A stretch of 64,000 bases of DNA, from positions 434,001 through 498,000 of the forward strand of contig SADC01001176.1 of NCBI GenBank assembly GCA_004194705.1, given 5' to 3'. The position numbers and the translations under genes were made by a program. The notes under the pieces were generated by a model. It was not told the DNA's origin, did not search any database, and worked only from the letters and a program-made list of their open reading frames with translations. Positions 1 to 64,000 of this stretch are shown here, one piece after another. Position 1 is the first letter of the stretch; each line of letters starts with the position of its first letter. Origin of the DNA: Ditylenchus dipsaci. Its lineage: Eukaryota; Nematoda; Chromadorea; Rhabditida; Anguinidae.

Positions 1-664
1 AACAGGGGAGACCAAGGCAAAATTAGCGGTTCGCCACTTTTGGACATATGTCATAAAAGGTGGAGAAACGTCCCTTTACCATTTATTTAGCCACAACAAA
101 ACATATCAACAGAACAATATTTAGATGTTCATTTAAAGTGTTTTCTTTCCGCAACATAAATTAAAAAATTGCACTAGTTTTCATCACTCACCCTGTAGAA
201 AAACCCTTTTATTCAATCAAAATATTATTATTGTTGAACTTTATTATCCAAAATACTGACAGTTTTTATTGTTTTACATGTGCCGTGACTTCGCCGTCCA
301 CGGAAACGCTTTGTAGGAGGTATGTTTATTTTTTTTATTCAAAAACAGAATGTGTTTGATGACTTCCTCTATGTCTTTGCAAAGAATCTTTGCAAAGTCA
401 GTTCCGCTGATTTCTTTTATGCTAATTAGGTGGCAGAATGGCTTGTGAGTATGGTGATTCCAAGTAGTGGACCACATGAATTAGATAGTTAATTAGTCAG
501 ATGCAGTTACACAGCTGCGTCATTGCTTGAGGTGATAGGGGTGAATAGAATTTCTTCTTCTATTCAAATTGACTTGAATGGATGGTCATTCGCAGAATGT
601 TTGCATCAAATTCTTGGAAGTTGATGCCAGAATTGCAAGTGCATATGGCAACAAATAATATTTA
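1..664. other. Non-coding AT-rich sequence, no gene seen
   Basis: I see no supported gene here. The window opens inside a dispersed repeat with the phrase ggagaccaaggcaaaa, which recurs near 6050 and 9780 and in reverse near 16300. The short reading frame at 274-477 has no recognisable motif and is probably chance. Confidence 0.5.
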
Positions 665-875
665 CAGGGCTCCGAATCGTCCTATTTAAAAAGATTTGTC
701 CTTTTTTTGGAACCCCAAATATTTTTTTATTTTTGAAAATTTGGTCAAAATCTTTTTTTTTGATTCAAATGGCAACAAGCACTGGATAAAATGACCCCTT
801 TATTTCAAAAATAGTCAAAATGTCCTTTTTTACCCAAGTGTCCTTTTTTTCTGAAAATTTTCATTCGGAGCCCTG
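665..875. mobile_element. hAT-type MITE, 211 bp
   Basis: Terminal inverted repeats CAGGGCTCCGAAT and ATTCGGAGCCCTG bound the element. It is flanked by the near-identical 8-mers AATATTTA (657-664) and AATATCTA (876-883), which fits the 8-bp target duplication of hAT elements. The interior is AT-rich, carries several copies of TGTCCTTTTTT, and has no coding capacity. Its interior resembles the element at 5462-5914. Confidence 0.8.
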
Positions 876-1630
876 AATATCTATAAAAACACAGTGACAA
901 GATTTTTCGGAGTTAATCAAGGATTCCAATGGTAGGCGAATTCGGCAGCCTTGATAATTCGGTACCCTAAGGTCAGATCTAAAGGGTGCCTAATTATCGA
1001 GAGTTAACTGTAATGATTAAAATGCCCTATTTAATCGTGAAGATCGGTCAGTCCGCCAGAGATTTTTTAAAGAATTTTATGGCAAGGCGAAAATTCCGCG
1101 GGAGAAAAGTCCGTGGAATTTGAATTTTTTACGTTCCTGTTGACACCGGATTCGTGTTCAGCATACAATCAACGCCCGATTTAGTGTACACCCTGGTGAT
1201 CGGCTCCAGGTGTACACTAAATCAAGTGTACACATAATCGAGTGTTCATTCTAGTCATTTTAATTAATCGCCGGCCAAAATGATTTAAAATGATTATTTA
1301 AAATCCTGACACTCCAACTAAGAGATGATAATATCATCCTGATTAGGATATTTTAGGATATTTTCGATATCCTAAAGCATCCTAATTAGGATATACATCC
1401 TGCATCGCATTTATATTTACTCAATAGGATATATCCAAACATCTTATTTGGGACATTTATCCTCAGCAAGATATGTCCTGATATTCTATTCAGGATATAA
1501 AATCTCACGCCATGCCTTTGCAACAATTCAGACTTTCAACAAATCAAGAATTTATAACGGGTAACAGCAACATCAAAGGTACAATTATCTCAACAACAGA
1601 TTTGGGACTTTCAGAGAAAATGTAACGAAT
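876..1630. other. Intergenic; small inverted repeats, no gene
   Basis: A short pogo-like end (GAGTTAACTG followed by TA) sits at 1001-1012. An inverted repeat with arms GATTTAGTGTACACC lies around 1178-1222. A stretch at 1318-1502 is rich in ATCCTAATTAGGAT-like palindromes and AGGATAT repeats. These look like eroded MITE remains. The last 130 bases lie downstream of the Y-box gene, and I see no clear AATAAA there. Confidence 0.45.
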
Positions 1631-2817
1631 TCATTTTGCAAATGATTGAGTTGTCTGTTCTCTTCTACTTGCTCTTGGTAGGCTCACTCTTAGTCGGCTG
1701 CTTGAGGCTGGAGCTTCGGCTTTCAGCTTAGGGTCCTGCTTCTGCTGATTCGGCGACTTGACCTCGCTTCCTAGAAAGGAACGATCAGACACCGCACATA
1801 ATAAAACTAATACCCTTGGGCTGCTTGGCGCTATCACCTTCCTCACCAATGCCGTGCGAGCTGCTACCACTTTCCGATGTGTTACTGTTGTCTCCATCGC
1901 TGCTGGTGTCTTCGCTGGAAGTCTGAAGTAATTGCTAAATGAACATGATGCTAAAAAAATTGCAAAAATTACCGAATTACTGCCTTCCTCCTCACCGGAT
2001 GTCTGACCTCGACGTCCCTTGAACTGGCGATTACGGCGGAAAGATCGACTGCGAGGACCACGATTGATGCGGAGCTGACCGCCAACCATGAATGTGTAGC
2101 CACGAACGAGTCTTCCTCCACACCAGTCACGACAGCAGCTTCAGGTCCTTTGGCACCATTGATCACATCGAATTCGACCTTCTCACCCTCGGACAGAATG
2201 CGAGCATTTCGACTCAGACGAACAATAGCAGAAGAGTGAACGAAGACATCAGGCTCCCCATCATCACGCTCAATGAATCCGAAACCTAAGCGCGATAAAA
2301 TTGACAATCGACGAAACACTTAAATAAAAAAAACTCACCCTTGCCAAGACTGTACCAGCTGACCTTGCCAGATACGCCACGAACGATCAAAGGACCCCGC
2401 TTTTCCGGCAACGCATTGGAGGGCCCATCTTTCTCGACAGACTTTGAATCCTCGGCAGCCTTCAGCTTGTCCTCATCAGCGGTAGAAGGAGCAAGTTTCT
2501 TCTCGACCAACTTGGAGGTAGGCTTGGTAGCAGGCTTCTTCTCCTCTGCCTTCGGCGCTTCCTTGTTGTCGGCGGGCTTAGCATCACCAGGCTTCTTATC
2601 AGGTTTCTTCTTATTGTTCCCCTTCTGTCTACCACCTCGAACCTCAGACTTGTTGAGCTGCTTCTGACCGTCTGACTTCGCCTCATTAGCCATCTTCAGC
2701 GAAGAAATCTGAAAATAAGCTGGAGATAGGAAAATAATTACTGTCCAAAATTACCTGATCGACAGCCTTAGCAAGGTCCACCTCAATTTCTTTCTTGACC
2801 TCAACGTCAGGAGACAT
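1631..2817 (-). CDS. Y-box / cold-shock domain protein (5 exons)
   Basis: This is a nucleic-acid binding protein of the Y-box family, whose members package mRNA and regulate its translation. Exons on the minus strand are 2817-2755, 2708-2339, 2285-1973, 1922-1814 and 1770-1631, with GT-AG introns of 43 to 53 bp. The N-terminal third is rich in Lys, Pro and Ala. The cold-shock domain crosses the intron 2 junction: [11 protein letters not shown] then FGFIERDD, followed by DVFVHSSAI, an RNP-like core. A basic Arg-rich tail ([11 protein letters not shown]) and a Ser/Asp-rich stretch follow. ATG 2815-2817 opens [15 protein letters not shown]. One base is missing near 2112: the domain frame must move by one to reach [11 protein letters not shown], and exon phases then add up to about 331 codons. 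The C-terminus is uncertain, because an alternative frame ends KSEPTKSK and stops at 1665. The family is secure; the exact orthologue is not. Confidence 0.85.
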
Positions 2818-3037
2818 TCTTTTATGATTGACTCTTTGCGAAATTTCCAAGCTAAAACAAAAGATTTAGGGAAAAGAATGGGGAACCAAAAATATTATAA
2901 AAGTCGAAATTTTGAAGCAAGCGCTTTTAATTGAAATGCCGACGAGACAATATGAATTTGATCGCGTCGTATATGAACAGAACGCCTTAATTTTTGATTT
3001 GTGACTTTTTTAAATCTGCATTTAGAAAAAGCAACTA

Positions 3038-3484
3038 TTGGGTTGGAAGTTCCAACTTGGAACATTATTATCCGCGGTTTTCAAATGCATGCTCTAGGAG
3101 CAAATTTTTGAAATTTTTTTTAAATCTTTTTGCATTATTTTTGCCATGTACCGTATTCACTCTATTAACTCCCACCCTCCTAGAGCATGCATTAAAAACC
3201 GCGGATAATTATGTTCCAACCAGTGTTCTCAATAGTCAGAGGCAGAAGGAAAGTCAGAATGAAAATTCGAAAATTCTGACAGTCAGAAAGCGCGGGAGAT
3301 TATTCTGACTGTCAGAAATGAGAGTCAGAGATGCATATCGATCAGATCACACTGTTTTTTCCTATCTGGATCTCATTTCTGAGAGTCAGAAGGAGCTTGA
3401 CAGTCAGAATGATTTCCCGCGCTTTCTGACTCATTCTGACTTTCATTCTGCCTCTGACTATTGAGAACACTGGTTCCAACCCAA
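3038..3484. mobile_element. Mariner-like MITE carrying a nested hAT MITE
   Basis: Inverted ends TTGGGTTGGAA and its complement sit between TA dinucleotides (3036-3037, 3485-3486). The start matches the TTGGGTTGG end of the mariner at 24903. The arms continue inward through CCGCGGTTTT and GCATGCTCTAGGAG on both sides. The right arm is split by the hAT MITE at 3221-3472. With that insert and one duplicated 8-mer removed, the two arms pair almost perfectly. No coding sequence is present. Confidence 0.75.
3221..3472. mobile_element. hAT MITE, exact 8-bp duplication GTTCCAAC
   Basis: The ends are CAGTGTTCTCAATAGTC and the inverted copy GACTATTGAGAACACTG. GTTCCAAC flanks both sides (3213-3220 and 3473-3480). 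The duplication fits the hAT preference nTnnnnAn. Each arm repeats GTCAGAA/TTCTGAC several times, a subterminal motif array of the kind hAT transposases bind. It is inserted in the mariner-like MITE 3038-3484. Confidence 0.9.
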
Positions 3485-4149
3485 TAGTTTAGCTACTAGA
3501 GGGGCGACATAAAAAAGTTTTCGCATAAGTAGGTGCTTTTACTGAAAACAGTACTGCAAATTTTCGAAAAAAAATTTGGTGAACTGACCGTTTTTCCTTT
3601 AGTGAAGGTTTTGCAAGTTTTTGGGTATTGTGTAAAAATATGCATGTTGGTGATGGGAATCGAACTTGCGCATTTTTTACACCCCAAAATCATTTGCGAA
3701 TTATCATGTTTACCCACAAAAATGTGTGTGGAATTCGGTCAACTATCTCCTCTGCCCCTTTTTAGTACAGTGACGAGCAAGTAGGTGGTGGTGTCTCTAT
3801 ATCTGCATGATGCACTTCTCTCGATTTTGCTCTTGAATCTAGAGCATTGTTCTTCCTTCTGCTGCTCACCTCCCAACATATTGTTGTTGGGTAGCAAGGA
3901 CGAGTGCCGCTTGGGCTATTTACACCACCACCTTTTAACCTTCTGCTTGCTTGACAACAACTACCACTTGGCTGCCTTTGTGTTTGGGGGCAAAAGTAGT
4001 GAGTTAAACAGTGGAGCATGGCTGAATGGGAGTGATACAGATACTAAAGATGTGCATTTGAAAACAATTAAAACTGGCAAATATTTGCTTTTTGTTGTCA
4101 ATGTCATATTTTTGGCCAATTTGGTTATTGTGGTCCGAGATTTCTATAT
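3485..4149. other. Intergenic, no gene recognised
   Basis: Reading frames here are short, lack motifs and overlap on both strands. A tRNA B-box-like phrase (ggaatcgaacttgcgc, minus strand) lies near 3656 but has no matching A box. I see nothing else that can be supported. Confidence 0.4.
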
Positions 4150-4151
4150 TA

Positions 4152-4401
4152 CCGTATTTCCTCTAATATAACCACCCGCTCTAATAAACCCACCCCTCAA
4201 CTTCCAGTGTCTGTATCTCGGAACAGAGTAAATATTCTGCAAAGCTGTTTTTGCGTTTTCTTAGTTCCCACGAGCTCTACCGATTCCGCTTTTTGGATTT
4301 TGGTTGAAGCCACAAAAATCTCAAAATGACTCTAATAAACCCACCCCTCAGAAGGGGTTTGAAAAATAAACCCACCGGTGGTTATATTAGAGGAAATACG
4401 G
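4152..4401. mobile_element. MITE-A copy, 250 bp, TA duplication
   Basis: The termini are CCGTATTTCCTCTAATATAA and the inverted copy, flanked by TA at 4150-4151 and 4402-4403. The interior holds the family landmark CACGAGCTCTACCGATTC. Length and ends match the copy at 26101-26350. The family has no coding capacity. A TA duplication fits Tc1/mariner-type or ISL2EU-type transposition, and I cannot tell which transposase moved it. Confidence 0.9.
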
Positions 4402-4445
4402 TAAAAAGAAAATGCCTGTCGATAATGGGAGTATCAATGGAAATA

Positions 4446-5126
4446 CAGTCAAACCTCGAAATAACGGCCCCACCTCAAGTTCGCCCCCGCTTAGGATCCA
4501 AGACTTTTTACCCTGGGTTTGAACTGTCGGCGCTGGTATAGAATACCCCCGCCCTAAATCCGACCTTTAAAACATGCTGTAACTACCCTTGCAAACAACA
4601 AGTTTAGGCTCAGCCCTTAGGCTTGGGGGTAGGCCAGCGTACGGAAGTTGTGACTAATAAAGAGTTTACGCATATTTTCCGGGGTCTGGAACATAAATTT
4701 TGGTAGTCTTTACTTAAGTTTCAGAAGGAAAAATTTTTTGGAGGGGGGGGGAGTATTTTATACTAGGGTCGAAATGTCTTGGGAGTTGTTTTTTGGCTAT
4801 TCCAGTCCTATATACCGTAAGGATTTTCATTTTCCCGATCATTTTTCAAATAAAAAATTAATTTTGCTGAAAAGATCCGCGGGTATTCGATTTGACGGCC
4901 CTCAAATTTCAAAACTAGAGGCCAGTTATCGAGTACCTGCGGATCTTTTCATCAAAATAATTTTTTATTTGAAAAAAAAGGATCGGCAAAATCGAAATGC
5001 TTACAATATTTGCAACTGGACTAGCAAAAAACAACTCGCAAAACAATTAAAAAATCAAGGTAAAAATGCGTCGTATTTTAGGCGGGAACGAACTTGAGGT
5101 GGGCCCGTTATATCGAAGGTTAACTG
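4446..5126. mobile_element. Pogo/Tigger-like non-autonomous element (family B)
   Basis: The left end CAGTCAAACCTCGA, then ATAACGGCCC, pairs with the right end, whose complement reads CAGTTAACCTTCGA then TATAACGGGCCC. Just inside each end is CTCAAGTTCG and a GGCGGGAACGAACTTGAG-type block shared with copies at 9897, 10945, 12671 and 19654. The CAGTC start and ATAACG phrase are typical of pogo/Tigger termini. No transposase remains. Confidence 0.7.
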
Positions 5127-5461
5127 AACAGTCAAAACTATTTATATAAAGTAAAGGGGATGAAACAAGTTTTGACGGGATTTAGGGACCGGATTTTCGG
5201 TCAAAAATATTTCAGGATCGGGATTTTGGTAAAAAAATCGGGATCCCGTTGGGATCCCGAACAAATTTCGGGATTTTAAATGGAACGTTAAATAACACAT
5301 TTGCTCGTTGAATTTTTCAAGATAATTCCAATTTTTCGCTCGACAGCTTTGACGGAAAACCGCCTCAGACACATAAGACGACAGATTTGACGAACCTTGT
5401 CGAAATCTATTGGCTCAATAACATTCACGATATGCTTGGCTGGCATGTTTTGACTGCAAAC

Positions 5462-5914
5462 CAGGGCTGCCATACCGTATTTCCTCTAATAAGCGCCCCG
5501 GGCGCTTATTTTTCAAACCCTCAAAAATCGGAAAATTTGGAATTCGATTTCGAGATTTTTGGGTGCTCAACCGAAATCTAAAAAGTGGAATCGGTAGAAC
5601 TCGTGGGAGTTAAGAAAACGTATCAAACAGCTTTGCAAAATATTGCTTCTTCACTGAGATCCAGACCCTCGAAGTCGAGGGGGGCGCTTATTAGAGCGGG
5701 GGCGCTTATTAGAGGAAATACGGTATGTCCTTTTTAAAAAGATTTGTCCTTCTTTCGGGACCCCAAATCTTTATTTATTTCGGAAGTTTTAGTCAAATTT
5801 TTTTTTATTTTCGCTTCAGAATGGCGATGAGCACTAGATAAAATGCAAATTTTTATTCAAATTCCTTTTTTGCGAAAATGTCCTTTTTTAAAAATTTTCA
5901 AGATGACAGCCCTG
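5462..5914. mobile_element. hAT MITE split by MITE-A
   Basis: The outer ends are CAGGGCTGCCATA and the inverted TGACAGCCCTG. The flanking 8-mers CTGCAAAC (5454-5461) and TTGTAAAC (5915-5922) differ by two C/T changes. A MITE-A copy occupies 5475-5723. The internal sequence (tgtcctttttaaaaagatttgtcc) resembles the element at 665-875. Confidence 0.75.
5475..5723. mobile_element. MITE-A copy, 249 bp, nested in hAT MITE
   Basis: CCGTATTTCCTCTAATAAGC and its inverted copy are flanked by TA (5473-5474 and 5724-5725). It lies 13 bp inside the left end of the hAT MITE 5462-5914, so it arrived later. Confidence 0.9.
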
Positions 5915-6475
5915 TTGTAAACACAAGTAAAAATATTCGTAAGAATCATAGTATATGCACAAAAAAGTAACTAAAACAAAGAACCAACAAAGAGAAAAAT
6001 ATTTATAAAAATCAACGAAAGGACCAAGGCGAAAAATCCCAAAAAAAACAGGGAGGACCAAGGCAAAAAAAACCCCGGGATAAGTCCAAAAATTTATTGG
6101 AAAGAGTGGAAAAATGGTTCTTTTTAGAACAAAAAAGGTGTAAAATTGTCGCTCGGGATACAACAAATTTTGGGATCGGGATTCTGGAAACTGATCTGGC
6201 GGGATTTCGGGAAAGGATTTTAGACCGAAATTAGATCGGGCGGGATCGGGATCCCGACGGGATCCCGTTCCGTCGTCACCTCTAACTATGACATGATTTC
6301 CAAAAAGTGCACTTTTCAGGCCAAATGCATCACCTAATGCGTTTGGCTCAAAAAGTGCATTTATGCACTTTTTGGGCCAAACGACTACGCACGCTAGAAA
6401 TTTTATTTATTTATTTATTTATTAACGCGAAAGTAAGTTAAGCACACAGCAATAACAAATACAATCACGCAACTA

Positions 6476-9303
6476 TTACAAATCTACAAGTTTTATAAGA
6501 TCTATTTTCTCTAAATTAAGTTTAAATGATTGGATAGTTCCGGAGGAAATTACAGCGATAGGCAAATTATAGTAAAGCTTAGAGACTCTAATACAGAAAT
6601 GGTTGTATCTTACATTAGTTTTACACACTGGAATAGTTAATTTAGATTCTAATCCTCTAGTCTTAGAAGCTTTTAACATTGGCATATGACTCAAATTAAC
6701 AATGGCAAGTTTAAGCACAACTTTGTGATAGAAAACTAAGTCAAGCACTATTCGTCTATATTGAAGAGATTTTAAACCCAATATTTTTAGCAATTTTTCA
6801 TATGATGGTTTGTCTGGGTACTTCGTTTTCAAAGATCGGTAATATATTATATTAACTGCCATCGATTGAACTTTTTCTAATTTTTTAATTTCCTTAGCAT
6901 AACTGGGATTAAAGAGGATAGAGTTAAATTCAAGTATTGGTCGAACATACGTTACATACATTTGGCATAGGAATTTCGAATTATTTGATCGGATAGCCTT
7001 GAATAAAGAAAATAATTTCAACGATGCAATTTTTCGAGTGTAATCGATGTACACTTTCCATCTCAGGTCAGGTGTGATTTTAATACCTAGGTCTTTAATA
7101 GAGTCGGTAACAGCCGGTATGCTAAAATCATTAACTAAATATTGAAATTGGGGATTATTTCGACCAAGGTATAGAACTGAGCATTTATCCGTAGCGATTT
7201 TCAATTTGTTCTTAATGCAATAAGCTGAAAAAGAATTTATGAATTTTTGTAGTGTAGTTGAAAATGTGGGATCAGAATAAATGACGTAAGCTTTCAGATC
7301 ATCAGCAAAGAACTTGAGAGTAACATTGGATAAGAAGCATTCAGTCGATATATCTGAGATGTAAAAAAGAAACAATAGTGGCCCTAAAACTGAACCTTGG
7401 GGCACCCCACTTGAAATAGGTTGAGCGTTTGAAAAAGAATCACCTACTTTAACTGAAAAAGACCGCCCAGTTATAAAGCTCTTGATCCATTCTAATAGCG
7501 CTCCTCTGACACCAATATTTTAAAGTTTTTGCAGCAAAATAGTGTGGGAAATCGAGTCAAAAGCTTTAGAAATATCGAAATAAACTACATCTACCCACTT
7601 TTTTTGTTCAATAGCATTTGTCCAATCGTCAAGATTTTCAAGTAGTTGGGTCGTAACAGATTTTCGAGAACGGAAACCATGCTGAGAAGAAGGTAAAACC
7701 TTATTTTTTTCAAAAAATTCGCTCAATTTATTGTGGATTATTTTTTCCATTATTTTTGATAAAGAACATGTAAGACTTATAGGTCGATAGTTATTTGGAT
7801 CAGATACTAGCCCCTTTTTATACAGCGGCAGGACTTGAGAAAATTCCAAATTTCCGGAATTTCACCACTCATAATCGAATATTGAAAAATGTGGGTAATT
7901 GGTGAGGCCAACCCTCCGCACAATTTTTAAGAAAAATATAAGGAATAGAGTCAGGAGACGAGTTTATCTTGGCAGGTAGATTAAGAAGCATTCGATATAC
8001 TTGGATCTTATCTATATCAACAAAAGAAATGTGATTGACGTTTAGCTGAGGTTTAGGTGAAGCTACAAAGCTTCTGTCAGGTTGTTGAAAAACAGATGAA
8101 AAATGAGACGCAAAACACTCAGCTTTATCAGCTGGAGAAAAAATAGTTGAATCTTTTATTTTAAGGGCCGAAATTTTGGTGTTTTTAGATGCTGTTTGAG
8201 AAGAAATATACGAGTGAATTTTTTTGCTTGATTTGTTCATAAGCAATTTGTTTTCTTTTGATCTGAAATATTTGAGTGTCTCTTTTTGGAGATCAGTTGT
8301 GGTTTTTTGAAATTTTTCCATGACTTTTGCATGTTTAATGTTTTCCACAACTTTTCTCTGTAGGAGAGAATCGATTTGATGTGAGATGGGAGATACGTCT
8401 TTTTGATAGTCAATTGGGGCCCTGACTGCTTTATATGATGGCAGAGAATGTTGTTAAACACAGAGTAAATGCTGTTGATATTAGCAGTGTGAGAAAAGTG
8501 TCTGACCAGTGGAAGTTAGCAAACTTGTTTAAACATGTGGAAATCGCACTTCGAAAAACAGAGAACTTTTTGGGCTTACAAATTTTATGATTAAATGATG
8601 CAGAAAAAGTAATTTGACAGTGGTCAGATGACACAAAAGGTGGATGCAATTGCAGATTATTAATAATTGTTGGGAAGTCAGTGATCACAAGGTCCAGTAT
8701 CGAATTATTTCTAGTGTTTTTTGTTATAAGCTGGAACAATTTAGACTCCTGTAAAAAATTAAAAAATAATTTTTCAGACGAACTCATTTGAATTTCGAAA
8801 GGTTTGGACCAGTTTATACCAGGAAAATTAAAATCACCGGTTATTATTTTAGGGTACGAAACAGTTACCAAATTGCTTAATACATTGCAAATCTCTTCAA
8901 TAATAGGTGGTGTACTAGCGGGTGGAACATAAATATTCACAATTCTCATTATGTTAGTAAGATTAGAATCATAAATATCTAGGCAAACTAAATCAACGTG
9001 CTTAATAGTAGGTGTTTGAATTTGAACACAAAAAAAGGATGAAGTAACAATTATAGCAGAGTCTCCACCTCTACTTGCTCTATCAGAACGATACAAAGTA
9101 TAATTTGGATTAGGACATACTAAGGAGCTGTCTACATTTTTTTGCAGCCAGGTCTCACTAATAGAAATAATATGATACTTATAAGAATCTAACACTAAAG
9201 AAAGCTCATTAATTTTGTTCACTAAACTACGTGAGTTAAAAGATAAAAGGAGAGACCTGGTGTGGAACACTGGATCAGTTTCCCTGGCCTGGTCGGTCTT
9301 TGC
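6476..9303 (-). pseudogene. LINE ORF2: endonuclease plus reverse transcriptase, broken
   Basis: This enzyme would nick target DNA and copy the element RNA. The endonuclease (about 8431-9270) shows SETWL, GDFNFPGINW, LDLVITD and SSDHCQ, the catalytic Glu, Asp/Asn and His blocks of APE-type nucleases. The reverse transcriptase shows NNYRPISL, VYFDISKAFDS, PQGSVLGPLLF and FADD. The frame shifts near 8430-8350 and near 7860. An AAA-to-TAA nonsense codon follows LLQKL at about 7517-7519. The frame is open from 9303 but has no ATG near its start: the conserved region begins 4 nt past the ORF1 stop with a GTG codon. The family is CR1 or Jockey superfamily; a tree of the RT domain would decide. Some frame breaks may be assembly errors. 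Confidence 0.85.
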
Positions 9304-9595
9304 TTATAGGAACAATTTTACCACGGTAAATACGCACAGTAGGTCCATTTTCATTCAGACGTCGGACTTCTTGGCGCAGTTTGTTGTCACTGTCTCGCTG
9401 TTCCTTAGTCTGAGAAGGTCGAATATAGATGTTAGAATAATGTTGCTTGTGCTCAGGATGTTTTTTGAGCTGGTTGAAGCCAATAAGAGCTTGTGTAGCA
9501 AAATAGGAAGTGGGAAAGACCACCTTAATAAGACGATTCTTCTCAGGATCCGGCTTACCTAGCCGATACACAGCAGTTTGGAGAAATGACTGCCC
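9275..9595 (-). pseudogene. LINE ORF1, C-terminal part
   Basis: The frame reads YRLGKPDPEKNRLIKVVF, then IYIRPSQTKEQR, then RIYRGKIVPISKDRPGQGN, ending at TGA 9275-9277. This is a basic C-terminal region of the kind seen in LINE ORF1 RNA-binding proteins. The N-terminus is lost: upstream of about 9595 the frame runs into the palindromic repeat. The stop lies directly before ORF2. Confidence 0.65.
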
Positions 9596-9852
9596 TACGA
9601 CCGGGTACACATTATGACCGGGTACAACGACCGGGTACACTTTTCTTGTAAAAGTTGAAAAAGTATGCTTAAACCACACGTTTGAGTCCGTCCTAACGGG
9701 CGCTGGCCTACCCTTGCCTAAGCCTAAGTCTAAGTGCGAAAAAAAATAAAAAAATCGAGAAAAATTTTAAAAAATTAACAGGGAGGACCAAGACAAAATT
9801 TGGCACTGTACCCGGTCGTTGTACCCGGTCATAATGTGTACCTGCTCGTTGC
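9596..9852. repeat. Palindromic repeat with GACCGGGTAC motifs
   Basis: The left arm (about 9597-9640) and right arm (about 9808-9852) are inverted copies holding three runs of the type CGACCGGGTACA. The middle is AT-rich and contains the TTAGGC-type phrase near 9713-9737. It interrupts LINE ORF1, so it inserted after the LINE. Confidence 0.6.
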
Positions 9853-9896
9853 TATACCGCTAGAAATACTCGAAAAACGGATTGACCTATTTTTTA

Positions 9897-10300
9897 CAGT
9901 CAGGTGACCTTCGATTCTACAGTACCCCTCAAGTTAGTTCCCGTGTAGGGTCCCACATTTTTTTTAAAGTTTTTTACAAAATCTTTTGCCAAATTTGATT
10001 TATCAGTCAGGTCCAAAAAATTGCGAAAATTCCGATTTTGCCGGCCGATTCCAAAAAGACTGAATTTTTTGCCATTAAGACCCGCGGTGTCGATTCGTTT
10101 CTTTTTTGAAAAATAGTGCCGTGCTTTTTTCAATGAAGAAACGACTGTTGGAAGCATAAAAAACCTTGGAATCCTTGCGATTTTTTGAACCAGACTGAAG
10201 AATCACATTTGGCAAAAGATTTCAAAAATCGAGGTAGAAAAGTGTCGGACCCTAGGCGGGAACGAACTTGAAGGGGTGCCGTAAAATCAAGACTTGACTG
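9897..10300. mobile_element. Pogo-like family B MITE, 404 bp
   Basis: It starts CAGTCAGGTGACCTTCGATT and ends AAATCAAGACTTGACTG, between TA at 9895-9896 and 10301-10302. Subterminal blocks carry CCCTCAAGTTAGTTCCCG on the left and GGCGGGAACGAACTTGAAGG on the right. It is non-coding. Confidence 0.8.
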
Positions 10301-10944
10301 TATTGCCGGAAATTTTTGGTCATTTTTCAAAGAGTTTCCATTCTGATATTGATTTTTCTAAACCAATTCCTAACTTGCACAATTTTTATTCAGTTTTAAT
10401 GTTTGGTTATAAACAAAATAGGGCTACAAAACAGCATTTAAAAATAACACGTTGGTTACATCTCGTCACTCTAGGCAAATGGCTTTTATTGGAGGAAATA
10501 CGGCATTTCTGAACAAAATCCCCAAAAAACCCACCCGAAATTTTTCGTTTGGCATTCAAATCACCAATTAATAAGGACTATTTCCTTTGATGTAAAATAT
10601 TCCGATCTGCTTAATCTTATTGTGTAAGCAAGATACAAAAATCCGAAAATATCAAAAGACACAGAAAATATGTGGGCACTCATCAAAAACGTTTAGGTGG
10701 TAGTCATGTTCAAGAGCATTCTTCTTCCCAGCCATCCAGCCTAATTAAGTATCCCTTTGCTGCCTAATAAAGTGCATGTCATTATCCCCCTTCCTTACCT
10801 ATTGGCCAATATACAACTCTTTTGAGTGTTACCGCAGTAGAATATACCAACCATACATAGATGATTTTGTATTTGTAGAAAACACACTATTGTTAGAAAA
10901 CTGTTTTATTTTGAAATAGTGTTAGTCTTTAGATGTTACTGTTA
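10301..10944. other. Intergenic; one stray MITE-A end
   Basis: A GGAGGAAATACGGC phrase near 10490-10505 resembles a MITE-A right end without a partner. No gene is supported. Confidence 0.4.
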
Positions 10945-11282
10945 CAGTCAAAGCTGTATATAACGCTCATTCATAAAATTCGTTCCCGCCTAGGGCCGAC
11001 ACTTTTTTAACCTGATTTTTTAAGTCTTTTCCCTATTCTGTTTTGACAGTCTGGTTCCAAATATCGCAAAGATTCTAGATTTGCCGATCGTTTTTTATAA
11101 AACTATAATAATTTGCTCTAAAAAGCAAAACCCTATATACCGTTTACTTTTTTTAAAATAGGTTTGTTATATCAGACTGTAAAAACAGAATTGTCAAAAG
11201 ACTTCAAAAATCAGGTTAAAAAAGTGTCGGACCCTAGGCGGGAACGAACTTTTTAGATGAGCGATATAAAGAGCTTGGACTG
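10945..11282. mobile_element. Pogo-like family B MITE, 338 bp
   Basis: It begins CAGTCAAAGCTGTATATAAC and ends ATAAAGAGCTTGGACTG, with TA at 10943-10944 and 11283-11284. The subterminal CGTTCCCGCCTAGG and its inverse are shared with the copies at 9897 and 19654. It is non-coding. Confidence 0.8.
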
Positions 11283-11338
11283 TAACATGGCCTTATTATT
11301 TTGGCTTTGTTTCAACTTTGTTTGTAGAATAAATAGTA

Positions 11339-11728
11339 CAGTTTACTCTCGATTTAATGGCACCCAAAAATGTTTTTTCTAGCTTTGGCAGCGACAATTT
11401 TTTTAGCAGACAGCTGTCTATACTAGGTGCAGTCCGAAAAATCGCAAGGATTTCGATTCTGCCGATTTTTTTCAAACTCACCAGTCTTAACGTTTTCAAA
11501 ATCTCAGCACATTTTTTTTTATAAAATAGGCATCGTTATATAGCTAGACGTGGGCCTTGGAAAACTTCTGACATCTACAAAAACAATTCGCAAAACCCAA
11601 TTTTTTCGCGTTTTTTTGGACTAGACCAGTCAAAAGCATCTAGCAAAAGACTTGAAAACAGCGCTAAAAGTTGTCGACGCCTATATGAGAACTATTTTTG
11701 TGGGGTGTCGTTATACTGCGAGTTAACT
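11339..11728. mobile_element. Diverged pogo-like element
   Basis: CAGTTTACTCTCGATTTAAT on the left pairs with the right side, which reads GTCGTTATACTGCGAGTTAACT. The inner halves share CGCAAGGATTTCGATT and AAAGACTTGAAAAC-like phrases with other family B copies. Ends are approximate. Confidence 0.5.
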
Positions 11729-12670
11729 ATGAATAATAACGAAAATAAAGCTTGTTTTGTTTTGTACAAGAAAGTCAAAATGACTATGAAAAGTAGGTAA
11801 GCAGCTTAATTGGATAAAATTGTTATAATACATACAATTTTTCGAAAAACTTTTCTGTTTCGACTTTACCTTTATATTGAGAAAGTTTTAAACACTTTCG
11901 GTTCATTTATACTTTTTCGGCTACGCTCATTGTCTAGTTTGTGGATTGGGCAAGACTGGTGGTGGCGAGCTTTAATAGCTCTTGCAATGAGGACGACGAC
12001 ATTTAGTTCTAGATGTCTTTACAAACAATGTGGAAGGCACTGGCTAAGCCAGTGACAGTGAAGCGATGGACATCATAGTCAGGATACCCAAGAGCCGCAT
12101 TGAGCTAAATTACATGCCGCGTGTTACCCTAATTTATAGTTTTTCTCTATTTAAAAAAGTAGACATGCCCCTAGGTGGATTCGAACTTGAGACATTTTGA
12201 AAAGGGCAATTTAATCATTTTAGCTAGAATTTCAATTCAGCTCACATGCCACACTCTCGATTTCCAACAACTACTACAACTATAATTAGGACCAGGATGG
12301 CGGCGGCACCTATTATTATTATCAAGCACAAAGGCGAGTCTATGGAATAGCCGTCAAATCGGAAACTTTGACACTTTTGGCGCTCAAATTGGGCGGAATG
12401 CACCACCCCATATCAACTCTTAGCTTCTTTTGTTGCCCACCATAGTTCAGCTCACAATATTGCTAGTTTTAGCGCAGCCATTAATCTGCATTTATGCATG
12501 TGCCTGGATGGAGTAGCAAATGATCTCTTTTTCCCTCAACTGGGATATATAATAGATAATCGGCGAAAAGAAGTAATTTGTGATTTATTTGAAGTGAAAA
12601 GAGTTGAACAGGTTATAGCAGTATGTATATCTGGATTAATTTTGTGGCAAAGACGGAAAAATATTGAATG
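11729..12670. other. Intergenic, no gene recognised
   Basis: A B-box-like phrase (ggattcgaacttgagac, minus strand) lies near 12177. A short TAT microsatellite lies near 12310. Reading frames are short and motif-free. Confidence 0.4.
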
Positions 12671-12917
12671 CAGTCAAGCGCAGATAACCCGACACCCTAT
12701 TTTAAAAAAGGGTGTCGGGTTTTCGGAATTTTGGATTTTAGTGTCAAAATTTAAGGATTTTTTTTCAAAACGACCGGTGAAATATGAATCTTTACAATAT
12801 TTGGCACCAGACTGCCAAAAGAAAATTTTCAAAAAGCTTTCGAAAATTGAGGCAAAAAAGTGTAAAACCGTAGGTGGGAACGAACTCGAGGGGATATCGG
12901 GTTATTGGCACTCGACT
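12671..12917. mobile_element. Diverged pogo-like family B copy
   Basis: CAGTCAAGCGCAGATAACCC opens the element. It closes with GGGTTATTGGCACTCGACTA. The internal CGTAGGTGGGAACGAACTCG block is the family landmark. The left end also carries a short hairpin around GACACCC/GGGTGTC. Confidence 0.55.
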
Positions 12918-14158
12918 ATATACGACCAGGGTGGCGATTTCGAGAATATTTAGCGTGATTACCACATTTAAAAAGATTCTTGAAAATTCCAGGTAAGAAT
13001 CTAAAAATTGTAGTCTTTTTTTCGTAAAGATTTAGTTTTTTACGACCTCTGAGGCGAACTTTTTCAGTATTTTTTTCCATACGATATTCATCCTCGGTTA
13101 TCATGACTCAGTTTCAACGACTACTAATTCTAAGACTGGTCCGAAATAAATTTGTTTATAACTGTAGGATTTATCGTATAATATACGAGAGTTTATACAG
13201 TCAACGATGGGTCCAATCCTGACTCAGGATGAGTGGGAGAAAAATAAAAAGTTTATTTGGGGTCGTATTATATCTGTGAACTATATATATTTTCGAGTAT
13301 TTATATCTAAAATCAGGTGTCATTCACACGCATCTCAAACAACCAGAACAATAATCTGTTGAGAAAAATTTACAAAGCAAAACCAATTGAGTCATGATTT
13401 ATTTGCAGAAGAAGAACAATTGCAAGTAACTTGTTGAACACATATATCCGGGTTGTGGATAGGGAGGTATATCCGTGTCACCAACACCTCTTATCCATCG
13501 GCACCTCAAAAGGGGTTCACTTAAGAGGGAGCAGGGGTACCAGTTAAGGACACCAACCAACAAAAAGCCAACCAACCACCTCAAACTTATTTGGAGTGGG
13601 AAGGAGATTACTGTAGCCTCTATAATCAAAAGAGAGAGAGAGGCAAGGGGCGTACCCTTTTATAGGAGGAAGGCGGGCAAGTCGAGAGGTGGAGATTATT
13701 AGTGGTAAAGCCAATTCAACAACAAGACTTTTAAGGCAGAACTTGCTAGGATTTGACGACATATTTTTGATTACTTTTGATTGGGTTGACTGTATTTTGG
13801 GTTAACTATGAGTAGTCGACCGTCTTTTTTTGCAAAAAATAGCTGATTTTAAAAGTGACACGCCACCAATGGGAGTCGAACTTATGGAAATTCTTAGTGG
13901 GATCCGAATTAGTACTCGGAATCGCAAAATAATTATGACCTTCCAAGATATGACCAAAAGTGAAAACATGGACATTTTAAAAGAGCGACTGTCTTAGCTA
14001 ATGTTAGCTATATCTCAATAATATAGCCATTTTGAAATTCTGATTCCTGAAAACACTTTTTCTATTTTCAACATGTAAAATTTATTTGTATTTAGATTGC
14101 GGTAAACTGCATTAGGGAAAAATAGTATCTATAGTATCTACAAATCTAGACGGTTACA
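12918..14158. other. Upstream region of the tailless gene, repeat remnants
   Basis: A segment at about 13130-13245 is an inverted relative of the tandem repeat at 17335-17595 (shared: ctgactcaggatgag). Frames around 13400-13760 overlap on both strands and show no motifs. No TATA box or start site could be placed with confidence. Confidence 0.4.
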
Positions 14159-17100
14159 ATGGATTCATCGACTTCCTCATCGTCTTCCCTAGCTCCAACG
14201 GCCACTATCTCAAGTAAGTTTTGCTATTAAGACGACAAAAATGTGGTATCAAATTTCGATTATGAAAAAACTTTTCCTTTTTTAGTTTGGTACAATAGCA
14301 TCTGCCGTATTCTCTGTAATAGAAGACCTCCTTTTTTCAAAATAGTGTTTCGGCATTGTGTTTTTGACCTGATTTGTGATTACTGCTCTCAAGCAAGTTA
14401 CCACTATAGTTCTCAAAACATCAAACTTGATGATATCATCAAAATCGGTGTTTTTTACTTCAAACACCTCTTTTTCATATTTTTCGATTTCTTACCCCAG
14501 ATGTTTTCACAACGTCTTGTAGCTGAGATTTTTCTCTATCCATTGAGTGGTCAAACAGTCCAGTAAAAAATAATTTTTAAAGAAATCAAACCAAAAGTAT
14601 GGTAAAAAAACCCCACTAAAAAACACCGAGGTAAAAACATGGTTTTTTACCTTATTTTGGCGTGCTTTCCTTAAAAATTACTCTTAACTAGGGTGTTTGA
14701 CCACTCAATCGATAGAAAAAAATCTCAGCTACCAGACGATGTGAAAACATCTGAGATAAGGAAACGAAATATATTAAAAAGTGGTGTTTAAAGTGAAAAA
14801 CACCGAATTTTGATGATATCATCAAATTTGATGTTTTTGAGATTTATACTTACCACCTTTTAAGAAAATGAAATTTGACTTCTGGGAAATTTTTTAATAA
14901 AAGGTTGGGTTGTGGGATTGTCCGGACTTCCAACAACAAAACTTGTTATTTAGTTTTTATCAAATTACACAACCCTAGTAAAATAGCATTCGTCAGACTA
15001 TTATTAACACATTATAGTCTTAGAGCAGATTTAAACTTTTCAATTTTTTTTTATTTTTCCCGTCTATTCTAAATTCTGAAAGCGTTTTTCAAATTCCTAG
15101 TCGAAATTTGGCCTAGGATTCATCCATTTTAGCTTAAAGAATGGGGAAAAGCTACTTAGGTTTCATAATTCGGCCTCGGTGGCGTTTGTGTTTTTCGGCC
15201 TGAAGTCGTGCACAGGTTCGATCCCACGTGGTGGCACGCTATTTATTTTGGCTTGTTTGATCAGTTTTAGAGGTAATTAGACTTTTTGACGCCAGATTTA
15301 GCGACCCAAATTACCCTAGACATCGGTCAGAAGGCCCAAAATAAATAGCATGCCACCATGTGGGATTGAACCTGTGCACGATTCTTGGCCGAAAAACACA
15401 AACGCTTACCCACTGCGCCACCGAGGCCACTTTTTCAAGCCTAAGTAGCTTTTCCCCTCCTTCAAGCCCATGGTAGATTACCATGGAAGCCGACTGGAAA
15501 TCGCAAATCTGACAAAATTTTCAACCACTTTTTTCCTCGCCCTTGAAATTTATGATTTCCTACTTATCCATCATAAACCAGCTAACGAATTTTTTGCAAT
15601 GTCTTTAACCACCAAATTTTTTGCCCAAGTGCCTTTTCGAGTTTCAACCAAAATGGCTTGTCAACATGGTCTGCTTGACAATATGTCATTGTGCATCCTT
15701 AAAGCCCCTCTAATCTTCATTGTTTTGGTGGTGGCCTTGTTGAGGCTAATTCAAGAGGTGCTTCTAATGCTAAATGCTGTTCACACGAGTCACTAAAACA
15801 GAAGGGGGTGAAGGGCTGGAAGTGTAAGTGCTTCCCACCATATTTGCAATTAACAATTGAGGATGGCCTACAGCATCATCATAATTAATATATTTTGGTG
15901 TTTGCCAAGCCCATAACCAGCCTACTTTTGCATCTATAAAAATATTGCTTTTTGAGAGTCGAGAGTGCTTTTGATGGAAAATGAAAAGCTTTAAGTCCTG
16001 GGAATTGTTGGATAGGAGAAGGAACTTTTTGGTGTAGCATTTACTGCTGCTAAAGTAATTCAGTAGTAGTAGTCAAAAGAGAATTTTGGTTGAGCTTTTT
16101 GCTGTAGAAAGAAGGAAGAAGTACTGTAGAACAGATAGAGAACAGAAAAAAATGTTATGTGGTTAGTTCGAGTGATTGAAGAGGATAGAGAAAAGAATTT
16201 TAGGTGGTGGTAAAGAGGTGAAGATGATTTGAAATCGATTTTTGAAAGGTTTTTTAACTGAAATTTTATTGGACTTATCTCTCCGTGGGTACCAATTTTT
16301 GCCTTGGCCCCCTGTTTTTTTGCGATTTTTTAGGCTTAGGCAAGGGTAGGCCAACGTATGTCACAGTGACGTAATGGCACCGGTGCGGCACCGTCTCGCA
16401 CCGGTACCGGTTGGTGCCGAAGCGGAAAATTTGCGATAAAATCAGTCAAAATGAAAATTTGCCCCAAAAAAGAGCAAAATTTGTTTCAAAAAAAGTAAAT
16501 TTGGGGGAGGAGTAAACTAGGCCATTTCAAACTGGGCCAATGCAAACTGAGCCCATTTCAAACTGGGCCATTTCAAACTGAGCCAATGCAAACTGGGCCA
16601 TTTCAAACTGGGTCAATGCAAACTGGGCCCATTTCAAACTGGGCCATTTCAAACTGGGCCAATGCAAACTGGGCCACAGTATTGAGTCACATAAGAAGGG
16701 TGCCATTACAATTGAAATTGGCCCAATTTGAATTGGCCCAGATTGCATTGGCCCACTTTGAAATTGGCCCAGTTTAAAATGGCCCAATTTCCTTTGGCCC
16801 AGTTTGAAATGGCCCAGTTTACTCCTCCCCAAATTTGCCCCAAAAAAGAATTACTCATTTTTTCGGCGGTAGTAATCCAGCTTTTCCCCAGCTATTTTCC
16901 CGCTTAGTCCGGAAATAGCATGCAAGCCGACAATATCCATGCCCAAAACTGGAAAATTTGGTTTAGAAGAAGAGACAAATTATTTGGAGTGACAGAGATT
17001 AAAAATTTTCAGGCCGCATATTGCTGGATGTGCCTTGTCGAGTGTGTCAAGACACTCTTCTGGAAAACACTATGGAATTTTTTCATGCGATGGCTGTGCT

Positions 17101-20100
17101 GGATTCTTCAAACGGTCTGTGCGGCGCCATCGCCAGTATGTGTGCAAGGCCAGAGGGGTGGTGATGAGGGCAACTGCATGGTAGACAAACACACAGAAAC
17201 CAGTGCCGCTCTTGCAGGCTCAGAAAATGTTTGGAAATTGGTTAGTTTTCGGGATACGAGTTCAGGATAAATTCTACCCCAGTTGCCATCTTGAATTGCT
17301 TGCGAACAGCCAAAAACAAAAAATATTTTTTTCGAACTCAGCAAAAACTCTAATTCATCCTGAGTCAGGTTTTTCGCCAATCGTCAACTGTAGAATTCCT
17401 CGTTTATTATACGAGGAATTTTACAGTTATTAAGATACACTTAAAGGCGGACAAAATCTGACTCAGCAAAAGCTCCTATTCGTCCTGAGTCAGGTTTTTC
17501 GCCAATTGTTAACTGTAGAAGTACTCGTGTATCATATGAGAAATTCTATAGTTATTAAAATACAGTTATTGACGGGGCAAAATCTGACTCAGGGTGAATG
17601 GATGCTTCTGCTGTCAGCGAAAAAAAATTATGTGGAGGCGTTTTTTTAGTGTAGCGTTAAAAAAAAATATCACATTCGAAAAATGACTTGAGCTCCAAAT
17701 TAATAATGAACCTGTATGACCCCAAGGCAATACCTCAATCAATGGCGTGTTGGTAGAAAACCGGCGATTTTCGAATTTTTTAAGAAACAAATTTTAGGCA
17801 TGAACAAAGAAGCAGTGCAGCACGAGCGAGGACCCCGAAACTCCACCCTCAAGCGCCAAATGGCCATGCTGAATGGCCTGCAACATCACCGTCAGCACCA
17901 CCCTAAACCAACTATAGACACCCCTAGAAGGGTATCCACACAGTTGTTCAGTCCCAATCTACCTATTTCTCAAGCCCCAACCAACCATGCACCCAACAAT
18001 AGCATATTTTGTTCCATGGACACTTCTGGGAATCTGCAGCTAAAGTCGTCTGGAGCATCCATGCCTTCCTGTTCTTCATCATTCCCATTTGGGTCATTGC
18101 CTTTCAATACCGGGAATTCGGTGGCGGCGGCTTCCGACCTGTTCAACAGTTTGCCCGGATTTGTGAGTTTGTTTCGTAAAATTCAATAATTAAATTTTTG
18201 ATAATGAAAAGTCAGAACCCAATTTTGTTTTGCAAAGGAATCGGGAAAGCTGGGTGAAAAACGTGTCCGATCATAGAAGGGACAAACTTGAGGTAAGGGA
18301 CAATAAATTGGTGGTCGACCCGTCACATTGTTTTTCGGTCAAATTATTGTCAACCTTTTCTGCAGTAAGCTCAGCTATTACTGATTTTTTTTGGCTCATA
18401 CTGATTTGGTTTGCGAAAAGGCTGAAATATGCCACGAAAAAGATTATTTCTGCCACGAAAAACGACATACCACGAAAAAGCTGAAATGTACCACGAAAAA
18501 GCTGAATTGTGCCACGAAAAAAATATTTATGCCTTTTTCTGTCCAAGACCAACCAAACTTTGCAATATTTTGCAAGAATTCAAATTTTTTAGTCATGAAT
18601 AACTTGGATCCCTCAGAATCCCACCCCGGAATGGCCAGAAGCCCCTGAAAGTTAGTTTTTTGGGGTTTACTAAAGGGGAGTAAACTTTTGCGAAAATTCG
18701 ATTGAGCGGATCAGAATCCCCGTCCGATCGACTGAATCACTCAGAATTCCAGGTTTATGGTGGTTTTGAGTGGTTCAGGGTGAAACTCTGAGTGATTCAG
18801 TCGATCGACCGGGATTCTGATCCGCTCAATCGAATTTTCGCAAAAAGTTTACTCCCCCTTCAGTAAACCCCAAAAAACCAACTTTCAGGGGCTTCTGGCC
18901 ATTCCGGCGTGGGATTCTGAGGATCCAAGTTATTTCATGACTAAAAATTTGAATTCTTGCAAAGTATTGCAAAATTTGGTTGGTCTTGGACAGAAAAAGG
19001 CATAAATATTTTTTCGTGGCACAATTCAGCTTTTTCGTGGCACAATTCAGCTTTTTCGTGGCACATTTCAGCTTTTTCGTGGTATGTCGTTTTTCGTGCA
19101 GAAATAATCTTTTTCGTGGCATATTTCAGCCTTTTCGCAAACCAAATCAGTTTATGCCTTTTTTTTTGAAATATTTTTCATTGGTGTAGCTCTGCAATTA
19201 CTCTTTCCGACTCTATAAAATTTTTAAAAATCTTCAGAAAAAAGCCTTTCAAATAAAGTACCATTTGGCTAGTCAAAATACCGTATTTCCTCTAATTAAC
19301 ACCCCCCCCTGATTCTAAATCGTGTTCTTGGCATGGTGTTTTAACCCAATTTTTCGGTCACTTCTCTCAGGCAAGTTACCACCCATTTTGTAGCTAGAAA
19401 GATGAGCTATTAAATGATTGGTAACTTGCCTGAGAGAAGTGGTAAAAAGTGGCCTAAAAACACAATGCCAAAACGCGATTTTGGATTAGGGGGGGGGTTT
19501 TAATTAGAGGAAATACGGTATACAATCCTTTTTGTTGCAGCAAGAAAGGCTTTTTTGCCGCAAATTTTCAATTTAATTATTTGACACAAAAGTGTCATTT
19601 TAAACAATTTATTTGCGACAACATAAAAAAGTTTTTTATACTAAAAAACGACCCAGTCAACTTTCGTTAAACCGCCACCCTCTCGAGTTCGTTCCCGCCT
19701 AGGGTCCGACACTTTTTTACCTCAATTTTCAAAGCTTTTTGACAGTTGTCTTCGGCCAGTCTAGTCAAAATATCGCAAGGATTCTAATTTTGTTGATCAT
19801 TTTGTAAATGACAATAGTTTGACCGAAAAGACCCGCGGGTACTCAATAAACCGGCACCCCTTTTTCAAAAAGCAAGTTGAAACAAAAAATCCAAAAAACT
19901 GAAAAGCATAATCCCGACTTGAGTAAATATCTGTTCGACCATTTGGTGGTCTCTTACCTATTTGAATATTTCTGTTTATCATTTTGAAGTATACTCTGAC
20001 TTTAAAATGTCTATTCAGTTTACTCAAAATTCAATTTTCCAGTCAATTCCCAAGCAAAAAATATACTGTAGTAGCTGTTGCATTAGTACCAGAAAATAGC

Positions 20101-23100
20101 AACAGGTTTGATTGGGTGGGATACATATTGACACCAAGAGCTTTCCCCAATCACTCCAAAGCCAGGGATTAACTGTGAAGAGGAAGTTAAAAGTCTAGTT
20201 TTTGCTCTTGCTGTAGCGTCAATCCCCGCTAAATCCCCCACCAGTAAATCTGGGCAGATAAAACAGATTGTGTGTGACAACAATTAATTGGAAAAGTTTT
20301 TCGCTTTTGTGTGCTGCCTAATTACTGTGGCTATGGGTTGGGCAGAGCAGCAGAGGGTGAGCACAACTGAGCAAACAAACCATCACCAAATTGGATTACG
20401 CAACTGGTGCTCTTGGTACTAGTTGTCGGGACTCAGGACACAATACTGCTGGGAAGGTGTGAATTGGAGTGTTGTGATTAGGAACTCTTGCTTTTCTGAT
20501 TTATTCCAGCAAATTAATTTGTTTGTGTGCATAAAAAGCAATTATCACTCTGTTTTTTTAAAATTATTTTTTGAGGTCAATATGAGAAAAATTTCAATTG
20601 ATTGAAAATGTTTTTGATGAGTAAAAGTCTTTTTGAATAGAGGACCCCGGAAATGCATCACACGTTCGATTCCACCTACGGTTCAATACTTTTTAGCTTA
20701 AAATTTGGCAGTAAAATTAAAATGGGTTTGCACCAGGGCTGCAGCCGGGTTCTGTTTTTCTGCTTCTGTTTTTCTGTTTTTCTGTGTTTTTTCACTTCTG
20801 TTTTTCTGTTTTCTGCTTCTGTTTTTTTCGGGAAAAAAACAGAAAAACAGAAGCGAATAATTGTGGAAAACTTTCCAGCTTCTTAACTTTTCTGCTTTTT
20901 GTTAATGCCTTTTTTCTTAATGTTCTTTCCTTAAATTTATGCATTTATCCTTGTAGATGAAGCGTAAACAAGAAGACGAAACTAGCTGGTGGTTCTACTT
21001 TGATCTCGTGCACAACAAAGCCAAAATTGCGGGAAAGTACTAGATCGAGATGAGAGGTTTTCTACTTCCGGGATGAAGTATCGTTTCTTGTTTATTTCAC
21101 TAATGTATTATGGCAAAGTTTGTTCAGGTATCATCTGAAGCAGTATCATCCAGCGCTCTACAGCAAGAAATTGGAAGCGGTAAATTGCAAAAGGCAGAAG
21201 GAAGAACAGCAAAAGAAATCCGTCGTCGACCCAAAAGAATTCTTCAAGCCAAGGATCTCAGACGCTCCGAAATCAGCAAATCAGCCAGATATACAAAGAG
21301 CATTAGGTAATTTTTCAGGTTTTGTGCACAAATAAAAATTGTTACAGGTCTTTGGCACAAGCAAGGTAGCAGCACGCTGAAAATCGATCGTTGAAGTTGA
21401 AGTAATTGAAGTAAGGCCTTTTGTAGGAAGTAACAGAATACTTGGCCGAGGATGTCATTGCTCTTTCGTCTGATCCGTTTGAATTTTGGCGAATGAGGAG
21501 TGAAAGCCGACCCATTCTTTGTCAACTGCCTAAGAAGTATCACAGCGCACCAGGAGGATCAATGGAAAGCGAAAGGCTTTTTTCGAAAGCGAAACTTATA
21601 CTTACTGACCTTCGAAAAAGTCTAACCCCTATTAATCTCAGTATGTTGTTGTTTGTCCATAATAACTTGCCGTTACTAAATATTGAATGATGAAAATATG
21701 TTTTGGTCATGCTGCAAAATAAAGAAAATGTGTTACGGACATTGCATTTTTTACTTCTGTTTTTCTGCTTCTGTTTTTCTGTTTTTCTGTGTTTTTCACT
21801 TCTGTTTTTCTGTTTTTCTGCTTCTGTTTTTTTTAGCAAAATACCGTTTTTCTGTTTTTCTGCTTCTGGTTTTTTTCAAAAAAACGGCTGCAGCCCTGGT
21901 TTGCACTTCAAGTGCGATATTACAGTTACCCATCTACTTCAGTTTAAAATAGTGGCCTGCATGGCGCAGCGCGTAAGCGTTTGCGTTTTGGCCCAAAATG
22001 GTGTTACAGGTTCGATCCCACGCTATGGCATGTTATTTTGGCTTGTTTGACTAGTTCTAGGGAAATCAGAATTTTTGACGTCAGATTCGAAATCAGGAAC
22101 TCAAATTACTTCTACACATTGGTCAAAAAAGCCAAAATAAATAGCCTGCCCCCACGTGGGACCGAACCTGCAACACCATTTTGGTCCAAAAAACACAAGC
22201 ATTTACGCACTGCGCCATGCAGGCCACTTTTTGAATCTAAAAAGCTTCCCCCCACCCTCTTTAACGACCCCTCCTCCAAGTTCGTTCCCGCCGGGGGACC
22301 GACAGTTTTGCCCGATTTTTTAAGTTTTCTTTAGTTTCGATTAGCTAGTCTTGTTCTAAAATGTGCAAAGATTTTAATTTTGCCGATAGTCTTTCGAATA
22401 CTAAATAACTTTGCTCAAAAGACTCGCCAACCTAAATTTAACGTCCCAATATTTTCAAAAAAAAATGACGTGCGATATGCTGTTTTATTCAGCGCTTATT
22501 GCTTTTTAGCGATAAAAAATAAAATTTTGACGTAAAATTCTTATTCCAATCATCAAATCCCCTTTTTGCAGCAACCCAAACACCAATGTCCACAACCAAG
22601 TCGAGCACACCAACCAGCTGAACGAGGTGGCCTGAATGTGGAGTCCACTATAGTGCGTCTTCTCAGCTGGGCGCGCTCTCTGCTAGCTTTTGTGCCTGGA
22701 CTTTCTGTGGAGGAACAGGTAGGCTACATTTGTTTTGCAGGCCAACCAGGACATATTGCCTCAAAGAAACAATTAGATGCTATTGCATAAGATGGAAAAG
22801 AAATTAAGGAGGATACACTTATCCCCTCTCAATCAAGAGTCTCTTTATAGAGGGATGGAGACCACCTTTGCATATCGACCGCTCATTAATTTGGGTTGAG
22901 GGACTAATCCATTTGGCTATATCCCTACCTATTTACATACCTTTTTATAGTAATTGAGCAGCAATCAAAGGTATTTATTGCAGATTTGCATAGTGTCCAG
23001 TTCGATGAGCCGCCTGTTCCTGGTCACCGCCATCCAGGACCACTTGTTGAGCAGTGTGTCCTTGTCTGGCGACATTGCAGCAAGTAGTAGTTCTAGTGCG

Positions 23101-24284
23101 ACCTTCTCTAGCAATATGCGCAAAAGACTGGTCAAACTGGTCGCCCAGATAGAGGGCATCCAGTTTGATGCAACAGAGTTCAACTTATTGAGAATTCTGC
23201 TACTTTTGAAAGGTAGGCTATCAGACTATTTAATTTAGAAAAAATAGCCAAAAAACACGTAAATATAATGCCAAAATAATGCGCGAATTTGAAAAAAAAC
23301 AAGACTTTTGACGATAAATCAGAATTTTTTTGATCAGAATTTGAAAAAGCCGGTCTAATGCCCCCCCCCCCGCAGTCAGTATTTTTTAGCCTTTTTTAAG
23401 TTTTTTTAGCCTTATTCAGCTTTTTTGTCTTTTTAGTCCCCCCCCCTTTTCAGAATTTTCAGCCTATTTAGCACCTCCCCCCTTGTCAGAAAATCCTGGG
23501 TAAGCCCATGGCCCTATAATATAAAAAAATTCAGGTCAATCTCGAAATTTGTGGTGCTCAACCGAAATTTTAAAAGCATAATCGGTAGAGCTCATGGGAG
23601 TCAAGGGAATGCTAAATCAGAGATGTAAAATTATTTATCTGTGCTGAGATATAACTGCTAACAACTCCTCGATCCAAGTAGAGGGGTTCGGTTTATTACA
23701 GGGGTCGGCTAATCAGAGGATTTCCGGTACTAGCACAAAAATTTTGAAGTTGACTAAAATCTAAATTGCAGAAAAGATGCCGCAGATTCAACAGCTGCTG
23801 CAGCTGAATCTAGCTCACCATCAGCAAATCTGTTTCCCGTTCCAGCCTTTGAGGTACATCCAAACAATGGTATGCTATACAACCATATAGGCCAGGGCAT
23901 AATACAATTTCAAATCCATTACAGGTGATAGTGGACTCCTTATTCTCGTTGGAAACCAACTCACTACTAGGACTCCTAGGAAATAACCGGGCAACTAATG
24001 GAGTCGCCAAAACCGAAGCAGAGCAAAAACCAGCAGTCCACCTGCCAACAAAAAAATCAGCTGATGATTCTGGAGTGCCTGGGGATGCAAAACTCGACTG
24101 CAAAATTTCATCTAAACTAACACCCCACCCATTTTCTGTGAGTGCATTGACCCAACTGGACGGACCTGCTACAGTTATAGCACAAACAAATGGATCACCA
24201 AGCAGTAATGCCAATGGAAATTCATCCCTGTCTAATTCTGTAGATTCCATTAGTCCACTAGCAAAATGGGATACCAGTGAATAA
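14159..24284 (+). CDS. Nuclear receptor, tailless/NR2E1 class (7 exons)
   Basis: This is a DNA-binding transcription factor of the tailless/TLX group, known in other animals for patterning the anterior nervous system. Exons are 14159-14213, 17013-17240, 17798-18162, 22572-22718, 22984-23212, 23772-23869 and 23925-24284. Phases fit throughout and give about 494 residues. Exon 1 encodes a Ser-rich leader ([10 protein letters not shown]). Exon 2 gives [12 protein letters not shown] and the first zinc finger with the tailless-type P box [11 protein letters not shown], then the second finger. Exon 3 gives [20 protein letters not shown]. Exons 4-7 encode a divergent ligand-binding domain ([40 protein letters not shown]). 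A Ser/Asn-rich tail of roughly 90 residues follows. Three single bases are missing in exon 2 (near 17053, 17154-17158 and 17187-17189), each in a short run, and restoring them gives a complete finger domain. Introns 1 and 3 are crowded with inverted repeats. AATAAA lies at 24391-24396. Confidence 0.92.
14308..14880. repeat. Long foldback in tailless intron 1
   Basis: The arms, about 200 bp each, include AGTTACCACTATAG..., TTTGATGATATCATCAAA-type and GAGTGGTCAAAC blocks and pair across a centre near 14620. The outer left part (CCGTATTCTCTGTAAT, then the GGCATTGTGTTTTTGACC and CTCAAGCAAGTTACCAC phrases) resembles the MITE-A variant at 19281-19518. This is probably a MITE-A relative carrying an inner palindrome. 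Confidence 0.6.
15141..15457. repeat. Palindrome with tRNA-like arms (intron 1)
   Basis: Two inverted arms each begin GGCCTCGGTGGCG. The right arm (minus strand, from 15428) keeps an A box (GGCGCAGTGGGTAAGCG) and a B box (GGTTCAATCCC) of a tRNA-type Pol III promoter. The left arm has a perfect B box (GGTTCGATCCC), but its A box has lost about a dozen bases. Inverted similarity extends beyond the tRNA-like parts into AAAAGCTACTTAGG. A sister copy lies at 21954-22225. Confidence 0.75.
16485..16855. repeat. Iterated-motif foldback, GGGCCAATGCAAACT units (intron 1)
   Basis: The left half is a tandem run of about 15-bp units alternating GGGCCATTTCAAACT and GGGCCAATGCAAACT. The right half is the inverted run. 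The outermost arms are AAATTTGGGGGAGGAGTAAAC and its complement. It can fold into one long hairpin and has no real coding capacity, although frames stay open on both strands. Confidence 0.8.
17335..17595. repeat. Tandem direct repeat, unit about 127 bp (intron 2)
   Basis: Two head-to-tail copies share CTGACTCAGCAAAAACTC, CCTGAGTCAGGTTTTTCGCC, AACTGTAGAA and GTTATTAA. A third, inverted relative lies near 13130-13245. It sits in the 557-bp intron between tailless exons 2 and 3. Confidence 0.75.
18393..19158. repeat. 766-bp foldback with GCCACGAAAAAGCTGAAAT arms (intron 3)
   Basis: This is a near-perfect palindrome centred near 18770. From the outside inward it has GGCTCATACTGATTTGG; four to five iterations of the 19-bp motif GCCACGAAAAAGCTGAAAT; TCTGTCCAAGACCAACC; then a core (CCAGAAGCCCCTGAAAG, GGGGTTTACTAAAGGGG, GATTGAGCGGATCAGAATCC, ACTGAATCACTCAGAATTCC) shared with loci near 35801, 55161, 59375 and 60078. 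Eight T residues lie on each side, which may be a duplication but is low complexity. Confidence 0.85.
19281..19518. mobile_element. MITE-A variant, 238 bp (intron 3)
   Basis: The termini CCGTATTTCCTCTAATTAAC and their inverse lie between TA (19279-19280 and 19519-19520). The interior differs from the main group: it carries CTCTCAGGCAAGTTACCACC and its inverse, as in the foldback at 14308. Confidence 0.85.
19654..19870. mobile_element. Partial pogo-like family B copy (intron 3)
   Basis: The left end CAGTCAACTTTCGTTAAACC and the landmark GTTCGTTCCCGCCTAGGG are present. The right end is missing. Confidence 0.55.
20734..21898 (+). mobile_element. hAT element, 1165 bp, exact duplication GTTTGCAC (intron 3)
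   Basis: The ends are CAGGGCTGCAGCC and GGCTGCAGCCCTG. The exact 8-mer GTTTGCAC is at 20726-20733 and 21899-21906, fitting nTnnnnAn. Subterminal regions are runs of TTTTTCTG/CTTCTG on both sides. Between them lie remnants of a transposase (20957-21690). It is inserted in intron 3 of the tailless gene in the same orientation. Confidence 0.92.
20957..21690 (+). pseudogene. hAT transposase remnant: BED finger and dimerisation domain only
   Basis: The left part encodes [18 protein letters not shown] and then [13 protein letters not shown], matching the W..F and L..H....H halves of a BED zinc finger. The right part (about 21440-21690) encodes [37 protein letters not shown] and [14 protein letters not shown], the C-terminal dimerisation domain of hAT transposases. 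The RNase H-like core that would carry the catalytic residues is absent, so this is an internally deleted copy. Several frame changes separate the pieces. An acceptor-like TTGTAG precedes the ATG. Confidence 0.8.
21954..22225. repeat. Palindrome with two complete tRNA-like arms (intron 3)
   Basis: Each arm begins GGCCTGCATGGCGCAG at the outer edge. It contains an A box (TGGCGCAGCGCGTAAGCG on the left) and a B box (GGTTCGATCCC on the left, GGTTCGGTCCC on the right). The two Pol III-like promoters point toward each other. The centre contains AAAATAAATAGC and TTATTTTGGC phrases as at 15141-15457. No CCA end and no good acceptor stem are seen, so it is not a functional tRNA gene. Confidence 0.78.
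22265..22450. mobile_element. Partial pogo-like family B fragment (intron 3)
   Basis: CCAAGTTCGTTCCCGCCGGG followed by GACCGACAGTTTTG is the family B subterminal block. The terminal CAGTC and the right half are missing. Confidence 0.45.
23510..23729. mobile_element. Degenerate MITE-A copy (intron 5)
   Basis: The landmark TCGGTAGAGCTCATGGGAG and the right end GGCTAATCAGAGGATTTCCG are recognisable. The left end is eroded. It lies between tailless exons 5 and 6. Confidence 0.6.
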
Positions 24285-24600
24285 AATCGATTGGATTTTG
24301 AATGTAGAAAGCTTTTTTAACCGGTTTTCATGTAGTTTTGCATTGTTTAGTGCATGTGTGTATGTTTGTGTAAAAGGATAGGTATGGTAAAATAAATAAC
24401 TTGAAAAAATGTGGACATTTTGCAATTTGCATTAGATGGAAATTTTATTAAATCAGAATAGAGAAAAATGCAAAAAAAAAATTGTAAACTTTTTCTTATA
24501 ATACGCCTAATAATAAAGTTTTTACCACAGAGGCCAATCGAGAGGTAGATGGGTCAAACTAGTATACGGCTGTTCGAAATGCCCAAAATTGTTATGTTTG
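24285..24600 (+). other. 3' region of the tailless gene
   Basis: The stop codon at 24282-24284 is followed by AATAAA at 24391-24396. I see no further exon. Confidence 0.55.
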
Positions 24601-24607
24601 TGTTTTT

Positions 24608-24725
24608 GGCCGTGTTTGCATGGCGCAGTGGTGAAGCTTATTGTCCAAGGGATTTTACATAGCAAATAAGGCTATTTTCTTCAATGTCACGAGTTCGACC
24701 CCACCCGGGGACTTTTTCAATTTTC
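24608..24725 (+). repeat. tRNA-like SINE fragment
   Basis: TTTGCATGGCGCAGTGGTGAAG resembles an A box and GAGTTCGACCCC resembles a B box about 75 bp later. The head resembles the arms of the palindromes at 15141 and 21954 (CATGGCGCAG). No cloverleaf fits well. Confidence 0.5.
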
Positions 24726-25140
24726 TACAATTTTTTTGATTATTAGCTCATTCGACGTGAAATCGAAAATAGGCGTTGGTCATAAAGGTCAGATTTTCAA
24801 CTTTTCCTACAAAAATTTGGACGCTACTCGGTAATTGATAAAACTTTATCTGGCAGATAAATTTTATCTGTCAGATAAAAATAATTTGTATTTTACCTGA
24901 TATTGGGTTGGTCCATAAGTTCGTGGGTGGTTATACGTAACAGAACATATTAGTGTCTGGGTTGCAGAATTTTCGATAAATTAGAATCAGCACTCAATTA
25001 TTTGCTGGGTTTGAAAATCAAAATTTCGACTGCACATTTTTCGATTTCGAACCCATCGATTAATTAATAAATGATTATTTCGCGAAAATTTCAATTTTTC
25101 CATTTGTCTTTTATGAATTTTAGCTTTGAACGAGTGATAT

Positions 25141-26495
25141 TTATCTAGACCCAACAACTATAGACAATGCAAAACATTTATTTTGGTAGGTAATCGCCTT
25201 CGTATTGGACAAATTCTTCCCATCGATGGCCTGATTCAGTGAAAGCACGGACAAAGAAACTGATGGCTTTGATGCTAAGAAATCTTTGATGAACATTCGA
25301 ATTTCCTTCACTGTTTTGAACTCCTTTTCCTTCAAAGCGTTTTGCAGCGATCGAAAGAGTTTATAGTTTGTTGTCGCCAAGTCTGGTGAGTAAGGAGGGT
25401 GTGGCACGACGGTCCAGCCAAGCTTCTCGAGCTTATTCTTTGTCTTTTTCGCTTTGTCTGGCGTAGCATTGTCATGAAGAAACAATGTTTTCTTGCAGTG
25501 TTCTCTCTTCTCATTCAGTGCCTTTTGTACTCGGTCGAGCTGCTCACAGTAGACATCCGCAGTGATTGTGTGTCCTTTAGGCATGAGTTCCCAGTGAATA
25601 CTTCCTTCAGAGTCGCACTACACACATAACATGACCTTCAGTGGATGTAGATCTGAAGAATAAAATGTCAAAAGAAAAGTGAAATCAATGAACCTGGCTT
25701 AGCATTAGCACTAAGTCTTTCTCCTTTCTTAGTCCGGCGCACTAGGTTGTTTTAGAGAACCCAATGTTCATCAGATGTAACTATTTCGTCCAGCTTAATG
25801 TCACCCTCGTTCAAGCGATTTAATAGTTGTTGTGCAATCACCATACGGTCTTTTTCATTCTTTTCAGTAAGGCGGTGAGGAAACCATTGACCGAGTTTGC
25901 TTACCTTTCCGAGAGAATATAGATGGCTTAGGACGGAGCTGTGAGAACAGTTGAGCAATGGAGCCATTTCACGGATGGTGAGTTTTGAATCTTTTTCTTT
26001 TAAGGCAACCAGTTTGTTGTCGTCGAAGTCACTTGGGCGCCTAGTTCTTGGCTCATCTTCCAGATCGTCTGCTCTTTTCCTGCCTTCACGAAACAGCTTA
26101 CCGTATTTCCTCTAATAAGCGCCCCCGCTTTAATAAGCGCCCTCCCTCGACTTTGAGGGTCTGGATCTCAGTGTAGAAGCAATATTTTGCGAAGCTGTTT
26201 GATACGTTTTCTTAACTCCCACGAGCTCTACCGATTCCATTTTTTAGATTTTGGTTAAGCACCCAAAAATCTCAAAATCGAATTCCAAATTTTCCAATTT
26301 TCGGAGGTTTAAAAAATAAGCGCCTGGGGCGCTTATTAGAGGAAATACGGTAAGCCATTTGCTACAGAAAAAAGATCCTGGTGCCTGCTCCCCGTAAACC
26401 TGCTTCAGTTGTCTGGCAGAATCAACGGCGCTAATTGAATGATCCTTGTCAAACAAAAAAAGGCAAGCACTCTTGTGCTTTGAAAATTCAGTCAT
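25141..26495 (-). pseudogene. Mariner transposase, inactivated
   Basis: This is a DDE/D cut-and-paste transposase. ATG 26493-26495 opens MTEFSKHKSACLFLFDKD. The DNA-binding region reads SKWL then KLFREGRKRADDLEDEPRTR across the MITE. The catalytic part shows VTSDEHWV, LFLHDNATPDKAKK and PHPPYSPDLATTNYKLFRSL. In the DD34D pattern the third Asp would fall in the TTNYK block, where Asn stands instead. Nonsense codons replace the residue after HWVL and the Trp of VMLCVW. A 41-bp GT-AG intron can be placed at 25653-25693. The enzyme is almost certainly dead. Confidence 0.88.
26101..26350. mobile_element. MITE-A copy inside the mariner transposase
   Basis: This 250-bp copy has perfect CCGTATTTCCTCTAATAAGC ends between TA (26099-26100, 26351-26352). 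Removing the element and one TA joins ...CSKWL to KLFREGRK... in frame, which fixes both boundaries exactly and shows the MITE is younger than the mariner. Confidence 0.95.
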
Positions 26496-26891
26496 TTTGC
26501 ACTGTAAGTAAAAGTGCAAAATGTTACAAAGGATTTGGAACAAGGGTTTATTCTGCAGCGTTCACTGTCAGAGCTGTATATCATAAATATCAAATGAGGT
26601 AAAAAGCCGCCAGACTACAGCAAATGCTGCATTATCAAATCTTTAGAGTTAAGATTTAATATCGACGACTATTGAAATTCATCAACGACAAGTGGAAAAA
26701 TTAAAATTTTCGCGAAATAATCATTTATTAATTAACTGATGGGTTTTAAATCGTAAAATGTGCAGTCAAAATTTAGATTTTCAAACCCAGCAAATAATTG
26801 AGTGCTAATTCTCATTTATTAAAAATTTTGCAACCCATACATGAATATGGTTTGTTACGTATAACCACCCACGAACTTATGGACTAACCCA

Positions 26892-27222
26892 TGAAAAAAC
26901 ATGCATACCACAGTTATTTATGCGGTAGGCCCCAGTATTCAAAACTATGTTCAACATCTCTGATTTTTTACCGAAAGCATTTCTCTTCGGTTCACAAGGC
27001 AGGGCCAGAGGTCAGCATCCAAAAATTCAGCTTAGCACTGAAAAAATGCTAGGCTTAGGAGAAAACCCGCAGGGTGCACCCCTCTAATCGGCTTGGTTCA
27101 TGGAAAGTAGTTATACTTTTTAAAAATTTTGAATTCCCGGGCACCACCTCTTATTAGCGTGGGCATGCCCTTTAAAGACAATTTTTTTTGAAAAAGCCTG
27201 TCCTTAAAAAGCCTGTCCTGAC
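26892..27222. other. Intergenic, no gene
   Basis: I see nothing beyond repeat debris. The phrases CTTCGGTTCACAAGGC and CATGCATACCAC recur near 30900 and 33110. Confidence 0.4.
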
Positions 27223-27349
27223 TAGGGTTGGGTAATTCTCCGAAGAAATACTTTCCGGGTAATTACCCGGGTATTACCCCGGTAATTACCCGAGTAATTA
27301 CCCGGGTAATTACCGGTAATTACCCGAAAAGCGGAGAAATGCTATTTGC

Positions 27350-27800
27350 TGATACTTAAACCATCTGGATGGTACCCAAACCACCTGAATGGTACCCAAA
27401 CCACCGATATGGTACCCAAATCACCTGGATAGTGCCCAAACCATCTGGATGTTACCCGAAACACCTGGATGGCATTCAAATCACCTGGATAGTACCCAAA
27501 CCATCTGGATATCACCCAAACCATCTGGATGTTACCCAACCACCTGGATGGTACTCAAATCTTCTGGATAGTAGCCAAACTATCTGGATAACACCCAAAA
27601 CACCTGTATGTTACCCAAACCACCTGGATGGTACTCAAATCTTCTGGATAGTACCCAAACCATCTGGATATCACCCAAAACACCTATATGTTACCCAAAC
27701 CACCTGGATGGTACCCAAATCACATGGATGGTACTCGAACCCTCTGGATAATACCCGAATCATCTGGATATCAATCAAAACACCTGGATGATACCTAAAC
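27350..27800. repeat. Tandem array, about 20-bp unit CCTGGATGGTACCCAAACCA
   Basis: More than twenty degenerate units alternate CACCTGGATGGTACCCAAAC, CATCTGGATAGTACCCAAAC and similar. Frames are open through it on both strands only because the unit lacks stops. A related array lies at 34500-35300. Confidence 0.9.
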
Positions 27801-28410
27801 CAAAAAATTTCTGGCTGAGTAGGGTAGGTGGATCAGTTAATAGATAATCCTAATAAAAAGTGAATGCTTAGGGGCGATTGTGATATTTGTCGACCACAAT
27901 TGCCAAAAAATGTTTCTACGAAGAAAGCAATTATACTTGGCTGTATGTGAAAACTCCTGGCAAATGTGTGAAATTTCCCGACTAATTAATTAATTTTCCC
28001 GGCAAATTCTTATTTGCCTAAAAGTAATGAATTTTCCCGACAAATCTGTGAAATTTCCCCGACAAATCTGTGAAAGTTCCAGGCAAATTTTCCGATCATC
28101 CGAAAGATGTTTTTTTAATTCTTTGAGTAATTTTCAAAGAGAGCTCGCAAATGATAAAAACAGAAAATTAGTCAATGAATCAGCTTACTGTATCCAATTC
28201 CCCCCATTTTCAGTCACCCATGTATCGACATCTTCCTTGCTAGAGCAATCCTTTGCAGTTGTCCATTCGCCCGCCAAACCACGCTTATTTTGTTGCTTAG
28301 CTTGGAATTGCCTCTCTAAGATTACCGTATTTCCTCTAATAGGCGCCCCGGGGCGTTTTTTTTTCGAACCTCTGAAAATTTTGAAATTGTCAATCAAAAA
28401 TGGTCTTAAC

Positions 28411-28795
28411 CAGTGCTGTGCAAATCTCCGCTCTTCGCTCCGCTCTTTGCTCCGCTCTGCTCCGCTCCGAGCAAAGAGCCAGAGCGGGAGCGAAATTTTT
28501 GAAAAAGGGAGCAAAGAGCCAGAGCGGGAGCGAAAAATTTAAAAAAGGGAGCAAAGAGCCAGAGCGGGAGCGAAAAATTTAAAAAAGGGAGCAAAGAGCC
28601 AGAGCGGGAGCGAAAAATTTAAAAAAGGGAGCAAAGAGCCAGAGCGGGAGCGAAAAATTTAAAAAAGGGAGCAAAGAGCCAGAGCGGGAGCGAAAAATTT
28701 AAAAAAGGAGCAAAGAGCCAGAGCGGGAGCGAAAAATTTAAAAAAGGGAGCAAAGAGCCAGAGCGGGAGCGAAAATTTGAAAATGCACAGCACTG
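28411..28795. mobile_element. hAT MITE with internal satellite, duplication GTCTTAAC
   Basis: The ends are CAGTGCTGTGCA and TGCACAGCACTG. GTCTTAAC flanks both sides exactly (28403-28410, 28796-28803) and fits nTnnnnAn. It is almost filled by a 40-bp tandem repeat. Confidence 0.92.
28451..28770. repeat. 40-bp tandem repeat, about 8 units
   Basis: The unit is GGGAGCAAAGAGCCAGAGCG followed by GGAGCGAAAAATTTAAAAAA, nearly identical from copy to copy. One unit is one base short near 28705. The low divergence indicates recent expansion. Frames across it are artefacts. Confidence 0.95.
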
Positions 28796-29663
28796 GTCTT
28801 AACTCTGAAATCTTAGTCAAAATATAGGGGGGGGCGTTTATTAGAGGTACGGTATTACCTAAGTCATTTCAAGTAATTTTTTGAAACAAGAAACAAGGCA
28901 GCCGGCACACACCGGCATAATTAAAGTATTTGCCAGGAACTTTCACAGATTTGTCGGTAAAATTCATTACTTTCAGGCAAATTCGAATTTGCCGGGAAAA
29001 TTAATTAATCAGTCGGGAAATTTCACACATTTGTCGGAGTTTCAATTCGATCCATTATACTTGTAAAATTAAAACATTCAAAAGATATCAGCATAAAAAT
29101 GAAGAAGATATCGCAGAAAAAAAAATAATGAAAAAATGTATCAGCTGGGAGTCGAACTTCGACATTAAAAAAGAGACCAGTAGTGTAAAGGAAAAGCATG
29201 GCTCAAGCGAAAAGTGATCCCTGCATAATCAGAAAGTAAACATTGCCTCCCCGGCTCCGACTTTGACGCAATTCTAAAGCAAAAACAGAAAATTATAACG
29301 CTTCATACTTTATAAGAACCAACCTTCAAATGTTTCCCCATTCTCTTCGCATCTGATTTGTAGCCAGCATTGCAGGACTTGCACAAACCAACCACTGTTA
29401 GATTCCTATTTGCATTCCTTGCTTAAACTCGATTGTAGTAATTCCAACACCAGGAAAAGCGCTTGAATTTGTACAACTAAATTTTCCATCTATAATACGA
29501 ATGGAGCAGCAGAAAAAAACAGTTTTCAGAAAAAAATATCGAAGGTCAACTGCAATGAATACTGAAAAATAGTATTTCTCTGATTTTCCTTTACGGAGAA
29601 ATACTTAGTATTTCTCCGGGTAATTACCCGGGTAATTACCCATCACTCAACAATAGTCCTGAC

Positions 29664-30160
29664 CATAGCTGTCGCCGACAATGAGAAATCTGAACTCCTG
29701 GGCCCAAATCGACCATACTGAGCACGAATCCGGTGTTAGAATCACAGGTTGGCTCATGAAAAAATTTTTGTTTAAAATTTTTCAACAAATCTGCTGCTGT
29801 CCCTTGAGGATTCCTCGGCGATATTCACATATCCGCGGAGGAGTATACCGGAGATATAATAAGATAGTAGTTTCAAAGCTCAGATATATTCTGGTTATCA
29901 CCTGTAGATGGACTCCTGGTGACTACCGGGGATATAATAGGATCGTCGTAGACTCTAGTTTGGCTGAGTTGATTTCCATAGCTACCTGATCGTTAGCACA
30001 CAGTGATAAATTATTGGTAACGTTGACGAATCCCCCCCCCCCCCACGGGGACTGCTCAGGTGGAGGAGATAACTTCATATTCGTGTTTCTCGACCCCGAT
30101 TTCATGAGAAAACCGCGCGTTTTTCGGTTATGAGAAAAAAAAATTTTTCGAACCACAGGG
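29664..30160. other. Intergenic; repeat phrase GACCATACTGAGCACGAATC
   Basis: This phrase also appears, varied, near 34440, 56530 and 63470. It marks a dispersed repeat I cannot delimit. No gene is supported. Confidence 0.35.
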
Positions 30161-30955
30161 GGTATCATGGTTTTTTAGTCAAAATTTGAAAATTTAAATT
30201 GGCGCCTTTCGAATTTAAAAGGGAATAAGGGCTGTATTGGGAGGGGAAGGAATAGAAGGGGGCCACTTTTATGGCAGAACATTATAAATTTGAATATCTA
30301 TATTCTTCGACTGCCTCACCATGTTTTTCAACTGGACGTGGCAAAAAAAAGACTCTATATGTATTTTATGGTCAAGAGTACTTCTCGGAATCATGTCTAA
30401 GGTATGTGGGTGTGCGGATCTCGACTCCAAGCACCCAAGCCGCCTGCGCCCCGAAGGGGATGAAGTGATCTAATGTGCGCTTATATTATAAGTCGAATGT
30501 ATACTATGTTTTTCAACATGGAGCTTTGCAAAAGGAGGTCTTTTATGCGATTTATGATCAAAACTACATCTCGGAATCATGTCTAAGGTAAGTGAGTGCG
30601 CGCATCTCTATCAATATCTCATCTGGTAACTCTGAATCTAAGCTACAAGATAGCAGCAACAGAATATTTTTTGAAAATTTAAAAAAAAGTTACGGCCGTT
30701 TTAGAGTGAGGGGTATGAAAAAATCCGCACTCATAAGGTACCCGGCCTAAGGGTACTTTTTATAATGATTTACCTTTGTCCACTGGGGAAAAAGTCAATT
30801 TTCGCTTGAAGACCTTTCTTCCTTGGGGCCACTAATCATAAAGGGCCCACTAATAAGAAGATGTTGAACATAGTCTTGAATACTGGGGCCTACCGCATAA
30901 ATAAACTTTGGTATGCATGCTTTTTCATGCATCCAGAGTCACTTTCGAGTGAATT

Positions 30956-31070
30956 GTGTCTAAGGTATGTGGGTGTGCGCATCTCTAACTGCAAGCCTCC
31001 TGCGCCCCCTTTGGGGGCGCAGGGGGCTTGGAGTTGAGATCCGCACACCCACATACCTTAGACATGATTC
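30956..31070. repeat. Perfect-core palindrome GCGCCCCCTTTGGGGGCGC
   Basis: The arms run outward through CAGGGGGCTTG and GTGTGCGCATCTC to GTCTAAGGTATGTGGG on both sides of a GC-rich centre near 31012. A relative sits at 37660-37790. Confidence 0.75.
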
Positions 31071-31399
31071 CGAGAAGTACTCTTGACCATAAAATGCATA
31101 TAGAGTCTTTTTTCCACGGCCCAGTAGAAAAACATGGTGAGGCAGGCGAAGAATACAAAAATTTTGAATTTTAACGTTTGGCCATACAAGTGGCCCCTTT
31201 TATTCCCTTCCCCTCCTAATACAGCCCTTAATCCATTTAAAATTCAAAAGGCGCCAATTTAAATTTTTCAAATTTTGACTAAAAACCATGATACCCCCCT
31301 GTGGTTCGAAAAAAATCTTTTTTCTCATAACCGAAAAATGCGCCCCCGAGCTAAACAAGTGCCCGGCAAAAGTCTGATAAGACATAAATTGAATTTTTG

Positions 31400-31790
31400 A
31401 AATCAAAACATGAAAATATCAAAAAAGCGATACCACCATTCGAAAGCCCTGCTAATTCTGCACGAGGAACATTATTCAGAGTTTGAAATACCATTGATTT
31501 GCATTGATACAGGCACGTTTTTTTCCGCCAACTTTCGACCACCGAGGCGAGCGAATTATCATTAATTCAATCGGTTTGACGCAACTTTTATAGCAGTTAC
31601 CAGCAATTCAGTCGTCATTCAAAAGTTTGTTCTCGTGGCTGTGATTAAATTAATGCGAATTCGCTCGCCTCGGTGGTCGAAAGAAAGCGTGCCAGTGACA
31701 ATGGGGCGCAGATAAATCACAGATACTTCAAACAGTGCAAATGGCTGGTGTTTTTAATTTGGAGAAATGTATGGCTTTCGAATGTTTCAA
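31400..31790. repeat. Foldback with GAGGCGAGCGAATT arms
   Basis: TTTCGACCACCGAGGCGAGC (left, near 31534) pairs with GCTCGCCTCGGTGGTCGAAA (right, near 31665). Weaker pairing extends outward through GGGCTTTCGAATGG-like blocks. It is non-coding. Confidence 0.65.
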
Positions 31791-32404
31791 TATTTCAACG
31801 AAATTTCAATATTGCAATGTTTTATTTTAATAGATTGATTTTATGTCTATGTCAGGACTTTATAAAGATTTGTCTTAAAAAATCCATGGACTTGATTACT
31901 CTTATTAACACACTGTTAATAACACTACCTCACCCCTTCAAGTTGCGGCTCTGAATATGATATTAGTTATGTGGGCCGGAGTACACAATGTGTGTGTCGC
32001 TCAAAAACACCAAAAATGATCTCAATCATGCTTCATTTGATGTTAATGTGTAGAAAACATGTTTTGGGATTGGAAAAGCAATATTTTCCTGTGAAAAAAA
32101 AATCCAAAAAAATATTTTGCCTCGGTCCCCCAAGGTAAAAAAATTAGGAAAATAAAAAATATTATTTTTAAATTGGCGCCTTTTGAATTTTGAAGAGAAG
32201 AATGGCTGTATTGAGAGGGAAGGGAATAAAAAGGGGCCAGTTCAATAGGAAAACCTAAAACAGCGTTTTGATAAAGAGCCTCGTATACGTTGTATTGTCA
32301 AAAGGCTCAAATTGTTTTACCTCGTCAAATTATTCTTTTACCCGTCAAATCGTAAAATGTGTTTTACCTGCAAATTTTTATTATTTTTTTAAACATTTTC
32401 ACAT

Positions 32405-32600
32405 CAAAATGTTGCCCTGGATCTCAGCTAACTAACAAGCTGTCGACTGAGCTTCTGAGATTTGCAAAAATAGAGAAAAAAGTGTTTGTATAGACCAAAT
32501 TTTTCAAAAAAGTTAGTCCATACAAACACTTTTTTCTCAATATTTGAAAACCTCAAAAACTTAACCAACAACTTATTAGAGAGCTGAGATCCGGCGCTTC
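32405..32600. repeat. Palindrome, arms GGATCTCAGCT and AAAAAAGTGTTTGTAT
   Basis: Two inverted arms meet near 32495. The phrase GAGAAAAAAGTGTTTGTATGGAC occurs with its inverse. Confidence 0.6.
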
Positions 32601-33259
32601 ACGCTGGTAAAAATTTTTTGAAATAATTCGATAAAAAAGCTGGAAAAATACTCAAGAGAAATTTTTTTTACGATCACTATTTATCTGATTATATCGTGCT
32701 CAACTTGCGCTTTAGAAAACACATTGTACTATTACCGAAAATTAAAAGAAAAAAATTGAATTTCATTTTCAATAGAATAAATGTTTTCTAAATGACCAAA
32801 AATTCGAGAAATCCGAACAATATTCTTGTTTTATTAGATTGGGAATGATTGTTTTCCTATTTTTTGTATTATTTAGAAACAGTTTTGTTTTCAAAATAAT
32901 GATGAACAAAAATAATTTTTTGCCTTTTTTACACTGTTCAAATTACTGGACTCTAATTGCATTTTTCGATCGAGAATACTTCTCAGAATCATGTCTAAAG
33001 TAATTGAGTCAAGTAATGGATGCATGGAGGGGGCTTGGAGTTGAGATGCGCACACCCACATACCTTAGACACAAATCACTCGGAAGTAACTCTGGATGAA
33101 TGAAAAAGCATGCATACCAGAGTTATTTATGCGGTAGGCCCAGTTTTCAAAACTATGTACATCTTTGTGTTTCTAGGCCCTGTGTGATTAGTGGCCCCTT
33201 TTATTCCCTTCCCATCCCAATACAGCCATTATTCTCTTCAAGATTCAAAAGGCGCTAAT

Positions 33260-33870
33260 TTAAAAAAATATATATTTTTTAATTTTCCTAATTTTTTTAC
33301 CTTGGGGACAAAGGCAAAAATTTTTTTTTGGAATTTGTTTTTCTCAGGAAAATATTTCTTTCTCGATCATAAAAACGTGTTTTCTACACATTTAACATCA
33401 AATGAAGCATGATTGAGATCATCATCATACTTTAGCCGTTATGTGTACGGTACGGTGTTTATACAAAGTGCGGCAAAAGTTTGGCATGGACATAAAATTT
33501 ATCATTTTAAATAAAAACATTGCAATGTTGAAAAAAGACCTTGATACATATATTGTTAATTTTGCTATTTAGAGTAATAATTCTCATAACATTAAGAAGT
33601 CAACGACAAAATGGAAAGGAAATAATGAACTAATTATTTGCGAAACCGCTAATTGATAAATGATTGAAAATTATTATATGGCTTCTGGGAGAACCTGTTT
33701 TTCTTTGTACCATTTTGATAAGAATCCAGCATTGATTGTGAAAATTGTAAAAGAAATCGAAAGAAATGAGGTGGAAGTGGAAGCACAATCATTAGTGGGC
33801 TCGGGCCTGTCAAAGATCAGAGTAACAACAATTGTTTTTAATAATTTTTGTTTTATTATTAACAATTCAA
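33260..33870. other. Intergenic or upstream exon region, uncertain
   Basis: An open frame at 33660-33821 ends at a GTAACA donor-like site, 54 bp before the acceptor at 33875, the usual intron size here. It carries no motif I recognise, so I do not call it a gene. Confidence 0.3.
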
Positions 33871-33875
33871 TTTAG

Positions 33876-36800
33876 AAAGTTGTGGCTCCTGCTGGCCGTT
33901 TGCGTGTATTGCTGTTTGGAAGCAGACCTGGCACAAAAATATCACAGCTGCTTTCAAAACAATGAACGTGTAGAATGTCAACATGCATCAACTGTCCTCA
34001 ACTTTCACAATTGATAACTGCTCTGTCCGAACAAGATTTGCTAAATTATCAAGGTGCTGGCGATTGTAGTGGAGGTCGCATTAAAGATGCGACGGAGTAA
34101 GTATTTTCACGGTGTTTTACTTGACACAATGCCTTGTAGCTAAATACAGGGTGTCTACGTTAATCTTAATAGTATTTGGCATGTGTGGGTGGGTGGCTAA
34201 CGCTTTTTGACTTCGGAGGCCAAAACGGTTCGTAGACGGCGAAATCACTTTTGTCGCTAATACTATCGTGTTCAGAATCTCAGCTTTCGTTAAAAAAAAA
34301 CGGCTACAAAAAGTGAGTTTAAATAGGGATATACCTATTTTTATGAAGTGAATCAGAAAAATCCGGATAAATTGTCTCGAGAAGAATTTGAAAATATACA
34401 GTCAAGTTTGAATTTCGAGAGCCGTCTATAAGGGAATCGAGCATACTAAGCACGATGCTGTTGTCAGAAATCAGGTGTTGTCTCAGTCAAAGCCCGAGCC
34501 ACCAGGTTAGGCCCAATACCACCTAACCTCGATACCACCTAACCATCAGAATAAGGCCCGAACCACCTGGATACTCCGCAACTACCAGGATAGGGCCTGA
34601 ACCACCTGAATACTCCCCAACTACCAGGATAGGGCGCAAACAACCTGGATACCCCAAACAACAAAAATAGGGTCCGAACCACCAAGTTGGGGCCCAAACC
34701 ACGTGGATAACGCCCAACCACCAGGCTAAGACCCAGGCCAGGTAGGGTAGGTAGGTGTCAAGTAGGGTAGGTAGGTGGCCAGTTAGGGCAGGTAGGTGGC
34801 CAGTTAGGTAAGTAGGTGGCCAGGGAGTGGTTAGATGGCGAGTTAGGGTAGGGTAAGCAAATCGACTTCAAATTCATCCGATTGTAAAGAAAAACGTCTT
34901 GAGGCTCCTACTATTGAATTCTTTAAAAAAATTCACGATTAGCATATTTTTTCAGTTAGCTTTCGTAGTTACGACAATTCACCAAGCGCCTGTCAGGCGT
35001 AATCACCAGGATGGACCAGAACTACGTGAATACCCCTCAACCACCAGGATCGGTCCCGAGGCACCAGGAAAATGCCCCAACAACCGAGAGGGGCCCAACT
35101 GCCAAAATATGTTCCGAACTACCAAAATGGCCCGAATCACGTGGGTACTCACCAAACATCTAGGATGGTTATCGAACCATGTGGATACCATGAACTGCCA
35201 GGATAGGGCCCGAACCACCAGAAAGCACCTCAACCACCAGGATGTGGCTGAAACACGAGGAAAGTACCTTAACAACCAGGAAAGTATCCGACAAGGAGAA
35301 CGAGTGGGAAGAAAAAGCCAGAAAGGGGTAGTCAGGAGTGTATGCGATGGATAAATATTTATTAATTTCAAATTTCAAAATATCATAGTGGCGCCGAAAG
35401 GCGCCTGTTGTCCCTAATTTTTTTTCAATATCACAATATTGCAAATGAAAGCTCATTTCAAAGCAGGTGGGACACGCATTTCGACATTTTATTTTCTCAT
35501 AATGAAAATATTTTAAAAACTAACTACAGTCAAACCTCTCTATAACATACCCCTCCATAACATACACTTCTTTATAACATACCCCAGGGTCGGTCCCAGG
35601 AGGCTATGTTCCGTATAATTTACCCTCTCCATAACATAAATCTCCCTATAACATACGTCTGGGGTCGGTCCCTGGCCGTATGCTACCCCCCCATGAGGCT
35701 GGTGACCTGTTGACGCCTTGTCCTTCGACAACATAAAGCCAACAACATTTTTTCTACTTTCAAAGAATCTGATGATTATTTCCCGTATAGTCCGCAGTCT
35801 GGGCAATGAAGCCCACCGGACTGGAATTCTGATCTGCTCAATCGATTTTTTGATGAACGTTTTACCTTTTCAGTAAAACCCTAAAAAACCAGTCATTTCT
35901 GGCTTTTGTCCACTCCAGGGTGGGTCATGAGCGATCCTGAAAAAAGGTTGATGTAGTGCCTTATAAAACTCACAACCCATGTTGATGGTTCGAATCCGCC
36001 AGTAACAGGGCACATTACCACAAAAAGGCACTTTTTCACAAAAGGAGGCATATTTTCACAAAAAAACATTTTTCCCTTTTTGACTAAAAGAAAAAAAGAA
36101 GCACATTTTCATGAAAAAAGGGCATTTTTCGCCAAAAAAGGTATTTTCGTATTGCCCAACATTTTTTTAAACAAACTCAAAACATTATATTTTAAAGCGT
36201 GTTTTTTTTCATATTCCTTTCTTTTCATATTCCGTGTTTTTTCATACTTATATGTAGGGAGATAGGTGAGTAAACTCAGAGAACTCTAAGGGACATACAT
36301 ATTTAGGCTATATATCAGATATCCCCTTAAAGTCCAGTGGAAGGCACGCCACCGCAGATCACTCGCATGATTGGAAAAAATACCATCACGCGCGGTGGGT
36401 TTACAGTCGGATTGGTATTGTATTGCATAGCCACAATGAATTTTGCTTCTATAAAGCAAGCCATGTTCGCCTAGTAAAATAATATTTTAGTCATCTTGGA
36501 GGAAGGGCAACAGCGGCCAGCAATCCATCACATTCAATGTAAATAAAAAATGTTCTTCTGCCAAAAAGAGAAAGTTTAACAGTTTGAGACAAGGCCAGTA
36601 AATTGCGATAAAAATTTACAACCAGCAGTTGAACAGTCCAAACAGTTTAACTCTCTGCAAACTTTGATGAACTGCAACAAAAAAGTGGGCCAAGGTTACT
36701 CTAGGATAATTGAGAACCGCTGTGACTGGTCCCACTATCTACATTGTTTGGACTATGTGAAGTTTGGCCGAGTGAAATGGTCCGGCCATGGGTTAATTTT

Positions 36801-37130
36801 TGAAAAATGATTTCTGGTCGTCAAAATCACTATAAAATGTTCTGGCAAATGGGGAAGCAACTTCAAAATCCAAATGCATGTCAAACATTTTCGTTACCTT
36901 TCCTTGCCATCTTGTGGCCACTGATATGTGCTCAATTGTAATTTTTCAGTTGCTTCGTTGTTTTGATACAAAGTTAAGTTTTCTGTGTACATTCCAGGAA
37001 TTTCGATGGGCATCTGGACCAGGACAAACAGTACGTGCCGCCTTTTCCTACCTGCTACAGCAAAAGCGCTAGACATGGCCTACATCAATCTAACAATCAC
37101 TGTTTGCTTGCACGACCCCAGAAAGTTTGA
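33876..37130 (+). CDS. Candidate secreted Cys-containing protein (2 exons, no start found)
   Basis: I do not recognise this protein. A possible exon, 33876-34097, follows the acceptor CAATTTAG and ends at a strong donor, GTAAGTATTT. In one frame it encodes a hydrophobic signal-like stretch (KLWLLLAVCVYCCLEADLAQ), then SCFQNN and ECQHASTVLN. After one restored base near 34003 it continues LSQLITALSEQDLLNYQGAG and RIKDATE. The second exon, 36998-37130, follows ATTCCAG in a compatible phase (ENFDGHLDQDKQYVPPFPTC) and stops at 37128-37130. The start codon would lie in an upstream exon. Another frame of exon 1 is also open (KVVAPAGRLRVLLFGSRPGT). The 2.9-kb intron is repeat-filled. This could be chance. 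Confidence 0.3.
34500..35300. repeat. Degenerate tandem arrays, ACCACCAGGATAGGGCCCGA units
   Basis: Two blocks (about 34500-34740 and 34990-35300) repeat ACCACCTGGATACTCC and AACCACCAGGATAGGGCC in degenerate form. GTAGGTAGGTGGCCAGTTAG repeats lie between them (34735-34860). The unit resembles the array at 27350-27800. Confidence 0.75.
35527..35810. mobile_element. Pogo/Tigger-like end (family C) with possible transposase tail
   Basis: CAGTCAAACCTCTCTATAAC follows TA, and ATAACATAC recurs five times in the first 130 bp, a subterminal motif array. No right end was found. On the minus strand a frame at 35806-35695 reads MPRLRTIREIIIRFFESRKN, which could be the C-terminal tail of a Tigger-type transposase. 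That part is speculative. Confidence 0.5.
35801..36157. repeat. Half foldback of the shared-core family, GGCATTTTTCACAAAAAAG arm
   Basis: The core half reads GGACTGGAATTCTGATCTGC, TCAATCGATTTTTTGATG, TCAGTAAAACCCTAAAAAAC and TGGCTTTTGTCCACTCCAGG, as in 18393-19158. The right arm iterates about six versions of GGCACTTTTTCACAAAAA and ends ATTGCCC, mirrored by GGGCAAT at 35801. The left iterated arm is missing. Confidence 0.65.
36158..36990. other. No gene recognised
   Basis: This is AT-rich sequence with no clear motif. It would be intronic if the candidate gene 33876-37130 is real. Confidence 0.35.
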
Positions 37131-37559
37131 CTGTTCTCAGGGGTCAGTTTTTGGTTTCAATTATGATAAACATGTTGAAGTTTGATAGTAAACTGGTTAT
37201 TCAGAGCAGTTCGAATTTAAAAAGTAGTCATTCTTGAAAAAAATCCGCAAATAGAAAAAGAGATGTTAGAAAGAAAAATTGGAGTAATTCAGAAAAGGCC
37301 TAGTTATTAGAGACAGAAAAATGTTCATATCAGGGTTTCAAGGCAATATTCTTGGCCAAATTTCGACGAAGGCAAGGCCTTGATCAAGGCCTTGCTTTCT
37401 TCTGGAAAGTAGTTACGCTGTAAATATGTCCTCGGCACTTAATTAGAGGCACCTAGGCAAAGATGGGCAAAGACGGGAGTTACTATTTTGGAAGCTTCCT
37501 TGATTTTCAGGTCTAAGAAAAATATGGCAAAAATTAGCGCTACTTGGTTTTACCGAATG

Positions 37560-37900
37560 TTTGTATTCTTCGATTGTCTTACCATGTTTTTCAACTGGGC
37601 CGTGGCAAAATAGACTCCATATGCATTTTATGATCAAGTGTACTTCTCGAATCATGTCTAAGGTAAGTGAGTGCGCGTATCTCTAACTCTCAAGCCCCCT
37701 GCGACCCATTGGGGGACGCAGGGGGCTTGGTTGCTCGGGTTGAGATGCGCACACCCACATACCTGAGACACAAATCACTCGAAAGGGACCTGGATGCATG
37801 AAAATGTATGCATACTAGAGTTTCTTATGCGTAGGCCCAGTCAACAAAACTATGTTCAAATTGCATCTTTTTGGGGTATCCAGGTAACCTTTTAGGTTGG
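37560..37900. repeat. Palindromic copy of the GTCTAAGG repeat
   Basis: The left arm GTCTAAGGTAAGTGAGTGCG and right arm CGCACACCCACATACCTGAG surround a GC-rich centre, CCCCCTGCG...CGCAGGGGG. It is a relative of 30956-31070. Confidence 0.65.
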
Positions 37901-38690
37901 ACTGCTTTGGGGGACCAAGACAAAAAGTCAATTTGGTCAAAATTTTTTTAAAAAAATCTATTTTTTATGTAGAAAAGTGTGAGAAAATGACTTTTTATCG
38001 TTTCAAGCATATAACAATTACTTAGAAGTCATTTAACACTATTTTTAATAAGTGAAAAAAACCACCCCACAAACAAGTGCCGAATCCGCACTAATTTCAC
38101 CACTTTTCTAAAAAAAAAGTATGGTTTTAGGTACCCGTGAAAATTATTGGGGAGGAAGGCGCGGGGGGGGGGGGTAGGTGTAAAAACCGAGTAGCTTTTG
38201 GGGGGGGGGGGGTGATGGTTTGGGTGGTTGGAGGAAGTGGGAGTAAAAACGAGTAGCCTCAAAAGTTTGATTAACTGCGGTTTTTTCCAAATTTACGCGC
38301 TTCGACCTGAATATATCATTTTTGCATGAACTATTTCTGTTCTGAGCTATTCTAGCATCAAAACGTATTCAGAAATCCGCATTCCGTTTACAGAATTCCA
38401 AAAAATACTTTATTGGTAATTTCGGTCGCTTCGCGCCGAAAGACCTCAGCAGACTCCTGGGTGCGAGAGAGGGTATATCTCAGCAGCGAAACATATTTCT
38501 GGATTCTATGAATGGATTCGTATTCCTGAAGACATTTGGCTAAGGGTGGCTCAGAAAAAATATTCCTGCAAAATGGGTATTTTTGTCAAAGTACAAAAAA
38601 AATTCGAAAAAAGTACGTTTTATCGACCCATGACCGAAAAATATGTAACTCTGATCCGATATTTTGCTCACGTCTGCATTAGGTCTTAAT
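37900..38690. other. Intergenic, G-rich runs, no gene
   Basis: Runs of G at about 38163-38175 and 38199-38212 are the only conspicuous feature. Frames have no motif. Confidence 0.4.
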
Positions 38691-38692
38691 TA

Positions 38693-39042
38693 CCGTATTT
38701 TCCTGATTAGCACCCCTCTGATAAACGCCCACACCTCTAATTCAATCCCTACCCCTAGAGGCTAGTCAGAAAATAAATGCCCTCTCTAATTGACGCAAAG
38801 TTAGCAAAGTGCAGTTAAAGATGTTTGAGAGTACTCAATTGTTTAAGGCTCGCATTGTGTATACAAAGACCTCAAGGAGATCAACTCCTTTCACTGAAGA
38901 GTTCTACAAGCTAATGAAGGATTTCGCACCTGTGGTGACCTGGCTTATCGGATGCTTTCATATTCAAAACAATTGGGAGCACCACTGGCTTATAGCAAAT
39001 GAATATCATATGATTGTGGATAGTTCGTCACTGGCTTGAGCA
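38693..39042 (+). other. MITE-A left end followed by an unassigned frame
   Basis: ACCGTATTTTCCTGATTAGC marks a MITE-A-like left end without a partner. A frame from 38809 to 39039 encodes 76 residues, including PFTEEFYKLMKDFAPVVTW and NNWEHHWLIANEYHMIVD. The composition is protein-like, but I recognise no family and see no splice partners. Confidence 0.3.
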
Positions 39043-39288
39043 GGTTCGAAGGTTGTTGTTTTCCCAGAAAGGAATCTCAGGCAAGGGTTGGGCAAAGATG
39101 TGATCGGGCTGATCTGAACTAATCTCGATCTGATCTTTGTCCCCCTGTCTTGGACACTTATTTTGTGGTTTTCTTTTATAAACTAGCTATAGAGCATGGG
39201 GTTAAGCAAACACTTGTGTTTAAAGTAGTGCTAGAGGCTTTTCCGAGCCTCGATTTGACAGAGACAGGTGTCTTTTTGTAAGCTATTT

Positions 39289-39410
39289 CTGGTAACAGGT
39301 AAAGTCGGGTGACTGGTATTTTTGGTAAAAGGTATTTTGGTAACAGGTATTTTGGTAACAGGTATTGTTGGTAACAGATATTTTGGTAACAGGTATCTGG
39401 TAAAAGGACA
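39289..39410. repeat. Minisatellite, GGTAACAGGTATTTT units
   Basis: About seven units of 13 to 17 bp, GGTAACAGGTATTTT with GGTAAAAGGTATTTT variants. Confidence 0.85.
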
Positions 39411-39464
39411 TACAATTCAAATATATAGGACGTTTTGTTTTTCGAATTTTAAAATTTTTATTTT

Positions 39465-40055
39465 CAGGCATCCAGGTGGGTCCACTCTGACCAAAGGTAC
39501 CTACCCGATATGGGGTTTTGGTAACGAAAATCGGTATTTGGTCTTAACAAACCCAATTCCCTACACGATTTTACAAGAAGAAGGTAAAGCACTTTTTTTT
39601 GATTTGACAAAAAAATATTAGGTTTTCCAGGTGATATCACTGACCAGGTGATCCCACCCAGGTTTCGAGGTTTGGTGTGGAAAATCGGGATTAGTCTTAA
39701 CAAACCCATTCCCCACACGACTTTACATAAGTGGGTATGTTTTTTCTAATAAAAAAGAAAAATTTATTTTTTTAGGCTATCCAGGTGGATATCCACCTGG
39801 CCAGATGGTACCCCCCAGGTTTCGAGGTTTTGGTGTGAAAAATCGTAAATTTGGTTTAACAACCCATTCTCCACACGATTTCACATAAGATAGATAGGTT
39901 TTTTTATACTTTGAGAAATATTTATTTTTCAGATCCTCCAGCTGGTCTCAGCTGGAGACCAGCTGGTCAGGTGGTACCCCCTGGTTTTGGGACTTCGGTG
40001 CCAGAAATCGCAAATTTGGTCTTAACAAACCCGATTCCTGGCACGATTTACACAC
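39465..40055. repeat. Tandem repeat, about 150-bp unit with CCAGGTGGATATCCACCTGG
   Basis: Four units each start after a T-rich tract with CATCCAGGTGG..., then AGGTGGTACCCCCCAGGTTT, a GAGGTTTTGGTGTG phrase, and GGTCTTAACAAACCCATTCC ending CACACGATTTTACA. The third unit contains the palindrome CCAGGTGGATATCCACCTGG. Related units lie at 42005-42420 and 47265-47410. It is probably non-coding; the frames differ from unit to unit. Confidence 0.8.
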
Positions 40056-40795
40056 AATAGCAATATTTGTTTTCATTTTAAACAATATTTTTTAAAATTC
40101 CGTGCAGGACCAACCACGATTATTTCAAACTCAATTCATAGGCCAATTTTGACTAAAAAATCCTGTGTTTGTACCAAAATCGGGCCTGTGTTGGATTTTG
40201 GCCATACCTCGATTGTCTAATTTATCACCGTTTTGAAGCCCTTGAAAATCGCGGTGGGGGCTATCGAAGAATAGCTTGCAAAATTGGCAAAAAAACCACG
40301 GCTTCATATAATTAAATTCGAAAGAAAGTTTTTAAAATTCGCCAAAATTGAAGTCAAAAAAAGGCCAATTTTTGGCCTGAGTACCGAGTTTGTCTCCACA
40401 AAAAACTTTTTTTTGTGCGATTTTTCTTTTTCAACATCTTATACTAAAATGACCCCTATATTATGTAGATTAACCTACTAAAAATGTGAAACCCGCCCAC
40501 TCAGGACAAAACCCAACTTTCTAAATTGAGAAAGTCAAAAAATTTTCGCGAAAATCGAAAACAATTACCAAAATTTTTTAAAAAGACCGGAATTTTTTTT
40601 AGCATTTTTCCATGATCTGCACGATATTCTGAGTGTCCGATGTGCCAAAAATCAAAAAAACGCGATCGTGCCAAAAAACCCCCTGGAATTCAGTTTACCA
40701 GCCAACGGGCTAGATGCTTAGTTTTTTCTTATGTAGTTGGAACTTTTTTGAACTTCATTTGGACCTTTAATGAACTTCAATTTGTATTTTGCCTG
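40056..40795. other. Intergenic, no gene
   Basis: Only short AT-rich frames without motifs are present. Confidence 0.4.
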
Positions 40796-40802
40796 TTTCA
40801 CG

Positions 40803-40870
40803 CATAAATCGAACCCGATAGGACCTGAAACCTTGCGACATAAAACTCTACCCACTGAGCTATTAACGTA
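40803..40870 (-). repeat. tRNA-like sequence (SINE head or tRNA pseudogene)
   Basis: Read on the minus strand it runs TTAATAGCTCAGTGGGTAGA (a strong A box), then an anticodon-arm-like stretch, then TCGGGTTCGATTTATGCG (B box). Spacing is about right for a tRNA, but the acceptor-stem halves do not pair convincingly. I would not call it a functional tRNA. Confidence 0.5.
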
Positions 40871-41072
40871 CCTATCACGAGATGTCAAAAGTTTCTATAT
40901 ATCTTTACTTTTAAATTTTTTTCGGTACACTGTCTTCATTCAGAAAAAAACTTTATTGATGTCTATAAATTTTACAGTTAGGGTAAATCATTGCTGTGGA
41001 TGTCTATTTTGATTTTAGATACAGTCGTCTGAAGAACGGTTAAAGGGAGGGAGAACTTCTTACACGCCTAGG

Positions 41073-41480
41073 TCAAAGGCTCGAATTGCCACCGGATGAG
41101 TAACCAGGCAATTTTCGCCGCGGGACCGCCCCACGCCCCGGGGCGCAACACTGGTATTCTCGGAAAGACTGAGGAATCGCAAAAGTGCGCAGATTTGTTG
41201 GAACCGGAGGAGGCCTTACTGCTTCATCACCATTAAATCTGACACGCTGAATAGGACGCTTTCGATTAGCAATTGGAGGCAATGTTTCTTGAATTCCTGA
41301 GAGCCTTGCTTGATCACCAGCTTGCACGACGATATCACCTGTGCACTAAAACTACACAATTAAACAAAATTTGCTTGAAAAAAATACCATTTTTGTTGTA
41401 GCTGCTAAATTATTCTCTTCGTTACGAATCGCTGTTGTCACAATGTGAGACGGATCAGCATCACAGCTATGCGCAGTAAC
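41073..41480 (-). pseudogene. Possible FLYWCH/MULE-type protein fragment
   Basis: Two minus-strand pieces resemble the region after a FLYWCH zinc finger in MULE-associated proteins: TAHSCDADPSHIVTTAIRNE (about 41395-41470) and, after a possible intron, PPPVPTNLRTFAIPQSFREY (about 41150-41220). No zinc-finger core or transposase is visible. A profile search against FLYWCH and MULE domains would settle this. Confidence 0.3.
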
Positions 41481-42004
41481 AATCCTAATTTAACCAGAGT
41501 TTTCGGCACTATCTGTAAAATGCATACTTCACAAATGTTTCGTTTTCACTTTTTGCTCGAATTTCTAGCATGCAGACGTGCAAGAAGCTCATCCGCCTGA
41601 AAGATTACATAATGAAAACAGCAAAATAATCAAACCATTTTACTGGCAATTGCAGCTGACAACTGGTTCCAGAGCAGGTTCAATAGGCGCACGAAAAAAG
41701 CAACCATTCCGATAAATAAGCCATGACTAAAACAAACGGAATATAATATAGTTGCTTACTCAATACGATAAAAAAAACATCAAAATCGAGCTTTGGTAAA
41801 ATCAAAACCCCAACACTCAAAAAATACCCAAGAAAACGGCATTTTACCACTATCAAACCATCTTCAGCATGTCCGATTTAGTTCAGAAAAATTTATAAAG
41901 CCTGAAAAAGTAAAAAATTTTTTTTGCTCCAAGAGGACGACCATTTGTTTTGGTTGGTTCAGACTAAAAACTTAAATTCCAGCACAATTACCAATTCTTT
42001 TGAT
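41481..42004. other. Intergenic, no gene recognised
   Basis: Short frames only. A minus-strand ADELLARLHARNSSKK near 41575 could belong to the fragment at 41073-41480 but cannot be joined with confidence. Confidence 0.3.
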
Positions 42005-42420
42005 TAACTTTACTTTCCTTAGGCCAGCCAGGTGGATATCCACCTTCCAAGGGTACTTACTTCGGGGTTCGGGTTTTAGGTAAGGAAATCGCAGCATACG
42101 AGTTTAAGTCAAGAAAAAGGCCTTGGTTTGACTTTGACCAAATTTTTATTTAATGGGCCATGCTGCTGGATATCCATCTCTGTCCGTCTCAGTCGAGGGT
42201 ACCCAATCCGTATGTAGGGCTCAAGTGCTAAAATCGGAATTTAAGTATTATTTAATCGAATTCCCTACCCAATTTTAGGAATTATAGCATTGTAACTTTT
42301 TTAATTCATGCTTTATTTTTAGGCCATCCAGGTGGATATCTACCTGGTCAGGTGTTACCTACCTTACCCCAGTTTTAGGGTTTGAGTGGCTAAAACCACG
42401 ATTTTAAACTTTTTAATAAT
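42005..42420. repeat. Second cluster of the CCAGGTGGATATCCACCTGG-type repeat
   Basis: Three diverged units begin GCCAGCCAGGTGGATATCCA, GCCATGCTGCTGGATATCCA and GCCATCCAGGTGGATATCTA. Each follows a T-rich tract, as in 39465-40055. Confidence 0.75.
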
Positions 42421-42482
42421 TAAAACTTGAATTTTGACTTAAAAAAAATATTTACTCGGTGGGGAGATTCAAATTTTAGTAT

Positions 42483-42590
42483 GCTGTGCGAGTCGCTGTA
42501 GCGAGTCACAATTGTAGCGAGTCGCAGTAGCGAGTCGCAAGTGTAGCGAGTCGCTGTAACGAGTCACAAGTTGTAGCGAGTCGAATGTCA
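42483..42590. repeat. Tandem repeat, GTAGCGAGTCGC units
   Basis: About nine units of 12 to 15 bp (GTAGCGAGTCGCAAGT and GTAGCGAGTCGCA). Confidence 0.88.
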
Positions 42591-43234
42591 GTCTTAATTC
42601 TATGCCATCCCACAGGTCTTGTCATTTTGCATGAATCTAAAAATTCGGGCATTTTCTGACAGTAAAGCAGTGTTGGAAATGGTTGGAAAAGATTGCTCGA
42701 TAGTTTTTGGCCATCGAAGTCAGCGAAGTTACTAAAAGTAGAGTAAAATCAAATAGGGTGTGCACTCAGTGGAATTGAAACTGTGAGCAATAGGCGATGG
42801 ATATAAAAATTCAAAAATTCCCCCCCCCTTCTTTAAAACTACTCACTAGAAAATGAAAGAAACTACAGTCGACGCTCTCCATAGCGTCGCTCCCCATTGC
42901 GTCCAGCTCTCCATGCGTCCGCCTTTTTTTGGTTTGGTTGGTTGTCTATGAAATTACCTATAAACGACTCTCTCCATTGCGTCCGCTCTTCATTGCGTCC
43001 AGCTCCCCATTGCGTCCGGGTGAGGCTGGTCCCGACATTATAATTAACGCTCTCCATTGCGTCCGCCTGTTAAATTAGGACAAAACGTGAAAATGGGTTG
43101 TAAAGGCCAATTATTTTATATGTCTGCAAGGAAAACCTTGTCACAACATTGTTTTTGCACTTCCAGTGTTCTTTCCGTTTTTCTGAAATTTTGTGATCGT
43201 GTGTGTTTTTTTGTGATCATATAGTTATTGAATA

Positions 43235-43324
43235 CCGTTTTTCTCTAATAACTGCCCGGGGCGCGTTATTTTCCAATCCTACTACATCAGAAGGAGAAGT
43301 CACAATCTATTAGTGGAAATACGG
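43235..43324. mobile_element. Miniature MITE-A copy, 90 bp
   Basis: CCGTTTTTCTCTAATAACTG and its inverse TATTAGTGGAAATACGG lie between TA (43233-43234, 43325-43326). Most of the interior is deleted. It is nested in element 42866-43921. Confidence 0.75.
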
Positions 43325-43382
43325 TAGTTATTGTTCTTGTCAAAATTCTGTTTATTAACTCTTAGCCTCAACTCCTGGCCAA

Positions 43383-43470
43383 CGAAGAGTGATCACTTTG
43401 GAAACAAAGAAGAAAATCATCGAAGCTTTGCATGGAGAGAATCGAGAAGAGCTGAGCAAGGATTCGTTGT
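43383..43470 (+). pseudogene. CENP-B N-terminal HTH fragment of a Tigger transposase
   Basis: The frame RRVITLETKKKIIEALHGEN then REELSKDSL stops at TAG 43468-43470. The pattern R.(x)TLE.K..II..L..G is the first helix-turn-helix of CENP-B/pogo-type DNA-binding domains. The rest of the transposase is gone. Confidence 0.6.
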
Positions 43471-43543
43471 AGCCTCTTTTATTCCCTAGGGGATATTTTT
43501 CAACCATGAAAAGTTTTGAAATTGTAAATCGAAAATGGCCTTA

Positions 43544-43711
43544 CAGTCAAACCTCGATATAGTGACACTCCAATACAGTGACACCTCCAATATAGTGACA
43601 CCCTAGATCAGTCAGTCTAATTTGGCTTAAATAAAATGACTAAATTGACACTCCAGTATAGTGACACCTGAAGGCCGGTCCCAAGGGTGTCACTATATCG
43701 AGGTTTGACTG
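43544..43711. mobile_element. Pogo-like MITE, 168 bp, perfect ends
   Basis: CAGTCAAACCTCGATATAGT and its inverse ACTATATCGAGGTTTGACTG sit between TA (43542-43543, 43712-43713). ATAGTGACACTCC recurs five to six times inside. The perfect ends suggest a recent insertion. It is nested in element 42866-43921. Confidence 0.92.
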
Positions 43712-43923
43712 TAACTCTTAACTGTTACTCTAATCCTAGTCGAAAATGAGGGGGTGAGAGATGATTAGAGGGTGGGAGAGGAAGTCCGCTCTCCATAGCG
43801 TCCGGCTGTGAATAGTTCAATACTATGACTCTCTCCATTGCGTCCGCTCTTCATTGCATCCAGCTCTCCATTGCGTCCGGGTCGGGCCGCCCAGCCCGGA
43901 CGCAATGGAGAGCGTCGACTGTA

Positions 43924-44474
43924 TACCGGAATTACCGAACTATGCACTTTTATTAGTTTGCAAAAATAACAGGCAAAAATTAGGAGTTTTCTTTATACTA
44001 AAAGAGAAGTTCTGTAAGTATGTATTTTGGTTGAACCCCTCAGAAAGTGGGAAATCGATTGTTTGAGCTCAAACGAAAGCTTACGATGTGCTGAGTACGA
44101 TAGCACCAAATTCGGCCACATTTTGCTGGTAATTGGCAGAGCTGTGGCCTACCGAAGTTTGGTACTAAGAAAAACCAGTACATTTTTTAAAACAATTTGT
44201 TCAGTGAAAGTTTGATGACGCACAATCATTCAAAAGCTTATTCGACGCAGAATGAGTTGCTCTTTTTAACGAACAACTTTCGATCGAAACTCGATTTTTT
44301 ATAGACCAGAAGTTCTGGCCCAGAACTCAAAAATAATGCCTTTTTTGAACTTCTGACGTTTTTTTCTAATTTGAGATCATTTGTATTAACATTATTAGGG
44401 ATGAATTATAGCTGGGGCGAATCGGCCTGGGGGGGGGGGAGAATCGTCCTGGGGGTGAATTGTCCGTGTCCTGA
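43924..44474. other. Intergenic, no gene
   Basis: No motif is seen. A G-rich run lies near 44425-44450. Confidence 0.4.
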
Positions 44475-44540
44475 AATTAGTCGACCTCTTCCATGCGGGA
44501 AGCGTCCTCCTCGGTACCCTCGATCTTCTCGGAGACTTGA
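44475..44540 (-). pseudogene. Duplicated 3' coding end of HSP90
   Basis: A minus-strand frame ends [17 protein letters not shown] plus stop. About 56 bp match the true HSP90 end at 45068-45125 with one visible difference (GGT for GGC at the Thr/Ala codon). Upstream the frame stays open to about 44659 but does not resemble HSP90. It is either a partial tandem duplication or an alternative terminal exon. Confidence 0.75.
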
Positions 44541-45069
44541 CCAGTATTACTCATTTCCAGACCATCCGATCTAAGTTTAATTTGTGTTTTCGGTATTGTT
44601 TCTTTTTCCCTTGCAAACCAGCAATTGTCTAGGTTCTTCCACTGAAATTTTCTTGTCAAAATCGTGTATATATAGAGTATATACAGGGTGTCCCAAAATT
44701 TCTGTTACTTTTCTTACAGGACATTTTTTGAAAATATGTTTTGACAGATGCGCTCAGTTCAGTATAAAAATTTTCGTTTTCTCTAGGCTCTCTTGTGGTT
44801 TTTTATATTTTGTCTCAATCTTGCGAAACACCATCAAATACTTTTTTTATTCACGAACACTTTTATGTAAAAATAAGACAAATACCAATACAAGAAGTAC
44901 AAATGAAAAAAAAGTATTTTACAATAAGTTAAATTCTTTTTCTTTTCCGACCTCATGGATAGGCAATGCCATCACCAACAACAGAACAATAAGAACAAAT
45001 TTTAAAATAAAAACAAAAAGAGTAGCATAGAGATCTTTTTGCATGTGTGCCAGAATAACCAGTTCTGCC
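44541..45069. other. Between HSP90 and its duplicated end
   Basis: TATACAGGGTGTCCCAAAAT at 44681-44700 resembles an end of IS630/Tc1-type elements, but no partner was found. No clear AATAAA for HSP90 is seen on the minus strand. Confidence 0.4.
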
Positions 45070-49906
<4,837 letters not shown>

Positions 49907-49942
49907 TTAGTGAAAAAATAATTAAAGGACTATGGCCACGCG

Positions 49943-50137
49943 TTCTGGATTGTCCCCCGCCAATTCAAAATTTTTCGCCAACCATTAAAAATCTGTACGG
50001 ATTTTTCAGCTTGGTTTCTAACCAAACAAGATCTACCATTTAATTTTAGGTATAGTTTTGTCACAAAACAAATTAAAAAATCCGTATAGAAGTTCAACGA
50101 TTGGGATTTTTTTCGAATGGCGGGGACAACCGTTCTC
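49943..50137. repeat. Palindrome upstream of the HSP90 start
   Basis: GTTCTGGATTGTCCCCCGCC pairs with GGCGGGGACAACCG. Inside, AAAAATCTGTACGGATTTTT and AAAAAATCCGTATAGA are weak inverted partners. It probably lies in the 5'UTR intron. The GTCCCCCGCCAATT phrase recurs at 56346-56462. Confidence 0.6.
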
Positions 50138-50774
50138 GTAGACGGCAATGGCCATTTAACAGAAACAATTTCGGAAGTATATTCGAGTCCCGATATAAAA
50201 CCACTACCTCAAATTGACCCTTAGCTAGGTCCGAAAATTACTTTACTTCAAATTTCGAAATCTTATACCAAATCACATTTACTCGCCTGGTTTCAAAAAT
50301 CACGGGAACTCCAATTTTGCATATTGAGTAAAAGGTGAAGGATTGCCGTTAGTATCTATTGTTCTCAATATGAGACGCCCTTGTTAAAAATTAGGTGCTC
50401 ATATATTTGAGACCAGCATACTTTAACTGTGGAAAATGTTTTTCAGAAGTTGAAATTATTTGGAGCTTTTTGAACAATAGCCAATGAGATTCGGCAAAAG
50501 CTGGCGAACATTAAGCGAGTTCGGAACTAGGTATAGGTGAGTGGTTACTCCTTTATTGAGACTCCACTAAATCCCGGTTACAAAAAGCTAAATTTTTTTT
50601 TGAAAAAACTAACCTATCAAATTAAGAGCAGTAGAAAAGTAGTTTGGAAGCAGATAATAGTCTGAAAATCAACAAAAAAATTATACAAATATTTTAGACA
50701 AAGGTGAAATACGCGCAACACGACAAAATATAGGATTGAGAAAGTGAGTGTGTGTATTCTAAGCAATTCACAGG

Positions 50775-50783
50775 CATAAATAG
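50775..50783 (-). promoter_or_regulatory. TATA-like element of HSP90
   Basis: CTATTTATG on the minus strand lies about 18 bp downstream of the nearest heat-shock element and about 890 bp before the start codon. That distance fits a 5'UTR exon plus intron. Confidence 0.5.
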
Positions 50784-50799
50784 AGCAGAGGAAATATCA

Positions 50800-50980
50800 A
50801 GAATGTTCTAGAACACATTCTAGCAAATAATTTTGTGCAAGAGGCGGTCCAAACCGAGCTGATTGGTCGCCCCAGCTGCAGAACCAGGAAAATATTGTGC
50901 AAGAGAGGAGGGTAGAAGAAAATTCACGAAGGGTGGGAATTCAAAAGACAATTGTTATATCTAAATTCTAGAATTTTCTA
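50800..50980 (-). promoter_or_regulatory. Heat-shock element cluster of HSP90
   Basis: Three perfect alternating GAA/TTC arrays lie here. 50801-50820 is GAAtgTTCtaGAAcacaTTC, 50918-50930 is GAAaaTTCacGAA, and 50966-50978 is TTCtaGAAttTTC. Each matches the binding site of heat-shock factor (inverted nGAAn units at 5-bp steps). They sit upstream of HSP90 in a stretch free of recognised transposons, so HSF-controlled transcription is likely. Confidence 0.85.
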
Positions 50981-50989
50981 TACCACATT

Positions 50990-51357
50990 TATGTGGACAC
51001 CTACCAAAATTAATCCCAGAAAGTTTGTGTGATTTTTGATACGCTTCTTGGCCTGGGAAAATTAAAAAAAAGAACACAAAAACACAATTAATTCCAATCA
51101 GACAAAGAAATAATAAATTGAGCAATGGATTGCAGGCATAAATTTTTGAAGGAGATTAGATTAGTGGGTTTGATTTGGCGGCAGATAAGCGCCATGGTTT
51201 CAAAGAGCTTTTGGCGTCTTGTTTTAGGTGCTTTACCATGGAAATTGTCTTTTAATGGCGTTCAACAAATTAGATTAAAAAATGTTTTGGTATGAACTTT
51301 GTACATTTTTAAAACTTTTGGAAATGGTTCAGGTTCGGCAAGTGTATCGAAAATCTA
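50990..51357. other. Upstream of HSP90, no feature
   Basis: No gene or recognised repeat is seen. Confidence 0.4.
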
Positions 51358-51937
51358 TTCAGGTGCAGGGTTGCGATTTGGGTACTATTCATTAGAAAAT
51401 AGTACTTTGGAGTACTAAATAGTACTAAAATAGTATTAATTAGTACTAGGGTACTAATTTAGTACTTAGTACTCGCAATACTTTTCTATTTTTTGCGGTT
51501 TTCATGTTAAAAAGACAAACTGCACATATGTTTGTTTGTTTTTTACATGAACAGCTAAAATAATTGTTACTAAGACAAGAAGACGACATATCTGTGTGTT
51601 TTTTTAACCATGGTACTAAAATAGTACTAAGTACTAATTTAGTACACAGTACAACATTAGTACTTAGTACCAATAGTACTATTTAGTACTAGGTACTATT
51701 TTAGTACTATGTTAAAAAACACACAGATACGCATTCTTCTTGTCTTAGTAACAATTTTTTAGTTATTTTATGGTGAAAAAAAATAAAAATATGCGCAGTG
51801 TCTTTTTGACGTAAAAACAGCAAAAAATAGAAGAAGTACTACGAGTACTAAGTACTAAATTAGTACTAGGTACTAAAATAGTATTTAGTACTAAATTAGT
51901 GCCCTAGACTAATTAGTACTATTTAAGTACTATTTAG

Positions 51938-52929
51938 TAGAGCTGGAAATTTGTCTTTTTGCTATATGTGCGATGCGATATTTTGAGTGAAAAATTGAGA
52001 TGCGATATGTGCGATGCGATATGTAATTTCAGGTGCGATACATCGCTGCGATATTTTTACCTTAAAATTGCATATGCGATATATTTTGAACAAAAAAATC
52101 TTTATATACACCAACAACTCAACAACTAAATACCATCAGACGAACACAAAATTCACGAATTAACAACTCAATACGAGAAATTTAGCGAAGAAAGACTTTT
52201 GTTCAGGAAGATTGGACCTACGGTAATCGAACACATCCCTGGCCACGGAGAATAGCTGCTCACTTGTTGGGTTTGTGGCGATAGCCGATAGATAACGTCG
52301 AGCGATCATAGCGAGAATTGGATATGTCTTCTCCTTTTCTTAGAAAATTTTGTATCAAAAACGCATCGCGTTGATGACATAAGAAATGAGCTTGCATCTA
52401 CCTTCAGTGATCCAAACGGGTTCGCTTTCGGATCGATGCATTTCTCCTTGTTGTAGCCTTAATCTCAATCATTGCTCCGCTGACCTGCTCACTATTTGTT
52501 AATTCATCGTCTGTGAATAGATCGCTAAGTTAGCCGAAAAACAAACTTGAACGCTTAGGAGGAGGAGATCTTACAGCTGAAACAAAAAAATGAGAGAGAA
52601 GGCAATGATCAAACATATACCTTCTTCGGTTTCGATGGAACTGAGGTCAGCTTGTCAGCTTTTTTGAAGCGAGCGTCTAGGACATTGCCAGCCCATGAAC
52701 CCTGAAAAAAGCATCGATTATATAATCATACTGTAAAAAATAAGATCTCACTTCGTCTTTTCAACATCAAACTTATCATATAGCAAGCAAAAAAAATTTT
52801 GAATGAGGATGCGATATTTTTTAAAATTGCGATGCGATATTTTTGAAAACAAAAATGCGATATAGCGATGCGATATTTTTTCTTAAAAATTTGTGCGATA
52901 TGCGATATATCGCATCGCCGCCAGCTCTA
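51938..52929 (-). mobile_element. Nested hAT element, exact duplication CTATTTAG
   Basis: The ends are TAGAGCTGG and CCAGCTCTA. CTATTTAG is at 51930-51937 and 52930-52937, fitting nTnnnnAn. Both arms iterate GCGATGCGATAT. It keeps part of a transposase on the minus strand (52215-52325). Confidence 0.92.
52215..52325 (-). pseudogene. hAT dimerisation-domain remnant
   Basis: The minus strand reads YPILAMIARRYLSAIATNPT then SEQLFSVARDVFDYRR. This is the hAT C-terminal dimerisation signature (P.L...A..YL......SE..FS.A......RR). The rest of the transposase is absent or unrecognisable. Confidence 0.8.
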
Positions 52930-53389
52930 CTATTTAGTACACCGAAAGTACTATTTAGTACCCAAATCGCAACCCTGTTCAGGTGTAGATTTCGGTGTAA
53001 TTTCGGCTGACCCTGCGTTTCGAAGTGTGGTTCACTAATTTTAATTTGTGGTTTCGCGGGGTATTAAAAAATAAACGAAATGTCAGTTTCTTGACTGTAC
53101 CATACGAATTGAAGAGAGCCAGGAGCCTGTACATGGGTTTTTATTTACCCTACTCTCATAATGAAAGTCCACTCCCTTCTCATTACGAAAACTTGCGGGA
53201 CCCTAAAGAGCTTTAGTAAAGATCTATAACTAATACGGTGGTTTTACAACAGGTGTCGGTGTAATTTTGACTGAACCTGTGCAGTTATCTAATCAAAAAG
53301 GATCCACGATTGTTCGTAATTTATGATCGTAGATCTCCAGCGGCTTATTGGAAACTTTTTGTAATATTGATGCTTGATTTTAATTTTCG

Positions 53390-53760
53390 GACAAGTATTT
53401 TTTCTGCTTGTTTTGTATAAAAAACTGCCTTTTTGGCTCAAAAGTGCCTTGGTTTTTTTCTTAGTCAAAGCGGTTTCTAGTTTCTAACAGAGTATTATAG
53501 TATTTTGTTGCGACACCTTTGCAAAATCAAGCACAAAAAGGTATAAATATGAACCGAATTATTTTTGCGACTTGGTTCATACTTTTACTTTTTCTCTGCT
53601 TGATTTTGCCAGGTGTCTCAACAAATGATATGCTATTAAAAACTAGAAGAGCAGGGCTACTTGATGGTGTTATCTCTTTAAAAAAATTGCTTATGTACTC
53701 TCCGCTTTGACTAAGAAAAAATCATTTTTGATCTAAAACGAGGCAGAAAAAAGATTCATT
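53390..53760. repeat. Foldback around TTGCGACACCTTTGC
   Basis: Inverted segments include CTTGGTTTTTTTCTTAGTCAAAGCGG versus GCTTTGACTAAGAAAAAATC, and AAGTGCCTT/AGGTATAAA-like inner parts. The frame at 53519-53710 falls inside it and is unlikely to be a gene. Confidence 0.55.
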
Positions 53761-54175
53761 CTTAATTTTTAGGTCGTCCAAGACCTTGAGGTGCTTTTGA
53801 ATATTCAAATTTTCTTTTATAGACTGACTCAATTTTTATGCTGTTTCGTTTGGTAAATAATGTAAAAAGCATGTTTCCACTAGCACCCTCCTCCTGTGGT
53901 TCCGTCTGTTTAGTCTGTTTAAGTTGACAAGTTTTTAAATAAGTATTAGTCGGCATTTTTTTTTGCTTATAATAACTGTAAAGGAAGTGTGTCAACCATT
54001 CTTTTCGTAATGGGTAGCTCAGTATCTCCTCTTTTGATCAAGTATATGGTTTTTTGAAAGTCATCCTTCTCAAATTGGTTAATTTTGTGATCGTAGCGAT
54101 AAACACATCCGAAAATTTAGCTAAACTACAAAAAATCTTAATTTAAATTCCTGTTTTTTGCAAGTTCAAATCATT

Positions 54176-55036
54176 TAGGGTTGTCAGCCGGCCGAAATTT
54201 TAGGCCGAGCGAAGGCCGAAAACCGGAAAAAATGTCGGTTTTAGGGCGGAAAATTGGTTCATAGATTTTTATCAATTTTTTGAATACGCGACTTTTTGAA
54301 TTTTGTACATGTTGCAATTTTGTGAGACATTTTTCATTCCTGGCTAACATAAGGCATTGCTTAACGGAAGATGCACTGAATAGCCATGGTTTTCGAAATA
54401 TACAAATTTGTATATTTACAAGATATAAAAAATCTATAGAAAGTTTTGCTGATCTTCTTTCGTTTTTATCCTCACTTCTGTCGAAAACTTTTTTCACGGT
54501 TAAAAGTAAAGTTGTAGAGCTGGATCTCCTGCACAGCTTTACTTCTTAGCGTGAAAAAAGTCTTTGACAAAAGTGAGAATAAAAAGACGAAAGAATTAAC
54601 AAATTTTGTATAGATTTTGTATATCTACACAAATTTGTATATTTGAGAACCAAATAGCTAAAAAATAAAAAGGCATGAATTCAAAAAGTAAACATAAAAT
54701 GAATAAAAGTAATTACGTCGGGAAATACACAAACAGTTCTATTCTGCCCATACATGAACTCTTATCCACGCAGAAATAATTTATTGAAAGAACATCTACA
54801 TTCGTAACTTAAAATCTTCCTCCTGCAAAAGATTAACAATTTCTATGGGCTTCTTATTCTTCTTCATTCTTACTATCTTGAAAGACTTCACTCGTTGCAA
54901 CGTTAAAATAAGAACAAGAACTCACAGGGATGCGAAATCTATGGAAAAGACTACAGAATGTGACAGAAAAATAGCCGAGCCAAAAACCGAAATTTTTCGG
55001 CCGGAAAAAGCCGAAATTCGGCGGCCGACAACGCTA
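54176..55036. mobile_element. Probable hAT element, imperfect duplication
   Basis: TAGGGTTGTCAGCCGGCCGA on the left pairs with the right end, whose complement reads TAGCGTTGTCGGCCGCCGAA. Subterminal DNA iterates GGCCGAAA. The flanking 8-mers AAATCATT and AAATTATT match 7 of 8, depending on which end base is counted. An inner palindrome (CAAATTTGTATAT) lies at about 54394-54655. Confidence 0.65.
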
Positions 55037-55052
55037 AATTATTAGTTTTCAG

Positions 55053-55945
55053 TAGAGATGGCATCCGGCATTTCAGGATTTTACTTTCGAACGCATTTAA
55101 ACCCACTATTCAATAAACACGGAGAACTGAAAATCTCACAACCCTCACCTACTTTTTATTGGGCAAAACTTTTTATTGTCGCTGAATGACTTTTTCTGTC
55201 GCCGAAATACTTTTTCTTGTCGCCGAAAAAACTTGTCGCCGAAAGACTTGTTATTGTCGCCTAAAATCTTTTTTTGTAGCCGAAAATCTTTTCTTGGGCG
55301 ATTAAGCCCATCGGACCCGAAATCTGATCCGCTGAATTGATTTTTCTCAAAAAGTTCACTCCCCCCCCCTTTAATAAAACCCCAAAAGTAATAATTTTGG
55401 CATTTTGGCCATTACGGAGTGGATCGTGAACCATCTGGTCTTTCCCCACCTCTGAATTTCACACAAAAAATCAAAAAATTGCTGATTTCGTGTCGAGAAC
55501 AATTTTCCGCGACAAGAAAAGATTTTCGGCGACAAAAAGATTTTCGGCGACAATAAAGTCTTTCAGCGACAAGTTTTTCGGCGACAAGAAAAAGTATTTC
55601 GGCGACAGAAAAAAGTATTTCGGCGACAGAAAAAGTCGTTCGGCGACAATAAAAAGTTTTGCCCCTTTTATTACTCCTCTATATATTAGATGTTAAACTT
55701 TTTGAATTTAATTTAAAAAGTTTTGAACCTTGAACCTTGCGACCCTGACTCCCTAGAAATGAAATTTCGGTAATGGATTTCGGGATTCAGGCTCACAGAT
55801 CCGAAACTTTCAAATCAAATACAAAAAGTAAAAATCTAACCGATAGAGAAAAGTAGCTAGGTTGTAAATTTTCAGCTAATTATGTCCGTTCAAAGTGGTC
55901 AAAAATGCGTTTGAAAAAAATCCCGAAATTCGGATGCCATCTCTA
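55053..55945. mobile_element. hAT element, exact duplication GTTTTCAG, carrying a foldback
   Basis: The ends TAGAGATGGCATCCGGCATT and the inverse CGGATGCCATCTCTA are flanked by GTTTTCAG (55045-55052, 55946-55953), fitting nTnnnnAn. Subterminal CGAACGCATTTAAA and AAAATGCGTTTGAA pair. A shared-core foldback is nested at 55161-55664. Confidence 0.92.
55161..55664. repeat. Foldback with TCGGCGACAAGAAAAAGTATT arms
   Basis: Each arm iterates a 19 to 22-bp motif, TCGGCGACAATAAAAAGT or TCGGCGACAGAAAAAGTATT, about eight times. The ends are GGGCAAAACTTTTTATTGTC and its inverse. The centre holds half of the shared core (GGGCGATTAAGCCCATCGG, TCTGATCCGCTGAATTGA). The flanks TTTTTATT and CTTTTATT could be an 8-bp duplication. 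It is nested in hAT 55053-55945. Confidence 0.85.
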
Positions 55946-56078
55946 GTTTTCAGTGTGTTAAAATAGCTGTTCTTTTGAGTCTTTCATGTTATCATAAACG
56001 TTTTCGAGTTTAGTTTAGCGTATGTTTATCAAAGGTTACCCGAACTTCCTGGAGCTCTATGTAAATTCATCTGCAATA

Positions 56079-56300
56079 CCGTATTTCCTCTAATAGGAGC
56101 ACCCGCTCTAATAAGCGCACCCTCAACTTTGAGAATCTGGATCTCTGTGCAGAGTCAATATTTTGCAAAGCTGTTTATTGCGTTTCTTTACTCCCACGAG
56201 CTCTACCGATTCCACTTTTTAGATTTTTTATTTTCACCCAAAAATCTCGAGATCGAATTCCAAATTTTCCAATTTTCGGAAGATTGAAAAATAAGCGCAC
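56079..56300. mobile_element. MITE-A copy, right end missing
   Basis: CCGTATTTCCTCTAATAGGA follows TA (56077-56078), and the landmark CACGAGCTCTACCGATTCC is present. The copy ends at about AATAAGCGCACCGG without the inverted terminus. Confidence 0.75.
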
Positions 56301-56345
56301 CGGAGAAAAAAGAAAAGTATATCACAGTAGCGTCGAATGTGCAAA

Positions 56346-56462
56346 ATTTGATTGGCGGGGGACACTTCTCTTTCGTCTAATGCTGTACTATTTCGGGCAA
56401 TTCGAAGCGACTCGAAAAAGTACACTGATAGACGAAAGAGAAGTGTCCCCCGCCAATTCAAA
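56346..56462. repeat. Short palindrome, TTGGCGGGGGACACTTCTCT arms
   Basis: The arms of about 34 bp around a 50-bp loop are nearly perfect (GATTGGCGGGGGACACTTCT and AGAAGTGTCCCCCGCCAATT). The same GTCCCCCGCCAATT end occurs at 49943-50137. Confidence 0.75.
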
Positions 56463-56833
56463 TTTCGCACATGTAAAACCATGAAAAACAAAAAGAACCA
56501 TAGTCCTTTAAAGAGCACTTTTATTAGCAAATCGACCATGCTGGACACGAATCTGGTTTCAAAACTCGGAATTGCAAAGCAAACATACATAACGACTGTC
56601 TTAATTCCGCCAAATATCCGCCGCCACATCATCCCCACCCTTTATTAAGACCTTGACTCCCCTGTGACCTAGGGTATGTCTAATCAAAACGTTTTGGAAA
56701 AGCATCTTGCGTGCTTCACAATCCGATAATGTTCAATTTTTTATTTCTAATTTTTGTTTTAGAAAAGCTATTGCGTTCTACGGATTGAAATTAGTGTTCT
56801 CGTTAAAGGTGGAATATAAAAAGAAGCGCAACT
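56463..56833. other. Upstream of the splicing-factor gene; repeat phrase
   Basis: GCAAATCGACCATGCTGGAC near 56529-56548 belongs to a dispersed repeat also seen at 29700, 34440 and 63470. No promoter motif could be placed. Confidence 0.35.
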
Positions 56834-57066
56834 ATGGGAAGAAGACGTAGCAACAGCCCAGATCGTCGTCATCGCAAGCGCAGTCGAAGTAGGAGCAGAG
56901 ATAACAAGTTTGCCTTTCATCTTACTCCCCTGCTCGTCGCACTTATTAGCTCTTTTTTCAGTGATTCATTTGAAAAAAACATGATCAAGGAGTGCTGGAA
57001 GCCGGTCAAAGACAATCCATACGACTTTGATGCCTGGACAAGCTGCTCAAGCTTGTTGAAAAAGTG
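56834..57066 (+). CDS. HAT-repeat splicing factor, PRPF39-like, 5' exons
   Basis: Exon 1 (56834-56907) encodes an Arg/Ser-rich start (MGRRRSNSPDRRHRKRSRSR). A 54-bp GT-AG intron follows. Exon 2 (56962-57066) encodes NDSFEKNMIKECWKPVKDNP, YDFDAWTSLLKLVEKV, once a single missing base in AGCTGCTC near 57040 is restored. The W.....DNP.DF.AWT.LL..VE pattern matches the first HAT (half-a-TPR) helix pair of PRPF39, a U1 snRNP-associated splicing protein. The exon ends at a good GTAAGT donor (57067). No later exons were recognised: they lie beyond the hAT debris or outside the window. Another HAT-repeat protein such as SART3 is possible. Confidence 0.6.
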
Positions 57067-57480
57067 GTAAGTCTTTGATTTAACGACCGGTTGAAACAAA
57101 TAGCGAGATAACATGGACAAAATTGAAAATCAGCTTGGTCTCTGGAATTTGTTTTTTTTCCTTTTGCGAACTTAGCATTGTCTTTCTGTGGTATCTTTTG
57201 AGTTATAGCCAATTTTGAGTTCCCAGTTAGTCATGCTTCGAAACTAAACTGTCAGTATCCGATTCGATTTCCGATTAAAAATTCAATAAGTTCCTGAATG
57301 GATGTGTAGTTTGGACTATCATGAAGGGACCCTGACTGTGACCTTAAGAAACTTTGATGAAAATTATGTGGATAAGTCCCTTGTTAATCTGCTCCCCAGC
57401 TATGAAGATCGCCATAAGTGGTACAACTGTGCACCAAAGTTCTATAGTCTCGATACACTCATATCATTTTTTTTTAACTT
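57067..57480 (+). other. Intron, with an unassigned open frame
   Basis: A frame at 57302-57499 reads MCSLDYHEGTLTVTLRNFDE then NYVDKSLVNLLPSYEDRHKW. It looks protein-like but matches no family I recognise and has no clear acceptor in phase with exon 2. Confidence 0.3.
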
Positions 57481-58720
57481 TCATATGGGCATCCTGTGAC
57501 TTTGATTGTTACGGGGAAGTTGGGCAACTATGAAAGAAGGCTGACGGGAAAAAATTTCATCAAATTCCTGCAATCTCTTCCAGGATCCTTCCCTTGTAGC
57601 GGAATAATTAAAAAGATTAGCGAAAAAGACTGTTGCAAGCTGTTTCAGTAAAATCATACTCATAGCAGGGGAGCTCGTTAGGCACTGAAAAAGGGCACAG
57701 AACGTCGACGAAAAAGAAAACCATTCGAACACATCTGCAAACGCAGAAGAGAATGGTAGAGCCGTAATCCGTCACCACTTTGATTATTTTCGTCCAAGGT
57801 CAGTCATATTCTTCCAAAATCCCTAATGACTTCTGTGGAAGGTTGATGGCAGTATGAGCACCGTGCAGACAACAAGACCCAGAAAAGCGTGCATAGTTGC
57901 TGTCTTTTTAACAAATGCAGCGTTACTCCTGAAGCATATTTCATAGAAGTGAATTAAGTCAAAACATACCATACCAATAGCATTCTTCATTGATGCATCC
58001 GTCCATATATCGCAAGTGATTGACGGTTTGTTTGAATTGACTGACAAACGCCTAAGATTAATTTTTGTTTTGACAGCAAGCTGTTCAATTCGGCTTTTTT
58101 TCAATGTCGCGTGATCCTTCGGTACTGAACAGCCATAAAACAAGCAGGTAATAATCAATATCATAACTTGAAATCCCTGTTTAGAGATCATATGAAAGAA
58201 ACGCATGTCTGGATGGAGAAACGCATTGATGGGCATCGAGGGCACTGATAAGACATTAGTGAAAGCTCGGTCGATTTGCTCCAGCTAAATCGTCAATCAA
58301 TGAGGCATACGAATAAAATAAAGAACAAATAATCCCTTCATTAATATAAGATACCCTACTTTGTCAGTTTCTTTGCGCCTGGATCATCACCAACGCTGGT
58401 ATGACTGCAACAGACTTGTTATTCTTGCTCTCCTCCCAGTGATACTTAGCGTAGAGCAGGGACTGTGCTCTTATATTTCTTTAAGATATCAGGTCGTAAA
58501 CAGTAATTAGAAATAACAAACGATTAGAGATACTTACCACTTCAGGGCACTCTATACACTGAACATAGTCGATGCATCTTTATGCAAGTTCCTGAACTTT
58601 TCCCAAATTGAGTCACGCTTCCTTTCTTGGCACTAGATGAGACCTTGAGCTTTGACTGCTCGTAGAAACTGCTTCTTCGGCTGACATCACGGCGTTTTAC
58701 TTAAACATTATATTATGTGA
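57481..58720 (-). pseudogene. hAT transposase remnant
   Basis: The minus strand holds, in order, a BED-finger-like start (RDSIWEKFRNLHKDAST near 58600), then PSITCDIWTDASMKNAIGMV (57823-58245), the first catalytic Asp block of hAT RNase H folds, then KVVTDYGSTILFC (near 57750), matching the second Asp block, then CEWFSFSSTFCALFQ-like sequence to 57481. Frames shift between the pieces. No terminal repeats or duplication were found, so the element's limits are unknown. It lies in an intron of the gene that starts at 56834, in the opposite orientation. Confidence 0.65.
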
Positions 58721-58765
58721 CCGAAAAGAGACTGGTAACGAGACAAAAAGCTGTGAGCATGGTAA

Positions 58766-59365
58766 AGTCAGAATTCTGAGATAACAAAGTCAGAATTTCT
58801 GAAACAGATTTATCAGAATTCTTAATTCAGAATTCTTATCTCAGAATTATCAGCTAAGAATAAAAAAAATTCAAATAAGAATTTTCAAAAATCTTAAATA
58901 AGAATTCTGCTATCACAGAATTCTGTTATTTCAGAATTCTTAGATAAGAATTTTCAAAATTTTCTATTCTAAGAATTCTTAATCTCAGAATTTTCAAAAT
59001 TTCTTACATAAGAATTCCGGCTCTCTCCTGTTATATCCAAAACTGTTACATCTAAAAATGGTTCTAGTTTTATCAGGTTCTCGCCAAAAGTTCCAGCAAG
59101 GTTTTAGCCTTTCAAGTTCAATTATTTATGATACAATACTTCAGGCTTTCCTCTATTACTATATGGAAATAACAAAATTTAAAATGAAAAGCTAGAAAGA
59201 TGCTGGAACTTTGGCGAGAACCGGATAAAACTAGAACCATTTTTAGATGTAACAGTTTTGGATATAACAGGAGAGAGCCAGAATTCCTTATCTCAGAATT
59301 TTATGCGTTTTCTACAATTCTTATATAAGAAAGTCAGAATTATGTTTCTGTTTTGGAATCACTGT
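58766..59365. repeat. Iterated CAGAATTCT array split by a MITE
   Basis: More than fifteen copies of CAGAATTCTTA, TAAGAATTTTCAAAA and variants, in both orientations, lie on each side of 59019-59279. It is probably the subterminal array of an unidentified element. Confidence 0.7.
59019..59279. mobile_element. MITE, 261 bp, 8-bp duplication AGAATTCC
   Basis: GGCTCTCTCCTGTTATATCC and its inverse bound the element. The inverted arms reach TTACATCTAAAAATGGTTCT and CTCGCCAAAAGTTCCAGCA. AGAATTCC flanks it exactly (59011-59018, 59280-59287), although AGAATTC is common in this array. The ends do not look like hAT, and the superfamily is unknown. Confidence 0.75.
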
Positions 59366-59374
59366 TTTTTGGGG

Positions 59375-59965
59375 TTTACTAAAGGGGGGGGGTAAACTTT
59401 TTGCGAAAAATCGATTGAGCGGATCAGATTTCGGGTCCGATGGGCTCAATCGCTCAGGATTCCACCCTTAACAATTCTCAACTATCTTAAACCAACCTAA
59501 GCACTGATTTAGGGTAGTTAGACACTGGTCTGGAACAGTTTGGGATGGTTTAGGGTGGTTTAAGATGGTTGAGAATGGTTAAGGGTGAGAATTCCGGTCC
59601 GATCGGCTTAATCGCTCAGAATTTCAGGTTTATGACGGTTTTGAGTAGTTCAGGGCGGAATTCTGAGCGATTAAGCCGATCGGACCGGAATTCTGATCCG
59701 CCCAATCGAATTTTCGCAAAAAGTTTACCCCCCCCTTTAGTAAACCCCAAAAACCAACTTTCAGGGGCTTCTGGCCACTCGGGGGTGGGATTTTGAGCGA
59801 TCCAAGTCATTTTTGACTATAAAATCTGAATTCCCGCAAAATTTACTGCAGTATTTCACCGAAAATTCAAATTTGGCGGGGTAAAAAATAATTTGGCGGG
59901 GTAAATCAGTAATTTGGCGGGGTAAATTAGTTACAGCCATTTCGTAAATGCTGGATTGGCGTTTT
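59375..59965. repeat. Two rearranged copies of the shared foldback core, GGCGGGGTAAATCAGTAATTT arm
   Basis: GGGGTTTACTAAAGGGGGGG, GATTGAGCGGATCAGATTTC and GGGCTCAATCGCTCAGGATT occur twice in inverted order. TTTAGGGTGGTTTAAGATGG-type filler lies between them. On the right an arm iterates GGCGGGGTAAATCAGTAATTT three times (59873-59935). The left arm is absent. Confidence 0.7.
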
Positions 59966-60077
59966 GTTTTTACTAGACTTTACAAATGCTAGTAAAGATT
60001 TCCCGCGAAATTGAACTTTTGTTAATGCTAGTGTGGCATTTTGTTTTTACTAGACTTTACAAAGCTAATCTAATTAA

Positions 60078-60790
60078 GGCTGTACCTGAAAACACCCGTC
60101 AAAATCATTAAATCTCCGTCAAATTTATTTTTTATCCCGTCAAATTCAAAATTTCCACAAAATCATTATTTCTCCCGTCAAAATCATCAAATCTCCCGTC
60201 AAATTTAAATTTTTGCATAAATTTTGCGGGAATTCAAATTTTCTAGTCAGAAAATAACTTGGATTGGTCAGAATCCCACCCGGAATGGCCAGAAGCCCCT
60301 GAAAATTGGTTTTTTCGGGGTTTACTAAAGGGGGAGTAAACTTTTTGCGAAAAATCGATTGAGCGGATCAGATTTCGGGTCAGATGGGCTTAATCGCCCA
60401 GAATTCCTGGTTTATGGTGGTTTTTAGTGGTTCAGGGTAGAGTTGTGGGCGATTAAGCCCATCTGACCCGCATTCTGATCCGCTCAATCGATTGTTCGCA
60501 AAAGTCCACCCAGTCCCTTTAGTAAACCCCCAAAAAACCAACTTTCAGGCGCTTCTGGCCATTCCGGGTGGGATTCTGACAATCCCAGTTATTTTCTGAC
60601 TAGAAAATTTGAATTCCCGCAAAATTTATGCAAAAATTTAAATTTGACGGGAGATTTAATGATTTTGACGGGAGATTTAATGATTTTAACGGGAGAAAAT
60701 AATGATTTTGTGGAAATTTGAATTTGACGGGATAAAAAATAAATTTGACGGGAGATTTAATGATTTTGACGGGTGTTTTCGATTTGAGCC
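60078..60790. repeat. 713-bp foldback with GACGGGAGATTTAATGATTTT arms
   Basis: GGCTGTACCTGAAAACACCC on the left pairs with the right end (complement GGCTCAAATCGAAAACACCC). Each arm iterates CCCGTCAAAATCATTAAATC or its inverse five to six times. Next come GCGGGAATTCAAATTTTCTA and the shared core (GGCCAGAAGCCCCTGAAAAT, GGGGTTTACTAAAGGGGGAG, GATTGAGCGGATCAGATTTC). Confidence 0.85.
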
Positions 60791-60842
60791 ATCAAATTAA
60801 TATGGTGAGCTAGACTTTAAATATGCTACACTCCGTTCAATA

Positions 60843-62100
60843 CAGTCGACGCTCTCTATAACGACTCTCAAGGGACCGGCTAAACCGAGTCGTTATAGAG
60901 AGCGTCGTTATAAAGAGAGTCGTTATAAAGAGCATCATTTTTCAACTGTGCATCAGCCAGTCGATATATAGAGCGGCACCTTTGGTAACGAACATTCAAA
61001 TAAAATTTTATCAAAGTAAACATTTATTCCGAAAAACAAACAACAATAACATAATTCAAGAGAATGTTGGTAACACGACGTTTCCCTGTAAGGAACGGTT
61101 TCTTGTAGAACCTAAAAAGACTTCAATTTATTTTTAATCTGCGCTTAATTTTTCACATTTTCGTGTAATTTAAACTTTAATATGTACTACCCCACTCTGA
61201 TCTGTGTGCTAATTTTTTGGCAGTAATACTTCCGTACTACCATATGAATACCCTATTATTTCAGAATTAGTTCTATCCGTCATTTAAACTTGAGTCTACA
61301 ATATTTTCCTTTACGCTACAGATCCTAGCCATTCTTTATAGGGAAACGGCTTACATGAACACGGCTTTCCAGTGAAATGGTTTTACAGGAAAACATCCTT
61401 GTCATTGTTCTGTTTCATGTTCTGCAAGCGTTGATAAGTCGAGATCGTTTCGCCAATGAAACTTTCGCCAATAAGATCTTTTCGCCAATAAAATCACTTC
61501 GCCAATGGTATGTTTTTGCCAATAGCTTTTTTTCTCAAGTTCTATTAGTTCATTGGTAAGCTTATTACCTTTCATTTTGTAGCGCAATTCACTAGCTACA
61601 AATCAGTGGTGATTTGCCTGATAAAAAATAAGAGTACTCGAGAAAAGAAGCTATTGGCAAGAACATATTATTGGTAAAAAATCTCATTGGCGAAAGTTTC
61701 ATTGGCGAAGGGATTACGATTGTGATCGGCTAACAAGTCGCCGAATTTGTAAACATTTGATAACAGAAGTTGAAACACAAAAATGTGACCGATTTCTTTA
61801 AAATCAGCAAAAGATGATTGCGAAAAATGGTTATTCAACAAAAAATTTTCATTTCCTGTGAGACATAATTTCATTCAAATTGAATTTTCTGCAAAGTTTC
61901 CCAAAATCGTTATATAGAGCGGCTCTTTAACAGCTGGGACGGTTAGACTGAGTCGTTATAGAGAGCGGATCGTTATAGAGAGCGTCGTTATAAAGAGCGC
62001 CGTTTCTGCTTAATTTGTTTGAAACCAACCAATTTTTTTTCTCGAGTCGTTATAAAGAGCAAATCGTTATAAAGAGCGTCGTTATAGAGAGCGTCGACTG
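60843..62100. mobile_element. Pogo-like element E, 1258 bp, nested in F
   Basis: CAGTCGACGCTCTCTATAAC and the inverse GTTATAGAGAGCGTCGACTG lie between TA (60841-60842, 62101-62102). CGTTATAGAGAG and CGTTATAAAGAG recur at least a dozen times near both ends. Another palindrome sits inside at 61446-61716. Its ends match family D (42866) with TATAACGA replacing CCATTGCG. Confidence 0.92.
61446..61716. repeat. Palindrome of TTCGCCAATNAAA motifs inside E
   Basis: The left arm iterates TTTCGCCAATGAAAC, TTTCGCCAATAAGA and TTCGCCAATAAAATC. The right arm is the inverse (CATTGGCGAAAGTTTCATTG). It may be a further nested MITE, but no duplication could be fixed. Confidence 0.7.
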
Positions 62101-62901
62101 TAATTATAGAGCCACCCTTAATTTTTGGGTTTGAGTCAGTAACATCCATTTTTGTCAAACTTTGACTACAAAAAGATGTCTTCTAACGAGAAAACACCAA
62201 TGTAGTTGAAAGAAAAAAGAACTCATTTTTTGGTAGCTGAGAAACGGACAGTTGAAGTTAAAAAGGTGAAAAACCCCTCTTTTTGCCTTATTTTTAGCCT
62301 TTTTTGTCTTGTCGAAATTCAACCGTCCGTTTCTAAGCTCTGTATTATTATAAACAGATAGTCGACATGTCATTTTGTAGAGAGATCAAAGAGCTTTCGA
62401 ATGGTGCATTGGATGTCATCTTTTCATCGACATTTTTTTGAGAAAAGGTATTATTTATGTGGCTAAACAGTTATTTTCCTTAGATTTTCCTTCATTTTGA
62501 CTAGAAATCGACCCTTTCATCTTGATGGTCATAACTTTTCGTAGAATAATGCAAAACAAAGTTTGACCCACCAAATTGTAGCTGAGGAACAGGGCTTACA
62601 TCCTGTTCATTGCTTATAAAATAAAAGCCATCTGTCAACATTTATGAATAGAACTAGCAGGTGGCTCTATAATTATTGAGGGGCGGGGGGTTTATGCAAG
62701 TGGCGCCGAATTATTGAACGGTCATTTTTCGACTTTCTCGACAAAAAATAAGTGCGCTATTTCAAAATTCGATTCTTTCAACTACATTGGTGTTTTCTCG
62801 TTAGAAGACATCTTTTTGTAGTCAAAGTTTGACAAAAAATGGATGTTACTGACTCAAAACCCAAAATTAAGGGTGTCTCTATAATTATTGAACGGAGTGT
62901 A

Positions 62902-63455
62902 GTGTTGGCGATTTGTCTTCTACTAGCATTCTTAACACGGGAAGTCCTGCCGGTGAGACCAGCAGCTTCTGGTGCAGAATTTCACGAGGAATCCGAATCT
63001 GCAAACCGTTTTTCAAAAAAGCCGGTTTGGCACAAGATTAAAACCAATTTCTGAATGGTGTCAAATGTGACTTGGGCATGTTCAGAAAATCAGTTGATAC
63101 TCAAACATTTCCTATGCATATGCAAAACTTTCATGGCTCGTTAGAAAGGGCAGAGAACAAGCTTTCCAATGACATATCGTTTACTTGTTTATGATAACTT
63201 TATGTGGAATTTTTTGCCTAAAGAAAAAATTGTGTTATTTTTTTCAAAAAGTTTTTTCACTTAAATAAGCAAAATTAGATGTGATAGAGCCGTTTGTTCA
63301 GCAAAACCCACATATCATTTGGAAAAGAAATTAAAATTGCAATTAAAAATGCTTTAAAATTAAACAAAATAATGTCTTTAAAGTGTTAAGCGACAGTTAA
63401 AAAAAACTAATAATTATTCAAAAACGTGAAACTTGTTCGTCACTAGACAACCCGC
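62902..63455. other. Intergenic, no gene recognised
   Basis: Short frames without motifs only. Confidence 0.4.
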
Positions 63456-63770
63456 AATTTGGACGACGGATTCGTGTTCAGCATGGTCGATTTGCTTATA
63501 AAACTGCTCTTAAAGTTCAAAAGTCATCTTCGAAATTTAAATTCTTCTCAAGACAATAATTATTCAAACGTGCGAGTAATTAAATATTCGAATAATTATT
63601 GTCTTGAGAGGAATTTGAATTTTGACGATGAATTTCTAAATAGACAGACAGAGAGAAAAGATTACACAACGGAATTTACTGGAAATGAAAATCACACAAA
63701 ATTTTTTGATTTCAAAATGCCAAAATAATTACGACAAAATTAGAGTGGTCCCGCGCGAATTCAAATTCCG
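63456..63770. repeat. Dispersed repeat with a palindrome
   Basis: GGATTCGTGTTCAGCATGGT matches, in part, copies near 1148, 29700 and 56540. An inverted repeat (AATTCTTCTCAAGACAATAA and TTATTGTCTTGAGAGGAATT) spans about 63540-63617. The frame at 63459-63728 runs through this palindrome and is unlikely to be a gene. Confidence 0.6.
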
Positions 63771-63825
63771 CAAATTGCTGTGCTTATCAAGTTTCATGGT
63801 CCTTTAAAAACAGGCTTTTTTGCAA

Positions 63826-63890
63826 ACCCTGATTCGAACTCGAGTGCTTCGTCGACCACCGCGCCTTCAACTCATAGACTGCCGAAGCAG
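63826..63890 (-). repeat. tRNA-like sequence
   Basis: The minus strand reads GAAGGCGCGGTGGTCGACGA (A-box-like) and CGAGTTCGAATCAGGGTTTG (good B box). No complete cloverleaf is seen. It is probably a SINE head or a tRNA pseudogene. Confidence 0.45.
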
Positions 63891-64000
63891 ACATTCATTA
63901 GTGGTATTATCAGATATATATGCTGAACAATTTTACTCAACTTTTAAACGCATTTTTCACCCCCAAAATCGACATTGACGCAGAAAATAATCTGTATATC

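Follow-up and report, generated by a model that had tools for sequence, protein, structure and literature searches.

Non-coding foldback elements of Ditylenchus dipsaci have a position-specific AT-rich scaffold in common and, to judge from the aligned sequences, related subfamilies differ just in a GC-rich box of 5-8 bp in each unit of about 21 bp. Five copies are present in the window, i.e. the whole stretch of 64 kb that was analysed; two of them (E1 and E5) are complete and three (E2, E3 and E4) are partial. The boxes are multiplied, symmetric and alike within an element, they are replaced in place in the aligned subfamilies, fossil units are found, and MULE transposons of the same genome are built on the same plan. 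The reading that we favour, with modest confidence, is that the five loci are non-coding elements of the Mutator/Foldback type and that their boxes are multiplied transposase-binding sites, which would be rewritten as the specificity of the transposase drifts.

The core 15-mer GATTGAGCGGATCAG has 2,479 exact matches (1240 + 1239) in the genome searched (227 Mb, 1359 contigs) and none with the reversed-pattern control, an abundance far beyond chance. The sample comprised 62 distinct core loci, chosen by contig order and exact core words (the first ones up to contig C24), and the five copies of the window; eight duplicate loci (L003, L007, L012, L014, L017, L023, L027 and L030) were left out, and L054 consists of two elements, giving 68 elements in total. 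Arm words were labelled by regular expressions in 63 of the 68 elements, five having no label and the label of L048 (CCCCTC) being doubtful. Twenty distinct arm words were found among the 68 elements, which bears out the suggestion of an earlier note on this DNA that one core is combined with many arm words. The same word is present in both arms of all 39 scorable elements (about 10% expected by chance). Of 349 box spacings, 248 are 19-23 bp (184 of these exactly 21 bp), 29 are 15-18 bp and 72 are 34-59 bp. By these spacings, the inverted ends are built from iterated short units, as in foldback elements, and long terminal inverted repeats are present in E1, E5 and most sampled elements. With E1 as a query, many near-full-length places of 90-96% identity were found (88 match rows, with 40 of 3,997 first-look candidates scored), so arm and core travel together within the E1 subfamily.

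The description of all five loci as foldbacks holds for E1 and E5, complete inverted repeats with a common core, and has to be restricted for the three partial copies (Table 1). Self-complementarity is 87.5% over 779 aligned columns in E1 and 84.4% over 725 in E5; their common core of about 430 bp is 84% identical, yet the arm words differ. E1 has flanks of T8 and T9, and its duplication TTTTTTTT (8 bp) is perfect but of low complexity; that of E5 is 10 bp long with one mismatch. E2 gives a single half-core match of 76% identity, and the start stated for it falls within the core and is no terminus; on the half-core tree it joins L057 and L043 at an open fork (support 87). E3 has an inverted repeat (55161-55237 and 55588-55664) that is 90% complementary, one half-core match and, by eye, an 8-bp match with one mismatch in its flanks. 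The right arm of E4 carries three boxes CCCGCC and the terminus GGCTGTAACT and retains an inner fossil unit, ACTGCAGTAAATTT; its right end was placed by eye at 59938, not 59965 as first reported. The core words quoted in the earlier note are exact in E1, E4 and E5 and, by eye, occur as diverged forms in E2 and E3.

Table 1. Foldback copies in the window and their parts
Feature	Position	Strand	Description
E1, complete	18393..19158	.	GGC ends, ~21-bp units, box CCACG, long core
E1 core (part common to E1 and E5)	18559..18977	.	84.2% identity to 60212-60638
E1 left arm, iterated 21-bp units	18414..18521	+	Tandem Repeats Finder, 5.3 copies
E1 right arm, inverted iterated 21-bp units	19010..19137	-	Tandem Repeats Finder, 6.3 copies
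E2, partial and old	35800..36157	.	About half of the core (35800-35937) and one decayed arm
E3	55161..55664	.	Both arms, box TCGCCG, GGGC ends, about half of a short-type core
E4	59365..59938	.	Long-centre-type core and right arm; left arm missing
E5, complete	60078..60790	.	Ends GGCTGTACC / GGCTCAAATC, box CCCGTC, long core
E5 core (part common to E5 and E1)	60212..60638	.	84.2% identity to 18559-18977

Several other features were seen in the window. A further foldback (16514-16836) consists of inverted 15-bp units (AAACTGGGCCATTTC) with the ends GGGGAGGAGTAAACT and AGTTTACTCCTCCCC, read by eye, and its period resembles that of MULE ends. Two tandem repeats are present, one of 40 bp at 28469-28783 (7.9 copies, 97% matches), a young minisatellite, and one of 20 bp at 27358-27802 (22.3 copies) with a higher-order period of 80 bp. 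Minus-strand ORFs suggest, by eye, a candidate non-LTR retrotransposon with endonuclease and reverse transcriptase (6476-9303) and a candidate piece of a mariner-type transposase (25141-25617). An Hsp90 gene of several exons is located on the minus strand at 45070-48712; one exon was searched, and its matches carry PF00183.

The termini begin with GGC, GGG or GGA, so that the outer ends GGC or GGGC named before are to be supplemented by GGA, which is used in other subfamilies. Both ends have a candidate GG start in 34 elements. Of these, 24 are flanked by a duplication of 8-10 bp with at most one mismatch, which is perfect in 17 and 9 bp long in 20 of these 24, and no 8-10 bp duplication was found in the other 10. 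When left and right flanks were taken from different elements as a control, 45 of 1122 combinations matched, 5 of them perfectly. Instead of the constant 8-bp duplication anticipated earlier, the length is thus mostly 9 bp with a range of 8-10 bp, which agrees with the 8-11 bp target duplications of Mutator elements and not with the 7 bp of Galileo, 8-10 bp being the only lengths scored. The detected duplications bracket whole elements, which argues against the arms being independent nested MITEs with duplications of their own. Outside the 34-element count, duplications were read by eye for L105 (9 bp), for L106 and L107 (10 bp each) and for an element nested in L078 (L078:293-1333), where the 9-bp duplication ATTTTTTTC is perfect; the latter element, of the 21-bp type, carries the box GCCCTC, differs in its centre and lies within the iterated terminus of a MULE.

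The replacement of boxes is best seen in 25 arms with the boxes CCCGCC, CCCGTC, CCCCTC, GCCCTC, GCAGT and CCAGT, which for most of their length align on a single AT-rich frame, unit-specific stretches included, such as the T run of unit 3 and the long spacer preceding unit 4 (L026_L and L052_L are absent from the alignment, no start having been found). Identities were contrasted for units 2-6 of 8 of these arms. In the box, 562 of 624 positions are identical between units within one element versus 594 of 1092 across subfamilies in the same unit; in the scaffold, the values are 775 of 1040 and 1339 of 1820, respectively, and 4941 of 7280 between different units. This contrast is made smaller because three of the 8 arms have the common box CCCGTC. 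In the cleanest pair, L035 (CCCGCC) and L058 (CCCGTC), all 12 boxes are changed by the same C-to-T (6/6 per arm) versus 25 of 344 other columns (10/172 and 15/172 per arm); Fisher values for boxes against other columns are descriptive only, because the columns were picked after looking. The same box CCCGTC is found on different scaffolds, ACTGATTT in L058, ATGTAAAT in L066 and CATTAAAT in E5. The in-place change was read from the aligned subfamilies; the arms of E1 and those with ACCGCA, CCGACT and TCGCCG are outside the alignment and have period and ends in common with the aligned ones. The earlier wording that arms are 'swapped or remade' can therefore be narrowed for the aligned subfamilies, where the arms look remade, box by box, and mostly not swapped as blocks. 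Decay of methylated CpG as the source of the box changes was set aside because these include C/G and G/T differences and one C-to-T outside CpG.

The innermost units can retain an older box. As to the fossils and INTERMEDIATES, the core-adjacent stretch GCA(G/T)TAAA(A/T)T was found in 14 of 17 CCCGCC, 7 of 11 CCCGTC and 2 of 2 CCCCTC arms, so that 23 of these 30 arms retain an inner fossil unit. It also stands beside the core in all four arms examined from the GCAGT subfamily, whose regular box it is. It is absent from all 31 arms that extend to this edge of the core and carry one of six other labels. Mixed boxes occur in the arms of L059, L004 and L040 and in the inner units of L106, as well as in MULEs, namely in the two innermost units of L089 and in L091 (two TTGGC among TTGCC).

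The MULE profile PF10551 has at least 115 matches in the genome (150 of 504 candidates scored). In a first set, the 5' flanks of 26 loci (L071, L072, L075-L098), iterated ends were found in 23, comprising 22 arrays and the short array of L082 (2.6 copies; three units by eye), and no iterated array was found in the 5' flanks of L087 and L092. The CCCGTC arrays beside L082 were rejected as its own, as they belong to another palindrome. The 20-21 bp array of L080 was considered as that of a MULE with 21-bp arms; it has the opposite orientation and, followed from the other side, ends GGATAAATC, and was therefore read as a neighbouring element. In a second set, with narrower pieces of 801 bp, 9 of 20 had an array versus 16 of 79 window pieces, the window itself containing such arms.

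The MULE end units are mostly 14-17 bp long, and the following have a common frame: CCGTTT-GATCGAAAA in L075, CCGTTT-CCCGCCCGG in L084, CCGTTT-CGCTCCCGG in L097, CCGTTT-GAGTCCCGG in L093, TCGTTT-GTTCG-AAAAGT in L076 and L079, and TCGTTT-CCCCT-AAAAGT in L083. In the pair L077/L114, whose boxes are TTCTGTC and TTCTTTC, G stands against T in 9 of 9 boxes, and 8 of 131 other columns differ. L091 and L095 differ in 11 of 11 boxes (nine C/T, two G/T) and in 41 of 196 other columns, L089 and L090, with the boxes TTGCTAA and TTGGTAA, in 12 of 14 boxes (11 C/G, and one against T via a local misfit) and in 53 of 260 other columns, the exceptions being the two innermost boxes of L089, which are unchanged. 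The opposite end of L089 contains eight TTGCTAA and no TTGGTAA, and the element is flanked on either side by GATTTCGGA. The opposite end of L077 has nine TTCTGTC in its array, and TATTTCCT (8 bp) flanks this element at each end. The flanks were read by eye; a right-end array of L090 was not found in the piece read.

FLYWCH (PF04500) matches were identified in the MULEs L075, L079, L082 and L084, and the domain was not recognised in the tried ORFs of L089 and L091. An N-terminal FLYWCH domain, as in Phantom and Tm1-like elements, is therefore a feature of the MULEs of this genome and not of the non-coding elements of the window. Faster evolution of the DNA-binding segment was unsupported in two of three MULE pairs, the values for this segment versus the catalytic domain being 0.81 vs 0.83 and 0.70 vs 0.68, with 0.45 vs 0.58-0.72 in the third pair. 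Another transposase type, Merlin (PF12762, IS1595/IS1016 type), has 124 genome matches at threshold; the two of its loci that were read have GG ends and no arrays beyond about two copies, and Merlin was set aside as the mobiliser of the window elements because both lack longer iterated arms.

The plan, the GG ends and the duplication length are common to the 21-bp elements and the MULEs, the units being shorter in the latter, and the end GGCTGTAC is found both in the MULEs L078, L085, L089 and L090 and at the left end of E5. We infer that the 21-bp elements are probably mobilised by a MULE-type transposase, and the idea that the arms are recognised by a transposase seems right as the presumption it was put forward as. 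Against this inference, none of the 46 MULE loci of which parts were read was found to have 21-bp arms. End searches for two subfamilies gave 94 + 92 and 84 + 80 exact matches, and the first 100 of each were examined. Among the 100 matches listed for the first subfamily, six pairs of ends lie more than 1.3 kb apart by eye, three of which were read; among the 100 listed for the second, no such pair was seen by eye. The three wide-spaced pairs read were rejected as autonomous copies: in L105, about 2.9 kb separate the two parts of a core, and L106 and L107 (about 2.3-2.4 kb, CCCGCC arms of 12-13 units each) lack the core and have an unfamiliar interior, in the alignable part of which the two agree at 96-98%. 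Four ORFs tried in L105-L107 had no Pfam match, and no transposase was recognised in them.

Under the favoured reading, the box would be the predicted binding site of the N-terminal domain of a FLYWCH-MULE transposase, and its repetition would serve affinity. As the specificity of the transposase drifts, copies with better-fitting boxes would be mobilised more, a selection by mobilisation, and repeated rounds would replace the box unit by unit, with scaffold, core and ends staying as they are; inner units would change last and may persist as fossils, and non-coding elements would follow any transposase that fits their boxes. The DNA-binding segment is not accelerated in two of three pairs, which counts against the simple form of this specificity-drift model. 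Also weighing against the reading are the ORFs of L089 and L091 without a recognised FLYWCH domain, the 10 of 34 elements without a duplication, the arrays in just 9 of 20 pieces of the second MULE set and the right-end array of L090 that was not found. The THAP sites of Galileo and the coevolution of VANC proteins with their motifs, as far as the available portions of these reports describe them, are precedents that make the mechanism plausible. More tentatively, the genome might contain dozens of coexisting, mutually specific pairs of MULE transposase and box, the address word of 5-8 bp being rewritten stepwise and in place at about 10-30 sites per element from the outside inwards, and the palindromes might switch transposase by box rewriting, with a relic of the former address left next to the core; we regard this wider picture as possible rather than probable.

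The swap proposed earlier, in which a kept core takes up whole arms from unrelated elements, would account for L056, where a short-type core is joined to long-core-type arms, for the CCCGCC arms without core in L106/L107, and for the presence of CCCCTC on separate core lineages, with at least three changes on starred branches (L048, one of its three elements, is weakly labelled). However, the core tree predicts the arm label: on a weakly resolved tree of 108 half-cores and 144 columns (7 of 105 inner branches starred), the label changes 31 times with unlabelled elements as a group and 29 times without them, the minimum being 19, versus a mean of 82.2 changes for shuffled labels, which were as low as observed in 0 of 200 shuffles. 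Therefore, arms and core mostly descend together and the arms are not freely interchangeable; the fixed one-to-one combinations that had been named as the contrary outcome are nearly reached inside a subfamily and do not hold overall. The arms of several subfamilies also align lengthwise, against capture as blocks. From the sequences compared, block exchange of arms looks rare, the cases being L056, L106/L107 and the element nested in L078 with its other centre, and block capture as the general explanation is highly improbable.

Neutral concerted evolution, in which slippage and gene conversion with hairpin-templated copying of arms homogenise the box without selection for binding, deserves more weight and is still unlikely. 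Near-identical unit runs in some arms, e.g. the inner units of L067, and the agreement of the two arms in 39 of 39 elements are what it would produce, but a spread of whole units would also wipe out the unit-specific scaffold, which stays, and gene conversion would have to proceed in tracts as short as 5-8 bp and at 6-14 sites. A somewhat smaller chance is given to the boxes being targets of an element-encoded, VANC-like anti-silencing protein, or of a host repressor or small-RNA system, that would be escaped by a change of the box. According to the accessible parts of the reports, VANC proteins bind short tandem motifs that are divergent between related VANDALs (PMC5735166, PMC10398659), and hairpin RNA is obtainable from palindromes (PMC6446971); the arrays described here, however, are inverted and located at the very ends, starting from the terminus.

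How a transposase can acquire a new specificity while its element bears the site many times over is an unsolved question. The near-minimal family pairs found here, some with a transposase gene, show a one-base difference at almost all sites and are accompanied by part-converted intermediates and fossil units. Coevolution of a DNA-binding domain and its multiplied site is thus made directly testable in vitro, and candidate orthogonal transposase-site pairs are on offer.

Foldback ends with tandem repeats, a Mutator-type transposase and duplications of 8-10 bp are characteristic of Drosophila FB, Phantom and Rehavkus, for which we know of no family of coexisting box variants. The TU elements of sea urchin are modular foldbacks with an iterated outer domain of about 15 bp and varied middles; there, one outer domain goes with many middles, the opposite of the arrangement described here, in which many arm words accompany a single core. 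The claim that no family with this design had been described was too strong, as Tm1, Phantom and FB together with VANDAL/VANC have, in the accounts available in part, much of it. Tm1 of root-knot nematodes, a Mutator/Foldback element with a FLYWCH and MULE transposase of the Phantom subclass, has 9-bp duplications, ends made of an iterated motif of 13-15 bp and many non-autonomous copies (PMC3169594), in all of which it is like the D. dipsaci elements. It differs in having one somewhat variable family motif, and the available portion of its account mentions neither replacement of the box in every unit nor one core with many words (PMC3169594). Galileo of Drosophila, where transposase (THAP) sites in the end repeats were demonstrated by footprint and EMSA (PMC3688188), likewise has long, internally repeated ends and chimeric copies; it belongs to the P superfamily, with 7-bp duplications and long repeats, and no box replacement is described in the accessible parts of its reports (PMC3688188, PMC3573991). 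Coordinated box replacement within a kept scaffold of Foldback or MULE ends did not appear in the titles and abstract openings of the open-access PMC articles listed by the literature searches. In the VANDAL MULEs of Arabidopsis, VANC proteins recognise short, tandemly repeated motifs and coevolve with them (PMC5735166, PMC10398659). Short multiplied motifs that diverge between relatives are thus common to both systems, whereas the VANDAL repeats, as far as they are described there, lie in non-coding regions, are bound by an anti-silencing protein and evolve via tandem-repeat formation. Unlike these, the repeats of the D. dipsaci elements form inverted arms at the termini and retain a scaffold specific to each unit; the elements belong to a known kind, and their pattern of box rewriting looks new.
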